DNA of 64,000 bases. Source: a virus. The translations under genes were made by a program, and so were the position numbers. Below the pieces are notes generated by a model. The model searched no databases and was not told the DNA's origin. It worked only from the letters and a program-made list of their open reading frames with translations. Of the stretch, positions 1 to 64,000 are shown piece by piece; positions within the stretch are counted from its first letter, which is position 1, and the number at the start of each line of letters is the position of its first letter. Location: the IMG/VR virus record IMGVR_UViG_3300021961_000048, positions 1 through 64,000 of that record; one strand, written 5' to 3'.

Positions 1-94
1 TTTTGACAATGTGACCCGTAGTTGTTTGTGGGGTTGCTGCATTGTCTGTGAGAATCCCCAAAGACTGCACAGGTGTTACGACGTTAGATGCCAT
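1..94 (-). CDS. Start of a gene after gp16, probably terminase large subunit (partial)
   Basis: Only the first 31 codons are inside the window (MASNVVTPVQSLGILTDNAA then a Thr-rich stretch ending GHIVK). I do not recognise this N-terminus. In T4-like phages the gene directly after the small terminase gp16 is the large terminase gp17, the packaging ATPase and nuclease, so gp17 is an inference from position alone. The start follows the gp16 stop by 24 bases, and AGGAG lies 12 bases upstream of the ATG as a plausible but distant ribosome binding site. A GATAAATA late-promoter-like octamer overlaps the gp16 stop. No Walker A motif is visible because the gene runs off the left edge. Confidence 0.5.
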   Translation of the reverse strand, partial: MASNVVTPVQSLGILTDNAATPQTTTGHIVK

Positions 95-118
95 GGTGAT
101 ACGTTACTCCTACGATTA

Positions 119-562
119 CTATTTATCTTGTTGCTGTTTTAGGAACTTGGCGAGATCCGCTGTGCTACCTACAAACATAGTGTTATTTGTAGTATTGACT
201 TCCTTACTTTTCTTAGGTGCTTCAATGTCAGCAACCTTCTTTTGAAGATCCACCAACTTATCAGCAACGTCTCCAATGTGTTTAATGAGTTGCCCAGCAA
301 CTTCATATGCACGAGGTTGATCAGACTCCTGTGCCAACTCAAGGATACCATCAACTGCTTCCTGACCCTTCTCAATCAAGGAATACAAATGTCCTCTTGT
401 ATACTCATAGTCTTTCTTCAACTGCTCTTTAGTAGCAGTTGGTTCTACAATCTCCGCAGTTTTTGCGGGGGCTGGAATAATGTCCGTCTCTACATCGAGG
501 GCGTCCTCAATGCCATCGAACTTATTCGTCAACGCCCGTTGTTGGGTTTCTTGAGAGTCCAT
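119..562 (-). CDS. 16: Terminase small subunit gp16
   Basis: T4 gp16-like small terminase, the DNA-recognition partner of the gp17 packaging motor. The helical core is recognisable: DYEYTRGHLYSLIEKG, then an ESDQPRAYEVAGQLIKHIG segment matching the T4 NADSPRHMEVFATLMGQM region, then VADKLVDLQKKV. The C-terminal TMFVGSTADL matches T4 TVFMGSPTEL. The chosen start (MDSQETQQ) gives 147 residues; T4 gp16 has 164. In-frame ATGs at 586 and further upstream would overlap gp15 by 65 bases or more, so I prefer 562, which overlaps by about 40. The family and role are well supported. The exact start is not. Confidence 0.85.
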   Translation of the reverse strand: MDSQETQQRALTNKFDGIEDALDVETDIIPAPAKTAEIVEPTATKEQLKKDYEYTRGHLYSLIEKGQEAVDGILELAQESDQPRAYEVAGQLIKHIGDVADKLVDLQKKVADIEAPKKSKEVNTTNNTMFVGSTADLAKFLKQQQDK

Positions 563-1319
563 CTGTATATTCACTGAAAAGTTCATTAAATCCGAAGTCA
601 TCATCAGGATCCGCATTTGCAGGATCAGGTGTCACTGTATAGCGAACCTCTCTAGCAGCAGTAATCTTAGAATCAGTTGCGTAATCAACGATTGCCTTGG
701 TAATAACCTCAGAGGTGGCATCGGAGACAGGACCGTACAGATAGGTCTTGGCAACGAACATTAGTGTATAAACAAGAGTTCTACGAGTATCGTAGTCTCC
801 TTCATACACATCCTCATAGTCAACCGATGTCAGTGTAATCGGATAATCCTTCTTCTCACCCAAATCAGGAACTAGATTGAGAGTGATATTAAAGGAGGGT
901 TGGAAGACAGGAAGGATTTGCTCAATGATTTGTAGAGCATCGTCCTGGTTCTTACAAAGAACTGACAACTCAAAGTTGATGTTATACGGTACAGGCATGT
1001 ATGCCTTATTAGTACCGCCAGCATCGGTGGTGTGTCTAATGTATTGGGTCGGGGAAACCTTTCTTGTGGGATCGTATGAAATGCCTTGCATCTCAAAAGA
1101 GATACGAGGAAGTGTGATCTGTGTTGCGTCCTTAGAAGTAAGATCTCCAACTTGACGCAGACGTGCCAAGAACTTTTGCTTAGGACCGTATGCCAGAGGC
1201 ACTTTCATAACCTCAGTTCTACTGCCGCTAGTGCGACGCACTTCAATGTTATTGAAGATTGTGCCGAATCCTACGACAGTCTTCTTAATGATTTCGTGAT
1301 AAGTATACGTTCCTAGCAT
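522..1319 (-). CDS. 15: Tail sheath stabiliser and tail completion protein gp15
   Basis: This 265-residue protein matches T4 gp15 (272 residues), which caps the upper end of the tail tube and sheath and joins the tail to the head neck. Shared landmarks are an N-terminal YTYHEIIKKTVVGFGTIFNN region, VPLAYGPKQKFLARL (T4 VPITYASKEHFMMKL), LPRISFEM, and IIEQILPVFQPSFNIT (T4 IVEQILPYFQPHFNTT). The acidic tail DPANADPDDDFGF also resembles T4. The start codon abuts the gp14 stop at 1319, so the two are translationally coupled. An exact TATAAATA late-promoter octamer lies 116 bases upstream, inside gp14. Confidence 0.93.
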   Translation of the reverse strand: MLGTYTYHEIIKKTVVGFGTIFNNIEVRRTSGSRTEVMKVPLAYGPKQKFLARLRQVGDLTSKDATQITLPRISFEMQGISYDPTRKVSPTQYIRHTTDAGGTNKAYMPVPYNINFELSVLCKNQDDALQIIEQILPVFQPSFNITLNLVPDLGEKKDYPITLTSVDYEDVYEGDYDTRRTLVYTLMFVAKTYLYGPVSDATSEVITKAIVDYATDSKITAAREVRYTVTPDPANADPDDDFGFNELFSEYTDGLSRNPTTGVDE

Positions 1320-2200
1320 TACAGTGTCCCAGACTTGTTACCAAACTCACCAAACGGATTGCTTTCGGTAAAGTCGATGATACCGTCGGCAACTGTTTCT
1401 ATAGCGTAGTTCTGATCATACTCAGAGTTCACATTATTTATAGTGTTGTAAGACAGGGTTGTTGCGACAGCACCACTGGTTTGCCCAGTGACAGTCTCAC
1501 CCGATCTGAATGCGCCTGTACGGTTATACACTTGCAGGATTCTATTTACGGAGTCCCAAGTCTTGACAGTGGCAGATACATTGCTGTTAGCACCAACAAC
1601 CAACTCATCTGCAGTAAAGTCACCCACAGGAGCGGGTGTCTCATTCATAGTCAACGCAATAGTATTTGCAAATGCAGTCTCAATCTCATCGATCTCTTGA
1701 ACACCAGTATCGAAGTTCTCGTCGCTGTACTCGAAGAGCTCACAACGCAGACCCCAAACATACTGCTTACCCAACTGATAGAAGGGAGTCTCGTGCTCTA
1801 CAAACTGAATCTCAAACAACTTACCAGCAAGAGGGAACCAGACAAGATCACCCTCATTAGGACGACCCTCAACAATCAGAGTAGCGTTGTCGTCTACTGC
1901 CTGAGTGAATCTTTTACGAGAAACAATAAATGTAACCTGATCTGAGATTCGTACACCAAACTTAGAGAACACATCTCCGTCTCCACGGAAACCACCAGCG
2001 TCCTCTATATAAACTTCGATCTCATACGCACCATCAAAGGTGCTCATGGTATCTTCCGTGAAGATTGTATCTTCTTTGACCAGAGTGCGAGGAACGTAAT
2101 ATACGTTTTTCCCAAACATCTTGATCTGCTCGATGATCAGATCTTCAGTTAAGTTCTGTTCACCTGAGGTGCCTTGTGTGAAGTATGAGTTGAGTGCCAT
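1319..2200 (-). CDS. 14: Neck protein gp14
   Basis: Homologue of T4 gp14, which forms the head-tail neck with gp13. Diagnostic stretches are IIEQIKMFGKNVYYVPRTLV (T4 [20 protein letters not shown]), FSKFGVRISDQVTF (T4 FSNFGMQVQDEVTL), EGDLVWFPLAGKLFEIQFVE and PFYQLGKQ. At 293 residues it is somewhat longer than T4 gp14 (256). The extra length is a C-terminal beta-rich segment with a GETVTGQTSGAVAT turn like those in the neighbouring virion proteins. The frame is open three codons further, to a TTG at 2209, but ATG at 2200 (MALNSYF) is the likelier start. It directly follows the gp13 stop. Confidence 0.92.
   Translation of the reverse strand: MALNSYFTQGTSGEQNLTEDLIIEQIKMFGKNVYYVPRTLVKEDTIFTEDTMSTFDGAYEIEVYIEDAGGFRGDGDVFSKFGVRISDQVTFIVSRKRFTQAVDDNATLIVEGRPNEGDLVWFPLAGKLFEIQFVEHETPFYQLGKQYVWGLRCELFEYSDENFDTGVQEIDEIETAFANTIALTMNETPAPVGDFTADELVVGANSNVSATVKTWDSVNRILQVYNRTGAFRSGETVTGQTSGAVATTLSYNTINNVNSEYDQNYAIETVADGIIDFTESNPFGEFGNKSGTL
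1435..1442 (-). promoter_or_regulatory. T4-type late promoter octamer TATAAATA inside gp14
   Basis: An exact TATAAATA reads on the minus strand in the 3' part of gp14, 116 bases before gp15. It is the consensus -10 element of T4 late promoters, recognised by the gp55 sigma-like factor. A motif this short can occur by chance in coding DNA. Its position ahead of gp15-gp16-gp17 makes a function plausible. Confidence 0.4.
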
Positions 2201-2201
2201 A

Positions 2202-3002
2202 TCAGCCAATCATATCCAGAGGTGGTGTTTCCCAAGTGGTGCGAAGTTGTTCGTCCAAGATCTTGAGTTCTTCTACAGCATCGTTGTAGATCATCTCACC
2301 GTTCAGGGTGACGCCACCAGGCATCTGAACACCTTGGAACTTGGTGAGGTTTTGACCCCACTGCTTTTTAATCTTTGCAGTAGCGTAGTCCTTGACCCAC
2401 ATCTGATTATAGATTTCTGTCCATGTTGTCGGATCAAGTGCACGCCATGCTTTGATCACAACGTACTGATCTGCCATAGCATCCTCAGTCCAGTCGAAAT
2501 CGAGATACAGTCTATCCTGTACTTGCGAATAGCGAATAGGTTTCATACCTTCCAACAGGAAGTCAATAGTCTCAAGGTGCTGCTGAATCATGTAGTAATG
2601 ATAGAACTGTGTAGACGTAAAGTCATACAGATCATTCAGACGCAGTTGATAACGAATATCAAACATGTTCCTAGTACCCTTATCGGTAAAGGCAAACATG
2701 CCTTCAATAGAAAGGATATGCTGAGGAACAGAAAGGTATGAGTTCTGCTCTTTCCAAACGGTAGTATTGTCTACAGCGGTGTAGTCTGTATTTGTTTTGC
2801 CAGCAGCAATCTCATCAGCAGTAAACATGTGCTTGAGATATACACGCTCTGCCCCATCGTAATGGAACTGTTGGAACTTTTGCAGAGTATAGTCGATAGC
2901 GTCATCGACTTGATCATCGGATACGTTGACCTCCAAGACTGGTTTACCCAGTCTACGGAGGCAGTATTCCTTGAGTTCTGCTTTGGAGGTTGGAGAAGCC
3001 AT
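2202..3002 (-). CDS. 13: Neck protein gp13
   Basis: Homologue of T4 gp13, the head completion and neck protein that binds the portal vertex with gp14. The N-terminus LKEYCLRRLGKPVLEVNVSDDQVDDAIDYTL parallels T4 [31 protein letters not shown]. The C-terminal part has WVKDYATAKIKKQWGQNL and QMPGGVTLNGE, matching T4 WVKDYATALAKELNGQIL and MLPGGVTIDGQ. It has 266 residues against 309 in T4, the difference lying in the middle. The start is an ATG 7 bases after the stop of the fibre-like gene upstream, so it is probably read from the same late transcript. Confidence 0.93.
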   Translation of the reverse strand: MASPTSKAELKEYCLRRLGKPVLEVNVSDDQVDDAIDYTLQKFQQFHYDGAERVYLKHMFTADEIAAGKTNTDYTAVDNTTVWKEQNSYLSVPQHILSIEGMFAFTDKGTRNMFDIRYQLRLNDLYDFTSTQFYHYYMIQQHLETIDFLLEGMKPIRYSQVQDRLYLDFDWTEDAMADQYVVIKAWRALDPTTWTEIYNQMWVKDYATAKIKKQWGQNLTKFQGVQMPGGVTLNGEMIYNDAVEELKILDEQLRTTWETPPLDMIG

Positions 3003-3008
3003 TAGTTA

Positions 3009-6000
3009 TCAGGGGCGAACGAGAGCAGCGAGAGCAGCTTTGAGTGCAGCAACAGTAGTGATGCCAGCATTATTACCAATAGCATTCAGGGCACTGTAGA
3101 GTGCTGTCAGGTCACTGTTTGTATCATCAGCAGCGGTACCTTGTGCAGCAGTTGCATATGCAGTGCTGTTTGTGGTAGCAGCGGTGCCAAGACCCAGAGT
3201 GGTGCGAGCAGTTGCAGCATCAGCATCATCAATCAGAGTTGCACCGAATGCACTGATTGTAGGTGTGCCAGACAGATCACTGTATGCACCCGAGGTAGCA
3301 ACAGCAGCAAGAGTAGGTGTGCCACTCAGGTCACTGTATGCACCCGAGGTAGCAACAGCAGCAAGAATAGGTGTGCCAGACAGATCACTGTATGCACCAG
3401 TGGATGCCACGGTTGCATATGTGGGTTGTGTGTAGGAAATAACGCCAGTCGATGCGTTGTATCCCAGCGAACCAGTCACACTGATTGCACCGCGAGCGCG
3501 AGCAGGTGTGTGATACAGATTTGTACCTTCTGCCAGGTTGGTTGTGGTCTTCTGAGACAGGTCAAGGTTTGCACCAGTCTGCAGATTCACACGAGCATCA
3601 GCACGAGCGTTGGTGTAGAAGAGGTTTGTACCCTCTGTCAGATCGGAAGTGCTGATCTCACCAAAGTCAACCGAGAGACCCAGAACATTATTGAGATCAT
3701 CGTAAACAGCGGAGATGCCAGTACCACCATTAACCAGAGCAGCAACACGATCATCAACTCTCTCATTAGTGAAGTACAGATTAGATGTACCTTCTGCCAG
3801 AGCATCGGTGTCGTGGTTGCTAATGTCACTAACCTGAGACTGACCATACAGGATTGTACCTGTGATGTTCAAGTTACCCTGCACTTCAAAGTCTGTAGTT
3901 GACTTGAAGTTGTTAACTTGCAGTGTGTTTGTGCTGGGGTTGTAGGTGAGGTTGGTCGAGTCTGTGCGGACCTCTGTGTATCCAGTGTTAGTGGAAACAA
4001 AAGGTATGTAGTATGTGAGGTTAGAAGTTGCAGTCTCAGTGATGTTGACCAGATTGGTCTTATCAGCAGTACCAGTCAGGTTACCAGTGACGTTACCAGT
4101 GATCTGACCCGTAACGCCCAGGGTGCCACCAATAGTTGTGTTGGTGGTTACATCCAGGGAGTTGGTAGTTGTCAGACCAGCAGCAGTGATGTTACCAGTG
4201 GTGGACTGAAGTTCAATCTTCGTGATGGAACTTCCATTCTGCAACTGCAGAGTTTTGCTTGCACCACGCAGGACAACATTATCTTTGAAGAGAGAAGTGC
4301 TGTTCTGAGTGATTGTGCTGTTGAAGGTAGCAGCACCATCAACGTTCAGTGTGTTATCGAGATCAACAGCATTCTGAACGTTCAGTGTACCTGCCAGAGT
4401 TGTGCTTTGGGTAACGTTCAGAGTACCAGCGATTGCGGTATTACCAGTCGAAGCAGTAACAACGAACTTGTTAGTGTTGATAAGCAACGAACCAGTGATG
4501 TTCGCAGATGCCGATGTGCTCAGACTGGTACAAGACAGGGTGCTGAGTGTTGTACCACCAGTCACATTCAGAGTACCACCAAACTCAGCGTTACCAGTTG
4601 CACCAAACAGAGAGATTGTGGTGGCGTTGTTAGGACCGATATAAATGTCGGTACCGAAGAATGATTCCTCAGCAACGGTAATACCGCCACTGGTGACCAT
4701 CAGAGGTGCGTTAGACGCCAAGGTAGATGGTGTTTCGTTCTTAGAGAACTCAACACGACCGCTGAACTCCTGATTACCTTTGCTGACCTGATTACCATCA
4801 ACAGTGAAGTCTCCATAGACTTGGATGTCTCCACCAACTGACATATTGCCAGCAACCTTGGCACCACCAGCAACATCCAAAGCAGCATTGCCGATGTTGA
4901 TGAAGAGTGCTACGGAGTTGGGATTGGAGGTGTTGCTGACGGTGAGAATACCATCAACGTTCAGAGTGCTATCAAGGTCGGTAGCACCAGTAACGTTAAA
5001 GGTGTCATCGATAACTGTTGCACCAAGAACGTCAAGGGTACCAACAATGTCAGTATTACCAGAGTTGAAGTCAACGGTGAACTTATTAACCCCAGAACCA
5101 TTCTGGAGCAGCAGAGATTTGTTAGCAGCATTTACTGTCAGACCATCAGTAATGACCGTCAATCCATCAATATCAAGTGTACCGTTGATGGTTACGTTAT
5201 CGTCAAGTACAGTCTCACCAGTGAAGGAATCCAGAGTCAGGTTACCAGAGGTTGTGCTGATCTCGGAAGAACCGTCAACACCAATCTTGATGTTGTCTGC
5301 AGTAATGTCTGTAGACGTGATTGCATGGTTAAAGGTAACTGTGCCATTAACAGTGTGAGTGTCTGTGCCAGCATTACCAATAGTTGCATTACCATTGGTA
5401 GTAAAGTTGCCAGTGACGCTCATGTTGTCGGTGACGCTAACCGTGCCACCTGCAGAGTCAAGAATCAGGTTTCCTGACGTGGTGGAGATTTCGGAAGCAC
5501 CATCAACGCCGATCTTGATGTTGTCTGCCGTGATGTCGGTGGAAGTAATCGCCTGGTTAAAGGTGACTGTACCCGTAACCACATGTGCATCTGTACCAGC
5601 ATTGCCAAGGGTTACATTCCCGTCAACAGTAAGGGTGCCATCGATCTTGGTATTGCCGTCAACATTCAGATCAAGATCAACGTCAAGATTATCTGTGATA
5701 TTAACAGTGCCACCAGCAGAATCCAGGATCAGGTTACCTGCAGTGGTGCTGATCTCGTTAGCAGCGTCAACGCCGATTTTGATTTGATCAGCGGTGATAT
5801 CCGTGGAGGTGATTGCATGGTTAAAGGTTACTGTACCATTAACAGTGTGAGCATCGGATCCAGCGTTACCAATAGTGCTATTACCATTGACCTGCAGAGT
5901 ACCACCAATGTAGGTGTTACCAGTTCCAGCAGAAACAGTGAATACTGTCTGAACACTAAAGTTACTTTGTGTGGAAAGACCACCAGTTACAGAAACGTTG

Positions 6001-9000
6001 CCACCAACTGCTACGTCATCAGTAACATTGAGGTCATCGCCCACATATAGATCAAGACCGACGCTAGCGCCACCACCAACGATAAGAGCACCAGAAGCAG
6101 AGTTTGTGGCGTTGGTAGTATCAAACAGTTTCAGAGAACCAGCGTCAATGCCAGAGCGAGTGCCATTGAAGACTTCACTGACGTTAGATGCACTGTGATA
6201 GAACGCATAGCGCCCTGCAGAATCGTCCCAACCGAAGAAACCGAGACGAGCAGCAGAGTTTGCATAATATCTGAACTCAACACCACGATCCTTACCATCG
6301 TTGCTTGTGGGGGCAGTGTCGCCGCCCAGAGTGACGATAGGATCATCTAGGGTCACAACAGTGCTATTAACTGTTGTAGTCGTACCATGAACCGTCAGGT
6401 TTTGGTTGATGATAACATTCTGATCAACTTCCAGATCGCCATTAACAGTTACGTTATCAGTGAAGGTGGAGACAGCGTTGACTGTCAGAACGTCTGTGTT
6501 GACATCACCGATAGTTGTATTGTAACCAGTGATGTTGACTTCGCGGTTGAATGTTGCATCACCGTGAACAAGCAGAGCACCATCAGTAGCGTTACCCTGA
6601 CCAACACGACCAATAGTAGTGTAACCAGACTCGCCAAGGACAGAGAACTCAACGGTATCCGCAGCACCGACCTTACCAATATAAAGGTCGTCACCAATGT
6701 GCAGGTCTTGGACAATACCAACACCACCCGCAACTCTCAGGTTGGCCGCGGCGTCATCTGCATAAGTGGAGTTCTGAGCATTGCTAGAACCAAGATATGC
6801 ATGATACTTAATGTCAACGTTGTTGAGCAGTGAAGGACGTGTGCGGGCAGTGCCAGCATCCTTAACTACAATGCGATCAGCAATGTAGAGGTCAGTTGCA
6901 ATGCGGACATCTTTCTCGATGTTAACACCACCAGCGAAGGTAGCGTTACCCTGAGATGTCAGGGAGACATCAGATTCAGAAGAAGTTGCATCAACAACAA
7001 TGTTGGTTGTACGCTCAAAGGTATTGAAGTTACCAACGTTCAGTGTACCTTCAATATCGGTATTACCACTTGCAGATGCAACACGGAATGTCTGTACTGC
7101 ACCGTTAGTAATAGTGAAGAACTTATTATTAGTATCAAGTGTGATGTCGTCGTGGAAGACGGAATCCTGATCAACATCCAAAGTGTTGTTGAGGGTTACC
7201 GCACCATCGACATCGAGAGTGTTGTTGAAGGTTACTGCACCGTCAACATCGAGTTGACCTTCGGTGTGAACATTACCAGTTGTGTAATCAACGGTAAACT
7301 CTTCAGCAGTGTCATCCATGATGACAAATCTCTTACCAGACTCGGTAGAAGTCTGCTTGAAGATAACATTATCATCGACTTGAGTCTGACCCCAAGCATA
7401 CAATGTACCCCAAGTAGTAGTGTCACCAGTATTGCTGTCAACCTTAAACTTGACCAGACTACCAGCAGTGGTAACCAAGAACTCTTTATTATCTGCACGC
7501 AGAGAGAGGTCGTTGTAAATGTGAGTCTCGCCGTCAATAAAGACGCGATCACCAACGTACAGTCTCTCAGAAATACCAGCACCACCTGTGACAACCAGAG
7601 TACCAGATGTCTTAGAGGTAGAACCAGTGTTAGTTGTTAGTCTGAGGTTACCAGTAATGAGAGGAGCGTCAGTACCAGCAAATACTTCGCTTGTGTTAGT
7701 CGCGTTGTAGAGGAGGCGATAGCCACCAGTGCCGCTCCAAATGTTAGAATCCGAGTAATCCTCGTCCCATCCGAAGAATCCGACTCTTGCTTGTGTATCA
7801 TAGTAGTTGAACTCAATACCTCTATCTTTACCATCATCGACGGTAGGAGCGGTATCGCCACCCAACTTAACGATAACGTCATCGATTGTAACAACTGTCG
7901 AGTTGACTGTAGTCGTTACACCATCAACAGTCAGGTCACCACGGATACGAACAACACCAGTAACATCGTCATCATCATTAGGATCGAGGATGAGAGTGGA
8001 GTTTGTGGTAGACAGAACATTGTCTTGGAAATGGAAGTCTTCCAGATTGACTCTGTGATCAACATCGGTAACCGAGATTGTGATGTCCTGATCACAGGTG
8101 ATGTTCATTGTTGCGTCACCAGCACCAGCGTTGGTAACGTTGATATCGAAGGAGCGATTGCTCGCTTCGTTAACTTCCAACGCGAGTTCTAGGTTGCCAC
8201 TGGTACGCTTGATGAACTGGTCTACCTTCGTAACGTCGAGGGTAAGATTACCAGAAAGGGTAGTGTCAAGGTTAATGTCAATAGCGCCAGTGAAAGAAGA
8301 ACCACTTGTGGCGCTCCCATTGCCGTTAGGATCATCAGGAGTAATAGCGGGATAGCTATTACCCTGCGACAGGATGGAAGGTTGGAAGGGATACTCAGCA
8401 GTATCGTAGCCAACAACTCTGAAAACAGAACCACCAGTGCGGTTGTTAACGTTAACGTGGTTGATGGTAGTGATGCCATGATATGCATTATCAGTGGTAC
8501 GCTCTCTGTCGAGCTCAAAGGTTTCAGTGGTGTTCTGGTCTGTGAACATCAACAGACCGTGGGATTGTAACTGATAGTTTTCTACTGCATTCTCAGCGAT
8601 AGTTACATGACCGCCGATAGTGCTGTTGGTCCCATCCCAAACAGTAACGTTAAAGTCTTCCTGAGCAAACGATGCAAGACCCTTTTGCTCAATCTGGGCA
8701 GACCAGAGATATCTCCAACCACCTACATCAGAGGCGTCGGTGTGTGTCGGTTCACCCAGACCAGCACCGATATCACGGATTGCTGCCTGATAAACACGAC
8801 CATTGGATGCTTCGACAATATCAAATCTGTTATATGCAGTGACATTATCATATGCAGGATAGATAGAACCCTCTGTTGCCGTAGCAATCGGAATAGTCAG
8901 TGCCTGGGTCAGACGACCATAACGGTCAACTGTCAGTTGAGTAGCATTGACTGTCTGGTTGCCGTTACCAGCAATCGAAATCAGAGAGTTAGACAGGTTG

Positions 9001-9716
9001 TCGTTGGGGTTGTACTGACCAACAACAACAGGAGTGTCAGCAAGATCAATCAGTGGGTTTGCAGATTGAGCAGTACCGTTAGAAACAAGAATACGGGCAA
9101 CTGCACCAGTGATTGTGCGGTTGACGAGGTTACCAGCACCCTCCCTAGAGATGAAACCGAAACCTGTCATGTTTGCCAACGATGTCAGGTCGGAGTCCAA
9201 CGGTTGAGCGTCGGTAATGCCGAACTGAGACAAACTTGTGGGGTTTGATGCGTTGATAATACGACCACGAGAGTCGATTGACAACTGAGTGTATGTACCA
9301 GTAGCGGACAGGTTGCCAGGATCGTAGTGAGGCAACGATGTCACATAGTTCAGTTCTGCCGTGATGTTGACGTTTGCAGAACCGTCAAAAGAAGCAGAAC
9401 CCGACATGTCACCAGCAAGGGTGATAGATCGAGTGTTGGCAAGACGAGTTGCGGTTGCAGCGTTACCAATCAGCGAACCAGTAATCGCACCTGCAGAGAA
9501 GTTACCGTCAGCATCACGCTTGACGAGTGTGTTCGCGGTGTTCGATTCTGTCTCGATTGGTCGCTCGTATTTCAACGAGTTCCAGGGTGTAACACCATCA
9601 CCAATCTTAATACGCGAGGTATCGATCTCGATTCCGAGTTCGCCCTGAGCGAGGATTGGGTTGACGTTTGCCCACTGCTGAGCACCGTCACGTCTTAGTT
9701 GGATTCTATTTGCCAT
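3009..9716 (-). CDS. Giant tail-fibre-like virion protein (2235 aa) with Mtd-type N-terminus
   Basis: The first 50 residues (RIQLRRDGAQQWANVNPILA, then QGELGIEID and KIGDGVTPWNSLKY) match the N-terminal domain of phage receptor-binding fibres such as major tropism determinant. The rest is a long beta-solenoid-like repeat shaft with units such as TGNTDIAGTLNV, LDVDGAVTFNNTLDVDG, and HTVNGTVTFNHAITSTDITAD. Near the C-terminus come EGTNLFYTNARADARV units and an 18-residue SGAYSDLSGTP repeat. One module of about 60 residues with TTTVNSTVVT, GGDTAPT and DGKDRG occurs twice, about 500 residues apart. I see no C-terminal intramolecular chaperone peptidase. It occupies the T4 gp11-gp12-wac position, so a fibre or whisker role is inferred rather than shown. 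Confidence 0.7.
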   Translation of the reverse strand: MANRIQLRRDGAQQWANVNPILAQGELGIEIDTSRIKIGDGVTPWNSLKYERPIETESNTANTLVKRDADGNFSAGAITGSLIGNAATATRLANTRSITLAGDMSGSASFDGSANVNITAELNYVTSLPHYDPGNLSATGTYTQLSIDSRGRIINASNPTSLSQFGITDAQPLDSDLTSLANMTGFGFISREGAGNLVNRTITGAVARILVSNGTAQSANPLIDLADTPVVVGQYNPNDNLSNSLISIAGNGNQTVNATQLTVDRYGRLTQALTIPIATATEGSIYPAYDNVTAYNRFDIVEASNGRVYQAAIRDIGAGLGEPTHTDASDVGGWRYLWSAQIEQKGLASFAQEDFNVTVWDGTNSTIGGHVTIAENAVENYQLQSHGLLMFTDQNTTETFELDRERTTDNAYHGITTINHVNVNNRTGGSVFRVVGYDTAEYPFQPSILSQGNSYPAITPDDPNGNGSATSGSSFTGAIDINLDTTLSGNLTLDVTKVDQFIKRTSGNLELALEVNEASNRSFDINVTNAGAGDATMNITCDQDITISVTDVDHRVNLEDFHFQDNVLSTTNSTLILDPNDDDDVTGVVRIRGDLTVDGVTTTVNSTVVTIDDVIVKLGGDTAPTVDDGKDRGIEFNYYDTQARVGFFGWDEDYSDSNIWSGTGGYRLLYNATNTSEVFAGTDAPLITGNLRLTTNTGSTSKTSGTLVVTGGAGISERLYVGDRVFIDGETHIYNDLSLRADNKEFLVTTAGSLVKFKVDSNTGDTTTWGTLYAWGQTQVDDNVIFKQTSTESGKRFVIMDDTAEEFTVDYTTGNVHTEGQLDVDGAVTFNNTLDVDGAVTLNNTLDVDQDSVFHDDITLDTNNKFFTITNGAVQTFRVASASGNTDIEGTLNVGNFNTFERTTNIVVDATSSESDVSLTSQGNATFAGGVNIEKDVRIATDLYIADRIVVKDAGTARTRPSLLNNVDIKYHAYLGSSNAQNSTYADDAAANLRVAGGVGIVQDLHIGDDLYIGKVGAADTVEFSVLGESGYTTIGRVGQGNATDGALLVHGDATFNREVNITGYNTTIGDVNTDVLTVNAVSTFTDNVTVNGDLEVDQNVIINQNLTVHGTTTTVNSTVVTLDDPIVTLGGDTAPTSNDGKDRGVEFRYYANSAARLGFFGWDDSAGRYAFYHSASNVSEVFNGTRSGIDAGSLKLFDTTNATNSASGALIVGGGASVGLDLYVGDDLNVTDDVAVGGNVSVTGGLSTQSNFSVQTVFTVSAGTGNTYIGGTLQVNGNSTIGNAGSDAHTVNGTVTFNHAITSTDITADQIKIGVDAANEISTTAGNLILDSAGGTVNITDNLDVDLDLNVDGNTKIDGTLTVDGNVTLGNAGTDAHVVTGTVTFNQAITSTDITADNIKIGVDGASEISTTSGNLILDSAGGTVSVTDNMSVTGNFTTNGNATIGNAGTDTHTVNGTVTFNHAITSTDITADNIKIGVDGSSEISTTSGNLTLDSFTGETVLDDNVTINGTLDIDGLTVITDGLTVNAANKSLLLQNGSGVNKFTVDFNSGNTDIVGTLDVLGATVIDDTFNVTGATDLDSTLNVDGILTVSNTSNPNSVALFINIGNAALDVAGGAKVAGNMSVGGDIQVYGDFTVDGNQVSKGNQEFSGRVEFSKNETPSTLASNAPLMVTSGGITVAEESFFGTDIYIGPNNATTISLFGATGNAEFGGTLNVTGGTTLSTLSCTSLSTSASANITGSLLINTNKFVVTASTGNTAIAGTLNVTQSTTLAGTLNVQNAVDLDNTLNVDGAATFNSTITQNSTSLFKDNVVLRGASKTLQLQNGSSITKIELQSTTGNITAAGLTTTNSLDVTTNTTIGGTLGVTGQITGNVTGNLTGTADKTNLVNITETATSNLTYYIPFVSTNTGYTEVRTDSTNLTYNPSTNTLQVNNFKSTTDFEVQGNLNITGTILYGQSQVSDISNHDTDALAEGTSNLYFTNERVDDRVAALVNGGTGISAVYDDLNNVLGLSVDFGEISTSDLTEGTNLFYTNARADARVNLQTGANLDLSQKTTTNLAEGTNLYHTPARARGAISVTGSLGYNASTGVISYTQPTYATVASTGAYSDLSGTPILAAVATSGAYSDLSGTPTLAAVATSGAYSDLSGTPTISAFGATLIDDADAATARTTLGLGTAATTNSTAYATAAQGTAADDTNSDLTALYSALNAIGNNAGITTVAALKAALAALVRP
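3259..3420 (-). repeat. 54-bp tandem repeat encoding an 18-residue fibre unit
   Basis: Three consecutive copies begin at about 3259, 3313 and 3367, with a period of 54 bases. They encode ATSGAYSDLSGTPTLAAV-like units near the C-terminus of the fibre-like protein. The copies differ at only a few bases, which suggests recent expansion or gene conversion. Confidence 0.85.
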
Positions 9717-9756
9717 TGCTTATTAAGATAGTGCCAGCGGTACCTTGCCTTCTAGT

Positions 9757-9764
9757 TATTTATG
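9757..9764 (-). promoter_or_regulatory. Late-promoter-like CATAAATA before the fibre gene
   Basis: CATAAATA on the minus strand lies 41 bases upstream of the fibre-like gene and just after a strong terminator. It is one base from the T4 late consensus. The terminator-then-promoter arrangement supports a transcription start here. Confidence 0.5.
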
Positions 9765-9767
9765 CCA

Positions 9768-9792
9768 GAAAAAAAGAGTCCCGAAGGACTCT
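9768..9792 (-). terminator. Rho-independent terminator with TTCG tetraloop
   Basis: On the minus strand AGAGTCC-TTCG-GGACTCT forms a 7-bp stem with a C(TTCG)G loop, followed by a run of seven T. This is a textbook intrinsic terminator directly downstream of the small gene ending at 9798. It separates that transcript from the fibre-neck-terminase unit. Confidence 0.9.
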
Positions 9793-9797
9793 CTATA

Positions 9798-10010
9798 TCA
9801 TTCTTCGGGTGTTTCAGTGGATTGTTCACCTTCTGGTTGACCCAAATACTCTAGTGTTTCGATTGCACCAAGCAGTTTCAGTGCTTGTGCTTCGTTGTTC
9901 TTAATCGTCTGAGTAAGTTCTTTGTTCTGATTGATCAGATTTGTATACCGTTCACGAAAGTTAGCGAGCAGTTCAGTCTGGTCCATAGTTTCAGTCACTT
10001 CAGCGGGCAT
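9798..10010 (-). CDS. Small acidic coiled-coil protein, unknown function
   Basis: A 70-residue protein starting MPAEVTETMDQTELLANFRE. It is predicted to be mostly helical, with a heptad-like stretch from about residue 12 to 50 (ELLANF, RYTNLINQNKELTQTI, ALKLLGAIETLEYL) and an acidic tail ending STETPEE. I do not recognise a family. The start overlaps the stop of the upstream gene by 11 bases, and the in-frame ATG at 10028 would overlap it further. The gene ends just before a strong terminator. With its neighbour it forms a two-gene unit inside the structural module, so a virion or assembly role is possible but not shown. Confidence 0.7.
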   Translation of the reverse strand: MPAEVTETMDQTELLANFRERYTNLINQNKELTQTIKNNEAQALKLLGAIETLEYLGQPEGEQSTETPEE

Positions 10011-10260
10011 CGTTGTCCTCCTTTGCAAGTTTCATTAAAAGTTTTTTCATGTATTCGATATCTGATTTTAACGCAGATACGTCATTTTGTAAAGAGTCAA
10101 CTTTGGTTGTTTGAGACTCCCGACGCTTAATAGCATCCATGTATTTAGCATACTCTGTTTTGTCAGTATTGACAATCGCTTTGGAATAAGGATCCCGAAA
10201 AAGGTTGTCTCTACCTTCAACGGGAATAAATCCTTCTTCGTATGGATCAAGGCTTGACAT
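10000..10260 (-). CDS. Small conserved-looking cyanophage protein, unknown function
   Basis: An 86-residue protein beginning MSSLDPYEEGFIPVEGRDNL. The N-terminal half is loop-rich. The C-terminal half (about residues 40-82) is a charged helix with DSLQNDVSALKSDIEYMKKL, likely a coiled coil. No catalytic motif is visible. The proteins it sits between are structural, and T4-like cyanophages carry similar short helical proteins at this point, but I assign no function. Its ribosome binding site lies in the loop of a small AT-rich hairpin at 10263-10280. Confidence 0.7.
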   Translation of the reverse strand: MSSLDPYEEGFIPVEGRDNLFRDPYSKAIVNTDKTEYAKYMDAIKRRESQTTKVDSLQNDVSALKSDIEYMKKLLMKLAKEDNDAR

Positions 10261-10262
10261 GA

Positions 10263-10280
10263 TCTAATAATCCTATTAGA
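10263..10280 (-). promoter_or_regulatory. AT-rich hairpin with the ribosome binding site in its loop
   Basis: On the minus strand TCTAATA-GGAT-TATTAGA is a perfect 7-bp inverted repeat that ends 2 bases before the ATG at 10260. The loop carries the only purine-rich ribosome-binding match (AGGAT). Whether it affects translation is inference. Confidence 0.4.
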
Positions 10281-10323
10281 ATAACACTGTAAGGGTTCAG
10301 AAGAACAGCTATAGCTTTAAGTA

Positions 10324-13300
10324 TTAAGTAGCGAGTGCAATCGCTCTCATATCAGCAATAAGCGGAACTCTTGCTTGGTTCTTGGACTTCAGCACCAACT
10401 TGATTTGGAAGGCGTTGAAGTTCAGACCATTGACCTCATATTCATAATCCTTCCAGAGGAGTTCTTCGGTGGGGGTGTCGTCGTAAACAATCGTTGACGG
10501 GAACGGAACCCAATCCACTTCTTCGGGTCTAGTAGAAGAACCAAAGGTGAACACCTTATAGTAAGGATAGATGAAGGAGTCCCCAGTTCTTGTAATCTGG
10601 AACGACAACTTCAAGGAACGAGACTCGTTAGTGAGTCTTGCAAGACGGGTGAGGTACACCGCGTCATTCTGATCACCAACAGGATCGGTAGAGGTGTCAG
10701 CAGTGCTATCAATGTTTGCCTGAGAAGGAATAACAGCAGAACCACCTGGCCAGTAGTTGATACGGTTGGATGTAGTAATCAGAGAGCAACGATCAAGGTC
10801 AACCACAGGAGACAAGCTAGTGTTCTTTGTGGAAAGTTGAACTTGCATCGTCAAGGACTTGCTACCTTCCATCTTGTTGTTCTCATTGATTTGAGAAGCA
10901 ATCAATCTGGGAGTTGCGAAACTGTTCACTTCATTGAGAACGATTTCTTCAAAGTCGCCAGTGTTGATGAAAGATGCCTGGTCAATGTTTCTTGAACCAT
11001 CGCCAATCGAAGTTGCCGTAGTAGTATTTACCAAGGCACGAACGGTGGTTTCTGGCAGGTTCATAACCTTCAGTGTCGGGGTAATGGTCTCGAACTGTAC
11101 GTTCTGAGATGCAAAAACACCCTTACCACCGCCACGGATACCGTTGGTTGCAACACTTGCGGTGTGAATCATGTAAGTATCCAACCACGGGCAGGAGATC
11201 TGCAGGTGTGTCTTGTTCAACTCTGTCAGAGGAATACCGTCAAGGTTGTAACACTCAACGACCGAACCAGCAGGGTGCTCAACAGCAGCAGTACCATCGG
11301 CACCACGACCAGAAGGAGCAACCGTAATAGTTTGACCAGTTGCAGAGATTGCGCTATATGCAATGATCTCATCCCCAATCTTGATATAACCAGGGTTGGT
11401 TGTTCCAACAGGTTGGTTATTCAGGATGACGTGGAAGGACAGAGCATCTTGGACAGCAATGTTTGTAGCGTCAGCAGCCAACGTCGATGTCAAAGTTGTG
11501 GGACTTATTTCGGATATGATGCCCTCAACGGTGATGTTGTTGCTGCGCTCATGCATACCATGGTTCTTATGGTATACCAACACTTCTTTCTCATCACTGT
11601 CGTAAGAGGGAGAAGCGGTAGGATACCCTGTACGGGAATCACCACTGTATGTAACACCAGCAGCAACGATTGTTGCAGTAACACCAGAGGTGTTGGAGAT
11701 GGTGTCAGCATCAGTAAAGGTACCTAAGCAGAAGTTTGCTTCGATAATGCCCGATCCTTCATCGAAGGAAATCACGGTTGCCTCAGCGTCACCACCATTA
11801 GTGATGACTTGACCCACTTGGAACGCACCATTTTGCACCACAGAAGTAGTGATGGTTACAAGTGACTGAGAAGATTTGAATACGTTGAAGATGCCACCGC
11901 CTTGCTGGAGGAAACCAGTTGCGAATGTTCCTTCAATGTCATTCAGGGTCAATCTTGGGGTAGAACCAGTAGTGTCAAACTCAACAATCGTACCTGCAGC
12001 ATTGGAAGGATCCTGAATCAAACGTGCACCAACGGTAAACGTTTCGGTGAATGTTGGAGGAAGATCGATAATCTGCTTGGGTTTCAGAGTTTGTATTGGG
12101 TTCTCAATCAAGTTGTGAACACCACCATTACCTCTACCCAGTGTGCAGTTGTTGAACACTGCAACACCAGATGTAGGACCAAAGATGCAACGGTTAATGC
12201 GGAACTTCAGGTCTTCATACTGGTCTGCTGTCCAGGTAGATGCGTTCTGCGACTTGAACAGAACACCAGCATACGGTTGTTCGGAGATCGTTCTTGTGCC
12301 AGAGACATCAACGTCACCCATTCTGGAGATCCAGACCTTATACTCGTTAGAGTCGGACAGGAGAACGAAACAATATTCTGTGGACTGCTTAATATAAACA
12401 GGTGCACGGAAGATGAACTTGGTTGGAATAGCAGCGTTCTCAGATGTTTCTACCTGTGCAGGGTTCAGTGTGATATCCGAGAAGGGCAGAATAATGCCAG
12501 TCGGATAACCATTCTCCATGGTACGAATCTGCATGGAGATCGGAATGTTGCTGTCCTTGGTTGCAAAGAAAATGTCAACCGAGTTCAGATACATGCCACC
12601 TTCTTCATCCAGAATGAAGGACTGTGCCAGAGGGTCATACCAACCAATCTGGCGTGTCTCAGTTCTGGTAGAGACAACGTTTCTTGTGCTAGAAACAGTG
12701 TCACGAACAATCTCAGCGTTACGAACTGCCAGGATATTTTCCTGAACAGTATTCAGAACACCTCTTGCTTCGTAAGTTGTTTCTGCAGAAGAGTCAACGG
12801 TGCCAGGAAGTTTGCTGTTGTCGGCATTCGTTGTAAAGCGGAAGGTACGAGTACCAGTTGCGAAACGGGGGTTTGCATCCTCGTTGGGGTTCGGGATGAA
12901 CAGAGTACCCGCAAGTTCACCAACGTTGTTAGAGATCAAACGACGATCCTTGACGACGGCACGAGCACCAGAGGTTTGACCGACAAGAACTTCACCAACA
13001 GCAATGTTACCGAAGAAGTCGGGGTTTTTGGTTTCTGCCAGAGCATCGGTATCGATGTTCAGAATATCTGTCTGCGATGCATAAGATTCAGGCAGAGCAG
13101 AAGATGTGCCAGTGTAGGGGTTGAACTGACCACCATCGTTGGGTTGGGCAACCTTCAAACGGCAACCAGATCGAGAACCAATCACAGTCTCACCCACAAC
13201 AAACGGAGTTTCGTTGGTGTTGGGATCTGCAGCAGAGTTCTTCACCAGTTCGATGATCTTCGGCAACATGTAGTTGTTTACATTCACGTTATCGAAGAAT

Positions 13301-16300
13301 GTATAGAAACGAGTGTTGGGTTTCATACGGGAAACCTTGTAACCAACGTTTCTGGAACGAATCCAGGGGACTGCTGTCTGGGACAGGATGCTGTCGCCCA
13401 AAGACTTGCGATCAACACGGGGAACGACACGAGTTCTAATACCCTGACGTGTCTGGTTGTTAACAACACGATATGTGCGACGTTCGTGCAGGTAGAAAAG
13501 ACCTTGACGACGTTGACCGTGACCAGCACGACCCAACTGACGACCAACACCATATCTACCAGACTGACTCAGGAAACTGTTTCTAGATTGTATAGTTTCA
13601 CCAGTCCAGTTAGTCTGCCAAGAACCCCACTGAATAGGAGCAAAACCATTCTGGTCAATGTTCAGGTCTCTAGCAACTGCAGAGAAGTCACCTTCAACGT
13701 TCTCAACTCGTGCAGGCAGACGCTTGGTATCAATCCAATCGTCAGAAGACGGCAGAAGGTCAATACGACCAATGAATGTAAATACGTTGAACGGGTTAAC
13801 GTTTTCTTGACGAGAAGCATATGGTTGCTCAACGATCATTTCCTCAACATAAGGAAGTGTGAGAACGTTTGCTTCGTGTTTGATGACGTTACTGGACTGC
13901 TGTTCGTTCCACTCCAGAGCAACGTTAGTTGTATAGTGTGAAGGACGCAGAATACCTTCTCTAAAGTCCAGAGAACACTTGTAGTCAGGACTCAGAACAT
14001 CACCAACTGTGTGGTCGGTGAAGTCGTCAACAACATAACCGTTCTTGAATCTGTCAAGACCGTTTGCATCGTAGGACTTGGTGTTATCTGCCTGAACTTC
14101 AAGCAGAGACAGGGAGGTGTAGTATTCAACCTGTGCTACACGAGCCTCAAGGTCGCCAATGTCCTTCATAGTGAAGCGACGAATCTGCTCAGGCTTGATG
14201 ATTACGTCACGCTCTGGATTGTAGACATATGGTTTGAGTTCCATTGTTGCAAGCAACATGGCATTCTCAACCTTGTCGGGAGGCAAAAGATCATCGCCAG
14301 GTTTGCCCTGTGCAACAAAGATTTCGTTGTTGTTACCCAGATAAACGTGATCAAGTCTGGGTTGATACCAGGAGTAGTCAGCACGGAATGCTGTCTCTAC
14401 ACGCATGATATCGAAGATCGTGGATCCGCCAGCAGCATTATTCTGTGTGGAGAATACACGGGAATCAAAGTCAAGAGAGGTACAGTTCACATAGTAGGGG
14501 TTGCCTACAGTACCAGAACCCTCTGCTTGCTCACCAACTGCAGGACGGAAGTCAATCTGGTCAACCAGGAAGTTGATACTACCGTCAAGTTTGTAGTTGG
14601 GGATTTCTTTGAAAGGAATACCTGTATAAGACTGTGCCGAGAAGTAATCACCAGTTTGTTCATGCAGGAAGTAATCGAAGATGACGATCAGTCTTCTTGT
14701 CGGAGCAGTGATATTTGGTTCACGAATGAGTTTGGAAACGTCAGTAAAGTGAGAACCTTGCTGAGGATCCAGGTTGAATGAGGTTGTGATGTTTCTAGCG
14801 CCAACAATAACAGAACCATCAGCGTCATCAATCAGTGCTGTCAGAGCAACACCATCATCGTCAAAACCATCAATGATCTCACCAGGAACAAACTGAATAT
14901 TGTTCAGGGATACGTTATAGAGGCGAAGGGTGGAGTTTACAAACGAAATCACTCTCGCTCTAGCACCAGATGTACGACCAACGACAACAGAACCAACGTC
15001 AAAGAAGGTTGCCGAATCAAGGACAACATACGGAATCTGGGCATCTTCATCTGACTCAGACTCATACACAGCATGAATCTTATAGACATCGTTCAGACCG
15101 AAGGAGATCTCGCTGTCTTCAATACGAGTACCGTACAAGTTACCGTAAGCAAGACCAAACTTCAGAGTATCGTTCTGCTGGTTTGTCTTGATAACCTTCA
15201 TGACACGCATCTTGGATGCTGTCTTGATCTTTCTGGAAACGGTATTTTTCGAGACCAGTGCATTCAGGTGTACCGAGGTAACACCAGACAGACCTTGAAT
15301 AGTGATTGACTGTCTTTCAGCACCGAAGCTAACTGTCAAGTTCTGTGCATCGTTCTCGATTTCCAAATCGAGGTTTTGACCAACGGTATAGGAAGAACCA
15401 GATTGTGCAGCAACAGTCAGAGTAAAGTCGCCCTCATCAAGAGAACCGAATGCTTCGGACTCAGGAAGGGTAATGGTGATATCACCGTTACTTACAACTT
15501 TGTTAATGAAAGATCTGTAGACGAAGAATGATTCGTCAGACAGAGAACGCATCGAACGATATGGCAAGTCGATGCTGAGTTCACCGTTCTGATACGATTT
15601 CATTCTCAGATAAGGTCTCAGTCTAATGACTGTGCCTTGTGCATACTCACCATCGGGAATAGATCCCTTAGTCAGTGCGGTATCAAGTAATGCAGTCTGC
15701 TCAGCGTAGTTGAAGATGAAGTTGGAAACTGTAGAAGCAGAGTTTGCTGCTGTTACATCGATTGCTGTTGGATCAACTCTCTTAACACGCAGAGTGCTTT
15801 CACCTTTTACCGATGTACCAGTTACACGGAGAACTTCACCAGGACGGAGTTCTGTACCGAAGGTGGAACCGTATCCATAGAGAGTTTGTGTGCCTGCCTG
15901 ATCAACATCAACGTTGTAGCAGTCAATGCTGTACTGGTCATCAAGGCTAACGTTACAACCAAAGACAACGGCGGAACCTTGGTTCCTACCAATCATTGAT
16001 CTGGTGTCTTGGAACTGATAACCAAAGACAGCATCAATCTCTCCAACAACACGACCGTCTCTTGTGACGACTTCGTTATTTGTGAATGTACCAGAAACCT
16101 GATACAGGGTCACATATTTGCGGCTCTGCTGACTGGTTGCACCTTCATATACATATGCTCTTGCACCAGAAGTACGACCTTGGATTACATCGCCAGGTTG
16201 CAGTTGGACGTTCGTCTTGAAGTTCATCAAGGTGAACATCTGAATGTCCATCATGTACAGGTTATGGAAGTCTGTACCAAGAGTGGTATCAGTCTTCACA

Positions 16301-17679
16301 TACTTCATCTGAACAACACGGGCTTTACCGATCATGTTGCCCTGAGAACTACCTGTATAGGTGGAGTAATCAGTTGTGTCGTTGGGAGCGATCATCCAGT
16401 TATCGCGGAGTTCGATAACCTGATATGCATTTTGGATGCCATCTCCAGAGATCTGGGGATTGCCATAAACGTCATAAACTTCGACAAAGTTGCCGAGTTC
16501 AAACGAAATAATACCGTTCTCTCTGGTTTTGAATGTTCTGGGTTTGGGAACAGACGCATACTGAGGTGTCAGGAACTCAGTCCTATAACCTCTAACATAT
16601 GCTCTACCAGGACCAACCTCAACGGCAAGATATTCATCAGAAGCACTGACACCATCGGGGGAGATTTCACCAGTCCTGTAAACACCGTTGTTGAAGAAGT
16701 CATCGAGGTGCTCACGAGCGGTAACGTCGAATGTATCGACAACATAGTCACCACTCTCTTCAAACGTACGACGTGCGAGAGAACGCTCAAGTTCGGAATA
16801 TGCAGTTTTGTTTACAACCTGTTCAACCTTACTCTTGTTGATTCTCAGCAGTTCAATGAAGTTCTTATCAGTATCATCATTGATTGCCTTCTTGGTCAGT
16901 GTCGTCCTAATACGGAAACGGTGACCGCCAGGTGCCGAGTAGTTAGATGAACCAGCAGCGTTGTCGTTCAGTGAGGGGTCATCCTCAGGAGTGATGATCG
17001 ACTCGCTTACATCAAGACCAATACGGTAAGAGGGATTGTTTGTGTATTGATCAAGCAGAAGGTATGCAGACTCCACGTCTACAAAGTAACCTCTGATGAA
17101 GTACACACCAGCATTGATGTATGCAACAGAACCAGTTGCAGTTGCCGCTGCTGGCAGAAGTTGTGCAAACGGAGAAGAAACCTCAATCAGGGTTGAACCG
17201 AAAGTGATTTCGTTCTCAGCATAAAGCTGTTCATTATTGATAAACTCTTTTACGCCTACATCAGAGATGGTGTCTCCAGAATCGACGTACTTGACATAAA
17301 GGGTGATATAACCTTTATCCGATTCTGTAGCGGGAATCGAGTACAGCACCTTTGCTTTAACGCCAGAGGTGACACCCGTAACCAGTTGCCCGTGCAGTTG
17401 GGTGCGGTAGTTTTCAACGTCAACACCCAGGAAGTTCTGCTGCAGAATAACTGCTTTAACATTCAGGTCGTAACCAATCTGACCAGGAATGACCATGGCA
17501 CCTTCTTTGAAGAAGTGTTGACCCATGGACTCGATTTGGTTCTGCAGAATAGTCTGCATCGAGGTAAGTTCCCTAGCCTGGATCGGGAATCCTGGTCTAA
17601 AGAGAACTCGGTAAAAGTTTTTGTCCTTATCGAAGTCGTCAAAATAAGGACTAATGTTCAGATTAGTATTCTGGGGCAT
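10324..17679 (-). CDS. Large virion structural protein with DUF4815 N-terminus (2451 aa)
   Basis: The N-terminus (NLNISPYFDDFDKDKNFYRV, then LFRPGFPIQARELTSMQTIL and QNQIESMGQHFFKEGAMV) is the conserved start of DUF4815 virion proteins of T4-like cyanophages. After it come about 2300 residues rich in beta-turn motifs such as VVGRTSGARARVIS and VLVGQTSGARAVV. A basic Arg/Gly patch (GRYGVGRQLGRAGHGQRRQG) lies near residue 1380. The C-terminal region contains TAFVKSKNQARVPLIADMR-like beta structure. It occupies the T4 gp9-gp10 position next to gp8, so a baseplate-peripheral or fibre-attachment role is likely but inferred. The ATG follows the gp8 stop by a single base. Confidence 0.75.
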   Translation of the reverse strand: MPQNTNLNISPYFDDFDKDKNFYRVLFRPGFPIQARELTSMQTILQNQIESMGQHFFKEGAMVIPGQIGYDLNVKAVILQQNFLGVDVENYRTQLHGQLVTGVTSGVKAKVLYSIPATESDKGYITLYVKYVDSGDTISDVGVKEFINNEQLYAENEITFGSTLIEVSSPFAQLLPAAATATGSVAYINAGVYFIRGYFVDVESAYLLLDQYTNNPSYRIGLDVSESIITPEDDPSLNDNAAGSSNYSAPGGHRFRIRTTLTKKAINDDTDKNFIELLRINKSKVEQVVNKTAYSELERSLARRTFEESGDYVVDTFDVTAREHLDDFFNNGVYRTGEISPDGVSASDEYLAVEVGPGRAYVRGYRTEFLTPQYASVPKPRTFKTRENGIISFELGNFVEVYDVYGNPQISGDGIQNAYQVIELRDNWMIAPNDTTDYSTYTGSSQGNMIGKARVVQMKYVKTDTTLGTDFHNLYMMDIQMFTLMNFKTNVQLQPGDVIQGRTSGARAYVYEGATSQQSRKYVTLYQVSGTFTNNEVVTRDGRVVGEIDAVFGYQFQDTRSMIGRNQGSAVVFGCNVSLDDQYSIDCYNVDVDQAGTQTLYGYGSTFGTELRPGEVLRVTGTSVKGESTLRVKRVDPTAIDVTAANSASTVSNFIFNYAEQTALLDTALTKGSIPDGEYAQGTVIRLRPYLRMKSYQNGELSIDLPYRSMRSLSDESFFVYRSFINKVVSNGDITITLPESEAFGSLDEGDFTLTVAAQSGSSYTVGQNLDLEIENDAQNLTVSFGAERQSITIQGLSGVTSVHLNALVSKNTVSRKIKTASKMRVMKVIKTNQQNDTLKFGLAYGNLYGTRIEDSEISFGLNDVYKIHAVYESESDEDAQIPYVVLDSATFFDVGSVVVGRTSGARARVISFVNSTLRLYNVSLNNIQFVPGEIIDGFDDDGVALTALIDDADGSVIVGARNITTSFNLDPQQGSHFTDVSKLIREPNITAPTRRLIVIFDYFLHEQTGDYFSAQSYTGIPFKEIPNYKLDGSINFLVDQIDFRPAVGEQAEGSGTVGNPYYVNCTSLDFDSRVFSTQNNAAGGSTIFDIMRVETAFRADYSWYQPRLDHVYLGNNNEIFVAQGKPGDDLLPPDKVENAMLLATMELKPYVYNPERDVIIKPEQIRRFTMKDIGDLEARVAQVEYYTSLSLLEVQADNTKSYDANGLDRFKNGYVVDDFTDHTVGDVLSPDYKCSLDFREGILRPSHYTTNVALEWNEQQSSNVIKHEANVLTLPYVEEMIVEQPYASRQENVNPFNVFTFIGRIDLLPSSDDWIDTKRLPARVENVEGDFSAVARDLNIDQNGFAPIQWGSWQTNWTGETIQSRNSFLSQSGRYGVGRQLGRAGHGQRRQGLFYLHERRTYRVVNNQTRQGIRTRVVPRVDRKSLGDSILSQTAVPWIRSRNVGYKVSRMKPNTRFYTFFDNVNVNNYMLPKIIELVKNSAADPNTNETPFVVGETVIGSRSGCRLKVAQPNDGGQFNPYTGTSSALPESYASQTDILNIDTDALAETKNPDFFGNIAVGEVLVGQTSGARAVVKDRRLISNNVGELAGTLFIPNPNEDANPRFATGTRTFRFTTNADNSKLPGTVDSSAETTYEARGVLNTVQENILAVRNAEIVRDTVSSTRNVVSTRTETRQIGWYDPLAQSFILDEEGGMYLNSVDIFFATKDSNIPISMQIRTMENGYPTGIILPFSDITLNPAQVETSENAAIPTKFIFRAPVYIKQSTEYCFVLLSDSNEYKVWISRMGDVDVSGTRTISEQPYAGVLFKSQNASTWTADQYEDLKFRINRCIFGPTSGVAVFNNCTLGRGNGGVHNLIENPIQTLKPKQIIDLPPTFTETFTVGARLIQDPSNAAGTIVEFDTTGSTPRLTLNDIEGTFATGFLQQGGGIFNVFKSSQSLVTITTSVVQNGAFQVGQVITNGGDAEATVISFDEGSGIIEANFCLGTFTDADTISNTSGVTATIVAAGVTYSGDSRTGYPTASPSYDSDEKEVLVYHKNHGMHERSNNITVEGIISEISPTTLTSTLAADATNIAVQDALSFHVILNNQPVGTTNPGYIKIGDEIIAYSAISATGQTITVAPSGRGADGTAAVEHPAGSVVECYNLDGIPLTELNKTHLQISCPWLDTYMIHTASVATNGIRGGGKGVFASQNVQFETITPTLKVMNLPETTVRALVNTTTATSIGDGSRNIDQASFINTGDFEEIVLNEVNSFATPRLIASQINENNKMEGSKSLTMQVQLSTKNTSLSPVVDLDRCSLITTSNRINYWPGGSAVIPSQANIDSTADTSTDPVGDQNDAVYLTRLARLTNESRSLKLSFQITRTGDSFIYPYYKVFTFGSSTRPEEVDWVPFPSTIVYDDTPTEELLWKDYEYEVNGLNFNAFQIKLVLKSKNQARVPLIADMRAIALAT

Positions 17680-17680
17680 T

Positions 17681-19216
17681 TTAGAACTCGATTACGATTT
17701 TGATATCTTCGATTTGGTCACCAGCACGAGAGATCGCGCTCCTGTTATCTATGTAGATAACATCTCCAGAGTTCGGTTGGATCTCGGGAGAAGCATATCC
17801 GTTAGTGAATGACATACCCAGGTCATATTCTGTGTTGTTGATAACACGAGTTGATGCACCTGCGACAATCGGGAAGTTGATGTCTGGGTCACCTGAGGTA
17901 CCAGATGTTGCACCAACGATTGCGTTACCACCTTCAAACTCAACGAGGTTACCTGTGATTTCAGGGAACACACCGTCAACTCTGTTTTGGTAATACTTCA
18001 AAACTTTGGTTGTAGAGTTCCAAGAGATGACACGTCCACGAGCAGTCACCTGCTGACCACCAACAGTTCTGGACTGTGTGATGATTTCATCCGTTTGGAA
18101 CTGACCTGTAAACGATGCAGGGAAGATAGATGCATACGTTCCAGACAGGGTGAGGTCGGATACCAGTTCAGCGGTACCGAATCTCTTGGGGTTGATCACC
18201 AGACCAATACGACGATAGTCGTTATCGGTCGGGAAGTCACCGCTACCTTCAGCGTAGGTGAACTTCGTGTTGATCATTACTCGGAAACCACCCAGTTCGA
18301 CGGGAGGTACAGCACCGTGACCGCCAACAGGGGGGATAATAACGTCGATAGTTGCACCAGCACCAGCACCAGCACCAATACCGTTCACTTCGTCAATGAT
18401 GACTTTACCGAATGTGTAACCAGAACCACCAGAGGTCACGGTTGCAGAAACGACCTTACCACCATCAACAACCAGCGATACACGACCACCAGTACCGTCT
18501 CCCTTGATGGGCACGTTTTCGTATGTGCCGTTGTTGTAACCAGCACCAGATGCCTGAATAACAACGGTGTCGATTTCTCCACCGATAGCATCGGACTGCA
18601 CAGCAACGTCACTCAGCACTGGCATGTATTCGCCAGAGAAGAACTTCAGCACCTGTCCCACAGGGATGGTGTACATATACTTCCAACGATAACCGTCGGA
18701 TGTAGTAATAACAGATGTCGAAGTACCAGTCGGTTCAACAGTCGAGGGCTTACCGTTCGGATCAGAAGGGGATGTTCCGTTGTAGATGCACTTATAGACC
18801 TGATACGAGGAGTTAACCACGTAGAAGTCGGCGTCATACAGTTTGGTAGCACCAGACGATGCCGTCTTGGTAGAACTGTAGTCATGACGATACATGTCAT
18901 AGACATAACCCAAACCACCTGTGGTTTGTTCGGGAGGTGTCCAGTCCACACGACGGATAACTTGGATAACGTCATTCGCAAGCACACGCTTCAGCGAAAT
19001 CATGTCATCGAAGACATCCGAAAACTCTTGGAAAGAGTCAATAGGTGTCGGTGGATTATTTTCATTGTCCCACGATTGTGGACGACCAATGAAAACGTAC
19101 AGACGGTCTCTACTTGCCCCAGCATCAATGTCAGATTGGATGGGATTAGGTCCCTCCAACGCCTTGATGAACTTGTTGGCAGTAAAAATCCTAAACTGGT
19201 CAGTAAGTAACGCCAT
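17681..19216 (-). CDS. 8: Baseplate wedge subunit gp8
   Basis: Homologue of T4 gp8, a dimeric baseplate wedge protein. Shared landmarks are an N-terminal NKFIKALEGPNP region, LYVFIGRPQSWDNENNPPTP (T4 IFITFGRSEPWSSNEN), LKRVLANDVIQVIRRVDWTP (T4 VKVLPSMLDAVIPRRDWGD), DGYRWKYMYTIP (T4 DGYVWEYLFEIP), and a C-terminus with YIDNRSAISRAGDQIEDIKI (T4 YMENRPPIIMAMDQTEEINI). It has 511 residues against 334 in T4. The excess is a glycine-rich beta insert near residues 215-300 (GAGAGAGATID). A TATAAATA late-promoter octamer lies 22 bases upstream of the ATG. Confidence 0.9.
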   Translation of the reverse strand: MALLTDQFRIFTANKFIKALEGPNPIQSDIDAGASRDRLYVFIGRPQSWDNENNPPTPIDSFQEFSDVFDDMISLKRVLANDVIQVIRRVDWTPPEQTTGGLGYVYDMYRHDYSSTKTASSGATKLYDADFYVVNSSYQVYKCIYNGTSPSDPNGKPSTVEPTGTSTSVITTSDGYRWKYMYTIPVGQVLKFFSGEYMPVLSDVAVQSDAIGGEIDTVVIQASGAGYNNGTYENVPIKGDGTGGRVSLVVDGGKVVSATVTSGGSGYTFGKVIIDEVNGIGAGAGAGATIDVIIPPVGGHGAVPPVELGGFRVMINTKFTYAEGSGDFPTDNDYRRIGLVINPKRFGTAELVSDLTLSGTYASIFPASFTGQFQTDEIITQSRTVGGQQVTARGRVISWNSTTKVLKYYQNRVDGVFPEITGNLVEFEGGNAIVGATSGTSGDPDINFPIVAGASTRVINNTEYDLGMSFTNGYASPEIQPNSGDVIYIDNRSAISRAGDQIEDIKIVIEF

Positions 19217-19238
19217 TATGCTGTTTTACCCTTCCCTT

Positions 19239-19246
19239 TATTTATA
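19239..19246 (-). promoter_or_regulatory. T4-type late promoter TATAAATA before gp8
   Basis: An exact TATAAATA preceded by C, the T4 late -10 consensus, lies in the short gap upstream of gp8, immediately after the preceding gene's stop. Position and exact match make this the best late-promoter candidate in the window. Confidence 0.65.
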
Positions 19247-19248
19247 GG

Positions 19249-21108
19249 TTATTCTGGTTCGTTTCTCAGGAGGTAATCGTAATAAACCTCCCAGAGATTA
19301 CCTGTCGCACTAGAGCTACCACCAGAAATAGCATCGGTTGGATCAAACTTATAGTTTGCACCGTTGTTGACAGGGTTGGACAGGATAAGTTGGACGTAAC
19401 CGTTACCATATCCTTGTGGTGAATCATCCCAAGAGACGATAGTCGCACTAACGCCAGAGACGGATCCCGAAACAGATTCACCAACAGAGAACTGAGTAAT
19501 ACCGTTCCAGTCTTTCAATACCATTCTGATATCAGCAGAGTGTGATTCACCATCACCCAGCTGACCAGCATCCTGCACAGTTGCAACTAGAGGATTCTGA
19601 CTACCGTCAAATACTCTGTCACCGATTGCTAGCAGGGTTGTGTTTTGACCACCGACGGTTTCCTCAATACCATACTTGGATGAGGCAATACCACCGTCCA
19701 GGCTGACTTCATATTCAAAGTCTGTTCCTGTGTTGATGATGTCAATGATGCCGTCACCAGCACCCTCCAGTTCATTATCGTCTTCAAACCTACTGTCTGG
19801 TCTGATTGAAAGTGGTGATGTAAACAGAACGATCTCATCACCAGGAGAATCCAGGATTACGTGAGGTTCCACACCAGTTCCAGAAGAACCAGCAACACCA
19901 GCGATGAATGTGATAATCTTTGTTTCTGCTTGAGACTTGCCAGCATCAATAAATGCTAGTTCGTCAACTTCAAACACCAGATACAGTTCTCTTGTTTCTG
20001 GTCTCCAGTCGTAAACAATAGCGATCTTGTTATCTGCCGATTCTTGAACACGGCGAACCCTATCGTTAATAGCGAACTGATAACCAGTAATACCTGTATT
20101 AGGATTATTTTGCAGAGAATCCAGAACAACCTTCTGGTCATACTTGAAGTTAATACCTCTAGTAATCCCTTTGAACTGGGTTGCAGTTTTGGATGTGTAT
20201 CTAAAGATCTCCTTACCAATCTGTGCCTTACCCGAACCAGGGAATGCTGCAGTGGTTTCAACGTTGATTGTGGTGTCAGAAACACCAACATCGGAAGTAA
20301 GACCAGTAATGTTGTAGAGAACCGAGTTCAGTGACTGACGATTTCTGGCAGTTCTGACTAGGTTTGTATTTCTTGTGAAGATAACCTGAGGGGATGATGT
20401 GTATCCACCACCAGGGTTTGTGATATTGATGTTTGTAATCTTGCCAAGATTTACAACTGCTTCTGCAGTTGCACCAGATCCACCACCACCAATCAACTGG
20501 ATGATGGGTGGAGTCTCGAAGAACTCACCAGGGTTACTGATGTTAATGTTCTCAATCTGACCAAACTCATTAACTTCACAAATACCAGTTGCACCCTCAC
20601 CACCGCCACCAGCGATGACGAGAGCAACGTCAGATCTAGTGTAGTTACGACCGACATTTTCTAGAGATAGACCAGTCACAAAACCAGTAACAGGCACCAA
20701 CTCTGCACCAGCACCACCACCGCCGACAATCGATGCGCTAGTGCCACCGAAATAGTTGTCACCATTTCTTCTGAGTTGGATGTAGTCAACTCCACCATTT
20801 TCATCTAGGAAGACTTGACCACCAGCACCAAAAGCACCAAAGTCGGTGCTATTGATGACCAGTCGAAGTGGACTGTATCCTTCACCAGGATCCAAAACCT
20901 CAACTGCCTGAATCTCACCTGCAGTGTTGATTACGGGTCTCAGAACTGCATCCCTAAGTGGTGTGCCGCAGTTACCAATAGTAAGTTGCGGAGGATCATT
21001 GGCGTCATAACCAGATCCACCATCAACAACATACACCTCACGGACACCGTAGGTGCTGTTGAATACGGGATCGATTATCGCACCGCTACCTGGGACTGTT
21101 CTTGCCAT
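19249..21108 (-). CDS. Virion structural protein with glycine-rich GGSGY beta repeats (619 aa)
   Basis: The protein starts MARTVPGSGAIIDPVFNSTY. It is built from repeated units of the type V.DGGSGYDANDPPQLTI, VLDPGEGYSP, NVGRNYTRSD, NPGGGYTSSPQVIF, each followed by GGGGSGATAEAVV. The same units recur many times in the 7523-residue protein upstream and in the 1180-residue protein, so these belong to one cyanophage virion repeat family. The middle (about residues 270-350) has ITGLTSDVGVSDTTINVETT and FPGSGKAQIGKEIFRYTSKT, a module also seen in other cyanophage baseplate proteins. The C-terminus has a GESVSGSVSGVSATIVSWDD turn. I infer a baseplate or fibre role from the position between gp7 and gp8. 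Confidence 0.72.
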   Translation of the reverse strand: MARTVPGSGAIIDPVFNSTYGVREVYVVDGGSGYDANDPPQLTIGNCGTPLRDAVLRPVINTAGEIQAVEVLDPGEGYSPLRLVINSTDFGAFGAGGQVFLDENGGVDYIQLRRNGDNYFGGTSASIVGGGGAGAELVPVTGFVTGLSLENVGRNYTRSDVALVIAGGGGEGATGICEVNEFGQIENINISNPGEFFETPPIIQLIGGGGSGATAEAVVNLGKITNINITNPGGGYTSSPQVIFTRNTNLVRTARNRQSLNSVLYNITGLTSDVGVSDTTINVETTAAFPGSGKAQIGKEIFRYTSKTATQFKGITRGINFKYDQKVVLDSLQNNPNTGITGYQFAINDRVRRVQESADNKIAIVYDWRPETRELYLVFEVDELAFIDAGKSQAETKIITFIAGVAGSSGTGVEPHVILDSPGDEIVLFTSPLSIRPDSRFEDDNELEGAGDGIIDIINTGTDFEYEVSLDGGIASSKYGIEETVGGQNTTLLAIGDRVFDGSQNPLVATVQDAGQLGDGESHSADIRMVLKDWNGITQFSVGESVSGSVSGVSATIVSWDDSPQGYGNGYVQLILSNPVNNGANYKFDPTDAISGGSSSATGNLWEVYYDYLLRNEPE

Positions 21109-21111
21109 TTA

Positions 21112-22617
21112 TCAGACCACTACAATGTTTCCGACCATCCCAGCATGGATGGTGCACTGATACACATAAGTCGTACCTGCACTCACAGACATGGGGACTG
21201 TGTACACAAGAACGCCAGTTGTAGATCCAGAAACGCCATCTGTTACAGCAGCACCACCAGATCCAACGCGGATTTCAAAGGGGTGACTGGTACCAGTTGT
21301 ATTATTGAATCTATATGTGAAACCTCTATAAACATAGATTGTTGGATCGTCTGTAGTGTTGCTCAGACCAGGACCATCGAATCTATATGCTTGGGTGCCG
21401 TTTGCGGTGATATCCCAAGAGAGTACGGGTGATGCATATGCACCGAAAGTGTTGGTTCCTATACCAACAATCGACTGACCTTCAGTAACAGTGGGAAGAG
21501 CAGGTGCAGTATTGTTAATGGTAACTACTGTGCTTGCACCATCACCAGTAACAACTGTAGAGATGTTTGTTCCACCAGTGAAAGTTAACTCAGCAGTTGC
21601 AGCAGATGCAGTCTGAGTTCCAGTATCACCACTGACAGTCTCATAAAGATTTTGTGTGATGTTAGGTGCACTGTTTGTGACAGTGAGGTTATCTCCAGAG
21701 ATCGCTGTCGAAATACCTGTGCCGCCAATAATGTTGATTTGGGATGTGGTTGTAGTAGCAGTCTTGCTACCACTATCCGAACCGATCACGCTGAACAGGT
21801 TTTGATCTGGATCACCCAGAGCACCAGTCATATCAATGGTGAGTGTGTCACCAGAGATGGTTGTGGAGATGTTTGTGCCACCTGCAATGGTCAAAACATC
21901 CTGTGCAGCACTAGCAGTTGTGGTGCCAGTGTCGGCATTAAATGTTTCCCACAGGTTTTGTGTACCAGATGATCCACCCTCACCAGTTGCATCATTGGCA
22001 GGTTCAAACTTAGAAGTTGTAGAGTTCCACTTCAGGATTTGACCGTTGGAGGGACCACCGCCGACAGTCATGTCAACGTCAGCCAGATCACCAATGCTGC
22101 TATTTACGTCAACCAGTTCAATCCAAGAAGAGGAGTGAGCAAAGTATCCTTTACCAGTGTCATGAACATGAGCAAACATGCCATGGTGATTGGTAGCATT
22201 GGGGAGGTCTGCCAACTCATTGTAGGGTGCATACCATTTCAGGTATCCATCTGCACCATCAATATAGGTATATGGCGTACCACTGTTACCACCCCAGAAG
22301 TTGATATCACCCACACCGCTTGGTTTGATGGTGACATTGCCGTTACTATTTGAGGTGATGTTGAATCCACTGACATCAAGATCTGCTGTCAGGGTATCTA
22401 GGTGATCCCCATAAAACTCTGCTTGTGGTTCGGTTCTGAAACGAAGAACTTGACCTTCTGTGATACCAGCACCGATATTGATCAGAATATCGGTACCATT
22501 ACCAAGGCGATCGTACAGTTCATCGATGACATTATTAAGTTTGACGGCACCATCTCTTAGGGTGTCGCCAGTACCGTCATTAGCGGCAGAACCAATACCA
22601 ATATTCTGCTTAGACAT
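21112..22617 (-). CDS. Virion protein with C-terminal cupredoxin (type 1 copper) domain
   Basis: The N-terminus (IGIGSAANDGTGDTLRDGAV then KLNNVIDELYDRLG) is a common cyanophage tail-fibre start. Residues about 220-370 are beta repeats of the form ISTTISGDTLTIDMTG. The last 100 residues form a cupredoxin-like domain: IYVYRGFTYRFNNTTGTSHP, then TYVYQCTIHAGMVGNIVV. All four type 1 copper ligands can be assigned, as H445, C488, H491 and M494, with the C-x2-H-x2-M spacing of amicyanin. The domain is therefore likely to bind copper, though redox activity is not shown. It sits next to a YHYH-domain protein. The gene starts 25 bases after that gene's stop. Confidence 0.72.
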   Translation of the reverse strand: MSKQNIGIGSAANDGTGDTLRDGAVKLNNVIDELYDRLGNGTDILINIGAGITEGQVLRFRTEPQAEFYGDHLDTLTADLDVSGFNITSNSNGNVTIKPSGVGDINFWGGNSGTPYTYIDGADGYLKWYAPYNELADLPNATNHHGMFAHVHDTGKGYFAHSSSWIELVDVNSSIGDLADVDMTVGGGPSNGQILKWNSTTSKFEPANDATGEGGSSGTQNLWETFNADTGTTTASAAQDVLTIAGGTNISTTISGDTLTIDMTGALGDPDQNLFSVIGSDSGSKTATTTTSQINIIGGTGISTAISGDNLTVTNSAPNITQNLYETVSGDTGTQTASAATAELTFTGGTNISTVVTGDGASTVVTINNTAPALPTVTEGQSIVGIGTNTFGAYASPVLSWDITANGTQAYRFDGPGLSNTTDDPTIYVYRGFTYRFNNTTGTSHPFEIRVGSGGAAVTDGVSGSTTGVLVYTVPMSVSAGTTYVYQCTIHAGMVGNIVVV

Positions 22618-22627
22618 AGTTCTCGGA

Positions 22628-22635
22628 CTTTTATA
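22628..22635 (-). promoter_or_regulatory. Late-promoter-like TATAAAAG
   Basis: TATAAAAG on the minus strand lies in the 25-base gap between the YHYH and cupredoxin genes, 10 bases before the ATG. It is close to the T4 late octamer. The short distance to the start codon would give an almost leaderless message, so it is only a weak candidate. Confidence 0.3.
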
Positions 22636-22642
22636 GTGCTAT

Positions 22643-24238
22643 TTAGGTTTGATCGAAACGGGTAGATGTACTGTCGAACGTTGTCGCAGTAGCATCGAAC
22701 TGGGTATCTCCAGTTGCACCACCCACACCTGTTACGGTAAGAGTTGCAACGTCGGAAGTCAGTGGTGAGTTTTGTGCTGGTGTAGGAGCACCAATCGGTC
22801 CACGAATCTCAACTTTGAACTTGTACCCCGTCATGTATGCAAGAGCAGTGAAGGAGTAGGAAGAGGAAGTTGCGCCGTTGAGAGTGGAATAAGAGAAACC
22901 ACCATCAGTAGATCTAAACCACTGATATGTCTTCGGTCCATTCTCAGGAAGAATGGTTACAGCAACACTGAATGTTGCAAGTTGTCCACTATTAACTGTG
23001 ACGTTTTGTGGTTGTGTGTTGATCTGTAGAGTAGGTGCAACGCCACCAGGACCCTCGCCACCAGCACCAGGATCGGGAGGAGCAGCAGCACCATTGTTTG
23101 GTGGTTGATCAATAGACTGCCTAGATGTCAGACCAATCATGTATGGGAACTGGGCATCTCCTGTTTCATCGATTGTCAGGAAGTATGCGTAGGTGCCGTT
23201 GGGATACTCAGGAGTGAGGCAGAAACGCCCGTTGTGGGAGTCTAGTGAACCCTGTCCCTCGGTGTACTCCCAGTCCTGCATAAATGACCCTGCAGGGGGG
23301 TTCTGGAGGGTGCTGCCATAGGAAGGTCTACCTTCTGGTTCAATAGGTTTGAGATCGTATGATGTGGTCATGTATGTGATCTCAGACTCATTGTTCCATG
23401 GGTCTGTATACGCAAACGGACCATAGACAGGGAATCCATCAAAAGCGATGCCAAGCATCTTGGAGTGACCATCGGGATGTCTCAGATTGTCGCCGTTATA
23501 CTGAGTCAGACCGTAGTAGTCATTGTATGTTGACATGATGGAACCATTTTTCCAACAGTCAATGAAGTGTGTATCGTGATAGTGATACTGACCTGTGTTC
23601 TCTGGGTGACCACCGCATTGGTCATCGCCAAAATCTACTGGAGACAACTCATAGTGTGCGTTCCAGTTGAATCCTGCTGGTGGGTTACCACCAGCACCAG
23701 CACTAGGGTTAAACAGTGCAACACCATTTGCTGCTACACCAATAATGCCCAGTGGCGTCGGTGTTCTACCATTTCTCTGATCATAATATGTGTATGTTCC
23801 TGTATCGCCATAAGAGGAATCTGCAACAATCAAGTCGAGAGTTGTATCTGTACTTCTCCAACAGTTGCCAGGTGTAGAAGTAAAGGTTGTGCCCTGATAT
23901 ACAAACTTCTGCCTTCTACCATCGCTGAATACAAACATTAAGTTGTCTCCAGGACGAATCGTGCCAGAAGTCGGATCTGCACTTAGCAGAGCATTGTCGT
24001 CTGGTGATAGTGGGATAGTAATAACGTATCCTTCCTTCGACCAAGTATTATCGTCAAACGTTCTAGCAACACCAAACGTACCACCTCTAAAAAAGAAGTC
24101 ATGCTCAAACGCCTGTTCAGTAACAGTGTTTGGGTTGTTTGTATTAGGGAACGTTCCGTAAGCTACGGGGTCTGGTAAACCATCCCCCGTAACCGTCAGA
24201 ATATTATTAGCAGGATTGTACGCAGCGGTTGCGGTCAT
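22643..24238 (-). CDS. Virion protein with YHYH domain and C-terminal Ig-like domain
   Basis: A 531-residue protein. Residues about 150-370 match the YHYH domain: the literal QYHYHDTHF at residues 217-225, LGIAFDGFPVYGPFAY, and the HNGRFCLTPEYPNGTYAYFL segment typical of the family. A proline-glycine linker (AAAPPDPGAGGEGPGG) follows. Then comes an Ig-like domain (about residues 395-510) with INTQPQNVTVNSGQLATFSV and TYQWFRSTDGGFSYS. Ig-like domains on phage virions usually serve surface adhesion. The biochemical role of YHYH is unknown to me, but its clustered His suggests metal binding. A degenerate YHYH copy also occurs in the neighbouring giant protein, which hints at duplication within the locus. 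Confidence 0.8.
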   Translation of the reverse strand: MTATAAYNPANNILTVTGDGLPDPVAYGTFPNTNNPNTVTEQAFEHDFFFRGGTFGVARTFDDNTWSKEGYVITIPLSPDDNALLSADPTSGTIRPGDNLMFVFSDGRRQKFVYQGTTFTSTPGNCWRSTDTTLDLIVADSSYGDTGTYTYYDQRNGRTPTPLGIIGVAANGVALFNPSAGAGGNPPAGFNWNAHYELSPVDFGDDQCGGHPENTGQYHYHDTHFIDCWKNGSIMSTYNDYYGLTQYNGDNLRHPDGHSKMLGIAFDGFPVYGPFAYTDPWNNESEITYMTTSYDLKPIEPEGRPSYGSTLQNPPAGSFMQDWEYTEGQGSLDSHNGRFCLTPEYPNGTYAYFLTIDETGDAQFPYMIGLTSRQSIDQPPNNGAAAPPDPGAGGEGPGGVAPTLQINTQPQNVTVNSGQLATFSVAVTILPENGPKTYQWFRSTDGGFSYSTLNGATSSSYSFTALAYMTGYKFKVEIRGPIGAPTPAQNSPLTSDVATLTVTGVGGATGDTQFDATATTFDSTSTRFDQT

Positions 24239-24248
24239 CGTTTTTGAC

Positions 24249-24256
24249 TATTTATT
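24249..24256 (-). promoter_or_regulatory. Late-promoter-like AATAAATA before the YHYH gene
   Basis: AATAAATA on the minus strand overlaps the stop codon of the giant gene and lies 10 bases upstream of the YHYH gene start. It differs from the T4 late consensus at the first base. Similar octamers recur at other gene ends here. Confidence 0.3.
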
Positions 24257-27200
24257 GTGCGAAGATAGACGAGGGAACGAAGTTGGCGATCACGGTTGCA
24301 CCCGTCTGTACCTTAAGGACAGAGGAGTTGGAGTAGACAGGTGTTGCGCCTGCGTATGTGATTGCAACTCTATATTCATCACCATCATCACCCTGAATGG
24401 TGCTGCTGGTTGTGTAGATGGACTGGTTAGCACCGATGATGTTGTTCCAATCCGTTTCACCGTAGTTCTTCTTCTGCCACTGATAGTTCAGACCCTCGGT
24501 CACGCCCAGGGGATCGCCATCAGCAGCGTTGAACACTGCGATCACGTTGAACACTGCGGTTTGACCCTGGTTCACGGTGATGTTCAGAGGTTGACGTGTG
24601 ATCTGGATTGCACCCGATTCGATGGTGATTGTTTCACCAGTGGTGGCGTCAATCGCCTCACCCGCGTAGACATCGAAACCACCGTTGATCGGAGCGCCCT
24701 GAGGCGTTGTGAAGTCATCGGCAACCGTTGTCAGAACGCTGACTGTAGGCAGTGCATAACCAACACCAGGGGTCTTAACTTGGATGCTCGCGACACCCAT
24801 TTGTGCACGTACGCGACCGTCAAAACCACTGGAGGAGATCACGTCCACATTCGGGCGTGTGGTGTAACCGTTGCCAGGGTTGGTGATGATTGCTGCGGAG
24901 AGCGTACCTTGGCGAATGTTAGCCAACGCGGCAGCGTTGCGACCCTTGACTGTGCCTGTGTACTCGAAGGTAACCAGCGAGTTGGAGGATTCAATCAGAG
25001 CGACCTCACGAGGTTCCAGTTCGTTTTCACCTTCGATGAAGAGTTGGTCACCTGCTTCGATCGGGGGAACGACGGTTGCAGCAATAACGTCCGCGTCAGA
25101 ACCGATGTAGCTGAATGATACAAAGGTCGTGCCTGCGCGAGGAATCTCAGAGAAGATGATACGAGAACCAACGATTTCATAACCAACGCCAGGTTCCTGA
25201 ATGATGCCGTTGAGCGAAACGATGATGTTGTTCTCAGGCAGGATAGTGTTGGAAGAAACACCTTCCGTCAGGGTCAGGGAGTAGAAACCACCCTGATACT
25301 TGAGGTTGAACGAGGAGCGGAGCGAGTCAAACTCAAAGCTGATATCATCCAGTTGACGGAGTTTACCGATGTAGTAACCGATGAACTCAGATCCAACTTC
25401 AGGTGCCTCTGTGAACGTAATCTCGTCAGAAGACGCGGTGTACGCGGCAGCAGCGCCAGGAGGTTGAAGGATGCCGTTCACGAAGATCAGCATGTGACCT
25501 GCGGGGTCGGGCAGATATTGCTCACCGTTAGCGATGGTCAGTTTGAAGGTTGTTTGAGAACCATCGAAACCACGGAAGTAGCGGTTGACACGACCAATCA
25601 GATCGCGTGCGAGAGAAACACCTGCCTGCCAACCACCATCAGAAGTGATGGTCATGTTGGTCAGGAAGTCGCCCACAACTTCTTCCAACCAGCAGCGAGC
25701 AGTTGTACCTGTTTGCTCGATCTTGGCGATCTTACCGTAGGCAGAGTAAGTGGTTTCAACGAAGTTGCCCGAAGCAAAGATCAGCGGGAAGTTGTTGAGG
25801 TTTTCAAACTTACCAACGTTGTAACCGCCAGCACCGAATGTGTTAATCGGCAGGTTGCCGCCACCAGTTTGTACAGGCGAGGTGAGGTAGAGATCATTGA
25901 TGCCATCATTGGGGCGATTGTCCCACTTGGAGACAGTTGCCGTGATGCCAGGTACCGCAATGGTAGTGCCTTGCAGCAGATAGACGGTATCACCAGAGTT
26001 GAAGTTACCTGTGTAACCCGTATCGCGTGAAACGCTAGTGAGGGACAGTTTGTAGACTTTCTGACCGTGCACGTATGTGTTGACGGAGATTGCCTGACCG
26101 TTATCCTCAATACCAACCAGATCGAGGTACTTATCTGTGACGGAACCGTAGATCACATCACCAGGCGTCCATGCGCTGTTGATTGTCTCAACGTCCATGG
26201 TGATACGACCACCACCCGTTCCGATAAGAACACCACGCTTGTCGTTATACACGTCAATGTATGCTTCGGTAGCGGTGTCTTTCTTGAACAACCAGTCACC
26301 CTGAGTGAAGATACCCGTCTTGGTGTTCAGCAGCAGACGATCTTCTGCAACTGCCGTTACGGTTGCGGTTGCACCCGAATCGATACCTTCGAGGATATCT
26401 CCTTGAGAGATAGTACCCTGCAGGGTTTCAATCTTGATCCAACCGTTGTCAAACTCGTCGGGAGTGACGTGCTGCATAACGTAACCGTTGTTGCCTGTGG
26501 AACCCTGAACCACGACTTGCTCACCATCGATGAATGTAGTCGTGGACATTGTTTCAAGACCATAGTATTTGAAGGTCTTAACAACTTTTGCGTTATTGAT
26601 AAATGTAGATGATACTTCAGCAGAAGTACCAGTTGTTGTGCCCACGAGCACGTCAGCGATATTAAATCCAGCAGAAATGGGAGTCTGGATATCGCGGATG
26701 CCGAAGTCGTTAGTGACGCGAGTAACACCTGCACGACGAGCAGTAAAGAACTGCTGGTTACCTGTGTTTGTGGTATCAAGAGTGAAGTCACGGAAGCGAG
26801 CATCATGCTTGGGCATACGGGAGATTTCAAACCACTGTGCCTCAGCATTGAGGACGTAGTAGAAGTCTTGATCGTTTGCACCATCCAGAGAAGTTGCAGA
26901 TGCCAGAACGTACTTCAGAACATCGCCACGGCGGAAGAAGTTGGTACGGTTGATGCGTACGCGGTTTTCTTCACGCTCCCAACCAACTTCGATTGTCGGT
27001 GTGAGCAGAACCAGAGCGGGATCTGTGTTGTAGTCTTCACCTTCGTTGTAGGAGTTGTTGAGGTTTTGAACGTCAGTGGAAGCAACGAATGTGACCACGT
27101 TATCCGAGGGGAATGTGCCACGCTCGATAGCAAACTCCAGGCAGTTGAGCGAGGAGTCCATGTTGAACTCGGTGCTCTCCTGATCCCACTCCAGGCGAGG

Positions 27201-30200
27201 AGTATAACCTTGGACCTGTTCAGGACTCCAAACATCGTACGGAGTCCAGGCAGGATTGTCAAAGTTGAACATCACATCCTTCGCGTACTCACGAACCTTG
27301 TTCATGCAGTACAGGAGGCGGATTCTCTGGATAGTGGGGTAAGCGATGAAGTTGCCTTCGCCGTCAAACCACTCATTTGCAAGTTTGAATGCACCTGCGT
27401 TACCGCCAGTAGCGATGTCATAGATACATGCTTCAAGAACATCCTGGGCATATGCCAGATCAGGAATATTGCCAGAAGGATATTGTGCCAGGGTTGCTGC
27501 CACAGCACGACCAGTAATCGCGTGATCATTCTTGCGAATAAACTCTGCAGTCAGGCGGTTCGAGTAGGAACCAGAACCCAGACTATCCAGCATCAGATCA
27601 AACAGAGTCCATGCAGCATCAATCACGTTGTAGCAAGTGTATTGCTGATACAGAGTGTTAGTAAATCCGTCTGTGGGAACTGTTCTGGTGATGCTTTGCA
27701 GGTAGTTGGACGGGGAAGATGCACTTGCGTCGGTGATTGTCTGCAGAACGATATCAAACAGATCGTTGATAACAACTGCGACGTTCTGGCAAGTATTACC
27801 CCAAGAAGATGCCGACTGATCGTATGTGATTGTAAGATCACGCTCAGCAGAGTCGGCGGTGTACTTCATCGGCCAGATTGTTGGCAGAGTACGAGTAACG
27901 CCACCCAGAGTGGTGTAGTTGGTGATTGTGTCGGTAACGATGCCGAACAGGTCGTTGATCGAAGACTCAACGTTTGAACATGCACCACCACCAGGAGGAA
28001 CCGTACGGGATGCGTGGTTCATGTTGCCATTCACCACAGCGTCGGTAACGATCGACAGCAGCGTTGTAGCAGCAGAAACCTCAGTCGGACATGCGGGTTG
28101 GGTCACGTCAGCAGTGATCGTGAGATCTCTGTACTGAGTCAGAGTTGTGCGACCTGCTGCATTCCAGGAGTTTGCTGCAACGGGTTGGATGTTACGGATA
28201 ACATCGGGCAGGATGCTGCTGTTGATGTAGTTGAAGATCGCCTGTGTCCAACCGTTTTGGGGAGAACCGATGTGACCGTTCTGGACATACTCGTTTGCGT
28301 AATCCCAGACGTAGGAGTTACCGCCGTAAGCGACGTGATATGCAACACCCTTCAGGATACGCTCAGTATCATCGATACAGGAGACGGTGCCGTTGGGGAT
28401 TGTCCAACCATTAGTTGCCACGAAGGTATTAACAACACCTTCTGCAATCCAGCGAGCGTTGTTGTAGATCAGATTGTATGCGTCAGCAGCACGGGAGCGG
28501 TTTGCAGTAGTGCCACCAGTCAGAGCATTCTCGTCCAGAGTCACATAGTCGCGGGTTCTGAACTTGTAGGGTTCGTAGTCGAGTTCGTCATAATACTTCT
28601 GCTCAAACCCGTGAACCTCGTTACCAGTGTTGATAACGGGTACTGCACGCATGACCTGAATCGCAATGTCGCGTGCCTGATTGAAGGCATACACAGACTC
28701 GGTGGATTGAGATGCAACGTGCTGGAGACCTGCAGTGCCCACATAGAACTCAGCAGCGTCATAGACCATGTTGTTGCCGCCGTACTTCATGTTGAAGACG
28801 ATTGCATTCAGGGTATCTGCGATGTCATGAACACAGTTGATGTTGCCACCAGGGATCACGAGAGCAGGATACTGAACGGTTGTGCGATAGACTGCTTCCT
28901 CAGCGATGAAACGGATATTTCTGTCAAGGATGTTTGCAGCATCAACATAGCGAGATGCAACACCGTTCTGATCGTAGGACTCAACGCTAGGATCATTTTC
29001 CTCACCAGCCCCATAGCCATAGATGTTATCGCGTCCGAATCCGTTACGCATTGCGAGGATACAAATATCTCTCGCCATCTTGTATGCGTAGATGGATGCT
29101 TCTGCCTCACTTTCGATGTGGCGGAGGGAGTTATTTTCGGGTTCGATGTACAGTTCAGCAGCATCGTAAACCTTGCTGTTTCCACCCAGGCGAATGTCAT
29201 GGACAAGTGCCTCAATGAAACCAACAACGTCATCGATACAGTTTTGCTGACCGCCAGGAATCTGCAGATCTTGGAACTTAGCGAGGTCATTCATTCTCAT
29301 GACTGCCTCAGTTGCAATCTGCTTTTTGTTCCTTTCAATCATGTCTGCTGCATCAATCAGCTGGTTGTTGTCAGCACGGTTGGCGTTGTAACCCTGAGGA
29401 TCAACAGTAACACCGTGATCAATGTAAGGAACCTTTTGGGTATACTGAGCGATGTAGTAATCGTCAACATTTGTAGTACCCTGGGCAGGATTGGGTGCCT
29501 GACCGAACTGAACAAGCAGTTGGTTGATTGCTTTGGTGGAGAGGTACTTGGTGTAAGAGATTGCATCCAGCATCGGCAGCAGTTCTTCGCTGACGTGGAG
29601 GATATCTTGCTCACCATTCAGGTAGAAGTCGATAACTTCGTTAACTGCAGCATTGCCACCTGTGAGCAGGTCAGCGATGATTGCAGGAATGATGTACTGC
29701 TTGATATCGCGGATACAGATCTGACCGTTGTTACCACCAGGAATCTGCAGTTTGTCGTAGTAGGTACCGTTGATGGTAACTTCCCACTTATTCTCAATGT
29801 AACCAACGACTTCCTCAGCGATGTAATCTCTGTTCAACCACAGAGCATCACCAGCGTCGCGGAAGCGGTCGCCCGTAGGTGCGAGGATGTTCAGAATGTT
29901 CTGAGTCAGTGCGTCAATATTGTCAAGAACTTGCTGAGTAGCAGCAGTACCAGTTAGAGGAATACGGAGTTTTTCGCTGTAGGTATCTGTAAGATCCGTG
30001 TCTGTAGTGGTGACAACATACTTACAAAGTTCACCTGCTTGTTCCCATGCGTACAGGGATTGCAGAAGTTCTTTGCCGATAAACTCAAGACTTCCATCCT
30101 TCTCCAGGTAACCCTTGGCCGCGACGGTTGTGTAATAGTCGCCGCCATACTTCAGATCTTTGATGATAGCGTCGAGAATAAACTCTTCAGTATCACGGAG

Positions 30201-33200
30201 ACAGTAGTATGTGCCCTGATAGGTATTGGTTGCAGGATCGTCACCAGGCATCACGAAGTCGGAATACTTCGCCTTCATGCGACCAACAGCGACCTCAGCG
30301 ATCCACTTATCGTTCTTAAGAATGAGATCTGCAGCATTGCGATGAGAGTCACGACCCAGGTCGATGTCCTCAACAATCACACGCTTGTCTTCGTAATCGA
30401 TTCTCTTGGCAGTTGCAGAGGATACTGTCTGACCACTGAACTGAGCATAAACCTCAGAGGTGGAGACAATAAACGGTTGCTCCGCATTCAGACCCAGAAC
30501 GATTCTTTCATCATCCCAGTTATTGCTGGTAGGTGCAGTGAATCCTGCAGTGTACTTGGCATAACCCTTGTAGACTGCAATCTGATCAGCGTTACCGATG
30601 AATCCATTGGAACCTGTCAGGTTAGAACCAACGTAGCAAGGACCCCAACCGAAATCATCGTTGTTTGTGGCACTACCACCTGCCTGAACACCATCCACGT
30701 ATGCGAGCATCACTCCAGATGTTCTGACGACTGCAACGTGGTGCCAGGTGTTTGCAGTGAATACCGCGTTGGAGATGATCACAAGGTTGCCAGAACCACT
30801 GTAGACACGCAGAGTGTCATTGTTAATCTCAACCATCAGACCTGTGCCAGCAGTGCGACGCAGATCAAACAGTGTTTGCTGACCAACAATACCAGTCGGA
30901 TAGAACCAACCTTCCAGGGTGAAATCGCCTGTGCCGAAGTCAAAGTCATAGGACTCTGCTTGCTTCAACCAGGAGTTTGCAACAAACTTCAGAGACTTAG
31001 TGCTGTTTGCCAAGTCAGTCTTGACGTTCAGAACACTCTGAGTAACTTGTGCAGCACCAGGGTTTGTGAGAGTGGAGTTTGTGATGTACTCATCGGCAGC
31101 AAATGTGCCACCAACGCCTGCGCTGGTTGCGAACAACCACTTCAGACCAGAGTTCACGCCTTCCAGAGACATGGTTGTTCCAGAAGTCACGCCACGGACA
31201 TTATCAAGTCTGTTGAACAAACCAGTGGACTTGTTCTTGTATGCAATCTTAATGACACGAACAGTTTCACCATCTCTGAAGGAACCATCGTCGATGGAGG
31301 ACAGAGCGTTGATATTTGCAAGTGTTTGATTGTTGATTGCAGTAGTTGCAATGGTTGTCAGAGTATCGATAGTGGACTGAACGTCAGCACAGTTTGTATC
31401 GGACTGATTATTACCATTTGCATAGTTGACATCATAGTCATGACCAGGAGCAGTACCACCGTAGGATGCGGGATCATTCAGGATTGTCAGATCTTTTTCA
31501 TACAGCAGGTTGTTGATTGCTCTCTTAGCGAGATCGCGTGCCTTGTTTAGAGCAGTGATGGTTTCTGCTTCTTCACCTGCAACGCCATTGCTAATGAATG
31601 TGCCGTTCTGGAAGTAGAAGCGTGCCCATGTAACAACACCCAAGTTGCCACCCTGACCAACGTCAGATGCAAGACCATCAACGAAGTAACCAACGTCACG
31701 ACGGCACTTGTCCTCAGTTGCATTGTAGGAGGGTTCTTCGGGATCGATATCCTCAAAGTCCTGATTACCAAGAAGTGTTTCGGTGATCGCTGTCGCCAGA
31801 GTATCAACTGCAGCACGAACGTCTGCACAAGCAGCAGTATCAGTGTTGCTGATCGTGCCAGGTGCACCATATGTAGCGCCACCTTCGGTAACGGTCAGAT
31901 CTTGATACTTGGTATAGACCACAGCATCGATTGTCTCTGTGCCGAACAGTTGGTTTGTGATGGCATCTGCCATGTAATCTGCAGCACGTCCGTATGCCCA
32001 GGTAGTCTCGGCAAGTTGTTGGTTGATGTAACCAAGTCCTTGAGATGTGTAGTACATCTGGATGAACTTGCGAGCATACTTATTACCACCTGCATACATG
32101 TCATATGCAACTGCATCGATGAAGTGACCCAGGTCACGCTTGCACTTATCAGAGTTAGGTACCACCAGAGAGGGGTACTGCAGGATCATATCTTGATAGG
32201 TCTTAGCAACAATCCAAGACTTGTTCTTGATTACCAGACGATATCCATCACGGAATCTAGAACGAGGATCGGTTTGAGGTTGACCAGGATAGTAGAAGTC
32301 TTCATGCTCAACTGAGATTTCTGCAGTTGCGAAGTCAATGATCTCATCCTTCGATGCTGCAATACGATTTCTAGCATCATAGTAGCGAGGTGCAGCGGTG
32401 CCGTATGCAGCACCGTAGATTGGGTTGTTATAGAAGACCTTGATGTTACGGATCTCATCGCCATTGCCAAAGACGCCGTTTGTAAGGTTGGTGTATGTGA
32501 CCTCAGAAGAGCGAACTTCTTCAAAGTCAAGGAAGTAAGCGTTGATACGCTCTTCATCATCAAAGAGTTCTGTAGGTGTGATTGTGGACTTGGAAATGTC
32601 GTCCAGCAGGATGTTCGGATAGCTGGTGCTAACGATACGCTCGAAGAGCAGACCATAGAAGGAGGAACCAGCAGTCAAGATCTGCTCACCAACAACGTCG
32701 TTGGTAACGGGATCTCTATAAGGTGCCAGGAATGTGATGCGTGCTGCCAGGCTGGAACGAGTGGAGTAGACGATATCCTGCAGACGGAAGTCAAATACGC
32801 CAGTCTCATACTTAGCAGTACCAGTTGTCTTGCTAACAACGATTGCACTGTTGGGATCGCCATTTTCATCCAAGTTAATCGCGTTGACCTGGGCAGTCGG
32901 GTTGCCACGGGAGCGATTTGTGCAGACCAGAGTTTCATCAAACTCATACAGTGTGGACTGTGTGAGAACGGTTTGAGAAGCAATCAGTGCACTGAATCCG
33001 AGAGCGGAAACATCGATTCTTTCGTTATTTTGGAAAGGACCGCCAACGATTGCGACAATATCGATTGTATTGGTACCCGATGCAACAACAGTTCCAAGAG
33101 CATCGCTAGCAGCACCAGAGACTTGATAACCAATCTCAGGATAGATGCCAGAAACATCAGACAGGTTCAAGCGAGTAATGGTCAAGAACTCAAGACCCAC

Positions 33201-36200
33201 ATCACGATAGACAACCTTAGAAGGTGCCTTCGGTGCTTCCTTGAACACAATCTGACCACCAACTACATCATATGCATCGACAGGTGCCTGAATGATGCCG
33301 TTCAGTGTGATGAGCAACTGGTTGTTCTTAACGATAACCTGCTCGCCCTCAACCGTCAGGTTGAAACCAGTCTGAATACCGTCAAACTCACCAGAGATAT
33401 CATCAAGTTTCTTAACGATAGAGGTGAGGATTTCCTCAGAGTTGGTCAAACGCTTCTTACGGAAGAGAACTTCAGTATTGTTGAAGTCTGAGTAGATGGG
33501 TTGAGCAGCACCGAAAGATGTAACTTGGTTAACGTTGGTGTACTCGTTGATGTTCACCTGTTTGATGAACTCAGTACCAACCTTACGACCAGAGATATCC
33601 TTACCGCCAGTCAGTTGAAGCTGACCGAACATATTGAAACCAGTCGGGTGGTTGTTCTCAAGGATTTGCTCACGCCAACGGTTGATGGGAATCGTGGACT
33701 TAATAACGTAGGAGAAGTTCTGATAGAAGTAAGAGTCCTGAATCTTCTGAACGATTTCGGAAGGCTTACCAACGTCATCGATGAACTTACCAGGAGTTTG
33801 TGTCAGGGAGTCAATATTCAGAACGCCCTTAGCAAGGGAAACGTTGTCAATGACGCCAGATGCACGAGACACAGAACCATTAACACGCTCACCAACAACA
33901 AAGTTGCCAGTAGCATTTACGAGTTTCAGGATCTTAGGACCAATCTGCCAACCATTGTTTTCGGAAACGAAAGCAGTGACGGTTGCATCTTCTTCACTAT
34001 CGCCTTGGTAAACCTTTTCACCCTCAAGGAAGCGAGATGTTTCGACAACTGCCTTTGCTCTACCACCGAATACCTCAGTAAGCAGAACTTGGCGACCAGC
34101 ACCTTGGGTCAAGAATGTGATGAAGTTACCAGACTCAGCGTCGGCAGGAGTCAGTGCAAAGCGGAGTTGATCACCTTCCAGAGAGTTGGTCTCACCAGCA
34201 ATCGCATAGTAGATCTGACCCACCACCAAACTGGTCAAACCAGCAGAACTTGGTTTCGGCAGTTCGCCAACAGTATTACCCACATCATCTGCACGGAACT
34301 GAACAGCAGCACCGTTAGTAATGCCGTGAGGGAAGTTGAACTGCAGGTAGTTCAGGTCGAGGTTAACGACGTAGTTGAACTCAGACTTCAGAGTCACACT
34401 GGGTTCCGAAGAGTAACCAGCACCAGGATTCTTGATCTGAATCTCACTCAGACGGTTGTTCTTAACGATTGCAACTGCTTCAGCACCAACACCACCACCA
34501 CCTTCGATGATAACCGCAGGAGCAGAGGTATAACCAGCACCAGGATCAGTGATGGTGATTTGGGACAGAATGGAGGTATTGAAGAGTTGCAGGTTGATCG
34601 GGAAGGTGATCTCAGGTTTCAGAGTGTAGTCATGGGAATAACCATAACCAAACTCATTGTTCTTGAGTTTCTTGATCTTACCGATGTTCTTACCTGTCAA
34701 GAAGACAGATGCACCGCTACCCTCATCGGGAATGATGACACCCAGGTCAGCACCAGAACCAGTCAGTGTGGGACCAAGGATGCCTTGGATACCATCCACA
34801 TCGACGGTTGCAACTGTGTATCCTTTACCAGGATCGGTAACTACAACGCTAACGATTGTGCCAGAACCGATTTCTTCGTCAACTTCAACAGTGATGCGGC
34901 AGAGACCACCTTCACCATCACCATTGATGGGTACTTGATCATATGTGCCGATAGCATATTCAGAACCACCAGACAAGATCTCAACACGTTCAATCTGACG
35001 GAAAGATGCAATGTCGGAAATGATGGGCAGTTTTTGATAGAAACCACCAGCAGAGATCAGTTTGATGTCTGCAATAGGACCGATTGCTCTCTTGGATGTG
35101 GTGGAGTAATCGGAGTAAGGACGATTCTGATCATCGCTTCCAATCTCAGCATTAGTGTTCTCAGGTTCAAAGTCCAGAGGGAACTGGAACTCATTTGTAG
35201 AAACAATGCTAGAAACCTTATATGTTCCATCAAACGGTGTCTTCTTAACGTCGATGAACGAAGTACCACCCACAGGGGAGTTAGCACCAGTTCTGGACGG
35301 GTCAAAGTAGTAGGAGATGTTAGTAACCTGACCATCAACCTTAAGTTTGACAAACGGAGCATTTGTTCCATCGTAAATACCAGGGGTGCCCTGACGTTCG
35401 ATGTTGTTGAAGGAATACTCCAGTTTGAACTCGTTATCTTGAGAGAATGACAGATAGTAACCAAGGTTGCTGCTGTCGCTCATGTCAAACACATAGTTGT
35501 GGTTTCTGATGAGCAGCAGAGTGGGGTGCTTGGTGTAGATGTTTACACGAGCAATGCTGTTCTGCAAGAATCCTGGTTCGTTTGCAGGAACACCACGTAC
35601 TTGGAAGGTAAAGTCTCTGGAGGAGAACACTTCCTTAACGAAGAAGGAACCGTTAAACTCGCTAGTGCTGAAACCTTCTGTGAACAGAATGTCATTTGCT
35701 GAATATTTGTGTGCACTGTTAGCAACACAATAAACGAGGTCAGTTCTAGTCTGAGTTTTAACTAGGATTGTCTTATCAAGAACTGCAACCAGGGAGATCT
35801 GCTTGACGCTACCAACACCATTGATTTGAAGAATGGTGGGTGCATCTTCCTTAGGATTGACAGTAACAGAACCGCCGATGCTCAGGTTGTCATTAGCAAT
35901 GAAGTTAGAATCGCTGTAGATCTCATCAACAGTGATGGAATACCAGTTTTCACCAGCATCAAACTCCTTAAAGGTTGCATAGTCGCTCAGAGGATCATAT
36001 GTCAGAGTATGCTCCCACTGAACTGTACCGTCAGTCGCGGTGCCAGTAGAGTGTGTCGGAGGATTCTGGGAGGTACGACCTGCACCAACACAGGTATACT
36101 TGTTTCTACCGTAGTAGACAACAGCACCGATGTCATAGATTTTGAGTTTTTCCCAAAGAGGATCCTTAGGAGTAGGATATGCAGTATTTGCAAGATCTAC

Positions 36201-39200
36201 TTCAATCGGAGTATTGCCAGTTGTGGTAAAGTCCCAAGAAACGCCACCATCGCTTGCATTGCCTGTTGTGTGGACTGGTTCATTAGTACCAGCGGTACCG
36301 TTGGTGCTCGCTGTGTAGATATTGCCTGCCGAGTAAACTTGATCGCCAGCAATGTAAGAAGCAGCTTGCTCCCACTCAGGAATATCACGAGCAACGGTGA
36401 ATGTGATGCCAGCGATAACATTCAGACCAGTGTCAGTTGCACTGGTGCTTCTGATCTTATCAGTGAGGTTGAATGTTGCTGCAGCGGGGAAGATATTACC
36501 GATCCTGTAGGTTGTGCCAAGACCAGGATTCTCAATGGTCCCTGCAGGAATCTCAACGATAGTGCCGTAACGCTGGGTAGTACCCTGATCGTTGTACTGT
36601 TGCAGGATTTCGCCCTTAGTAAAGCGGACTTCCTGATTAAATGTCAGTTGTTGGACACTATCAATCTTCTGATATCTTGCATCCTTGATGTAATACTTCG
36701 GTGTTACAACAGGAATCAGGACAAGTCTCTTTCCACCAGGAGAAGGAACAGTAGAAGTTTTAGATCCATACAGAACTTGATCATAGTCAAATGTATAGAT
36801 ACCTGTCTGGAGTTGACTTGTAACCTCAGCATAATCGAGGATTTGCAGACCACCAGGACCAATCGCCCAGGTAGACATGAGGGGTTGTGTCTGGTTGTTG
36901 TAAGTCCAGTTTCCATCCGCAACAAATGCTACAGATGTGGAGTTGGGGAGATCAGTTAATGCAAATGTTCCACGACGATCGTGCTGTCTGTCGATCTTGT
37001 AGATAGAAACGCCAGAGTTGGTTGTTCTAATCGGAACTGCTGCAGTGGGCAGAGTGAACGATGCACCACTGTACTGACTGTCATCATCGATTACAAAATC
37101 ATCGATGTTGCCCAGAAGTGTAGTATAGGTTGTAGGAACCTTGATACCGCCGACATATACTTCATCGATGCCGATGTTTGTTGTGCTTCCAGACCACAGA
37201 GCGAGTTGCTGACCATTGACATAGCAAGCAAAGTCATATGCACCCAAGGTGGGTTGTGTCTTAGACAGAGCAATATGTACCCATGCATCGGCGGCAAATG
37301 TTGCCCAAACGGTAGCAGAGACAGATTCGGCAACTACATTGCTACCCTGCCAAAGAAGTTTCAGTTTTCCGTAAGAAGCACTGCCACTGTCACCATCAAC
37401 AAACAGTCTCAGAGTGTTGGAAGGATTGCTTCCATCATTAGGATGTGTCTCGAAGAATGTGGGTTGAGAGTTGTTGAGAGACTGAGTTGCAGTATCAATA
37501 CGGAACCAACCCTGCAGAGTCCACTCAGAGGTGTTCAGATCCAGACTGGTAATACCGTAGTGGTTTGCTGCTTCCAGTTTTGTAGAACCAGTACCCCACT
37601 TATATGCAACTGCATCGATAGATGCATCGGTTGCGTTGTAGTATTGGGGTGTACCACGATTCAGTTTGGTCTCGTCAAATACATTGATTGTAGTTTGGAC
37701 ATCAAAGGTAATGTCAGAATAACCATATCCACCAAGTTGAGAATCGGTTACAGTCAGGGTGTTGCCAATCAGATAACCACGACCCGTCTTATTCATGCCA
37801 ACGGTAACGATACCATTAGCAGCAACGTTAACGTCCAGAGTTGCATTAACACCGTTTCCACCAGCAGCACTGATATTGCTGTATGTGATGTCCTGCAGAG
37901 CTGCTACAGCAAAGGTCAGGTTGTTGCCACCAAAGTTGCCCAGTTGAGCATCGGTGATGGTGAAGGTATCTGCAACTTGATATTCTTGACCAGGGTTGTT
38001 AACAACGGGGGTTGCAAGACCAGTACCGTCAACAGTGACGTTGAATGTTGCATATTGACCCGTGCCATTCGTGGTTGCCGAGACATTATTGTAGGTATGA
38101 CCCTGAATAGATGCCACAGTCATTTGAAGATTGGGTGCACCAGTGTTCCCCAACTGAGAGTCAGGAATGGTGACTACATCATTCAGAACAAAGTTTTGTC
38201 CACGGTTGACAGGTGTCAGTGATGTAAAGTTGCCAAGATTGTCAAGAGTGATATTGAAAGTTGCACCAGTACCACCACCAAATCCATTGTTTGTAGATGT
38301 CCAGGTAGAAATACCAGAGTATGTGATGCCATTTGTAGCAGTCACATTGAATGTGAAGTTTGCGGCACCTCTGTTGCCCAGTTCAGAATCGGAGATGGTG
38401 ACAGTTTCACCAGCAACAAATCCATTACCAGTGTTAGTGATATTGACAAGAATGATTGCACCACTACTATCAACAGTGATGGCAAACTGTGCTCCAGTAC
38501 CAGAACCAGTAGAGGTGTAGTTAGATACGTTGTAGATTGCACCACCACCAACAGAAGAAACCTCGGCAGTGATATTAGAAGCACCAGTATTGCCAACGTC
38601 AGCATCAGCGATTGTGATTGTATCGCCAACAACATAACCATTACCAGGACTTGTAACGTTCAGGAACGCAACAGAACCATCTGCATTGATAGTTACCTGC
38701 AGTGTCAATCCAGAACCAAGTCCATTGGTTGTTGTTGCAACGTTGCTATACAGAGGAGGTGCCTTAATCGTAGCAACATCAAATGTAAGGTCTGCAGCAC
38801 CACTGTTACCCAGTGAACTATCTGCAATGGTAATGGTGTCACCAACTGCATACGACAGACCAGCAGGGTTGCCAGATACGACAGATGCAGCACCAGAAGC
38901 ATCGATAGTTACATTGAATACTGCTCCAGTACCAATACCAGTTGTAGAAGTTACAGGAACATTGGTATATGTCGAAGGTGCAGTGATTGTTGCAACATTA
39001 AATGTCAGGTTCGCCGCACCATTGTTACCCAACAGAGTGTCACTAATCGTGACTGTATTACCTGCGGCATAAGCAAGACCACCTTGATTGACCTGTACAA
39101 CGGTAGCTGCACCAACACCATCGATGGTGACATTAAATGTTGCATTTACGCCAACCCCATTGTTTGTGCTAGCAACGTTGGTATAAGTAAATCCACCAAC

Positions 39201-42200
39201 ACCAGCAACATCAAATGTTGGGTCGGGAGCACCAGAGGCACCGATATTGCTATCGGAAATCGTCAAGGTCTCTCCGTTGTAGTAACCAATACCACCCTGA
39301 TTAACTGTCAAGGAAACGTCACCAGTCGAGGAGATGCCTACATCGAAAGTGGCACCAGAACCAGTGCTGTTTAGATCGGTGCTAGTTGCGGGGACGTTAA
39401 TGTAGTTGAAACCACCAATAGCGTTGACTTGGAACGTCAGTGCAGGTGCACCACCGCCACCCAGTTGGGAGTCCTGAACAGTGATTGTTTCATTGATCGC
39501 AAACGAAATACCGCCACCAGTAACGGTAATGATACCAGCACCAGATCCATTAACAGTAATGTCGAAGTTTGCACCAGTACCAGATCCAGATGTTGTGTAA
39601 GATACGTTTGTATATGTTCCAGCAACTCTGGAAGGATTGGCAGCACTCACGTTACCAACACCGAGGATATTACCACCACGGAGAGCATTAGCAGCAGAGA
39701 TGTTTGCCATCAGGGTGACGCGACCACCTCTTGCTTGGTCTGCACCACTGATGCTATTCACGGATGCGATAACACCACCACGTCTTGCATCTGCAGCAGA
39801 GAGGTTATTAACAGCGTTAACTGCACCACCACGTCTTGCCTCAGCACCACTGAAGTTGTCGAGGGCAATAACGGTACCTGCACGAACAACATCTGCAGAA
39901 CTAAATCCACCAACGGTAGAAATCTTACCTGCACGAAGAACATTGACAGCAGTGGAAGTTGTCAGTGTACCAATGTTTGTCGCTCTAATCTGCTGAGCAG
40001 AAGAGATAGATCCAAGACTACCAACACCAGCACCGCGAGTTGCAGTAATGCCAGTAACGTTGTTAATGGCAGAAATAAATCCACCAGTACCCTCAGAACC
40101 ATCAAAACGATATGCTGCCACCTGATCGGACTTTTGCTTCTGACCAAAGATGATCAGGTCGCCAGAATCATCAACCGAGTGGGTTGTTGCCTGTACACCA
40201 ACAGTGTCAACATCTTCAATCGTGCTTTGCTTAAGAATGGTGCCATCAAACTTGATGTAGTGTGCAGCAACCTTTCTTACATTCTCAGCATACTTGGTAT
40301 CTGTAACCAGAGTCACATTGCCAAAAATATCAATCTTGATGTCAGCATTCTTGATAGAAACGAACTGGGTGCTAGGAGCAAGTGTCTTATACCAAGACCA
40401 AACGGGTTCGTTAGCATTGATTTGATCAACACCCAGTCTAGCAATACCAACAGCAGAGTTCTTCTGGAGGGCATTGTTGAAGATATCAAAGGTCAGATAT
40501 ACATCATTGTAGCTATCCATGGTGAACCGAGGATTCTGCGGTCTACCACCAGAGATATTGATGTTCTTAGCGTAAGAGAGTTCAATGTTGTTACCATCAA
40601 AGAAGAACTCACCAATGATGATGTAATAGTCGGACATGTTCATGCCGACAAACAGATATCTAGCGTCACCAAGATGCATGATCTGGTGCATACGCTCATC
40701 ATCACCAGAAGAGGAGAACTTACGCTTCTCTCTCATCTCACCGTCTTCATTCATCTGAATGACCCACATGTCATCGGGGTCAGGTGAGTTAGTATCGGTA
40801 TAACCGCAGAGGTATACTCTTTCTTCTTCGCCAAGAGTAACACCCATCGCATAATCGCGACGAGTTGTACCAGAGACGCCAGAAATCTCTTTCTGATATC
40901 TTACTTGCCCTTCAGGTTGGTTTGCATTGTCAAATGCAGACTCATACTTGACAAGGAGAATATCGGGTCTGTTATTAGCATTGTCATACTCTGTTTCACC
41001 AACAACATAGATGATGTCGTTTTCTGCACGCTCATCAAGGTACATTTGCTTGAAGCGAGCAGTCTTGACGTTACCATCGTTGGTTTCAAGAGTGCGATCC
41101 CAGATCAGATCACCAACATCGCTAAACTTGGCAATCCAGGCACCAGTTGTGCCATCAGGTTTGGTGACAGAACCACAAACGTAGACATAGCGGAGGGAAC
41201 TTGTCAGAGAGTGATTGACGTTGAATACGCCAAGGGTTTCTTCACTCTGAGTGGTTTCTCTGTACTCGCCAGCATAGTAACGAGTTTTCTTGAAGATTTG
41301 GGGGTGAGAAACGCGAACTTGGGGAGGATTCTCAGGATCGTAGCTGTTACCAGAGTTGACGATTTTGATTTGAGTATCAGTGATCTGACCAGTCTGGGTA
41401 ACGTTGATATTGAATACAGCGTCCTTACCAGAGGTCGTGATCAGTTCATATGACGGAGGAATCGATTCGTTGTAACCAACACCCTCCTGATCAATGACAA
41501 TATCCTCAATACCAGAAACAACCTTTGTATAGTATGTCTTGTTGGTATTATCGGGGATAACTGCAGATCTGACGATTACTTCATCGCCAACATACAGTTC
41601 ATGGTTGCCATCGGTGGTAATCTTACCGTATACAATGTCGTTCTCGATGACTTTTTGATATCCGAGGATAGTGAGACCTTCCACGGCAGAAACCGCAGCA
41701 GAAGCACCAAAACCACCAGATCCCTCGTTATTGAAGAAGATAACGTCATCTACCTGATAAGAAACACCAGGGTTCTCGATAACGAATCCGTCAATCTGAG
41801 CAGACTCGAACTTAGTGATAGTTTCGACTTCAATGTCAACTCTAGACTCGTCAGAAACGGTCGGGAAGTAATCGTAGATTTGCAGAGTCGATTCTTCGGA
41901 CAGTTCAATGACTTCCAACTGTTCATTGGAGTCAATGATGCCATCACCATTGGTATCTTGGATTTCCAGAACCAGAGGGTATGCCTCAAGTTCTGTAGTC
42001 AGAATATCTGGTTCTCTGTTGGGTTGACGGTCAACATCGATATCAACTTCAGTGAACGGATCGCGGAAACGGACAACATCGGAAGGAATATTATCCTGAG
42101 TCGCATTCTGACTCATATTCCACTGATCGGGTTGAGAATAGAACTCAGGACCCAGAATGTAGGGGAATACTGCTTGACCAGCGTCAGACTCGTCAATAGT

Positions 42201-45200
42201 TACAAAATATGCATAGGTACCATCGGGATACTCTGGTGTCTTACAGAAACGACCGTTGTAGGGGTCCAGATCGCCCAGTTGGAAGGCATATTCATAGTCA
42301 TCAATGAATGTACCTGCAGGATACTGACTCAGTGGAGGACCATCACCACGAGTCGGATTCGGATTGGAATCTACCTCATAAACCAGTGCAGTCTTCTGAC
42401 GATAGGAAGAACGCAGTCTTCTAAGACCACTATTTTGGTCTGTGGGATCAATATATCCATAAGGACCGTAAATCGGGTTGCCATCATACGCCCAACCAAG
42501 AATCGGGGAGTGCTCATTGTTAGCAGTCTGTTCTTGGAATGTATTTGTTGCAGGATCCAGGAATACGTTGTCACCAACCACATAACGCAGTTCTTTGGGG
42601 TCAACGAGGTGAGCATACTCACCACCAAACTGGTTGTTGTATCCAGTGAAGACATAACCTCTAGCAAAGTCATATTTGTCTGCCAGATCGTAATGCAAGT
42701 TCTTTGTCCACTGGAAAACGTTGGGGGAGAACTGTGCAAACTCACCAACTGCATTCAGACGAATAGTTGTATTGCCTTGAGTGTAGTTAATACCTTTGTT
42801 GAGGATTTGGATGCTAATAACCTTACCCTTATCTTCACCAATGGTGCCAATAACTGCCTTTGCAATAGCACCGAAACCATCACCATTGATGACGACGTTG
42901 GGTGCAGTTGTATATCCACTACCAGAGTTAATGATAGCGATAGAGACAATGCGACCATTGATAACGATTGGTTGTGCAAGAGCACCAGAACCAGAGTTCA
43001 ACTTAATGGTCGGAAGGTCGGTATAACCAGAACCAGCATTGGTGAGGCTTACTGCAGAGATAGGACCACGAACACTAGCGGTTGCAGTAGCACCCTGACC
43101 GCCACCACCAGTGATGGAGATGATCGGTTGAGAGGTATACCCAGTTCCAGGTTGTTCAACCAGAACACGACTTACTCTTCCACCAGTGATAACTGCTTGT
43201 GCTGTAGCACCGATGCCACCACCACCCACAACAGATACCAGGGGTTGAGTTTGGTAACCAGAACCACCGTTGGTAACTTCAATGCTAAACAGAGAACCAT
43301 TAACGGTTACTTCTGCAGTTGCACCAGATCCACCACCACCTGTGATCTCCAGTTGAGGTTTATTGCCTGCATCGTACCCTTTACCACCATTAGTGATGTT
43401 AATGCCCGTCAGAGGACCATATCGAAGGAACTCAGAGGACTTATAGGACCATACCGAAACACCATTGACCCATGCACCAACGGCACTATTCGACTTGATA
43501 GTTTCACGCTTAGAAACCGTAGTTACCTTTCTGGGGAAACGCAGCAGTTTACGCTGGTTGCCAGGGATAAGTGCTGTTCCAATGAAAGGACCAATCTTGT
43601 AGTTTGGAAGACCCGTTGCAGCAGCATAAACATACTGTGCATTAAAGAACGAGTTTTGGATGTTGCTGGTAAACGGTGTAATCGCAGTATTGATCGCAGT
43701 AACGTCAGACTTACCACGGTTTAGGTCAACCGACAACAGAATATTGCCCTGAGGAACAATATTTGTAGGAGCAAGCATCTGATAAGAGAACGTATACTCG
43801 TCAAGACGTGCTGTGACTTGGAAGGTGCCGTTATAGACAGTTGGGTTTGCACCATACACTGTCACGTTATCTTCCACCAGAAGACCGTGAGGATTAGATG
43901 TAACAATGGTTGCGGTCTGATTATTCTGACCACCAGGAGTTACAGTATCAACAGCGATAAGTTTTTTGACGTTATACAACCAAGAAGACAGTTTTTCGTC
44001 CTGATCGGTAGCACCAAGAGATGCAACAGTCAGTTTGTCGCCTTCAAGATAGTAGGAACCAGTATCATCAAGAGTTGTGCTTCCTGCCTCAGCAATACCC
44101 AGAATACGCAGTTTGCACTGCTGAGCAGTGCCATAGTTGACGTAAACGTAGATATCAGAATATACAACGGTGCCAGGATCCCAATCCTCTACAACACCGT
44201 TCTTGGAACGAGTACATTCGATGAACTGGTTCAGAGAACGCTCTTTGTATTGAACAATCTCTTCGTCGTTGATACGAATGGTACCGTTTCTTGCTGGCCA
44301 ACCAATCGTAGAGTCAACTGTAATGATCTGATCGGTTGTGCTCAGGAACTCAACAAGTTTCGTCTTGTATGGGATGATAAACGTGCCCTGCAGGGTTTCT
44401 TCAGAGATAGACAGTTCATAAATGGTGTCAGTACCCTTAATGATCGAAATAACGTTCTCGATCAGTGCAGAGGCGGAAGTTACGTTGATATCAACCTCAT
44501 CAGGAATCTGTACCAGCTCACCGTTGATCAGATCGTTGGGATTACCTTCAATAAGGGTTGCACGGAGGATTGTGTCAACAACCCAAGTAGCAGCAGAGGG
44601 AGAAATGACTTCATCGCGAGGATAATAGACATCGATCTCTTCACCAAAGAGAACTTTGAACAAGAACTGGGTTGCAGTCTTGGTACCCTTAGATACATAG
44701 AAATCTCGAATACGCTTGATAACCTGAACAGGGTTTACCTTTGTGTAATCGAGTTGAATGGTTGGCAGGTATTGACGACGGATCTTATCGAAGATCTGAC
44801 GCAGGAATAATGTATCAAGAGACGTAACAGTCGCACCAGCAACGTGATTGCTGAGTCTGAGTTGTCCTTCTGTTGCAAAGATTTGGTTTCCTACGTTATC
44901 ATAGGTGATTGTTCCGCTGGTGCCACGCACACAGCCCACCAGAGCAGACGGTTTGTAACCGTTGCCAGATGTGTTGATTTCAAATCCAGTAACCTCATCG
45001 AAACCAATATCTACCGATGCTCTAGCAGCAGAAGGTTCAGCAATGTAGATTTTTGGAGGGAAGTTGGTATCGTATCCTTCACCAAAGTTGGTGATACTAA
45101 TGTCAGTGATCTCACCGTTAAAGATAGTTGCAACTGCAGTTGCACCTCTACCACCGATCGGCAGACCAGCGGCATCTTTGCGGTCGTCAACAATGTATAC

Positions 45201-46823
45201 AGACGGGGGGTCAACATAACCCTTACCGCCAGTCAAGAGTTGAATATCGGTAACCGAACCAGAAGCAACAGTAACACCCAACACCTGAGCACCAACAGGT
45301 TGGATGATGCGTGCTCTAGGAACGGTTGTATACCCTCTACCACGGTTTGTGATCACCACTTGGACCAAAGTACCCTCAGGGTTCAATACAGAGACCGCTT
45401 GGGCGTCAATACCGTCCACAGGAGCTTGATCGATATAAACCAAAGGAGGGTTGGAATATCCAAAACCACCAGCAGTTACCTGAATGGTATCAGTAATCAA
45501 ACGACCTTCGCTATCGATCTCGGGATCGGTAATAACTGCACCAGTGGGGTTTTTGAAAGTAACCGCAGGGATAAAATCGTAACCAGAACCAGAGTTTGTG
45601 ATTTTAAGGGAACTTACTTGACCAGTTGCATCGTCAATAACCAGTTCTGCTGTTGCTTGAGTACCAAACGGATCTGTAGGAGGTGCAATCTCGATCAGCG
45701 GGGGGTTGTAAGATGTATAACCCTGTCCACCACCGATGAGGTTGATATTTTTAGCACCACCGATCAAACTACGAGCAGTTGCACCAACACCACCAAGGTC
45801 AGAAGGAGTAATCGTGACTTTTGGAGCAAACTCAAGACGATAACCACTACCACCGTTCTTGACCAGCAGATCGATCAAGTTTCCTTCTTCATTAACAGCG
45901 GAAACAATCTGTGCACCAGAACCAACGTTGGGAGAGATATACTCAATCGAACGAATAGTCAGTCTTTCACTAGAAGACAGTTGCAGACCACGGAACTCAA
46001 TATATGTGCCATCATTGGAAGTCTGATAGATCACATAGTCAATGTATGGTCTTTGGAAGATACCATTCCTATTGACGATCAGACCAACTTCTGATACGGG
46101 AGTGTAGAACTGAGTACCAGAACGAAGAGGGTGAGTTTTAGAACCATCTTTAATCGGATTTTCATCCAGAGTGTCGATAATGATGTCCGCAAAACCAACC
46201 ATGTAGATGATGGAGGTTGTGTTGGGATCATCTGTACCAAGTCTTGCTCTAGGGGGAGTTGCAAGGCGAATCTTGTCGCCTTCAACGTAATAATCCTCAC
46301 CAGGGATTTGTGCTACGCCATATACACGCACAACAAGGTGATCTGCCGAGACAGGTTGAATCGGTTCACCCAGGAATCTCAGATTGAAGGTATTTTGAAC
46401 GCCATCGAAGTATTGGAAAGGAGATTCCAGAAGTTGTTCTTTCTTCTTGAACTCTTCAGTCGAAATACCAGGGGTCAGAATCGCATCAGGACCTCTAGTC
46501 AGTGATTCGTAGTAGATAACTTCATTATCAATCAGAACACTACCGTTCTGCTCGATAAATCCATCGATGGACTCGACTTCGATCAGGTCTTCGACAAACC
46601 CGATATCTTTTAGTAGAGTAGTGCCAGCAGAGAGGGTTCTCTGTGAATATGAATCAACGTCGAGGTACAGGTTGACGTTATTCAGGATATCGAATGGCCT
46701 ACCTGTCTTTTCCTGTGATTTGTAATATTCAAACAGGAAGTTTACGAACTGCTGATCCTCTTCCCTGATAAAATCAGGTACCTGATAAGCAACTCTGTCA
46801 GATACGTTGATGTTCTTTTGCAT
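24252..46823 (-). CDS. 7: Giant baseplate wedge protein, gp7 homologue (7523 aa)
   Basis: One uninterrupted frame of 22.6 kb fills the T4 gp7 position between gp6 and gp8. Homology to the T4 gp7 core is visible in two separated pieces. At about residues 704-730, RIRDFYVSKGTKTATQFLFK plus VLFGEEIDV matches T4 FYSTKGIEASYKFLFKVLYN. At about residues 4360-4390, SYVIKSTIPINRWREQ matches T4 SYYVMKIKSNLPSSRWKSDV. Between them are glycine-rich repeats, a degenerate YHYH domain (about 1375-1565), a beta-propeller-like stretch (about 1845-2240), a 17-residue repeat array (2255-2394), nine copies of a roughly 65-residue repeat (2400-3030) and a LamG/concanavalin-like domain (about 3060-3260). After the second piece come eight helical repeats (about 4880-6490), interrupted by a second LamG-like domain (about 5280-5430), then beta modules and a C-terminal Ig-like domain (about 7400-7515). 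T4 gp7 has 1032 residues. Confidence 0.85.
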   Translation of the reverse strand: MQKNINVSDRVAYQVPDFIREEDQQFVNFLFEYYKSQEKTGRPFDILNNVNLYLDVDSYSQRTLSAGTTLLKDIGFVEDLIEVESIDGFIEQNGSVLIDNEVIYYESLTRGPDAILTPGISTEEFKKKEQLLESPFQYFDGVQNTFNLRFLGEPIQPVSADHLVVRVYGVAQIPGEDYYVEGDKIRLATPPRARLGTDDPNTTSIIYMVGFADIIIDTLDENPIKDGSKTHPLRSGTQFYTPVSEVGLIVNRNGIFQRPYIDYVIYQTSNDGTYIEFRGLQLSSSERLTIRSIEYISPNVGSGAQIVSAVNEEGNLIDLLVKNGGSGYRLEFAPKVTITPSDLGGVGATARSLIGGAKNINLIGGGQGYTSYNPPLIEIAPPTDPFGTQATAELVIDDATGQVSSLKITNSGSGYDFIPAVTFKNPTGAVITDPEIDSEGRLITDTIQVTAGGFGYSNPPLVYIDQAPVDGIDAQAVSVLNPEGTLVQVVITNRGRGYTTVPRARIIQPVGAQVLGVTVASGSVTDIQLLTGGKGYVDPPSVYIVDDRKDAAGLPIGGRGATAVATIFNGEITDISITNFGEGYDTNFPPKIYIAEPSAARASVDIGFDEVTGFEINTSGNGYKPSALVGCVRGTSGTITYDNVGNQIFATEGQLRLSNHVAGATVTSLDTLFLRQIFDKIRRQYLPTIQLDYTKVNPVQVIKRIRDFYVSKGTKTATQFLFKVLFGEEIDVYYPRDEVISPSAATWVVDTILRATLIEGNPNDLINGELVQIPDEVDINVTSASALIENVISIIKGTDTIYELSISEETLQGTFIIPYKTKLVEFLSTTDQIITVDSTIGWPARNGTIRINDEEIVQYKERSLNQFIECTRSKNGVVEDWDPGTVVYSDIYVYVNYGTAQQCKLRILGIAEAGSTTLDDTGSYYLEGDKLTVASLGATDQDEKLSSWLYNVKKLIAVDTVTPGGQNNQTATIVTSNPHGLLVEDNVTVYGANPTVYNGTFQVTARLDEYTFSYQMLAPTNIVPQGNILLSVDLNRGKSDVTAINTAITPFTSNIQNSFFNAQYVYAAATGLPNYKIGPFIGTALIPGNQRKLLRFPRKVTTVSKRETIKSNSAVGAWVNGVSVWSYKSSEFLRYGPLTGINITNGGKGYDAGNKPQLEITGGGGSGATAEVTVNGSLFSIEVTNGGSGYQTQPLVSVVGGGGIGATAQAVITGGRVSRVLVEQPGTGYTSQPIISITGGGGQGATATASVRGPISAVSLTNAGSGYTDLPTIKLNSGSGALAQPIVINGRIVSIAIINSGSGYTTAPNVVINGDGFGAIAKAVIGTIGEDKGKVISIQILNKGINYTQGNTTIRLNAVGEFAQFSPNVFQWTKNLHYDLADKYDFARGYVFTGYNNQFGGEYAHLVDPKELRYVVGDNVFLDPATNTFQEQTANNEHSPILGWAYDGNPIYGPYGYIDPTDQNSGLRRLRSSYRQKTALVYEVDSNPNPTRGDGPPLSQYPAGTFIDDYEYAFQLGDLDPYNGRFCKTPEYPDGTYAYFVTIDESDAGQAVFPYILGPEFYSQPDQWNMSQNATQDNIPSDVVRFRDPFTEVDIDVDRQPNREPDILTTELEAYPLVLEIQDTNGDGIIDSNEQLEVIELSEESTLQIYDYFPTVSDESRVDIEVETITKFESAQIDGFVIENPGVSYQVDDVIFFNNEGSGGFGASAAVSAVEGLTILGYQKVIENDIVYGKITTDGNHELYVGDEVIVRSAVIPDNTNKTYYTKVVSGIEDIVIDQEGVGYNESIPPSYELITTSGKDAVFNINVTQTGQITDTQIKIVNSGNSYDPENPPQVRVSHPQIFKKTRYYAGEYRETTQSEETLGVFNVNHSLTSSLRYVYVCGSVTKPDGTTGAWIAKFSDVGDLIWDRTLETNDGNVKTARFKQMYLDERAENDIIYVVGETEYDNANNRPDILLVKYESAFDNANQPEGQVRYQKEISGVSGTTRRDYAMGVTLGEEERVYLCGYTDTNSPDPDDMWVIQMNEDGEMREKRKFSSSGDDERMHQIMHLGDARYLFVGMNMSDYYIIIGEFFFDGNNIELSYAKNINISGGRPQNPRFTMDSYNDVYLTFDIFNNALQKNSAVGIARLGVDQINANEPVWSWYKTLAPSTQFVSIKNADIKIDIFGNVTLVTDTKYAENVRKVAAHYIKFDGTILKQSTIEDVDTVGVQATTHSVDDSGDLIIFGQKQKSDQVAAYRFDGSEGTGGFISAINNVTGITATRGAGVGSLGSISSAQQIRATNIGTLTTSTAVNVLRAGKISTVGGFSSADVVRAGTVIALDNFSGAEARRGGAVNAVNNLSAADARRGGVIASVNSISGADQARGGRVTLMANISAANALRGGNILGVGNVSAANPSRVAGTYTNVSYTTSGSGTGANFDITVNGSGAGIITVTGGGISFAINETITVQDSQLGGGGAPALTFQVNAIGGFNYINVPATSTDLNSTGSGATFDVGISSTGDVSLTVNQGGIGYYNGETLTISDSNIGASGAPDPTFDVAGVGGFTYTNVASTNNGVGVNATFNVTIDGVGAATVVQVNQGGLAYAAGNTVTISDTLLGNNGAANLTFNVATITAPSTYTNVPVTSTTGIGTGAVFNVTIDASGAASVVSGNPAGLSYAVGDTITIADSSLGNSGAADLTFDVATIKAPPLYSNVATTTNGLGSGLTLQVTINADGSVAFLNVTSPGNGYVVGDTITIADADVGNTGASNITAEVSSVGGGAIYNVSNYTSTGSGTGAQFAITVDSSGAIILVNITNTGNGFVAGETVTISDSELGNRGAANFTFNVTATNGITYSGISTWTSTNNGFGGGTGATFNITLDNLGNFTSLTPVNRGQNFVLNDVVTIPDSQLGNTGAPNLQMTVASIQGHTYNNVSATTNGTGQYATFNVTVDGTGLATPVVNNPGQEYQVADTFTITDAQLGNFGGNNLTFAVAALQDITYSNISAAGGNGVNATLDVNVAANGIVTVGMNKTGRGYLIGNTLTVTDSQLGGYGYSDITFDVQTTINVFDETKLNRGTPQYYNATDASIDAVAYKWGTGSTKLEAANHYGITSLDLNTSEWTLQGWFRIDTATQSLNNSQPTFFETHPNDGSNPSNTLRLFVDGDSGSASYGKLKLLWQGSNVVAESVSATVWATFAADAWVHIALSKTQPTLGAYDFACYVNGQQLALWSGSTTNIGIDEVYVGGIKVPTTYTTLLGNIDDFVIDDDSQYSGASFTLPTAAVPIRTTNSGVSIYKIDRQHDRRGTFALTDLPNSTSVAFVADGNWTYNNQTQPLMSTWAIGPGGLQILDYAEVTSQLQTGIYTFDYDQVLYGSKTSTVPSPGGKRLVLIPVVTPKYYIKDARYQKIDSVQQLTFNQEVRFTKGEILQQYNDQGTTQRYGTIVEIPAGTIENPGLGTTYRIGNIFPAAATFNLTDKIRSTSATDTGLNVIAGITFTVARDIPEWEQAASYIAGDQVYSAGNIYTASTNGTAGTNEPVHTTGNASDGGVSWDFTTTGNTPIEVDLANTAYPTPKDPLWEKLKIYDIGAVVYYGRNKYTCVGAGRTSQNPPTHSTGTATDGTVQWEHTLTYDPLSDYATFKEFDAGENWYSITVDEIYSDSNFIANDNLSIGGSVTVNPKEDAPTILQINGVGSVKQISLVAVLDKTILVKTQTRTDLVYCVANSAHKYSANDILFTEGFSTSEFNGSFFVKEVFSSRDFTFQVRGVPANEPGFLQNSIARVNIYTKHPTLLLIRNHNYVFDMSDSSNLGYYLSFSQDNEFKLEYSFNNIERQGTPGIYDGTNAPFVKLKVDGQVTNISYYFDPSRTGANSPVGGTSFIDVKKTPFDGTYKVSSIVSTNEFQFPLDFEPENTNAEIGSDDQNRPYSDYSTTSKRAIGPIADIKLISAGGFYQKLPIISDIASFRQIERVEILSGGSEYAIGTYDQVPINGDGEGGLCRITVEVDEEIGSGTIVSVVVTDPGKGYTVATVDVDGIQGILGPTLTGSGADLGVIIPDEGSGASVFLTGKNIGKIKKLKNNEFGYGYSHDYTLKPEITFPINLQLFNTSILSQITITDPGAGYTSAPAVIIEGGGGVGAEAVAIVKNNRLSEIQIKNPGAGYSSEPSVTLKSEFNYVVNLDLNYLQFNFPHGITNGAAVQFRADDVGNTVGELPKPSSAGLTSLVVGQIYYAIAGETNSLEGDQLRFALTPADAESGNFITFLTQGAGRQVLLTEVFGGRAKAVVETSRFLEGEKVYQGDSEEDATVTAFVSENNGWQIGPKILKLVNATGNFVVGERVNGSVSRASGVIDNVSLAKGVLNIDSLTQTPGKFIDDVGKPSEIVQKIQDSYFYQNFSYVIKSTIPINRWREQILENNHPTGFNMFGQLQLTGGKDISGRKVGTEFIKQVNINEYTNVNQVTSFGAAQPIYSDFNNTEVLFRKKRLTNSEEILTSIVKKLDDISGEFDGIQTGFNLTVEGEQVIVKNNQLLITLNGIIQAPVDAYDVVGGQIVFKEAPKAPSKVVYRDVGLEFLTITRLNLSDVSGIYPEIGYQVSGAASDALGTVVASGTNTIDIVAIVGGPFQNNERIDVSALGFSALIASQTVLTQSTLYEFDETLVCTNRSRGNPTAQVNAINLDENGDPNSAIVVSKTTGTAKYETGVFDFRLQDIVYSTRSSLAARITFLAPYRDPVTNDVVGEQILTAGSSFYGLLFERIVSTSYPNILLDDISKSTITPTELFDDEERINAYFLDFEEVRSSEVTYTNLTNGVFGNGDEIRNIKVFYNNPIYGAAYGTAAPRYYDARNRIAASKDEIIDFATAEISVEHEDFYYPGQPQTDPRSRFRDGYRLVIKNKSWIVAKTYQDMILQYPSLVVPNSDKCKRDLGHFIDAVAYDMYAGGNKYARKFIQMYYTSQGLGYINQQLAETTWAYGRAADYMADAITNQLFGTETIDAVVYTKYQDLTVTEGGATYGAPGTISNTDTAACADVRAAVDTLATAITETLLGNQDFEDIDPEEPSYNATEDKCRRDVGYFVDGLASDVGQGGNLGVVTWARFYFQNGTFISNGVAGEEAETITALNKARDLAKRAINNLLYEKDLTILNDPASYGGTAPGHDYDVNYANGNNQSDTNCADVQSTIDTLTTIATTAINNQTLANINALSSIDDGSFRDGETVRVIKIAYKNKSTGLFNRLDNVRGVTSGTTMSLEGVNSGLKWLFATSAGVGGTFAADEYITNSTLTNPGAAQVTQSVLNVKTDLANSTKSLKFVANSWLKQAESYDFDFGTGDFTLEGWFYPTGIVGQQTLFDLRRTAGTGLMVEINNDTLRVYSGSGNLVIISNAVFTANTWHHVAVVRTSGVMLAYVDGVQAGGSATNNDDFGWGPCYVGSNLTGSNGFIGNADQIAVYKGYAKYTAGFTAPTSNNWDDERIVLGLNAEQPFIVSTSEVYAQFSGQTVSSATAKRIDYEDKRVIVEDIDLGRDSHRNAADLILKNDKWIAEVAVGRMKAKYSDFVMPGDDPATNTYQGTYYCLRDTEEFILDAIIKDLKYGGDYYTTVAAKGYLEKDGSLEFIGKELLQSLYAWEQAGELCKYVVTTTDTDLTDTYSEKLRIPLTGTAATQQVLDNIDALTQNILNILAPTGDRFRDAGDALWLNRDYIAEEVVGYIENKWEVTINGTYYDKLQIPGGNNGQICIRDIKQYIIPAIIADLLTGGNAAVNEVIDFYLNGEQDILHVSEELLPMLDAISYTKYLSTKAINQLLVQFGQAPNPAQGTTNVDDYYIAQYTQKVPYIDHGVTVDPQGYNANRADNNQLIDAADMIERNKKQIATEAVMRMNDLAKFQDLQIPGGQQNCIDDVVGFIEALVHDIRLGGNSKVYDAAELYIEPENNSLRHIESEAEASIYAYKMARDICILAMRNGFGRDNIYGYGAGEENDPSVESYDQNGVASRYVDAANILDRNIRFIAEEAVYRTTVQYPALVIPGGNINCVHDIADTLNAIVFNMKYGGNNMVYDAAEFYVGTAGLQHVASQSTESVYAFNQARDIAIQVMRAVPVINTGNEVHGFEQKYYDELDYEPYKFRTRDYVTLDENALTGGTTANRSRAADAYNLIYNNARWIAEGVVNTFVATNGWTIPNGTVSCIDDTERILKGVAYHVAYGGNSYVWDYANEYVQNGHIGSPQNGWTQAIFNYINSSILPDVIRNIQPVAANSWNAAGRTTLTQYRDLTITADVTQPACPTEVSAATTLLSIVTDAVVNGNMNHASRTVPPGGGACSNVESSINDLFGIVTDTITNYTTLGGVTRTLPTIWPMKYTADSAERDLTITYDQSASSWGNTCQNVAVVINDLFDIVLQTITDASASSPSNYLQSITRTVPTDGFTNTLYQQYTCYNVIDAAWTLFDLMLDSLGSGSYSNRLTAEFIRKNDHAITGRAVAATLAQYPSGNIPDLAYAQDVLEACIYDIATGGNAGAFKLANEWFDGEGNFIAYPTIQRIRLLYCMNKVREYAKDVMFNFDNPAWTPYDVWSPEQVQGYTPRLEWDQESTEFNMDSSLNCLEFAIERGTFPSDNVVTFVASTDVQNLNNSYNEGEDYNTDPALVLLTPTIEVGWEREENRVRINRTNFFRRGDVLKYVLASATSLDGANDQDFYYVLNAEAQWFEISRMPKHDARFRDFTLDTTNTGNQQFFTARRAGVTRVTNDFGIRDIQTPISAGFNIADVLVGTTTGTSAEVSSTFINNAKVVKTFKYYGLETMSTTTFIDGEQVVVQGSTGNNGYVMQHVTPDEFDNGWIKIETLQGTISQGDILEGIDSGATATVTAVAEDRLLLNTKTGIFTQGDWLFKKDTATEAYIDVYNDKRGVLIGTGGGRITMDVETINSAWTPGDVIYGSVTDKYLDLVGIEDNGQAISVNTYVHGQKVYKLSLTSVSRDTGYTGNFNSGDTVYLLQGTTIAVPGITATVSKWDNRPNDGINDLYLTSPVQTGGGNLPINTFGAGGYNVGKFENLNNFPLIFASGNFVETTYSAYGKIAKIEQTGTTARCWLEEVVGDFLTNMTITSDGGWQAGVSLARDLIGRVNRYFRGFDGSQTTFKLTIANGEQYLPDPAGHMLIFVNGILQPPGAAAAYTASSDEITFTEAPEVGSEFIGYYIGKLRQLDDISFEFDSLRSSFNLKYQGGFYSLTLTEGVSSNTILPENNIIVSLNGIIQEPGVGYEIVGSRIIFSEIPRAGTTFVSFSYIGSDADVIAATVVPPIEAGDQLFIEGENELEPREVALIESSNSLVTFEYTGTVKGRNAAALANIRQGTLSAAIITNPGNGYTTRPNVDVISSSGFDGRVRAQMGVASIQVKTPGVGYALPTVSVLTTVADDFTTPQGAPINGGFDVYAGEAIDATTGETITIESGAIQITRQPLNITVNQGQTAVFNVIAVFNAADGDPLGVTEGLNYQWQKKNYGETDWNNIIGANQSIYTTSSTIQGDDGDEYRVAITYAGATPVYSNSSVLKVQTGATVIANFVPSSIFAQ
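37720..39625 (-). repeat. Nine tandem copies of a ~65-residue beta repeat inside the giant gene
   Basis: Nine consecutive units encode the pattern Y-N-V, GSGTGA-FDVTV, GYAVGDTITI, DSQLGN-GA, LTFNVA, with a period of roughly 190-210 bases. The copies differ clearly in sequence, so the array is old and under protein-level selection rather than a recent DNA amplification. Confidence 0.8.
39640..40060 (-). repeat. Array of ~17-residue AD-RRGG repeats inside the giant gene
   Basis: About eight units of roughly 51 bases encode the pattern F/L/I-S-A-A-D-A-R-R-G-G followed by about seven small or hydrophobic residues. Examples are LSAADARRGGVIASVNS and ISGADQARGGRVTLMAN. The regular short period suggests a beta-solenoid or an extended linker. 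Confidence 0.75.
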
Positions 46824-46828
46824 TTATC

Positions 46829-48898
46829 TTAGAAACAAGACTCGAACTCGGGATACACAAACGTATCCGTGGGATAATCAATGATATTTATGTCGGTCGC
46901 TCCATAGTTCCAGGAGTCAAAGTTATTAGGATCGAAGGGCGATGTCACGTTATTATTGGTGTTGTAATCGATGGGAAAAACACCAGGATTAAAGATCGCA
47001 GGATCCACGCCAGGGGGAATGACGATAGATGACGAATAGGGGTTAACCGACACAGGAAGGCGTTCTGTACCGTCTGGTGTACCTGCAATAGCAATAGGTC
47101 CAACACAAACGATACCTGAGGAGTAATCCACAGTGCCAACGTTATTATTAAGAATGAGTTCTTTCTCGTTCCTTGTTGTAACGAGCATCAGCGACCCTCT
47201 ACCGTCATCTCTGATGTTTACGGGAACGAGGGTTTCCTGATCAACAGCAACAAGGGTATTCGCTACCTGAGTGGTGCTGATTCCACCAGCAATCAGGTCT
47301 ACAAGGTTTGCTGTGTAACCTGTAGCGTAGAATACACCCGACTTGACCGATGAGAAGACAGGAGCACATCTATTGCCATCACCATCGTTGCCTGTCAGGT
47401 CATTTGGGTTATGAATCGGGTTGCCAAAATCCAAACACTCGGTAAACACAGTACCGAAAGCAAAGTTTTCTAGATTTTGACCCAGAGACAGTTGAGTAAC
47501 ACTACCAGAGACGCAAGGATTAGTTGCATCGAGCATCGAACTGTATTTTGAACCTTCGATACGACCACCGAAGCGGTTTGACTGTCCAGCAGCGTTATAT
47601 TTGTCAATACTACGAAGAAGGTCTGTCTGAAGTTCTGCAGAACTCTTTGTAGTGCAGTTTCCATCGTAATAAACCCAAGATTTCGGCACGACAAAGAAAG
47701 AAGTCGGGTCAGTGATCACAGGTTCGATGGATGCCATTGCATAAGGCAGCAGATTGTTCCTAATCTGTGCTTTTGTTGTGGCATTAAGTTTTGTGCCCGA
47801 TTTTGAACGGATAGCAATGTAGACTTTTCCGTAAATCGGCGGATTCAGCTTCTCTCCACCATATGCAGTGACCGAAGCGGCTTGTGGGTAGATCGTTTTG
47901 GTGATGTACTCGTAGTCCGACTCGGTTACAGCACGATTTTGAGTTGCATACGCTCTAGGAGCGTTGAACTTGATGCTCAGGGGCGATTCGCGGACCTCAG
48001 CGTCAGTTGCAGCGTCAATAGTCGTGATGATGATGTTCTGGGGAGGAATCGGACGACCCTCAGAGTCAACAATCAGACCAGTGAAGGAGAAATCTGTACA
48101 TCCGTTCGCTTCTGGACCTGCAGTGCGGATATACTCAATGTTAATAACCTCACCATTGAGCAGTTTACGCCCCAGGACGCCATCTCCGAACACAACTTTG
48201 TATCTGAGGTCATCAGTCTCCTCAAGGAAGAATGCACGACTGTTTCCGTTGAGGTTAACCGAGTTTCTGACGGGAGTATATTCGTCAGTTTCTTGGGATT
48301 GTACGTTAGGACGCACAAAGACTCTCAGAAGTTCTGTATCGACGTTCTCGGAAGGAACAACGAAGTCTTGATCTCTGGTATCATCAACGGTATACTCGAA
48401 GTTGAGCAAGTTACCTTGATAGAAGATGATTTTGCTAAACTCAGCAAGTCCAGTTTGGGGATCAACCGAAACTTGAACATTGCTTCTAACAGCAAAGATG
48501 AAAGTATCGGTCAGGTTCCTAGAAACAAAAACATCACCCTTACGGAGGGTTACAGTTTCGGGGAAGTTGGAAGAAGAACCAACTGCAGAGGTCTGTATAT
48601 TGATGCGTACACAAGCCTTCGCTGCTTTGATCGATCTTGGTGTATAGTTGAGTTGCTTAGCAACACGAACAATGTTATCTCTAACAGTTGCCGACTCCAA
48701 GAAGGTCTCGTTCAGTGCCATATTGGCGTTGAACGCGGAGTAGTATGTGTTGTATGCTAAAATATCAATCAAGTAAGAGGCAGACGAGCCCTCAAAGTCA
48801 TAATCGCTAAACTCATCCCGAGTTCTGAGATACGACTTGATCGATTCCTTGATCTCAAAGAAATCAAGGGATGTAAGTTGAGAGGGTACGGCTGGCAT
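46829..48898 (-). CDS. 6: Baseplate wedge subunit gp6
   Basis: Homologue of T4 gp6, the wedge protein that forms the inner baseplate ring. It has 689 residues against 660 in T4. The N-terminus (LDFFEIKESIKSYLRTRDEF, then FEGSSASYLIDILAYNTYYS and AFNANMALNETFLESATVRD) is the hallmark of the gp6/J-like baseplate family. Further landmarks are AKQLNYTPRSIKAA and ITKTIYPQAASVTAYGGEKL. The protein ends in a short proline-rich tail. The ATG is 1 base from the gp25 stop, and the gene precedes gp7 by 5 bases, so gp25-gp6-gp7 is one translationally tight unit as in T4. Confidence 0.95.
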   Translation of the reverse strand: MPAVPSQLTSLDFFEIKESIKSYLRTRDEFSDYDFEGSSASYLIDILAYNTYYSAFNANMALNETFLESATVRDNIVRVAKQLNYTPRSIKAAKACVRINIQTSAVGSSSNFPETVTLRKGDVFVSRNLTDTFIFAVRSNVQVSVDPQTGLAEFSKIIFYQGNLLNFEYTVDDTRDQDFVVPSENVDTELLRVFVRPNVQSQETDEYTPVRNSVNLNGNSRAFFLEETDDLRYKVVFGDGVLGRKLLNGEVINIEYIRTAGPEANGCTDFSFTGLIVDSEGRPIPPQNIIITTIDAATDAEVRESPLSIKFNAPRAYATQNRAVTESDYEYITKTIYPQAASVTAYGGEKLNPPIYGKVYIAIRSKSGTKLNATTKAQIRNNLLPYAMASIEPVITDPTSFFVVPKSWVYYDGNCTTKSSAELQTDLLRSIDKYNAAGQSNRFGGRIEGSKYSSMLDATNPCVSGSVTQLSLGQNLENFAFGTVFTECLDFGNPIHNPNDLTGNDGDGNRCAPVFSSVKSGVFYATGYTANLVDLIAGGISTTQVANTLVAVDQETLVPVNIRDDGRGSLMLVTTRNEKELILNNNVGTVDYSSGIVCVGPIAIAGTPDGTERLPVSVNPYSSSIVIPPGVDPAIFNPGVFPIDYNTNNNVTSPFDPNNFDSWNYGATDINIIDYPTDTFVYPEFESCF
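46885..46892 (-). promoter_or_regulatory. Late-promoter-like CATAAATA at the end of gp6
   Basis: CATAAATA lies in the last 65 bases of gp6, just upstream of the giant gp7 gene. It is one base from the T4 late consensus and could give the 22.6-kb gene its own start. Confidence 0.3.
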
Positions 48899-48899
48899 G

Positions 48900-49313
48900 T
48901 TATGCGACCTCTAGGAGGAAATCTACAGTTTGAAGTAATGTTTGTCCAATAATCACATACTCAATAGTTACGTTGAGTTCCTGACCATCAGGGTTTTCAC
49001 GAATGAATACGTTTTTCAGTTCAACTCTTGGTTCAAGTCTTTCTACGGTATTTCTAATCTCCGTTTTCATTTCTTCTGCCAAGAACACGTCAAACGGTTC
49101 AAAGAGAAGGTTTTTGATTCTAGAACCGATGCCTGGTTGAAAAGGACGCTCACCAAACGTAGTGAGCATCAGGTTTCTGATGGATTGCTTGATAGCGTTC
49201 TCATTTTTAACCACACTAAAATCCTTAGTATTGGGATTTGCCTTGAACGAAACCGCAAGGTCTTTATACCCTCTACTAAGGAACTTTTCAGATCTAAATC
49301 TATATGCGGGCAT
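48900..49313 (-). CDS. 25: Baseplate wedge subunit gp25
   Basis: A 137-residue homologue of T4 gp25 (132 residues), the small wedge protein that joins gp6 to the sheath-initiating core and is conserved in all contractile injection systems. The sequence KNENAIKQSIRNLMLTTFGE, RPFQPGIGSRIKNLLFEPFD and RNTVERLEPRVEL shows the family core, including the EPR motif. The start ATG overlaps the stop of the small upstream gene (TAATG), which implies translational coupling. Although the family is lysozyme-like in name, its role is structural. Confidence 0.95.
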   Translation of the reverse strand: MPAYRFRSEKFLSRGYKDLAVSFKANPNTKDFSVVKNENAIKQSIRNLMLTTFGERPFQPGIGSRIKNLLFEPFDVFLAEEMKTEIRNTVERLEPRVELKNVFIRENPDGQELNVTIEYVIIGQTLLQTVDFLLEVA

Positions 49314-49504
49314 TAGAAGCGTTCAACGTAATCATCGAACCCATTTTTACCACCACACCATTTTGAAAGACGATCTTGGGGAGGATCGTTGTTGTGTGCT
49401 AACTTCAGATATTTATCAGCTTTCGGGTCAGTGATTAGAACCGTTGTCCCGAAATCGTGTTGCATCATTTCAGGTACATTATCTGGGATTGGATTGTTAG
49501 CCAT
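49313..49504 (-). CDS. Small protein upstream of gp25, unknown function
   Basis: A 63-residue protein starting MANNPIPDNVPEMMQHDFGT. The frame is open to a TTG at 49528, but ATG 49504 is preceded by a purine-rich AGAGAGACAG and is preferred. Asp/Pro-rich loops and one Cys (WCGGKNGFDDYVERF) are visible, with no membrane segment and no known motif. Its stop overlaps the gp25 start, so it is co-translated with the wedge genes. It may be a small assembly factor, but that is a guess from position. Confidence 0.65.
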   Translation of the reverse strand: MANNPIPDNVPEMMQHDFGTTVLITDPKADKYLKLAHNNDPPQDRLSKWCGGKNGFDDYVERF

Positions 49505-49536
49505 CTGTCTCTCTTGCTTAAGGATCAACAGAACTT

Positions 49537-49570
49537 TTTAAGCGGTTGCTATCGCTTAAAGTTATTTATC
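49537..49570 (-). promoter_or_regulatory. Late-promoter-like GATAAATA followed by a leader hairpin
   Basis: On the minus strand GATAAATA (49563-49570) overlaps the stop of the preceding gene. It is followed by a perfect 8-bp inverted repeat, TTTAAGCG with loop ATAGCAAC and CGCTTAAA (49537-49560). The hairpin lacks a T run, so it looks more like a 5' leader structure stabilising the gp25-gp6-gp7 message than a terminator. Confidence 0.4.
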
Positions 49571-50092
49571 TCTCCAGTCCCAGTGGTTATTTGGTCTCTC
49601 CCACCAGAAGTGCAAGTCTTGCTCATCATCGTTGTAATATTCGCCAACAAAATCACTCTTGAACTTACTGTGAATATTTTCACACATCGCTACAGTGTAA
49701 ATCTCTTTCGTAGTGAGTCTACGCATGGCACGGGTGATCCAAGTATAGTTACCACCTCGGATAACACCCGCTTCAATCAATACAAACTTGTTAAACCGAT
49801 CTTTCCATCTATGGAAAGCTTCCAGAAAGTCTAGTTCGTATTCGACTTTCGATTCATCGGGAAATGGCACGTTGACGGATTCGATATGGTAAATCTCACC
49901 GTCAACAGTCAACGAGTGTGCCATGTGTTGAGCAATGATTCCTGAATAGTCTGGTGAGACACAAATGAATAGCGTATCACGAGGATGCCAGTTTGGTTTA
50001 CGCACCATGACTTTGTGGATGATCGACTGAATCAGCGACATCTCCTTATCTTGGGAGATAAAATGCAAAGTCTTGTCTAGTGCGCTATACAT
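49562..50092 (-). CDS. Possible phosphoribosyltransferase-fold protein
   Basis: A 176-residue protein. The order of segments suggests a phosphoribosyltransferase-like Rossmann fold: DTLFICVSPDYSGIIAQHMA (a strand and helix near residues 40-60), KFVLIEAGVIRGGNYTWITR (near residues 105-125, in the place of the PRPP loop VLVVDDVITTGGT) and TKEIYTVAMCEN. The usual DD acidic pair is replaced by EA, so classic catalysis is doubtful. The C-terminus is aromatic and acidic (FWWERPNNHWDW). It sits between a basic peptide gene and the gp25 unit, so it could equally be a structural or assembly factor. I am unsure of the family. Confidence 0.6.
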   Translation of the reverse strand: MYSALDKTLHFISQDKEMSLIQSIIHKVMVRKPNWHPRDTLFICVSPDYSGIIAQHMAHSLTVDGEIYHIESVNVPFPDESKVEYELDFLEAFHRWKDRFNKFVLIEAGVIRGGNYTWITRAMRRLTTKEIYTVAMCENIHSKFKSDFVGEYYNDDEQDLHFWWERPNNHWDWRDK

Positions 50093-50094
50093 GG

Positions 50095-50286
50095 TTACAG
50101 ATTCAGAAACAGTTGTGTGGTGTATTCGTAGTCCACCATATGATATTTAAGGAACTCACGAAATGTCATTTTCATCTCTCTTTGTGACATACCGCAATGA
50201 TCAGCGGCAGCAGGTAGATTCATGGTAGCCCGAAAAAGACCCCAGTTGGACTCTTCGACCAACTGGGGCGTAGTTTTAACTTTCAT
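50095..50286 (-). CDS. Small HTH-like protein carrying a terminator-like hairpin in its own coding sequence
   Basis: A 63-residue protein (MKVKTTPQLVEESNWGLFRA...). Residues about 26-48 (AADHCGMSQREMKMTFREFL) look like a helix-turn-helix, so DNA binding is possible but unproven. The ATG at 50286 overlaps the stop of the upstream gene (ATGA), which supports this start. An alternative ATG at 50223 (MNLPAAADH) would place the whole protein after a strong intrinsic-terminator hairpin at 50232-50268, which this frame otherwise translates as PQLVEESNWG. The gene ends 2 bases before the next ATG. Confidence 0.65.
   Translation of the reverse strand: MKVKTTPQLVEESNWGLFRATMNLPAAADHCGMSQREMKMTFREFLKYHMVDYEYTTQLFLNL
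50232..50268 (-). terminator. Intrinsic terminator inside a coding sequence
   Basis: On the minus strand CCCCAGTTGG and CCAACTGGGG form a perfect 10-bp stem around a 9-base loop, followed by TCTTTTTC. It has the form of a strong rho-independent terminator. It lies inside codons 7-18 of the 63-residue gene, so it may act as an attenuator that reduces expression of the genes after the basic peptide. Confidence 0.8.
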
Positions 50287-50432
50287 CGACCTTGACCGCG
50301 ATAACGCTTCTTGCGACCATTACGAGAGGTTGCAGAGAGTTTGGTGTTAACGCCACGACCCTGCCGAGTCATTTTCGGAGGACCAGGCTGAAAGACAATA
50401 CGGGAAGAACCAACTTTCGCTTTAGCAGGCAT
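50283..50432 (-). CDS. Short, very basic peptide (49 aa)
   Basis: MPAKAKVGSSRIVFQPGPPK followed by an Arg/Lys/Gly-rich tail ending RKKRYRGQGR. Roughly a quarter of the residues are Lys or Arg, with only a few hydrophobic positions, so nucleic-acid or head-interior binding is a reasonable guess. I recall similar short basic peptides from cyanophage genomes but cannot name a function. The ATG is 28 bases downstream of a clear TATAAT, with no Shine-Dalgarno sequence in the CA-rich leader. The open frame extends to a TTG at 50471, which would overlap the promoter and is rejected. Confidence 0.75.
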   Translation of the reverse strand: MPAKAKVGSSRIVFQPGPPKMTRQGRGVNTKLSATSRNGRKKRYRGQGR

Positions 50433-50459
50433 AGTGTGTGTCGTGTGGTGGACGTTGAT

Positions 50460-50465
50460 ATTATA
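50460..50465 (-). promoter_or_regulatory. TATAAT -10 element before the basic peptide gene
   Basis: GCTATAATATC on the minus strand gives a perfect TATAAT directly after the stop of the PAAR-like gene. I see no good TTGACA at 17 bases and no GTCCAC box at 28-32 bases, so this promoter is not a member of the family found at 57.8-63.7 kb. Confidence 0.6.
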
Positions 50466-50471
50466 GCACAA

Positions 50472-51005
50472 TCAGGCGGACCAGACCGTAGCAGATCCCC
50501 ATGCAACAACAGAACTACACGGATACGACCAACCAGGGAAACCAAGCCCCAGAGGATCCAGCATTCTGCCAACTGGCAGTTTTAATGCAAAGACCGTGAG
50601 TGTAGTTGTGAACAAAACTCTGGGGTGACCTACACCACCCGCATCTTCAATCGTCAAGATCGAACATGGGATCGGTGTTGGAAACGGACAGATGTTAGGA
50701 CCGCAGGGGCACATGTATATAACAATGTTCGTACATGCACTCCAGTGGGGAGTGAACGTATCCCCTAGCAAATAGATTGGAAGGAAGTGTACAAGTACAA
50801 GTGCCCTCAAAGGGTTGAGAGCAGTCAGTGGTACAAGCGGATATGGTGGCCACCAGCATGTAAGATCTTTTACTTTGATCGTATATGGGATTGGCGGACT
50901 ACTACAACCCTGAACCGAGTGAACGGTAGGTGGCAAGCACAGTCCGTGACCACTACAAGGCAGTGCATTATGCGCTGCAACAGGTTTTAGAAATCCATAT
51001 GCCAT
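50472..51005 (-). CDS. PAAR-like spike-tip candidate, Cys/Pro-rich (177 aa)
   Basis: MAYGFLKPVAAHNALPCSGH is followed by two stretches resembling PAAR repeats: LVLVHFLPIYLLGDTFTPHW (compare the PAAR pattern V-V-G-P-GD-T-H) and LTVFALKLPVGRMLDPLG (compare V-NG-P-R-GD). Nine or more Cys, several His and many Pro fit a compact metal-bound cone such as T4 gp5.4, which sharpens the tip of the tail spike. The start overlaps the stop of the 1180-residue virion protein (TAATG). The canonical Gly-Asp is present once and is LD in the second copy, so this is a divergent member or a look-alike. Confidence 0.62.
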   Translation of the reverse strand: MAYGFLKPVAAHNALPCSGHGLCLPPTVHSVQGCSSPPIPYTIKVKDLTCWWPPYPLVPLTALNPLRALVLVHFLPIYLLGDTFTPHWSACTNIVIYMCPCGPNICPFPTPIPCSILTIEDAGGVGHPRVLFTTTLTVFALKLPVGRMLDPLGLGFPGWSYPCSSVVAWGSATVWSA

Positions 51006-54000
51006 TAGAACCCATCTCCGATAACGTTTCTGATGTCAACGTCACATTCACTAAAGTAGGGGTTGCTTAAATACTGAACTGCTTTCGCATAAACAATGGT
51101 GGCACCTGTCAAGTAGTTTCGTACTTTCATTTGACCGACATATGGTCCTAAAACCATACTTGGGGTGCCACCCTGCATTCTGCCTGGTTGCACTGCGATA
51201 GAAACGTCGTTGACATTCTCAAGAGCAGCGCAAATACTCATGAGTTCGGGTACCTGATCATATGTAGTACCCGCGATGGGTTGACCATTGGCATCCCATC
51301 CGCAGAAAACGTCCAATGGACCGTCTGAGGCAGTAACACCGCGAACATAGGTGTCCCAACATTCATTTGGTGGCGCACCGCCCACCCAGGGTTCTGCTTC
51401 AATCGCAGTAATGTTGGTAGAGTCGCTAAAGTTCTCAGTTGTTGATCCGCCAGTCGGTTGTCCCGTTTGTGGGTCTGTTTCTGGAGTTGTAAAACTCCAA
51501 CTCCAAGGTCCAACCAAGAAGTTGGGTGTATAAGTTGCAATATTGTCATGCAACCAGAGTTGGAACTGCTCAAACTCAGAATAACTGGATCTGTTGTAGT
51601 CAAATGTGTTCTCGTCAAGTCCAATCGGCACAAAAACGTAACCAGGACCGTTAGGATCGCGATAACAACGTCCCTGAATGCCTCCACGGAAGCAAGGATG
51701 AGTCTTTGCGAGTCCAGAAACCTTTCTTGTGGGTGTCAACCTCGCTGCAGGCATTTTATCCTTCAGGAAGTCCATGAAATCTTGCCCCTGAGACCCTATT
51801 GTATGCCCCTCTAACCGCATTGAAACCTTAAACGTGGCTTCCTCTGCCTCTGAAGCACAATATTTGTGTACAACCCATCCAAATGCCACTGGTTTGGGGT
51901 CTTCCAGAGGACTCAAAGGTTGAGATGTGCCTCTATAGGAGCAAGGCATGTCAAAGAAACGACTTACAGCGTAAGTTTTTGGTTGAGGAATCTCAATACA
52001 CGCATTTCCATTGTTCCAACCATAGAGACCAGACAGTCCCGTTGCCCTTGTATCGGCAGTTTCCGCTGCAGAACGGATTTCTGAGAAGGGTCCGTTCAAA
52101 TAATCGTTGATTCCATCGGAATACTGACGAACATATTTGAAAGATTCGTCTGTAGGGAGTGAATCCGCGATAACACCAGGCAAAGTGAGGTCTAAACACT
52201 GTGCAGGGAGGTCTTGACAGAGCACAGTCTTGTCAGTTTTGCTCACATCGGTCACTTTCATGTAACCTTGCGGGATTTCTACCGACAATCCTTCTTCGAT
52301 TTTGCTGAATCCTTCGTTAAGTACGCCTTCTAAGTCAAAGCCACCGTCAGTTCCGACAAGATCCTTGACATTTTTGAGTGCACCACTCTTCACAGGGTCA
52401 TAACCTGCGGTAGATTGCCCATCAAATCCGCGAGAAACCTTCTCAGGGATGACAACTGCGACTAAAGGCGGGAAATCTGGCGAATATCCAGACCCAGGAT
52501 CCGTGATTGCGACTCTAACGATGGTTCCATTGGCGTCCATCTCCTCAACAATGATCTTTGCCTGCTTCTGAATGACAGTTTTGCCGCGATTATACGCAAC
52601 TTTGCCTGCAGTTGCCTTATCAGACTGTGCCAAAGTGTTAGAAGTCTTCGAGATTGCGTTATGCATCTGCATATCGTAGTCTTGTGAAGTCTCCTGAGTG
52701 TATCCAGCAGTCTTTGCATTGCCCAAACCGTTGTCTAACGGTGCCTGATTCATCATTTCTGACGCAAAATCGCCAGGAGAGAAGTCTTCCATGATGCCAG
52801 GAGAGGAAACAGAGATGGTTGTGTCCTCAAATCTGTATCCAAAACCACCATTTATGATCTTAACTCGCGCAAGTTCGCCTCTTTCATTGATAACTGCCTC
52901 AAGTTTTGCCTCATCTAGCGTTCTACTTGCGACTAATGCGTTAGGATCGATCTCAACTTGGAAGTAAGTGATCTTTTTGGGGAACTCATATACGCCAAAG
53001 AACGCACATTTGTCGCTAATACCGTATCCAGCAAGCACAACTGCGGATGCACCATCAGCAGAAGTGAACTGTTGGTTGTATGTGAACTCATTTCCGTTCT
53101 CTGCTTCCGCATCTGTCTCGCCCAACTCCATAAATCCGCACTTAGTTTCATCACCAAAGTAACGAATGGACGTGATTGTCCACCCATTGATGCTTTCACC
53201 ACGCCTAAATGCGCCAGTTGTGGTAACATAGCGGAACAAAATGCGTCTAGAGTCGGTACCAACCGTCCAGAAAGACTCATTTACGCCCTGTGTGGACATA
53301 TCTGAGAGTTTCAAAGTCGATTTTGTCGTCTCCCAGGAGTCTTCTCGGATCTGATAGAAGTGAGAATGGTAAGAATAGTTGCGAATACAGCAAGGATACG
53401 ACCTACTTTGCTCATCTTGACACGTTGTATTGGGACAACAACCCGCATCAGACAGTGTATACTGGATTCCGAAGATAGGACCGTTCCATGGATACGACGT
53501 ATCGTACAAATAATAGACAAACTGAGAGTCGTACATGTCCTCAAATCCCAGATATCTGGGAACAGCACCCTTGATTGCGCCGTTTAGACCATACGCCCAC
53601 TCAAAGTTTGCATCTGTAGAGGCAACTTCAACGTAATCTGCGTCTCCCCACCCGTTCATATTGGGTGGACCTTCAAATCTGGAGTCAGTATCGCCGCGTC
53701 TACCCCATCTATACTTGAAATATGACCATGGCTCTGCCCATTGATACCAACCAGACTTGTCTACACACTGTCCAGTGGGTCCAATCAGACCAACATCAAC
53801 AACTTGTTTTGCTTTCTGTGACCCAAAACCACCCGTATATACATAACCGATGATGCCTTGGTATGCATATTCCCCTCTCATGGGGTCCTTGGGGGGTATA
53901 GGACCGCCTGAGAGGTTTACTTCACCTGCAGGAGTGGTGGTATAGAAGTCATCATACTTCGGTGCACCTGCATAATAATGATACAGAGGGGTATAATCTG

Positions 54001-54547
54001 CCCCATGAGCAGCAGCACCCGCCTCTGTGGTGTGAATATAACCTAATGTACCAGTATTCTCGAATCCACTCTCACTTTGATTGGACGAGATTTTTGTATT
54101 ATTGAGGTCGTGGTTGTAATGCCGATAGAACTGTGTTCCACCTGACGATGCAGATTCCAGAACATAGAACACAGGACGATTAGAACGCGGTTCTGCGTTA
54201 TATTTTTTTGCTACCTTTCCTTTACGACGTTCACCGACCATATCATCTTTGCGGATACGGTTCTCAATCGTATAGGTATGATCGAATCCACTGCCACCTG
54301 TACCACGATAGTGTCGATAAACTTCTCTTCTATCACTATCGCAGTTGGTGCAAACTTCTTCCTCGTCCCCAATATAATGCACATTATCTTTGCCTAAGGG
54401 TAACGACCCAGGTCCCGCTCCGAGGAACTTGATCTGATACCCATCAGGCACGCCTTCATACTCATCACTATTCCAACGCTTCTCAAAATCTTTCGTTTCG
54501 ATTGGATTGCGATAAGATCTTCCCGTCTCTATAATATAGGCAGGCAT
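51005..54547 (-). CDS. Cys-rich virion structural protein (1180 aa)
   Basis: It begins MPAYIIETGRSYRNPIETKD. Residues about 125-240 hold aromatic repeats of the form VFYVLES, TQFYRHYN, GTLGYIHTT, PLYHYYAGAPKYDDFYTT, GIIGYVYTGG, which resemble the DUF5648-type lectin-like repeat of secreted and phage surface proteins. Cys clusters (CTNCDS near residue 67; GCCPNTTCQ and YPCC near 370-390) suggest a metal site or disulfides. The C-terminal half has KIINGGFGYRFEDTTI and ITDPGSGYSPDFPPLVAV, the same glycine-turn repeat as the giant gp7. It is translationally coupled to its neighbours at both ends. I infer a tail or baseplate surface role from content and position. Confidence 0.72.
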   Translation of the reverse strand: MPAYIIETGRSYRNPIETKDFEKRWNSDEYEGVPDGYQIKFLGAGPGSLPLGKDNVHYIGDEEEVCTNCDSDRREVYRHYRGTGGSGFDHTYTIENRIRKDDMVGERRKGKVAKKYNAEPRSNRPVFYVLESASSGGTQFYRHYNHDLNNTKISSNQSESGFENTGTLGYIHTTEAGAAAHGADYTPLYHYYAGAPKYDDFYTTTPAGEVNLSGGPIPPKDPMRGEYAYQGIIGYVYTGGFGSQKAKQVVDVGLIGPTGQCVDKSGWYQWAEPWSYFKYRWGRRGDTDSRFEGPPNMNGWGDADYVEVASTDANFEWAYGLNGAIKGAVPRYLGFEDMYDSQFVYYLYDTSYPWNGPIFGIQYTLSDAGCCPNTTCQDEQSRSYPCCIRNYSYHSHFYQIREDSWETTKSTLKLSDMSTQGVNESFWTVGTDSRRILFRYVTTTGAFRRGESINGWTITSIRYFGDETKCGFMELGETDAEAENGNEFTYNQQFTSADGASAVVLAGYGISDKCAFFGVYEFPKKITYFQVEIDPNALVASRTLDEAKLEAVINERGELARVKIINGGFGYRFEDTTISVSSPGIMEDFSPGDFASEMMNQAPLDNGLGNAKTAGYTQETSQDYDMQMHNAISKTSNTLAQSDKATAGKVAYNRGKTVIQKQAKIIVEEMDANGTIVRVAITDPGSGYSPDFPPLVAVVIPEKVSRGFDGQSTAGYDPVKSGALKNVKDLVGTDGGFDLEGVLNEGFSKIEEGLSVEIPQGYMKVTDVSKTDKTVLCQDLPAQCLDLTLPGVIADSLPTDESFKYVRQYSDGINDYLNGPFSEIRSAAETADTRATGLSGLYGWNNGNACIEIPQPKTYAVSRFFDMPCSYRGTSQPLSPLEDPKPVAFGWVVHKYCASEAEEATFKVSMRLEGHTIGSQGQDFMDFLKDKMPAARLTPTRKVSGLAKTHPCFRGGIQGRCYRDPNGPGYVFVPIGLDENTFDYNRSSYSEFEQFQLWLHDNIATYTPNFLVGPWSWSFTTPETDPQTGQPTGGSTTENFSDSTNITAIEAEPWVGGAPPNECWDTYVRGVTASDGPLDVFCGWDANGQPIAGTTYDQVPELMSICAALENVNDVSIAVQPGRMQGGTPSMVLGPYVGQMKVRNYLTGATIVYAKAVQYLSNPYFSECDVDIRNVIGDGF

Positions 54548-54768
54548 TAAATACCAAGAACTGTTTCAATCGTATTTAGTCTCTCATAGAGGTCATCGAA
54601 AACCTGCTTTAGGTTTTTATACTCATCCGACCCTGGTGGTTTGTATTGAATCATACTTGGACCTGGGGGCGGCATTTTTGAGACCGCTTCTTCTAGCAAC
54701 TGTATACGGGCATTCAAGTGTAAGAATGCATCATTGATATTCTTAAAGTTCTCGTTCAGATTGTCCAT
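54547..54768 (-). CDS. Small coiled-coil protein (73 aa)
   Basis: MDNLNENFKNINDAFLHLNA and RIQLLEEAV form one amphipathic helix. A short Pro-rich linker (MPPPGPS) and a second helix (LKQVFDDLYERLNTIETVL) follow, so the protein is probably an oligomeric coiled coil. The stop overlaps the ATG of the 1180-residue virion protein, implying co-translation and perhaps a chaperone or linker role. A direct repeat of AAAACCGCG lies in the gap upstream (about 54784-54808). Confidence 0.7.
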   Translation of the reverse strand: MDNLNENFKNINDAFLHLNARIQLLEEAVSKMPPPGPSMIQYKPPGSDEYKNLKQVFDDLYERLNTIETVLGI

Positions 54769-54812
54769 AATGTTGGGTCAAACGCGGTTTTTGGTTTCGC
54801 GGTTTTTGAGAG

Positions 54813-54998
54813 TTAATCTTCAGTATCGAGATCCTCGTCAGCAACCTTCTTAAGCATTATTGTACCATCGATGTCCTCAGAATATTCTAAGTAATCTCCT
54901 TCACACCATCCCGCCTCCTGTAGGAGTTCATCGGGGAACTGTACAAATACTTCACCATCGTCCCCTTCCTGGACCTCTAAGACGTATCTCTTACTCAT
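54813..54998 (-). CDS. AbrB/MazE-like small protein (61 aa)
   Basis: MSKRYVLEVQEGDDGEVFVQ then FPDELLQEAGWCEGDYLEYS shows the order of a SpoVT-AbrB swapped-hairpin domain (strand, PxELL, GxxxGD, strand). The family binds DNA as a dimer, often as a transition regulator or antitoxin. The tail is very acidic (VADEDLDTED). GGAG lies 7 bases before the ATG, one of the clearer Shine-Dalgarno sequences here, and a TATACT -10 lies about 25 bases upstream. DNA binding is inferred, and the acidic tail is unusual for it. Confidence 0.65.
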   Translation of the reverse strand: MSKRYVLEVQEGDDGEVFVQFPDELLQEAGWCEGDYLEYSEDIDGTIMLKKVADEDLDTED

Positions 54999-55022
54999 TT
55001 AATACTCCGAGTAACACACAAC

Positions 55023-55028
55023 AGTATA
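55023..55028 (-). promoter_or_regulatory. TATACT -10 element before the AbrB-like gene
   Basis: TATACT on the minus strand, 25 bases before the ATG at 54998. The -35 region is weak, with no TTGACA at normal spacing. Confidence 0.4.
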
Positions 55029-55081
55029 TAGATTTTCTCAGTGTTTGTGATACAACCAGACGTACACGTCAGCACGCACAG

Positions 55082-55236
55082 GTCTGAGAAACTTTTTACC
55101 CCTGGAAAAAATATTTTGTAGAGAGATATTCGCAATCTCTTTTAGGGTGAGGAAGATATACGACCATTCCTCACGGGGGGTCGTAGCGAGGGTCTGGGGG
55201 GTCTCAGAACCCCTGGAAATATTTTTAGAGAGAGAT
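55082..55236. repeat. Two imperfect ~40-bp direct repeats in a gene-poor gap
   Basis: The 332-base stretch 54999-55330 has no gene I can support. It holds two direct repeats, at 55082-55127 and 55201-55236, sharing GTCTnAGAA, CCCCTGGAAA, a run of A/T and TAGAGAGAGATA. The second sits against a GGGGT/ACCCC inverted repeat in a G-rich tract (about 55174-55213). The pair looks like a regulatory or recombination element of unknown role. Confidence 0.6.
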
Positions 55237-55330
55237 AACACTAGGGCGATCCTATACTTTTGTAGGTTAGGGAAGTGGGGCGTTTTAATATAGCGAAATG
55301 GGGGACACGATTGCATCCCCATTGTATACA

Positions 55331-55513
55331 CTAACTGTAACTCACATCATAACAGAAACCCTCTGCAATCATGTAGTCTGTGAATCTTTGATACTGTTGG
55401 AGATCTTCACTCAAACCAGTATCAATAAGGAACTGTGCTAACTCTATCTGTTCGTCGGGTGGGAGTGATCCTGCGTCGTACAGATCTAGGAGAAGTTGAT
55501 ACTTTTCAGGCAT
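55331..55513 (-). CDS. Small acidic helical protein (60 aa)
   Basis: MPEKYQLLLDLYDAGSLPPD then EQIELAQFLIDTGLSEDLQQ is helical and acidic. Similar short proteins with LPPDEQIELAQ are familiar from T4-like cyanophages, but I know no function. The start is set by overlap with the preceding gene (ATGCCTGA, the ATG containing that gene's TGA region), so it begins at 55513 and not at the in-frame ATG at 55540. It is the last gene of a four-gene overlapping chain. Confidence 0.75.
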   Translation of the reverse strand: MPEKYQLLLDLYDAGSLPPDEQIELAQFLIDTGLSEDLQQYQRFTDYMIAEGFCYDVSYS

Positions 55514-55679
55514 TGGGTTGTTTACTGTAATCGGATGCATCTTGCAATGCTAGTTGATAACTCTTGAATGGTCCAAACTTAGGACAACCTTCGTAATCAT
55601 ATCGCCAGAAGTGTTTACGATGGTTTTCCCAGATCTGTATATCAACTGGGGGATTCGTGTTGAGGGTGATAGTTTTCAA
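55506..55679 (-). CDS. Small protein with a TTG start (57 aa)
   Basis: Starting at TTG it reads (M)KTITLNTNPPVDIQIWENH then RKHFWRYDYEGCPKFGPFKS and ends SKQPNA. An in-frame TGA lies just upstream and there is no ATG, so TTG (or the TTG two codons earlier) must be used. The TTG overlaps the TGA of the gene before it (TTGA). The aromatic, compact composition (W, F, Y, one Cys) is protein-like. The frame, the overlaps at both ends and the spacing support a real gene of unknown function. Confidence 0.7.
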   Translation of the reverse strand: MKTITLNTNPPVDIQIWENHRKHFWRYDYEGCPKFGPFKSYQLALQDASDYSKQPNA

Positions 55680-55807
55680 CTCCAATCACCTCGGCAATCA
55701 TGAGCGAACTCGGGCAGCATAGCATCATCAATGTCGAGGTCTTCGCTCAGTTCGTCATCATCGGAGAGCATGTAATCAATCCAGTCCTGGGCATTGAAAT
55801 CATCCAT
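55676..55807 (-). CDS. Very small acidic protein (43 aa)
   Basis: MDDFNAQDWIDYMLSDDDEL then SEDLDIDDAMLPEFAHDCRG, ending DWS. Thirteen residues are Asp and three Glu, giving an extreme negative charge that could mimic DNA, as some phage anti-defence proteins do; that is only a suggestion. The ATG overlaps the stop of the preceding gene (TGATG), and GGGAGGCAG lies a few bases upstream as a ribosome binding site. The stop overlaps the TTG of the next gene. Confidence 0.7.
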   Translation of the reverse strand: MDDFNAQDWIDYMLSDDDELSEDLDIDDAMLPEFAHDCRGDWS

Positions 55808-55986
55808 CAATCTGCCTCCCAATGGTCATCAGTAGCAGTGAATGGTTTCTTATACTTTTCAACAAAAGTGTCTGTGGAATCTGTGGAAAACTCTCGACGA
55901 TCTTTGTTTCCCCAGTTACGCTTCTCTCTGATAGATTTGGGACGACGTGAGTTGTGAATGTCGTTCTTCTTGTATGTGCGACCCAT
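55807..55986 (-). CDS. Small basic protein (59 aa), first gene of a coupled micro-operon
   Basis: MGRTYKKNDIHNSRRPKSIR then EKRNWGNKDRREFSTDSTDT, ending DDHWEAD. The first half is strongly basic and the second acidic, with no membrane segment. The gene lies 38 bases downstream of the best sigma-70-like promoter in the window and heads a chain of four overlapping genes. The coding DNA contains a TGTGGAAAA DnaA-box match at 55882-55890. Function unknown. Confidence 0.72.
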   Translation of the reverse strand: MGRTYKKNDIHNSRRPKSIREKRNWGNKDRREFSTDSTDTFVEKYKKPFTATDDHWEAD

Positions 55987-56023
55987 GGGATTCTGAATGA
56001 CAGTGTTAGTGAAGGACTCTGTT

Positions 56024-56053
56024 AGTATGTATCAATCAAGGGGGCATTGTCAA
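56024..56053 (-). promoter_or_regulatory. Sigma-70-like promoter: TTGACA, 18 bases, CATACT
   Basis: The minus strand has a perfect TTGACA (56048-56053), an 18-base spacer and CATACT (56024-56029), 38 bases before the ATG at 55986. It is the only promoter here with a consensus -35. A GTGAGG...GTGTCC pair at about 56061-56083 weakly resembles the box of the shared promoter family. Confidence 0.65.
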
Positions 56054-56198
56054 GGGGTTTGTGAGGGTTTCTGAAGTGTCCTGGGGGTGTTGCTAACTCG
56101 CTGTCGATGTGTTACAGTCCGAGGTAACAATAACCACACACATTAACACGAACTATCGAACACTAATGTATGTTTATTAGACCATTTCTTAAATACAC

Positions 56199-56237
56199 AG
56201 TTTTCCACAGACATTGTGGAAAAAGTTGTGGAAAACT
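56199..56237. promoter_or_regulatory. Cluster of three cyanobacterial-type DnaA boxes
   Basis: TTTTCCACA at 56201-56209 and TGTGGAAAA at 56215-56223 and 56227-56235 are exact matches to the DnaA box consensus reported for cyanobacteria (TTTTCCACA). The outer two form a perfect 11-bp inverted repeat (AGTTTTCCACA / TGTGGAAAACT). The flank towards 56160 is AT-rich. A fourth exact box lies at 55882-55890. Possible roles are a replication origin or a host-DnaA-sensitive regulatory site. Confidence 0.6.
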
Positions 56238-56246
56238 GCGCGTTCA

Positions 56247-56891
56247 TTAAGTAATGCCTACAGGGACAACATTGAATGAGATAGTGATACGATTATCCCC
56301 TAGGTTTGATTCATATCCATGAGTCAGATTAGGAGGATAGATTAACACAGTTCCCTCGTTATGAGGTACATAGCACTCGGGTTGATTGAATGCGGTTTCT
56401 TTACTACATTCGATCTGCAATGCTGGGAAATGAGTAGAAACAACGTGTCGTCTAAACTTCAATGGAGAATGAACTTTCTTGTCTAGATTGAGAAAATACG
56501 TTCCCGAATACAGAGCATTAGAATGTTCATGTGGAGCATAGATTGCACCCTCTGATGCTATCTCTAGGTAGGACTCTTGTATGTCAAATCTTGATGCATA
56601 GCACCAGGCATTTTCGTTGTGTTTGGATACTAGATCAAGCAGGATTGTTTTCAGTTCAGGCAGATCATTTAGCAGTTCATTGTCATTCCCTACAGTGACA
56701 ACATTGTGAGAAATCATTCTCCTACCATGATCAGGATTGAGATCCTTAGTTCTCATCCAGGAGAGGATTTGTTGTTTGACGTTGTTATGATCGGGAACGT
56801 CAAATGCAGAGATGGCAGAAGGGAAACATGCGAAGGTTTGATTCTTATGTAATACCTCTTCAGTGAGATTGTCAGAGAGTTGATCAGTCAT
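56247..56891 (-). CDS. 2OG-Fe(II) oxygenase, TIGR02466-like
   Basis: A 214-residue non-haem iron oxygenase using 2-oxoglutarate. The family signature is clear: GAIYAPHEHSNALYSGTYFL with the iron-binding HEH at residues 121-123, a distal His in NLTHGYES (H191), and the 2-oxoglutarate-binding Arg in NRITISFNV (R201). Such enzymes are common in T4-like cyanophages. Substrates are unknown, and prolyl or nucleotide hydroxylation is guessed from relatives. The start MTDQ at 56891 follows the upstream stop by 2 bases; an earlier in-frame start at 56924 would overlap that gene. The downstream gap holds the DnaA boxes. Confidence 0.85.
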   Translation of the reverse strand: MTDQLSDNLTEEVLHKNQTFACFPSAISAFDVPDHNNVKQQILSWMRTKDLNPDHGRRMISHNVVTVGNDNELLNDLPELKTILLDLVSKHNENAWCYASRFDIQESYLEIASEGAIYAPHEHSNALYSGTYFLNLDKKVHSPLKFRRHVVSTHFPALQIECSKETAFNQPECYVPHNEGTVLIYPPNLTHGYESNLGDNRITISFNVVPVGIT

Positions 56892-56893
56892 GT

Positions 56894-57307
56894 TTAGCGA
56901 AGATAGAGATAATGACCTGCCCAATCTGCTTTACGATAACACTCTTCGCGAGAGTTCTTATCAAACAGATTGAAACGAATGCCTTTGGCAGGTTTAGAAA
57001 TGGAGGCGGGTTTATATACGTCACCCGTCACCTTATCTATGAAACAATGAACAGAACGGGATCCGCTCTGATTCATCATCACTTTAGCATACTTGCGTCC
57101 TTCTTCTACATCAAAGGAAATGCGCCAATCAAAACGATCTTCGCGGATTGCATCCAGTTGTGATTGGAAATAACCCGTATCATCAGCACCTTTACTAACC
57201 TGATGACGATAGGACTTTACAGTGTAGAGTCGATAATCTTGCTCCAGTGATTCACACAAACAGGCGATCAAAGTGTTGAGCGGAGTGTTGTTCAGAGTTT
57301 CGAGCAT
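56894..57307 (-). CDS. Conserved cyanophage-type protein (137 aa), unknown function
   Basis: MLETLNNTPLNTLIACLCES starts an N-terminal helix. The middle SFDVEEGRKYAKVMMNQSGS plus RSVHCFIDKVTGDVYKPAS is strand-rich. The C-terminus AKGIRFNLFDKNSREECYRK then ADWAGHYLYLR is a segment I recognise as recurring in small cyanophage proteins, without a known activity. It is the third gene of the operon starting at 57814, separated by 5 bases from the gene before it. Confidence 0.78.
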   Translation of the reverse strand: MLETLNNTPLNTLIACLCESLEQDYRLYTVKSYRHQVSKGADDTGYFQSQLDAIREDRFDWRISFDVEEGRKYAKVMMNQSGSRSVHCFIDKVTGDVYKPASISKPAKGIRFNLFDKNSREECYRKADWAGHYLYLR

Positions 57308-57312
57308 TTGAT

Positions 57313-57477
57313 TCAGTTAGCGGTGCGTTGAATGAGATTGCCAGTCAGGTGAAATGCTTCGCCAGTGTGGTAACGAACGCCAGGAAAAAGAATAAACGAA
57401 ACGACGAAGATGATGCCAATGAGTTTCACTTTTCTGGGGTCAAGTGGTTTGCAAGTGAGGCGCTTACGGCGTGCCAT
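57313..57477 (-). CDS. One-helix membrane peptide (54 aa)
   Basis: MARRKRLTCKPLDPRKVKLI is basic and is followed by GIIFVVSFILFPGV, a hydrophobic segment at about residues 20-34. The positive-inside rule predicts the N-terminus in the cytoplasm. The remainder (RYHTGEAFHLTGNLIQRTAN) would be periplasmic. It is packed between neighbours with 4- and 5-base gaps. Role unknown; inner-membrane peptides of this kind can act in lysis timing or host takeover. Confidence 0.7.
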   Translation of the reverse strand: MARRKRLTCKPLDPRKVKLIGIIFVVSFILFPGVRYHTGEAFHLTGNLIQRTAN

Positions 57478-57481
57478 TGTA

Positions 57482-57814
57482 TCAACCGAGGCGCATGGAA
57501 GAGAAGAAAGGAACGATGGAAATACCTTGGGCAGTGTTCATCGAAACGAACCAATCGAAGTTCTTTTGAAACACACCATCACCCGATTCGCCGTGCTCTT
57601 TGAGAATAGCATTCAGGCGGGATTTGGTGGTGTTGGATTGCCAACCACCATCGAAAAGACGGATGTAAGTCTCACCCACGTCTGCAATGTGATTGCCGTG
57701 CAGATACACTTTAGACTCACCAGTGTCGGCGTCAAAGGTAACAGAAGTGTTACCAGATTGCCAGTTCACGTTGTTGGTGATGGCGGCGTTCATTTGGGTT
57801 TCGATCTTACGCAT
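57482..57814 (-). CDS. Conserved cyanophage-type protein (110 aa), unknown function
   Basis: MRKIETQMNAAITNNVNWQS then GNTSVTFDADTGESKVYLHG and GGWQSNTTKSRLNAILKEHG. The pattern of strand-turn-strand (SVTF...SKVYLHGNHIADV) followed by a helix is shared with many small cyanophage proteins, and I recall WQSNTTKSRLNAIL as a conserved block. The frame stays open to 57928, but the promoter at 57872-57877 lies inside that extension, so the ATG at 57814 is the real start. It is the first gene of a four-gene operon that ends with the 2OG oxygenase. Confidence 0.8.
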   Translation of the reverse strand: MRKIETQMNAAITNNVNWQSGNTSVTFDADTGESKVYLHGNHIADVGETYIRLFDGGWQSNTTKSRLNAILKEHGESGDGVFQKNFDWFVSMNTAQGISIVPFFSSMRLG

Positions 57815-57871
57815 GATTGAGAAGAGAGTGGGTTGTGGGGGGGCGGTGCTCTGTGCCCCTCCGATGAAACT

Positions 57872-57929
57872 AATATAGGGCATTTGGGGGGTCTGTGCCA
57901 GAATGGTGGACACTCTGCCGACTGGCACA
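57872..57929 (-). promoter_or_regulatory. Shared-family promoter, copy B
   Basis: TGTGCCAGT (57921-57929), 9 bases, GTCCAC (57906-57911), 28 bases, then TATATT (57872-57877) on the minus strand. TGTGCCAG also pairs with CTGGCACA downstream, so the box could form a hairpin that ends the preceding transcript. It drives the gene at 57814. Confidence 0.75.
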
Positions 57930-57937
57930 GGAGTTCT

Positions 57938-58111
57938 TTACTCTTCTAGCAACTCGGGATAGTATTCTCCAACCTCATCAATCAGTTCCTTTTCACTATA
58001 TCCATCCAGGTTTTCATCCAGTTGATCATATACCAATGCGATGAGATCTTTGAGGTCCATGCCATCAATGATTTGATTGATGTATGCTGCTTGGAGTTCT
58101 TCGCGGTTCAT
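57938..58111 (-). CDS. Small acidic helical protein (57 aa)
   Basis: MNREELQAAYINQIIDGMDL then KDLIALVYDQLDENLDGYSE and a tail EVGEYYPELLEE. It is acidic and helical throughout and resembles a short conserved protein of T4-like cyanophages whose function is unknown. It is the last gene of the operon headed by 58805, and its stop lies 9 bases from the upstream box of the next promoter. Confidence 0.75.
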   Translation of the reverse strand: MNREELQAAYINQIIDGMDLKDLIALVYDQLDENLDGYSEKELIDEVGEYYPELLEE

Positions 58112-58150
58112 GATTGTTGAGGTGATTGTGTTAGTCAGCGTTGCGCGTTC

Positions 58151-58312
58151 TTATCGGTAATCAGCGCAAACTTCATCATAGGATGCGCCAACTGGGATTT
58201 GTTTGCAGAATCGTTCTAACTTAGCGTCCTGCAGTTGTGAGACTGCCTCTATAGCACGGAGACCCATGATTCCACCACAAAGTAGAACGATTGCAACGAG
58301 AATAAGACGCAT
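58151..58312 (-). CDS. Short secreted or membrane-anchored peptide (53 aa)
   Basis: MRLILVAIVLLCGGIMGLRA is an N-terminal hydrophobic segment that could be a signal anchor or a lipoprotein-like signal (the LLCGG Cys at residue 12). The remainder IEAVSQLQDAKLERFCKQIP and the tail GASYDEVCADYR carry two more Cys. It lies between neighbours in the same operon (8 bases after the preceding stop region, 39 bases before the next gene). Function unknown. Confidence 0.7.
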   Translation of the reverse strand: MRLILVAIVLLCGGIMGLRAIEAVSQLQDAKLERFCKQIPVGASYDEVCADYR

Positions 58313-58320
58313 GATGTTAA

Positions 58321-58500
58321 TCAGAGACCGTTGATAAAGTCAGCGAGTGCCTCATCGTACTCTGCTTTAGTGTTAAAAACACGACCGTGAATCTCACGGG
58401 GATAGGTAGCATCAACACCGACACTTGCTACCATCTGGCAGTCAGCGACATCGTAACCCATTTCAACGAGAGTAGCAACGTAGGGATTGGAGATTGTCAT
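58321..58500 (-). CDS. Small protein (59 aa), unknown function
   Basis: MTISNPYVATLVEMGYDVAD then CQMVASVGVDATYPREIHGR and a C-terminal helix TKAEYDEALADFINGL. The composition is that of a compact alpha/beta protein with one Cys. It lies 32 bases after the gene starting at 58805 and 8 bases before the next one, and has no ATG-proximal Shine-Dalgarno sequence (leader CTAACACAAACAA). Confidence 0.7.
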   Translation of the reverse strand: MTISNPYVATLVEMGYDVADCQMVASVGVDATYPREIHGRVFNTKAEYDEALADFINGL

Positions 58501-58532
58501 TTGTTTGTGTTAGTTAGTTGGAAAAGATTGAA

Positions 58533-58805
58533 TCAGTAACGAGAATCACCTGCGATGATTTCATCATCCAGTTCTGCATCAAAAGCAGCAGATTGCCAGT
58601 TAAAGTAGAACAAATCCCATGCAGCATTGTCACAAACAAAGGAGTGACAATCTGCCTGATCACATACCCAATCGTATGCCATATCACAATCGGCGTTGTT
58701 ATCGATGGTGAAAGATTGCAGACCTTCGATTGCACCCAGGAACGCAGGATCCTCAACCAGGGAGACGTGCGCCTTGCCAGTTTCGGGGTCGTGGATGAGA
58801 GTCAT
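58533..58805 (-). CDS. Acidic Cys-containing protein (90 aa)
   Basis: MTLIHDPETGKAHVSLVEDP then a strongly acidic stretch DNNADCDMAYDWVCDQADCH with four Cys in about 25 residues (CDM, VCDQ, DCHS, VCDN), and a tail DAELDDEIIAGDSRY. The Cys/Asp spacing could bind a metal, but no known motif fits. The frame runs open to 58841 across the promoter; the ATG at 58805, 25 bases after the TATAAT, is chosen. First gene of a four-gene operon. Confidence 0.75.
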   Translation of the reverse strand: MTLIHDPETGKAHVSLVEDPAFLGAIEGLQSFTIDNNADCDMAYDWVCDQADCHSFVCDNAAWDLFYFNWQSAAFDAELDDEIIAGDSRY

Positions 58806-58830
58806 GAGTCGTTTCGTTTGGTGTCCCCTT

Positions 58831-58890
58831 ATTATAGGCATGGGGTTGGGCGGTTTCGGGGGTGGAGTGGACAGTTAACACATTGTCCCC
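58831..58890 (-). promoter_or_regulatory. Shared-family promoter, copy E
   Basis: On the minus strand GGGGACAAT (58882-58890), 9 bases, GTCCAC (58867-58872), 30 bases, TATAAT (58831-58836). The upstream half-box is the most degenerate of the set. The leader contains ACCAAACGAAAC and no Shine-Dalgarno sequence. Confidence 0.7.
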
Positions 58891-58911
58891 CATGTGTTAA
58901 GAATGTTGGAT

Positions 58912-59193
58912 TTATTTAACACATGCTGCGGAGAGGTTTGCTACCTTGAAGCGTGCAATCTCATCGGGGGTGTTATCAACCAGCACAGGAGTGTCGTTGA
59001 AACTGATACGAACGATGGAAGGATTCATTTCCTGCCACTCACGCAAAGTGAGGCGACGAACATCACCCGAATCAGGAAAAGAGGTCAGTTTCTTGATAGT
59101 TTTGAACTCGCTGGCAGTGGTATCATCAGCGAAGAAATACTTCAGTTCCCGACGATACGTTGCAGTCGTGATTGCGTTGGGAAGGAGTTGCAT
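58912..59193 (-). CDS. Small protein (93 aa), unknown function
   Basis: MQLLPNAITTATYRRELKYF then FADDTTASEFKTIKKLTSFP, SGDVRRLTLREWQEMNPSIV and RISFNDTPVLVDNTPDEIAR. Mixed helices and strands, with no recognised domain. The frame is open to 59310, but that region carries the -10 at 59219, so the ATG at 59193 is used. It is a single-gene unit flanked by two shared-family promoters. Confidence 0.75.
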   Translation of the reverse strand: MQLLPNAITTATYRRELKYFFADDTTASEFKTIKKLTSFPDSGDVRRLTLREWQEMNPSIVRISFNDTPVLVDNTPDEIARFKVANLSAACVK

Positions 59194-59218
59194 TTGATTG
59201 CGTTTCTTTGACTCTCTT

Positions 59219-59277
59219 AGAATACACGCTTTTGGGCGCTTGTGCGGGTTTGGTGGACAGTTTGTGGAACTGTCACA
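59219..59277 (-). promoter_or_regulatory. Shared-family promoter, copy D
   Basis: TGTGACAGT (59269-59277), 10 bases, GTCCAC (59253-59258), 28 bases, TATTCT (59219-59224) on the minus strand. The upstream half overlaps the stop of the preceding gene. The leader reads AAGAGAGTCAAAGAAACGC, nearly the same as copy C. Confidence 0.72.
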
Positions 59278-59518
59278 CCACTCGCTCAGTGTAGACAGTT
59301 TCCTCCACACAATAGTAGAGGGATTCTGATTTTAAGTTGATAAACTGCAGCACTTTCATTGTCAACAATGCGATGCGTTCTTGTCCACCATTGCTATACC
59401 AGTTGCGTGCACTTTTTGCAGCGTAGGTAACAACACCAATCCAGAATGCAAGGATGGTAGCAATGTGGAACAGCATGTTGTGAATGAAAGTGAAGTAGTT
59501 GTCAGCGAAAGTTTTCAT
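59273..59518 (-). CDS. Membrane protein with one or two helices (81 aa)
   Basis: MKTFADNYFTFIHNMLFHIA then TILAFWIGVVTYAAKSARNW is a long hydrophobic helix at about residues 8-33. The polar remainder SNGGQERIALLTMKVLQFIN ends CVEETVYTERVV. T4-like cyanophages have similar proteins with an SARNWYxNGG motif. The ATG overlaps the stop of the tiny membrane peptide before it (ATGA), so the two are probably made together in the inner membrane. Confidence 0.78.
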   Translation of the reverse strand: MKTFADNYFTFIHNMLFHIATILAFWIGVVTYAAKSARNWYSNGGQERIALLTMKVLQFINLKSESLYYCVEETVYTERVV

Positions 59519-59601
59519 CGGTTGATTGCTTTGAAGAAGAAGATTAGTCCACCAAGAGTCAACAAACCAGTTGCAATCAGTGAAGCATTAACTACATCCA
59601 T
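59515..59601 (-). CDS. Tiny membrane peptide (28 aa)
   Basis: MDVVNASLIATGLLTLGGLI then FFFKAINR. Almost the whole peptide is one transmembrane helix ending in a basic residue. The ATG lies inside the end of the upstream gene and the stop overlaps the ATG of the next membrane protein, giving coupling on both sides. At 28 codons chance cannot be excluded, but the membrane character and the two overlaps favour a gene. Confidence 0.55.
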   Translation of the reverse strand: MDVVNASLIATGLLTLGGLIFFFKAINR

Positions 59602-59806
59602 AGTTCTCCATGTATTCGGTGAGAGTATAACCCTCGTCGTCAGTATTGGTTTCTGCGATTAACTGTTCGAGAGTGTAGTTGTTGAGATCCTCACGATACT
59701 CTTCTGTCGTTGGATCTACATCAGGATCGAAATCATCATGGCAGAGATAATCCCACTCTGCACACAATGCATCGATGAGTTGTTCTCTGGTGTATTCAGT
59801 AGTCAT
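59588..59806 (-). CDS. Acidic protein (72 aa)
   Basis: MTTEYTREQLIDALCAEWDY then LCHDDFDPDVDPTTEEYRED and a C-terminal LTEYMENYGCS. Very acidic, with short helices and no membrane segment or recognised domain. It overlaps the preceding gene by 11 bases and the next by 14. It belongs to the seven-gene operon from promoter copy C. Confidence 0.75.
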   Translation of the reverse strand: MTTEYTREQLIDALCAEWDYLCHDDFDPDVDPTTEEYREDLNNYTLEQLIAETNTDDEGYTLTEYMENYGCS

Positions 59807-60008
59807 ACTGATGGAATGTGCAGTTTTGATCGAGTTTGTTCAGTTGTTCGTAGTATTTGAGGAAGATTGTATCAATCGTGCTGTAGTAGGGTTCGTTAGC
59901 ACTTGGATACCCACATTCTCGTGCGTTCTCTATAAAATGCAGCAGGCAACTAACTTCTTCATTATCGAACTGAATAGCATTGAAGACTTCAGAAACCGAA
60001 ACTGTCAT
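59796..60008 (-). CDS. Small protein (70 aa), unknown function
   Basis: MTVSVSEVFNAIQFDNEEVS then CLLHFIENARECGYPSANEP and a tail LNKLDQNCTFHQYDY. Three Cys and several aromatics, helical N-terminal half. The ATG overlaps the stop of the membrane peptide before it (ATGA). Confidence 0.72.
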   Translation of the reverse strand: MTVSVSEVFNAIQFDNEEVSCLLHFIENARECGYPSANEPYYSTIDTIFLKYYEQLNKLDQNCTFHQYDY

Positions 60009-60130
60009 TTGTTGTAAGGAGAGTTGAAGAAACGACGGAAAGCAGTAACAACAATGATAAACGCCGAAACAACACCAACCAAACCAAGGTAGGTAACAGC
60101 ATCGCCAGTGAAAGTGTAAGTGTCAGGCAT
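60005..60130 (-). CDS. One-helix membrane peptide (41 aa)
   Basis: MPDTYTFTGDAVTYLGLVGV then VSAFIIVVTAFRRFFNSPYN. A single transmembrane helix at about residues 13-30, followed by a basic FRRFF stop-transfer. The start overlaps the previous stop (TGATG) and its own stop overlaps the next ATG, so the reading frame is constrained at both ends, which supports a real gene. Confidence 0.68.
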   Translation of the reverse strand: MPDTYTFTGDAVTYLGLVGVVSAFIIVVTAFRRFFNSPYNK

Positions 60131-60390
60131 CAATCAAAAACAGGGAGTACAGGTGGACGATTTCGGAAAAAGTCACGTCGAACTTCTTCCATAATCTTTG
60201 GAGGAGTGCCATAGTAACCAAGGTGCATCCAGTAACAGTCAATCAATCGAAGATCTTGCTCTCTTCGATTGTCTTCATCGTAGGGATCTAGTTGTGTGAA
60301 GTGAGCACAATAGACCACAATCTCATGAGGAATCTTATCAACAGCGAACCCCACAGATGGGGGTTGCTGGATATAAATGGGGACAGTCAT
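60130..60390 (-). CDS. Small protein (86 aa), unknown function
   Basis: MTVPIYIQQPPSVGFAVDKI then PHEIVVYCAHFTQLDPYDED, LRLIDCYWMHLGYYGTPPKI and a basic tail RRDFFRNRPPVLPVFD. Rich in Pro and aromatics, no known motif. The ATG at 60390 overlaps the preceding stop (TGATG), so this start is preferred to the one two codons upstream. Confidence 0.75.
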   Translation of the reverse strand: MTVPIYIQQPPSVGFAVDKIPHEIVVYCAHFTQLDPYDEDNRREQDLRLIDCYWMHLGYYGTPPKIMEEVRRDFFRNRPPVLPVFD

Positions 60391-60629
60391 CAGCACATCA
60401 CAGGAGAATAGTCAGAACCGTTGTATGCACGGAGGTTGAAGTCAACAACCTGAGCACCGTTAGCAATAAGATTGCGGATGTCGTAGAGTGCGTCAGTCTT
60501 AACAACAGTGGAGAAAGAGGTCATCTCAGACTCAGCACCAGGATGCCAGATCACACGCTTAACAAAACGCTTTGCAGCAGGACTGCAAGGGTAGAAGTCA
60601 ACTTGAGTGGCAGAGTTGGTCAGTTGCAT
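60390..60629 (-). CDS. Small protein (79 aa), first gene of a seven-gene operon
   Basis: MQLTNSATQVDFYPCSPAAK then RFVKRVIWHPGAESEMTSFS and VVDFNLRAYNGSDYSPVMC. Strand-rich with two Cys; no recognised domain. It starts 26 bases after the TATATT of promoter copy C and heads a run of seven overlapping or abutting genes down to 59273, of which three encode membrane peptides. Confidence 0.75.
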   Translation of the reverse strand: MQLTNSATQVDFYPCSPAAKRFVKRVIWHPGAESEMTSFSTVVKTDALYDIRNLIANGAQVVDFNLRAYNGSDYSPVMC

Positions 60630-60655
60630 GTGGTGGGTGTTCCTTTGACTCTTTT

Positions 60656-60714
60656 AATATACAGGAGATTGGGGGTCTGTGCTGGTCTAGTGGACGCTTT
60701 GACCAAGTGGCACA
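60656..60714 (-). promoter_or_regulatory. Shared-family promoter, copy C
   Basis: TGTGCCACT (60706-60714), 10 bases, GTCCAC (60690-60695), 28 bases, TATATT (60656-60661) on the minus strand. TGTGC/GCACA and TGGTC/GACCA pair across the box. The leader AAAGAGTCAAAGGAACACC lacks a Shine-Dalgarno sequence. Confidence 0.75.
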
Positions 60715-60918
60715 TCAGTCACCTGAGAGGTGCCCCGACTGCTGCAGCATGGCGACCTCACGATCCCAGGCAGCATTGTTCTCTTTACATTGGCGAATAA
60801 ACTCAGGATCATTTGCCATTGCTTCGGCAGCAGATTCGAGATCTTGGATGTTACCATCCCACATGATATTTCTGGATTGATTGTACTGGTTGAACCAGTG
60901 AGAGTCATACTTAGGCAT
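60715..60918 (-). CDS. Small protein (67 aa), unknown function
   Basis: MPKYDSHWFNQYNQSRNIMW then DGNIQDLESAAEAMANDPEF and a tail VAMLQQSGHLSGD. Helical, polar, no membrane segment. The frame extends to 60960 through the -10 region, so the ATG at 60918 is chosen; GAGGTGAGGG lies just upstream. The stop abuts the box of the next promoter. Confidence 0.72.
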   Translation of the reverse strand: MPKYDSHWFNQYNQSRNIMWDGNIQDLESAAEAMANDPEFIRQCKENNAAWDREVAMLQQSGHLSGD

Positions 60919-60934
60919 TTCCCTCACCTCAGAT

Positions 60935-60993
60935 ACAATACACCCCTGAGACCCTTCCACAAGCGCCTGTAGGACGGTTCAAAGACTGTCCTA
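60935..60993 (-). promoter_or_regulatory. Shared-family promoter, copy G (palindromic variant)
   Basis: TAGGACAGT (60985-60993), 9 bases, GTCCTA (60970-60975), 29 bases, TATTGT (60935-60940) on the minus strand. Here the two half-sites form a clean TAGGAC/GTCCTA dyad, which suggests how the box of the other copies may be read by a dimeric protein. Confidence 0.6.
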
Positions 60994-61028
60994 GGGGCAT
61001 AGGGGGTCTAGGGGTCAAATAGACTATT

Positions 61029-61274
61029 CTAACCTGCTGCAATGTCATCTACCTCAAAGAACCTAACTACTTCCTCATAAGGTATATCAATGTCACTGGT
61101 TTCAGTGATCGATTGATGCATCATCCACTCACGATAAGTGCCAATCCTATCAATCGTGTCCCACACTTCCGTCGTGAGATCATCATTGGCGTAACTCTCA
61201 GTCTCCAGGTGATATGATGCGAGTGCATCCATGATGATGTTGAGTTGACGGATTGTGAGACGTTTGGGTGTCAT
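61029..61274 (-). CDS. Small helical protein (81 aa)
   Basis: MTPKRLTIRQLNIIMDALAS then YHLETESYANDDLTTEVWDT, RIGTYREWMMHQ and an acidic C-terminus EEVVRFFEVDDIAAG. Helical, resembling short cyanophage proteins with RQLxxIxxAL starts; no function known. Overlaps the preceding gene by 4 bases and is the last of a six-gene chain beginning at 62264. Confidence 0.75.
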   Translation of the reverse strand: MTPKRLTIRQLNIIMDALASYHLETESYANDDLTTEVWDTIDRIGTYREWMMHQSITETSDIDIPYEEVVRFFEVDDIAAG

Positions 61275-61486
61275 AGTGATTGATTCTGATAGTGCAAATG
61301 TGAGTCATTCACTGAGAGATTAGGATCATGATCACTGAAGATGCAAATGATTGCATCATCATTCTCTACTGTGACACGCTCACGTTTTTCATGATAGAGA
61401 TTATATGCGAACTCTCTCGCATAGTCAATATCATCGAAGTCCCATGTTTGTTCTACTGGGCGCTTCTGTCGTACTGTTATTGCCAT
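61271..61486 (-). CDS. Small protein (71 aa), unknown function
   Basis: MAITVRQKRPVEQTWDFDDI then DYAREFAYNLYHEKRERVTV and IICIFSDHDPNLSV. A strand-helix-strand order is likely. It overlaps the preceding gene by 10 bases and the next by 4, all in one transcript. Confidence 0.75.
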   Translation of the reverse strand: MAITVRQKRPVEQTWDFDDIDYAREFAYNLYHEKRERVTVENDDAIICIFSDHDPNLSVNDSHLHYQNQSL

Positions 61487-61635
61487 GGATCTTTGATTAC
61501 TAACTCGTGTGCTGCTTGTTGTCTAATCTTGGATGCAACGTAACGTTCATCCTCTGAACCCCATTTCCATCCCATAAACACACCAACCTTAAATCCAATC
61601 GCAAATCCGAGTGCAAATGTGAGTGATGGAATCAC
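61477..61635 (-). CDS. Membrane-associated peptide with a GTG start (52 aa)
   Basis: Starting at GTG it reads (M)IPSLTFALGFAIGFKVGVF then MGWKWGSEDERYVASKIRQQ and AAHELVIKDPWQ. Residues 3-20 form a hydrophobic segment with a GxxxG-like pattern. The GTG overlaps the stop of the preceding gene (GTGA), which supports it over the internal ATG at residue 21 that would remove the hydrophobic part. Confidence 0.65.
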   Translation of the reverse strand: MIPSLTFALGFAIGFKVGVFMGWKWGSEDERYVASKIRQQAAHELVIKDPWQ

Positions 61636-61892
61636 AGTTCATCTTCCTCAATGATGTCAGAGTAATCTACACCATGTTCATCTAGAACTCTCTTGGCATG
61701 AGATGTAATCATGTCGATGAAGTCTTGCTCAGTGAAGTCATTGAAGATAGACCAACGTTCATCATTAGGGTCCCACTCTATTTGTAGAGTGCCATCCTCA
61801 TTTTCGCTTACCCTTAGACCGTCGTCCTCGGATGTTAGTGCTGGTGCTAAATCCTCCTTCGGATTCTGGTCTGGGGTCAATGACTTCGACAT
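61632..61892 (-). CDS. Acidic protein (86 aa)
   Basis: MSKSLTPDQNPKEDLAPALT then LRVSENEDGTLQIEWDPNDE, RWSIFNDFTEQDFIDMITSH and a very acidic end YSDIIEEDEL. The GTLQIEWDPND...W..FN.FTE block is a pattern I associate with small conserved cyanophage proteins. The first 95 bases overlap the end of the preceding gene in another frame. Confidence 0.75.
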   Translation of the reverse strand: MSKSLTPDQNPKEDLAPALTSEDDGLRVSENEDGTLQIEWDPNDERWSIFNDFTEQDFIDMITSHAKRVLDEHGVDYSDIIEEDEL

Positions 61893-62037
61893 GGCAAATG
61901 TACTGTGAAAAGTTCCAATAAACTGTCAGGACTTCATCGTATGAATGAAACACTTTACAGGTGTCATCCTTGCACCATACTTTATACCAATGGCGATCAT
62001 ATGGTGCTTCAGATGTGACTGTAAAGTGTTGGGTCAT
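61798..62037 (-). CDS. Small protein (79 aa) overlapping its neighbour by 95 bases
   Basis: MTQHFTVTSEAPYDRHWYKV then WCKDDTCKVFHSYDEVLTVY and HVEVIDPRPESE, ending in a basic tail GRRSKGKRK. The first 55 residues look like a compact folded unit familiar from cyanophages. The tail beyond HVEVIDPRP is encoded where the next gene has already begun, and is low complexity, so it may be a recent C-terminal extension. The start abuts the preceding stop. Confidence 0.7.
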   Translation of the reverse strand: MTQHFTVTSEAPYDRHWYKVWCKDDTCKVFHSYDEVLTVYWNFSQYICHVEVIDPRPESEGGFSTSTNIRGRRSKGKRK

Positions 62038-62264
62038 TAGTCAAACATTTCGTTGCGTTTCTGACAGAGAAAGTCTAGCACAATCTCTCGCCATTCCATC
62101 AACTCATAGAAACACTCTTGATTGTGTGCACATTGACGGAGTTCATGGTCTGGTTTGAGAACTGACTCATAGAATAAACCCCACCCATCACGCATTTTCT
62201 GGGTTTTGATAGGATCCATCTCTTCATGCATTTCAAATGTTGCAAACTTGTAGTATTTAAGCAT
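62037..62264 (-). CDS. Small helical protein (75 aa) starting next to a hairpin
   Basis: MLKYYKFATFEMHEEMDPIK then TQKMRDGWGLFYESVLKPDH and REIVLDFLCQKRNEMFD. Helical and charged; no known domain. The ATG lies only 7 bases after a perfect 13-bp hairpin, and I see no promoter between them. Either the gene is reached by read-through or a downstream ATG at 62231 is used. It heads a chain of six coupled genes. Confidence 0.7.
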   Translation of the reverse strand: MLKYYKFATFEMHEEMDPIKTQKMRDGWGLFYESVLKPDHELRQCAHNQECFYELMEWREIVLDFLCQKRNEMFD

Positions 62265-62302
62265 AAAAGTGAGGAAATCCTTACGTCTTTAAGGATTTCC
62301 TC
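62261..62302 (-). terminator. Perfect 13-bp hairpin, likely terminator
   Basis: GAGGAAATCCTTA (62271-62283) and TAAGGATTTCCTC (62290-62302) pair perfectly around a 6-base loop. On the minus strand ACTTTTATG follows, so the T run merges into the next start codon. It closes the transcript of the gene at 62315-62497. It could also control the next gene, because the AAGGA in its right arm is the only ribosome-binding match. Confidence 0.75.
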
Positions 62303-62314
62303 ATATTTACTTAA

Positions 62315-62497
62315 TCAAACTTCTTGAAACTTACCGTTCTTCCATTGTGCAAACTCGGGGTTGACTACATACCGTCCCTCTACAGGAGACCACAGAATCG
62401 GGTTGGGTTGAGCAACATTTTCGGCGTTGCGAATAGCATTACGGGATTGTGCAACCAGTTCCTCGATAGTGTAACGAGCGGGGCGAACTCCGTACAT
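62315..62497 (-). CDS. Small protein (60 aa), unknown function
   Basis: MYGVRPARYTIEELVAQSRN then AIRNAENVAQPNPILWSPVE and a tail FAQWKNGKFQEV. A helical N-terminal half and a loop-rich second half. The frame stays open to 62620 through a promoter, so the ATG at 62497 is used, 27 bases after TATACT. Single-gene unit between a promoter and a hairpin terminator. Confidence 0.72.
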   Translation of the reverse strand: MYGVRPARYTIEELVAQSRNAIRNAENVAQPNPILWSPVEGRYVVNPEFAQWKNGKFQEV

Positions 62498-62519
62498 TTG
62501 GTGTCTTTGTTTGGTACCC

Positions 62520-63089
62520 TCATAGTATAGGCACAGGATTGCGGAGATCCAGGGGATCGTGGACAGCAAGTGGACTGGCACACTTCCAGACGTACCCGAG
62601 ACTGTATCGAATAGGTTCACTCACAGGAGGGCAACCTTGATGCCATATTGTACTGTCAAACAGCACTAATCGCCCTGGTTTGCACTCAACATGCATAGTT
62701 TCACCCTGTTCAGTATAAAACAGAGTGTCACCATCGCCTCTGATGTAATACAGACCACTGATTCTGTCGCTTCCCTTTAGAACATCCCAATCCGTGTGAC
62801 TTTGGGCGTTCTGCCCAGGCGTCTGCACGTTCAGCAGGCAGCGATCAAGTTTTTGGATTCTATAATCCAACAGGATGTCATTGCACACTACCATATGCAA
62901 ATAGTCCACAAACCAATGAGGAGCAATGGGTGCAATCCATCGCTCCTCATCGATAAGCAACTGACCAAAGAACCGACTCACTTCATACTGACCGTAGGGT
63001 GAGTTGGTATAGGTTACAGGTATAAGTTGAAACTCTTCTGCATTCTTATTCACCATCCATTGTGGGAAATAGTTATCAACTATCAACAT
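62520..63089 (-). CDS. 2OG-Fe(II) oxygenase, prolyl-4-hydroxylase-like
   Basis: A 189-residue 2-oxoglutarate dioxygenase. The iron triad is clear: H98 and D100 in NAQSHTDWDV, and H150 in STIWHQGCPP. R161 (PIRYSLGYVW) is the 2-oxoglutarate ligand, and SGLYYIRGDGDT is the usual strand between them. Substrate unknown. The ATG overlaps the end of the EcoRI-like nuclease gene by 14 bases, so the two are made from one message and may act together. The last 20 residues (from about C170) are encoded by the box and -10 region of the next promoter, so the true domain ends at GYVWK. Confidence 0.83.
   Translation of the reverse strand: MLIVDNYFPQWMVNKNAEEFQLIPVTYTNSPYGQYEVSRFFGQLLIDEERWIAPIAPHWFVDYLHMVVCNDILLDYRIQKLDRCLLNVQTPGQNAQSHTDWDVLKGSDRISGLYYIRGDGDTLFYTEQGETMHVECKPGRLVLFDSTIWHQGCPPVSEPIRYSLGYVWKCASPLAVHDPLDLRNPVPIL
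62524..62582 (-). promoter_or_regulatory. Shared-family promoter, copy A
   Basis: TGTGCCAGT (62574-62582), 9 bases, GTCCAC (62559-62564), 29 bases, TATACT (62524-62529) on the minus strand. Unlike the other copies it lies inside the 3' end of a coding frame. The leader is GAGGGTACCAAACAAAGAC. Confidence 0.72.
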
Positions 63090-63591
63090 GTTGAATACGT
63101 TCAGAAATAACCTTAATCATGATAGCACGGATCTCTTCAGGGGCAAAACCTTGAGTGTTAAAGAAGCACGAGTTGCTACCAGCATTATATGTATCAAACC
63201 CATCAAGGTGTGCAACGTTGAGTGCCTTACCGATCACACCATCAGAGTATGCACCCTCACCGATTGCAAAGGTGACGTATGACACATCAGGGTTAATCTT
63301 GCGGCAGATGTAGTTGTTCTTGAACCAGCGTTCGATAGCATTACCAGCATCTTGCTGCTTCTTACCTTCAAACACTGCGATCAGTTTGCCCTTGTAGAAC
63401 CATGCACCACCATCAGGTTCGCAGGCACCTTTACCACCAGGGATCTGATTCTTCTTCAACTTCTTCTGCAATGTCACACCAGTATATTGCAGAACGTCTG
63501 CAATCTCTTCCTTGATGACTTTACATTGGTTGTCAAGTTTGCGAGCATGTGCATCAGTAGCAACCATGCCTTTCTGAATGCCGCCTGCCAT
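63076..63591 (-). CDS. EcoRI-family restriction-like endonuclease
   Basis: A 171-residue PD-(D/E)xK nuclease resembling EcoRI (277 residues). The block EPDGGAWFYKGKLIAVFEGK carries D60, E75 and K77, equivalent to EcoRI D91, E111 and K113. The following DAGNAIERWFKN matches EcoRI AAGNAIERSHKN, whose Asn and Arg contact the adenines of the AATT core. A C-terminal FFNTQGF-EEIRAIMIKV resembles the EcoRI end. The roughly 20-residue EcoRI insert between the two motifs is missing. The start at 63591 is chosen because the in-frame ATG at 63618 overlaps the -10 element. No methyltransferase is visible in the window. It is coupled to a 2OG oxygenase. Family confident; specificity inferred. Confidence 0.82.
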   Translation of the reverse strand: MAGGIQKGMVATDAHARKLDNQCKVIKEEIADVLQYTGVTLQKKLKKNQIPGGKGACEPDGGAWFYKGKLIAVFEGKKQQDAGNAIERWFKNNYICRKINPDVSYVTFAIGEGAYSDGVIGKALNVAHLDGFDTYNAGSNSCFFNTQGFAPEEIRAIMIKVISERIQHVDS

Positions 63592-63616
63592 TGTCTTGTG
63601 TCGTTTGGACTTCTTC

Positions 63617-63677
63617 ATTATACACACAGAAAAGGGGCGGTGGTGCCGCCCCATGTGGAGGTTGATGGACTGTCACA
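63617..63677 (-). promoter_or_regulatory. Shared-family promoter, copy H, before the nuclease gene
   Basis: TGTGACAGT (63669-63677), 8 bases, CTCCAC (63655-63660), 32 bases, TATAAT (63617-63622) on the minus strand. An intrinsic terminator lies between the box and the -10. The leader AAGTCCAAACGACACAAGAC has no Shine-Dalgarno sequence. Confidence 0.68.
63630..63652 (-). terminator. Intrinsic terminator after the lysozyme gene
   Basis: GGGGCGG, loop CACCA, CCGCCCC on the minus strand gives a 7-bp G+C stem, followed by TTTTC. It insulates the nuclease operon from the tail-lysozyme gene. Confidence 0.85.
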
Positions 63678-64000
63678 TTGTATATTTCAGTTTCATCTTT
63701 CGATGGTATTGATATGCAAAGTGGGTTCGATTGCCATGGATACCCCAACCCAACCAGGGATAAGAATCACGCACATATTGTGGGATTGTTTTCCCTGGGG
63801 TTTTCATCCTAGGCAGAATGCCTTGGAACTGCTGCTCATTGTAGAGATAACGGAGTTGTCCTTCCAACGAGTCAACATTGCAGGTATGCTTATAGCAAAA
63901 CTTTGCTAGTCCGTTATACCTGTGTATTGTGGTCCATTGAATCAAACCAAATCCACCAGACTTGCATCCATAATATCCTGTGAGTGCACCACCTTCGCAA
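63673..64000 (-). CDS. Tail-lysozyme-like protein, C-terminal part (partial)
   Basis: The frame is open to the right edge, so the gene starts outside; 108 residues are visible. They begin CEGGALTGYYGCKSGGFGLI and continue QWTTIHRYNGLAKFCYK, with GQLRYLYNEQ further on. The GxGLIQWT...RYNGL...F pattern is that of the phage tail lysozyme family, which cleaves peptidoglycan during DNA entry and is often carried on baseplate hub or tape-measure-associated proteins. The protein ends HRKMKLKYTM. A terminator follows 21 bases after the stop. Confidence 0.72.
   Translation of the reverse strand, partial: CEGGALTGYYGCKSGGFGLIQWTTIHRYNGLAKFCYKHTCNVDSLEGQLRYLYNEQQFQGILPRMKTPGKTIPQYVRDSYPWLGWGIHGNRTHFAYQYHRKMKLKYTM

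Follow-up and report, generated by a model that had tools for sequence, protein, structure and literature searches.

Phage P1 and the plasmids related to it have DnaA-dependent origins in which DnaA boxes lie next to an AT-rich region that opens, together with iterons for the plasmid-encoded Rep protein. In T4, oriF and oriG each have a promoter with an AT-rich unwinding element located downstream of it. Leading-strand synthesis at oriF is primed by an R-loop formed by the transcript, and several of the T4 origins are found where the nucleotide bias shifts (PMC3016281). For the T4-like cyanophages, a review reported only one predicted theta origin of DNA replication, in Syn9 (PMC2984593).

The window, i.e., the whole stretch of 64,000 nucleotides analyzed here, is part of an 89,959-base virus record and comes from a T4-like cyanophage that is kin to S-WAM1 and S-SZBM1; judging from these relatives, its host is presumably Synechococcus. 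An intergenic region of the window carries a conserved module of approximately 200 to 250 bp composed of DnaA boxes, an AT-rich motif of approximately 30 bp, and two divergent sigma70-type promoters, here termed P1 and P2. As in the phage P1 and plasmid origins, DnaA boxes adjoin an AT-rich region in the module, but no Rep iterons were identified in it, and the phage that carries it is lytic, T4-like, and provided with a replisome of its own. It resembles T4 oriF and oriG in its compactness, in a promoter directed into a short AT-rich element, in a nearby shift in nucleotide bias, and in its occurrence in a T4-like phage (PMC3016281). It differs from them in that the T4 origins have MotA-dependent middle promoters and no described DnaA boxes, whereas the module has sigma70-type promoters, an AT-rich motif that is conserved in sequence, and host DnaA boxes arrayed in phase. 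Most probably, the module is a T4-type origin to which host DnaA would be recruited to help melt the origin or time its use, and a probability of roughly 0.6 was assigned to the region being a phage replication origin of this kind. The module offers an exact, testable location for the proposed start of replication in many genomes.

DnaA boxes in the intergenic region

The intergenic region spans 260 bases, the length given in the initial annotation, runs from 55987 to 56246, and lies between two minus-strand open reading frames (ORFs), a 2OG-Fe(II) oxygenase gene (56247 to 56924; phrog_81, E value of 1.1e-28) and a 59-amino-acid ORF downstream of P2 (55807 to 55986; phrog_3226, E value of 0.00034). 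The three exact 9-mers that had been annotated within 35 bases were all present: box 1, the outermost of the cluster (56227 to 56235, minus strand), box 2, at 12 bp from box 1 (56215 to 56223, minus strand), and box 3, inverted and at 14 bp from box 2 (56201 to 56209, plus strand), each an exact match to TTTTCCACA. The inverted repeat said to contain two of the boxes was also found, with a length of 12 bp rather than 11 bp (CAGTTTTCCACA, 56198 to 56209, and TGTGGAAAACTG, 56227 to 56238). A fourth exact copy, annotated some 300 bases away, does exist (55882 to 55890, minus strand) but sits outside the gap, within the next ORF; it is conserved in loci L080 and L428, at 319 bp from the cluster, and in L112 and L114, at approximately 332 bp. 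The boxes were kept at this position in the relatives L428, L080/L439, L131, and L434, which have 90, 87, 71, and 68% identity across the stretch, respectively. Elsewhere in the window, a single minus-strand ORF of 7,523 amino acids (24,252 to 46,823), located beside gp6, matched structural proteins of S-WAM1.

The annotation had named scattering of the 9-mer at similar density as evidence against its proposal, but the entire record contained no copies beyond these four. Shuffling gave a mean of 0.78 copies of TTTTCCACA per 64 kb, and a first-order model predicted approximately 1.0 copy per 64 kb and approximately 8e-8 triples within 35 bp. None of 40 permuted control words reached the cluster score of TTTTCCACA in the window's record and eight other Synechococcus myoviruses.

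Identity with the host oriC box

The 9-mer is the published cyanobacterial DnaA box (PMC4674748), in agreement with the annotation, and its assignment as a host-type box was well supported by host genomes. In the regions upstream of dnaN from 34 Cyanobiaceae genomes, including WH7803 and RCC307, TTTTCCACA was the top word of its composition (17 of 34 genomes; next best, 9), and TTTTCC(A/C/G)CN occurred 79 times, compared with 6 times for the reversed word. The DnaA-trio TAGTAGTAG was present in 18 of the 34 regions, which marks them as oriC. DnaA domain IV was encoded in 52 of 61 Cyanobiaceae genomes and in all 8 Synechococcus/Cyanobium genomes, and it was found in none of the 18 phage records checked.

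The phage module and the cyanobacterial oriC upstream of dnaN have TTTTCCACA boxes in common but differ in their surroundings: the module has neither dnaN nor dnaA nearby, and the DnaA-trio TAGTAGTAG, which would be sought next to the boxes of a DnaA-dependent origin, was found in none of the phage flanks (0 of 67). Exact capture of a host oriC was considered and rejected; a 37-mer of the phage was absent from the host genomes searched.

Recurrence in T4-like cyanophages

A query of 56 bases around the boxes matched 223 phage records, chiefly Synechococcus phages and other cyanophages, among them S-PM2 and S-RIM32 (the latter with 95% identity over 39 bases, in a gap). A scan of IMG/VR for the three-box pattern returned 119 loci, of which 100 encoded cyanomyovirus proteins and 63 encoded gp25. 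Because that scan selects the “><<” arrangement, statements about box arrangement were based on loci fetched through the gp6 protein, an unbiased set of 45 nonredundant T4-like loci, each including 5 kb or more of sequence upstream of gp6. In this upstream sequence, TTTTCCACA was clustered in 23 of the 45 loci, more than any other 9-mer; the next independent word was clustered in 4 loci, and the next best of 1,260 words of the same composition in 2. Complete genomes of Syn9, Syn19, S-SM1, S-RIM2, S-RIM32, S-PM2, S-WAM1, and S-SZBM1 each contained one dense TTTTCCACA cluster; the module is located at about 52.6 kb in Syn9, 48.9 kb in S-SM1, and 19.3 kb in S-PM2. Dense clusters were not found in S-RSM4, P-HM1, S-SSM7, P-SSM4 (160 kb examined), or Pelagibacter phage HTVC008M, nor were exact-box clusters found in P-SSM2, T4, or P-SSP7. 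No description of DnaA boxes in T4-like cyanophages was found in the openly licensed literature; an earlier account in a subscription journal, e.g., the Syn9 genome paper, is possible. The module also provides a signature by which phages infecting picocyanobacteria that use DnaA could be recognized in metagenomes.

Box lattice and AT-rich motif

Among 101 nonredundant clusters, the box spacings were quantized by one helical turn (an 11- to 12-bp lattice), with inverted pairs mainly at 13 to 14 or 23 to 24 bp and direct pairs mainly at 12 or 21 bp. The spacings in the window, 12 bp direct between boxes 1 and 2 and inverted in the 13- to 14-bp class between boxes 2 and 3, are both main modes. 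In clusters of the “><<” type, the “<” boxes lay at 13 to 14, 23 to 25, and 34 to 36 bp. These spacings bear on whether the inverted boxes fold as RNA into a hairpin that ends the upstream transcript. One terminator-like site was indeed called in the window (56223 to 56201, minus strand; 0.3 expected); however, its stem has only three GC pairs, an Rfam search gave no family above its threshold, the boxes point in one direction in 5 of 23 unbiased clusters (L350, L368, L434, L459, and L463), and the spacing tracks the turn of the helix, not the length of a loop. The one-directional clusters and the helical spacing in particular make a terminator very improbable.

A motif search of the flanks identified an AT-rich motif, ATGttTAAAaAAATATAggTgaGTGTTtTa, most often 14 to 17 bp from the cluster edge, to which the boxes are phased, with lattice positions at about −62, −50, −38, and −26. 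In the window, the motif reads ATGGTCTAATAAACATACATTAGTGTTCGA (56156 to 56185, minus strand), a candidate DNA unwinding element and the sole strong site in the stretch scanned (28.3 bits, versus 11.3 for the next site). The motif likewise formed one strong site in most genomes, with 31.6 versus 9.5 bits in Syn9 and 31.5 versus 11.8 bits in S-WAM1. Because training and scanned sets partly overlapped in this first scan, it was rerun with a model built from other phages only; the window motif then scored 22.8 versus 11.6, and the same sites stayed at the top except in S-PM2, where two sites tied. The second S-PM2 match, at 117,792, equals the box-side one in score and has no boxes. The motif was not resolved in S-RIM2 or S-SKS1, and matches were weak in P-HM1 and S-SSM7. 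AT content was approximately 0.80 inside the motif and 0.6 around it (54 loci), so that, at the level of sequence, a candidate unwinding element adjoins the boxes as at a DnaA-dependent origin. The whole module was visible in an alignment of 11 phages, and in a minority of loci (e.g., L062 and L115) the boxes lay on the opposite side of the motif.

The annotation had offered two readings, an origin borrowing host DnaA and a decoy, and it is partly borne out, with the origin appearing to be the better of the two. As a decoy, the boxes would titrate host DnaA while phage copies build up and would thereby keep the host chromosome from starting further rounds of replication. With exact consensus boxes on every phage copy, much of the host DnaA could be bound, and E. 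coli datA is a chromosomal titration locus that likewise has a DnaA-box cluster; datA, however, is not tied to an AT-rich motif with a promoter directed into it. The phage genomes also have few boxes, at one site each, rather than many boxes without origin accessories, and a pure decoy would require neither a constant helical phase between its boxes and a conserved AT-rich motif nor a promoter directed into that motif. A decoy was accordingly regarded as improbable.

Divergent promoters

Promoter P1 (TTGCTA-17-TACAGT, TG extended; 56090 to 56118, plus strand) is an antisense sigma70-type consensus match directed toward the AT-rich motif and the boxes, and it is conserved in relatives, where it reads TTGACA-17-TAAGAC or TTGACA-17-TACAGT with the TG extension. 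P1 scores of at least 9 were obtained in 55 of 68 loci, compared with 17 of 68 after shuffling; P1 was not among the promoters that a generic scan reported for the window. P2 (TTGACA-18-CATACT; 56024 to 56053, minus strand) is a sense consensus match directed toward the downstream genes and corresponds to the annotated TTGACA promoter, with TTGACA at 56048 to 56053 and a moderate −10 element, CATACT. Many loci have TTGACA-17-TATAAT at this position. In the alignment, the P2 sequences of S-RIM32, S-PM2, S-RSM4, and P-HM1 lacked TTGACA, having mostly CCTCGGA-like sequences instead, and kept TATAAT or TATACT; they perhaps represent a different promoter class. As at oriF and oriG, a promoter thus points into an AT-rich downstream element within approximately 100 bp in the phage sequences, and this arrangement is conserved in relatives.

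DnaA acts also as a transcription regulator, and the module could be a control region where bound host DnaA would turn the divergent early promoters P1 and P2 up or down while taking no part in phage DNA replication. Both promoters are conserved and divergent, and DnaA bound to the boxes, which are downstream of P1, could obstruct or adjust this promoter. Against this, the window has no coding gene behind P1, the genes there being on the minus strand, and the AT-rich motif is essentially unique in each genome, unlike a repeated promoter part, with an AT peak like that of an unwinding element. Regulation alone was therefore considered unlikely, though less so than titration.

If the module is an origin, host DnaA would bind cooperatively to the box cluster along a single face of the helix and would help to open the adjoining AT-rich motif. 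RNA polymerase starting from P1 would cross the motif toward the boxes, the RNA left behind could prime leading-strand synthesis as at T4 oriF, and the phage replisome would then take over. DnaA binding, melting, RNA priming, and origin function itself are what we infer; they are favored by the clustering of TTTTCCACA upstream of gp6, its identity with the host oriC box and its helical phasing to the AT-rich motif, by the near uniqueness of that motif in each genome, the local AT peak and the conserved P1 pointing into it, and by the sign change of the skew (below), the parallels with T4 oriF and oriG, and the presence of DnaA domain IV in hosts and in no phage checked. The case is weakened by the lack of a DnaA-trio in the phage flanks and by the small number of boxes per genome, by S-RSM4, which has the motif without boxes, and S-SKS1, in which neither is clear, and by the skew exceptions and their alternative explanation through divergent transcription.

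Strand composition

A plot of GC skew around 56.2 kb had been suggested as a check, and most, not all, genomes fit an origin. The local skew switches sign around the module in most genomes: (G−C) per base, anchored on the AT-rich motif, was −0.018 approximately 1 kb before the motif, close to zero at the motif, and +0.043 at 1.5 to 2 kb after it, returning beyond this peak to a background of approximately +0.015. With at least one window size of 1.5 to 2.5 kb, the largest skew step of the genome lay within approximately 1.4 kb of the module in Syn19, S-RIM2, S-SM1, S-WAM1, and S-SZBM1. In the stretch analyzed here, with sizes of 2.5 kb or more, it lay at 55.0 kb, 1.1 kb from the module. The largest step lay elsewhere in S-PM2 and S-RIM32, and the step at the module was weak in Syn9. 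Whole-genome cumulative skew tracked gene strand and was uninformative for an origin. The local pattern is suggestive of an origin and supports rather than proves it, since divergent transcription could yield the same pattern. A second long noncoding stretch with repeated AATATTTT and AGAGAGATA words (55,000 to 55,330) is located at the window's largest skew step.

Variation among lineages

S-RSM4 retains the AT-rich motif (26.8 versus 12.3 bits) without boxes. At this locus (L594; approximately 140,248), the motif and a P1-like sequence are accompanied instead by other repeats (TGAGAATCAA and, inverted, TATTGAGAA), and the position of these repeats in the place of the boxes suggests that the initiator-binding part may be exchangeable. 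The same repeats could be taken to mean that the boxes are sites for a phage-encoded DNA-binding protein and resemble DnaA boxes by chance, and a conserved small family, phrog_554, is encoded near many loci. Since the 9-mer is identical to the host oriC box, such a factor is unnecessary, and this explanation was given very little weight. Of the 119 IMG/VR loci, about half have a member of phrog_554 (57,482 to 57,928 in the window) close to the module, on one side or the other.

A broader and more tentative proposal, held with somewhat less than even confidence, is a conserved hybrid origin in which a host DnaA-box lattice would be fused to a T4-style promoter and unwinding element, host DnaA, and through it the cell cycle of the host, would gate the start of phage replication, and the box array would be swapped for other repeats in some lineages, such as S-RSM4. 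The module suggests that even a lytic phage equipped with a replisome may depend on the host initiator, which could tie infection to the cell cycle of the host.

A whole-genome scan of S-SKS1 showed a weak TTTTCCACA cluster. At 151,414 to 151,464, behind tandem repeats, one TTTTCCACA precedes two TTATCCACA boxes spaced by 21 bp, possibly another DnaA-box array; an equally high score was reached by 1 of 40 control words. TTTTCCACA arrays were also present in two IMG/VR contigs (L086 and L111) that had no match to the cyanomyovirus proteins tested and that possibly derive from phages of other hosts.
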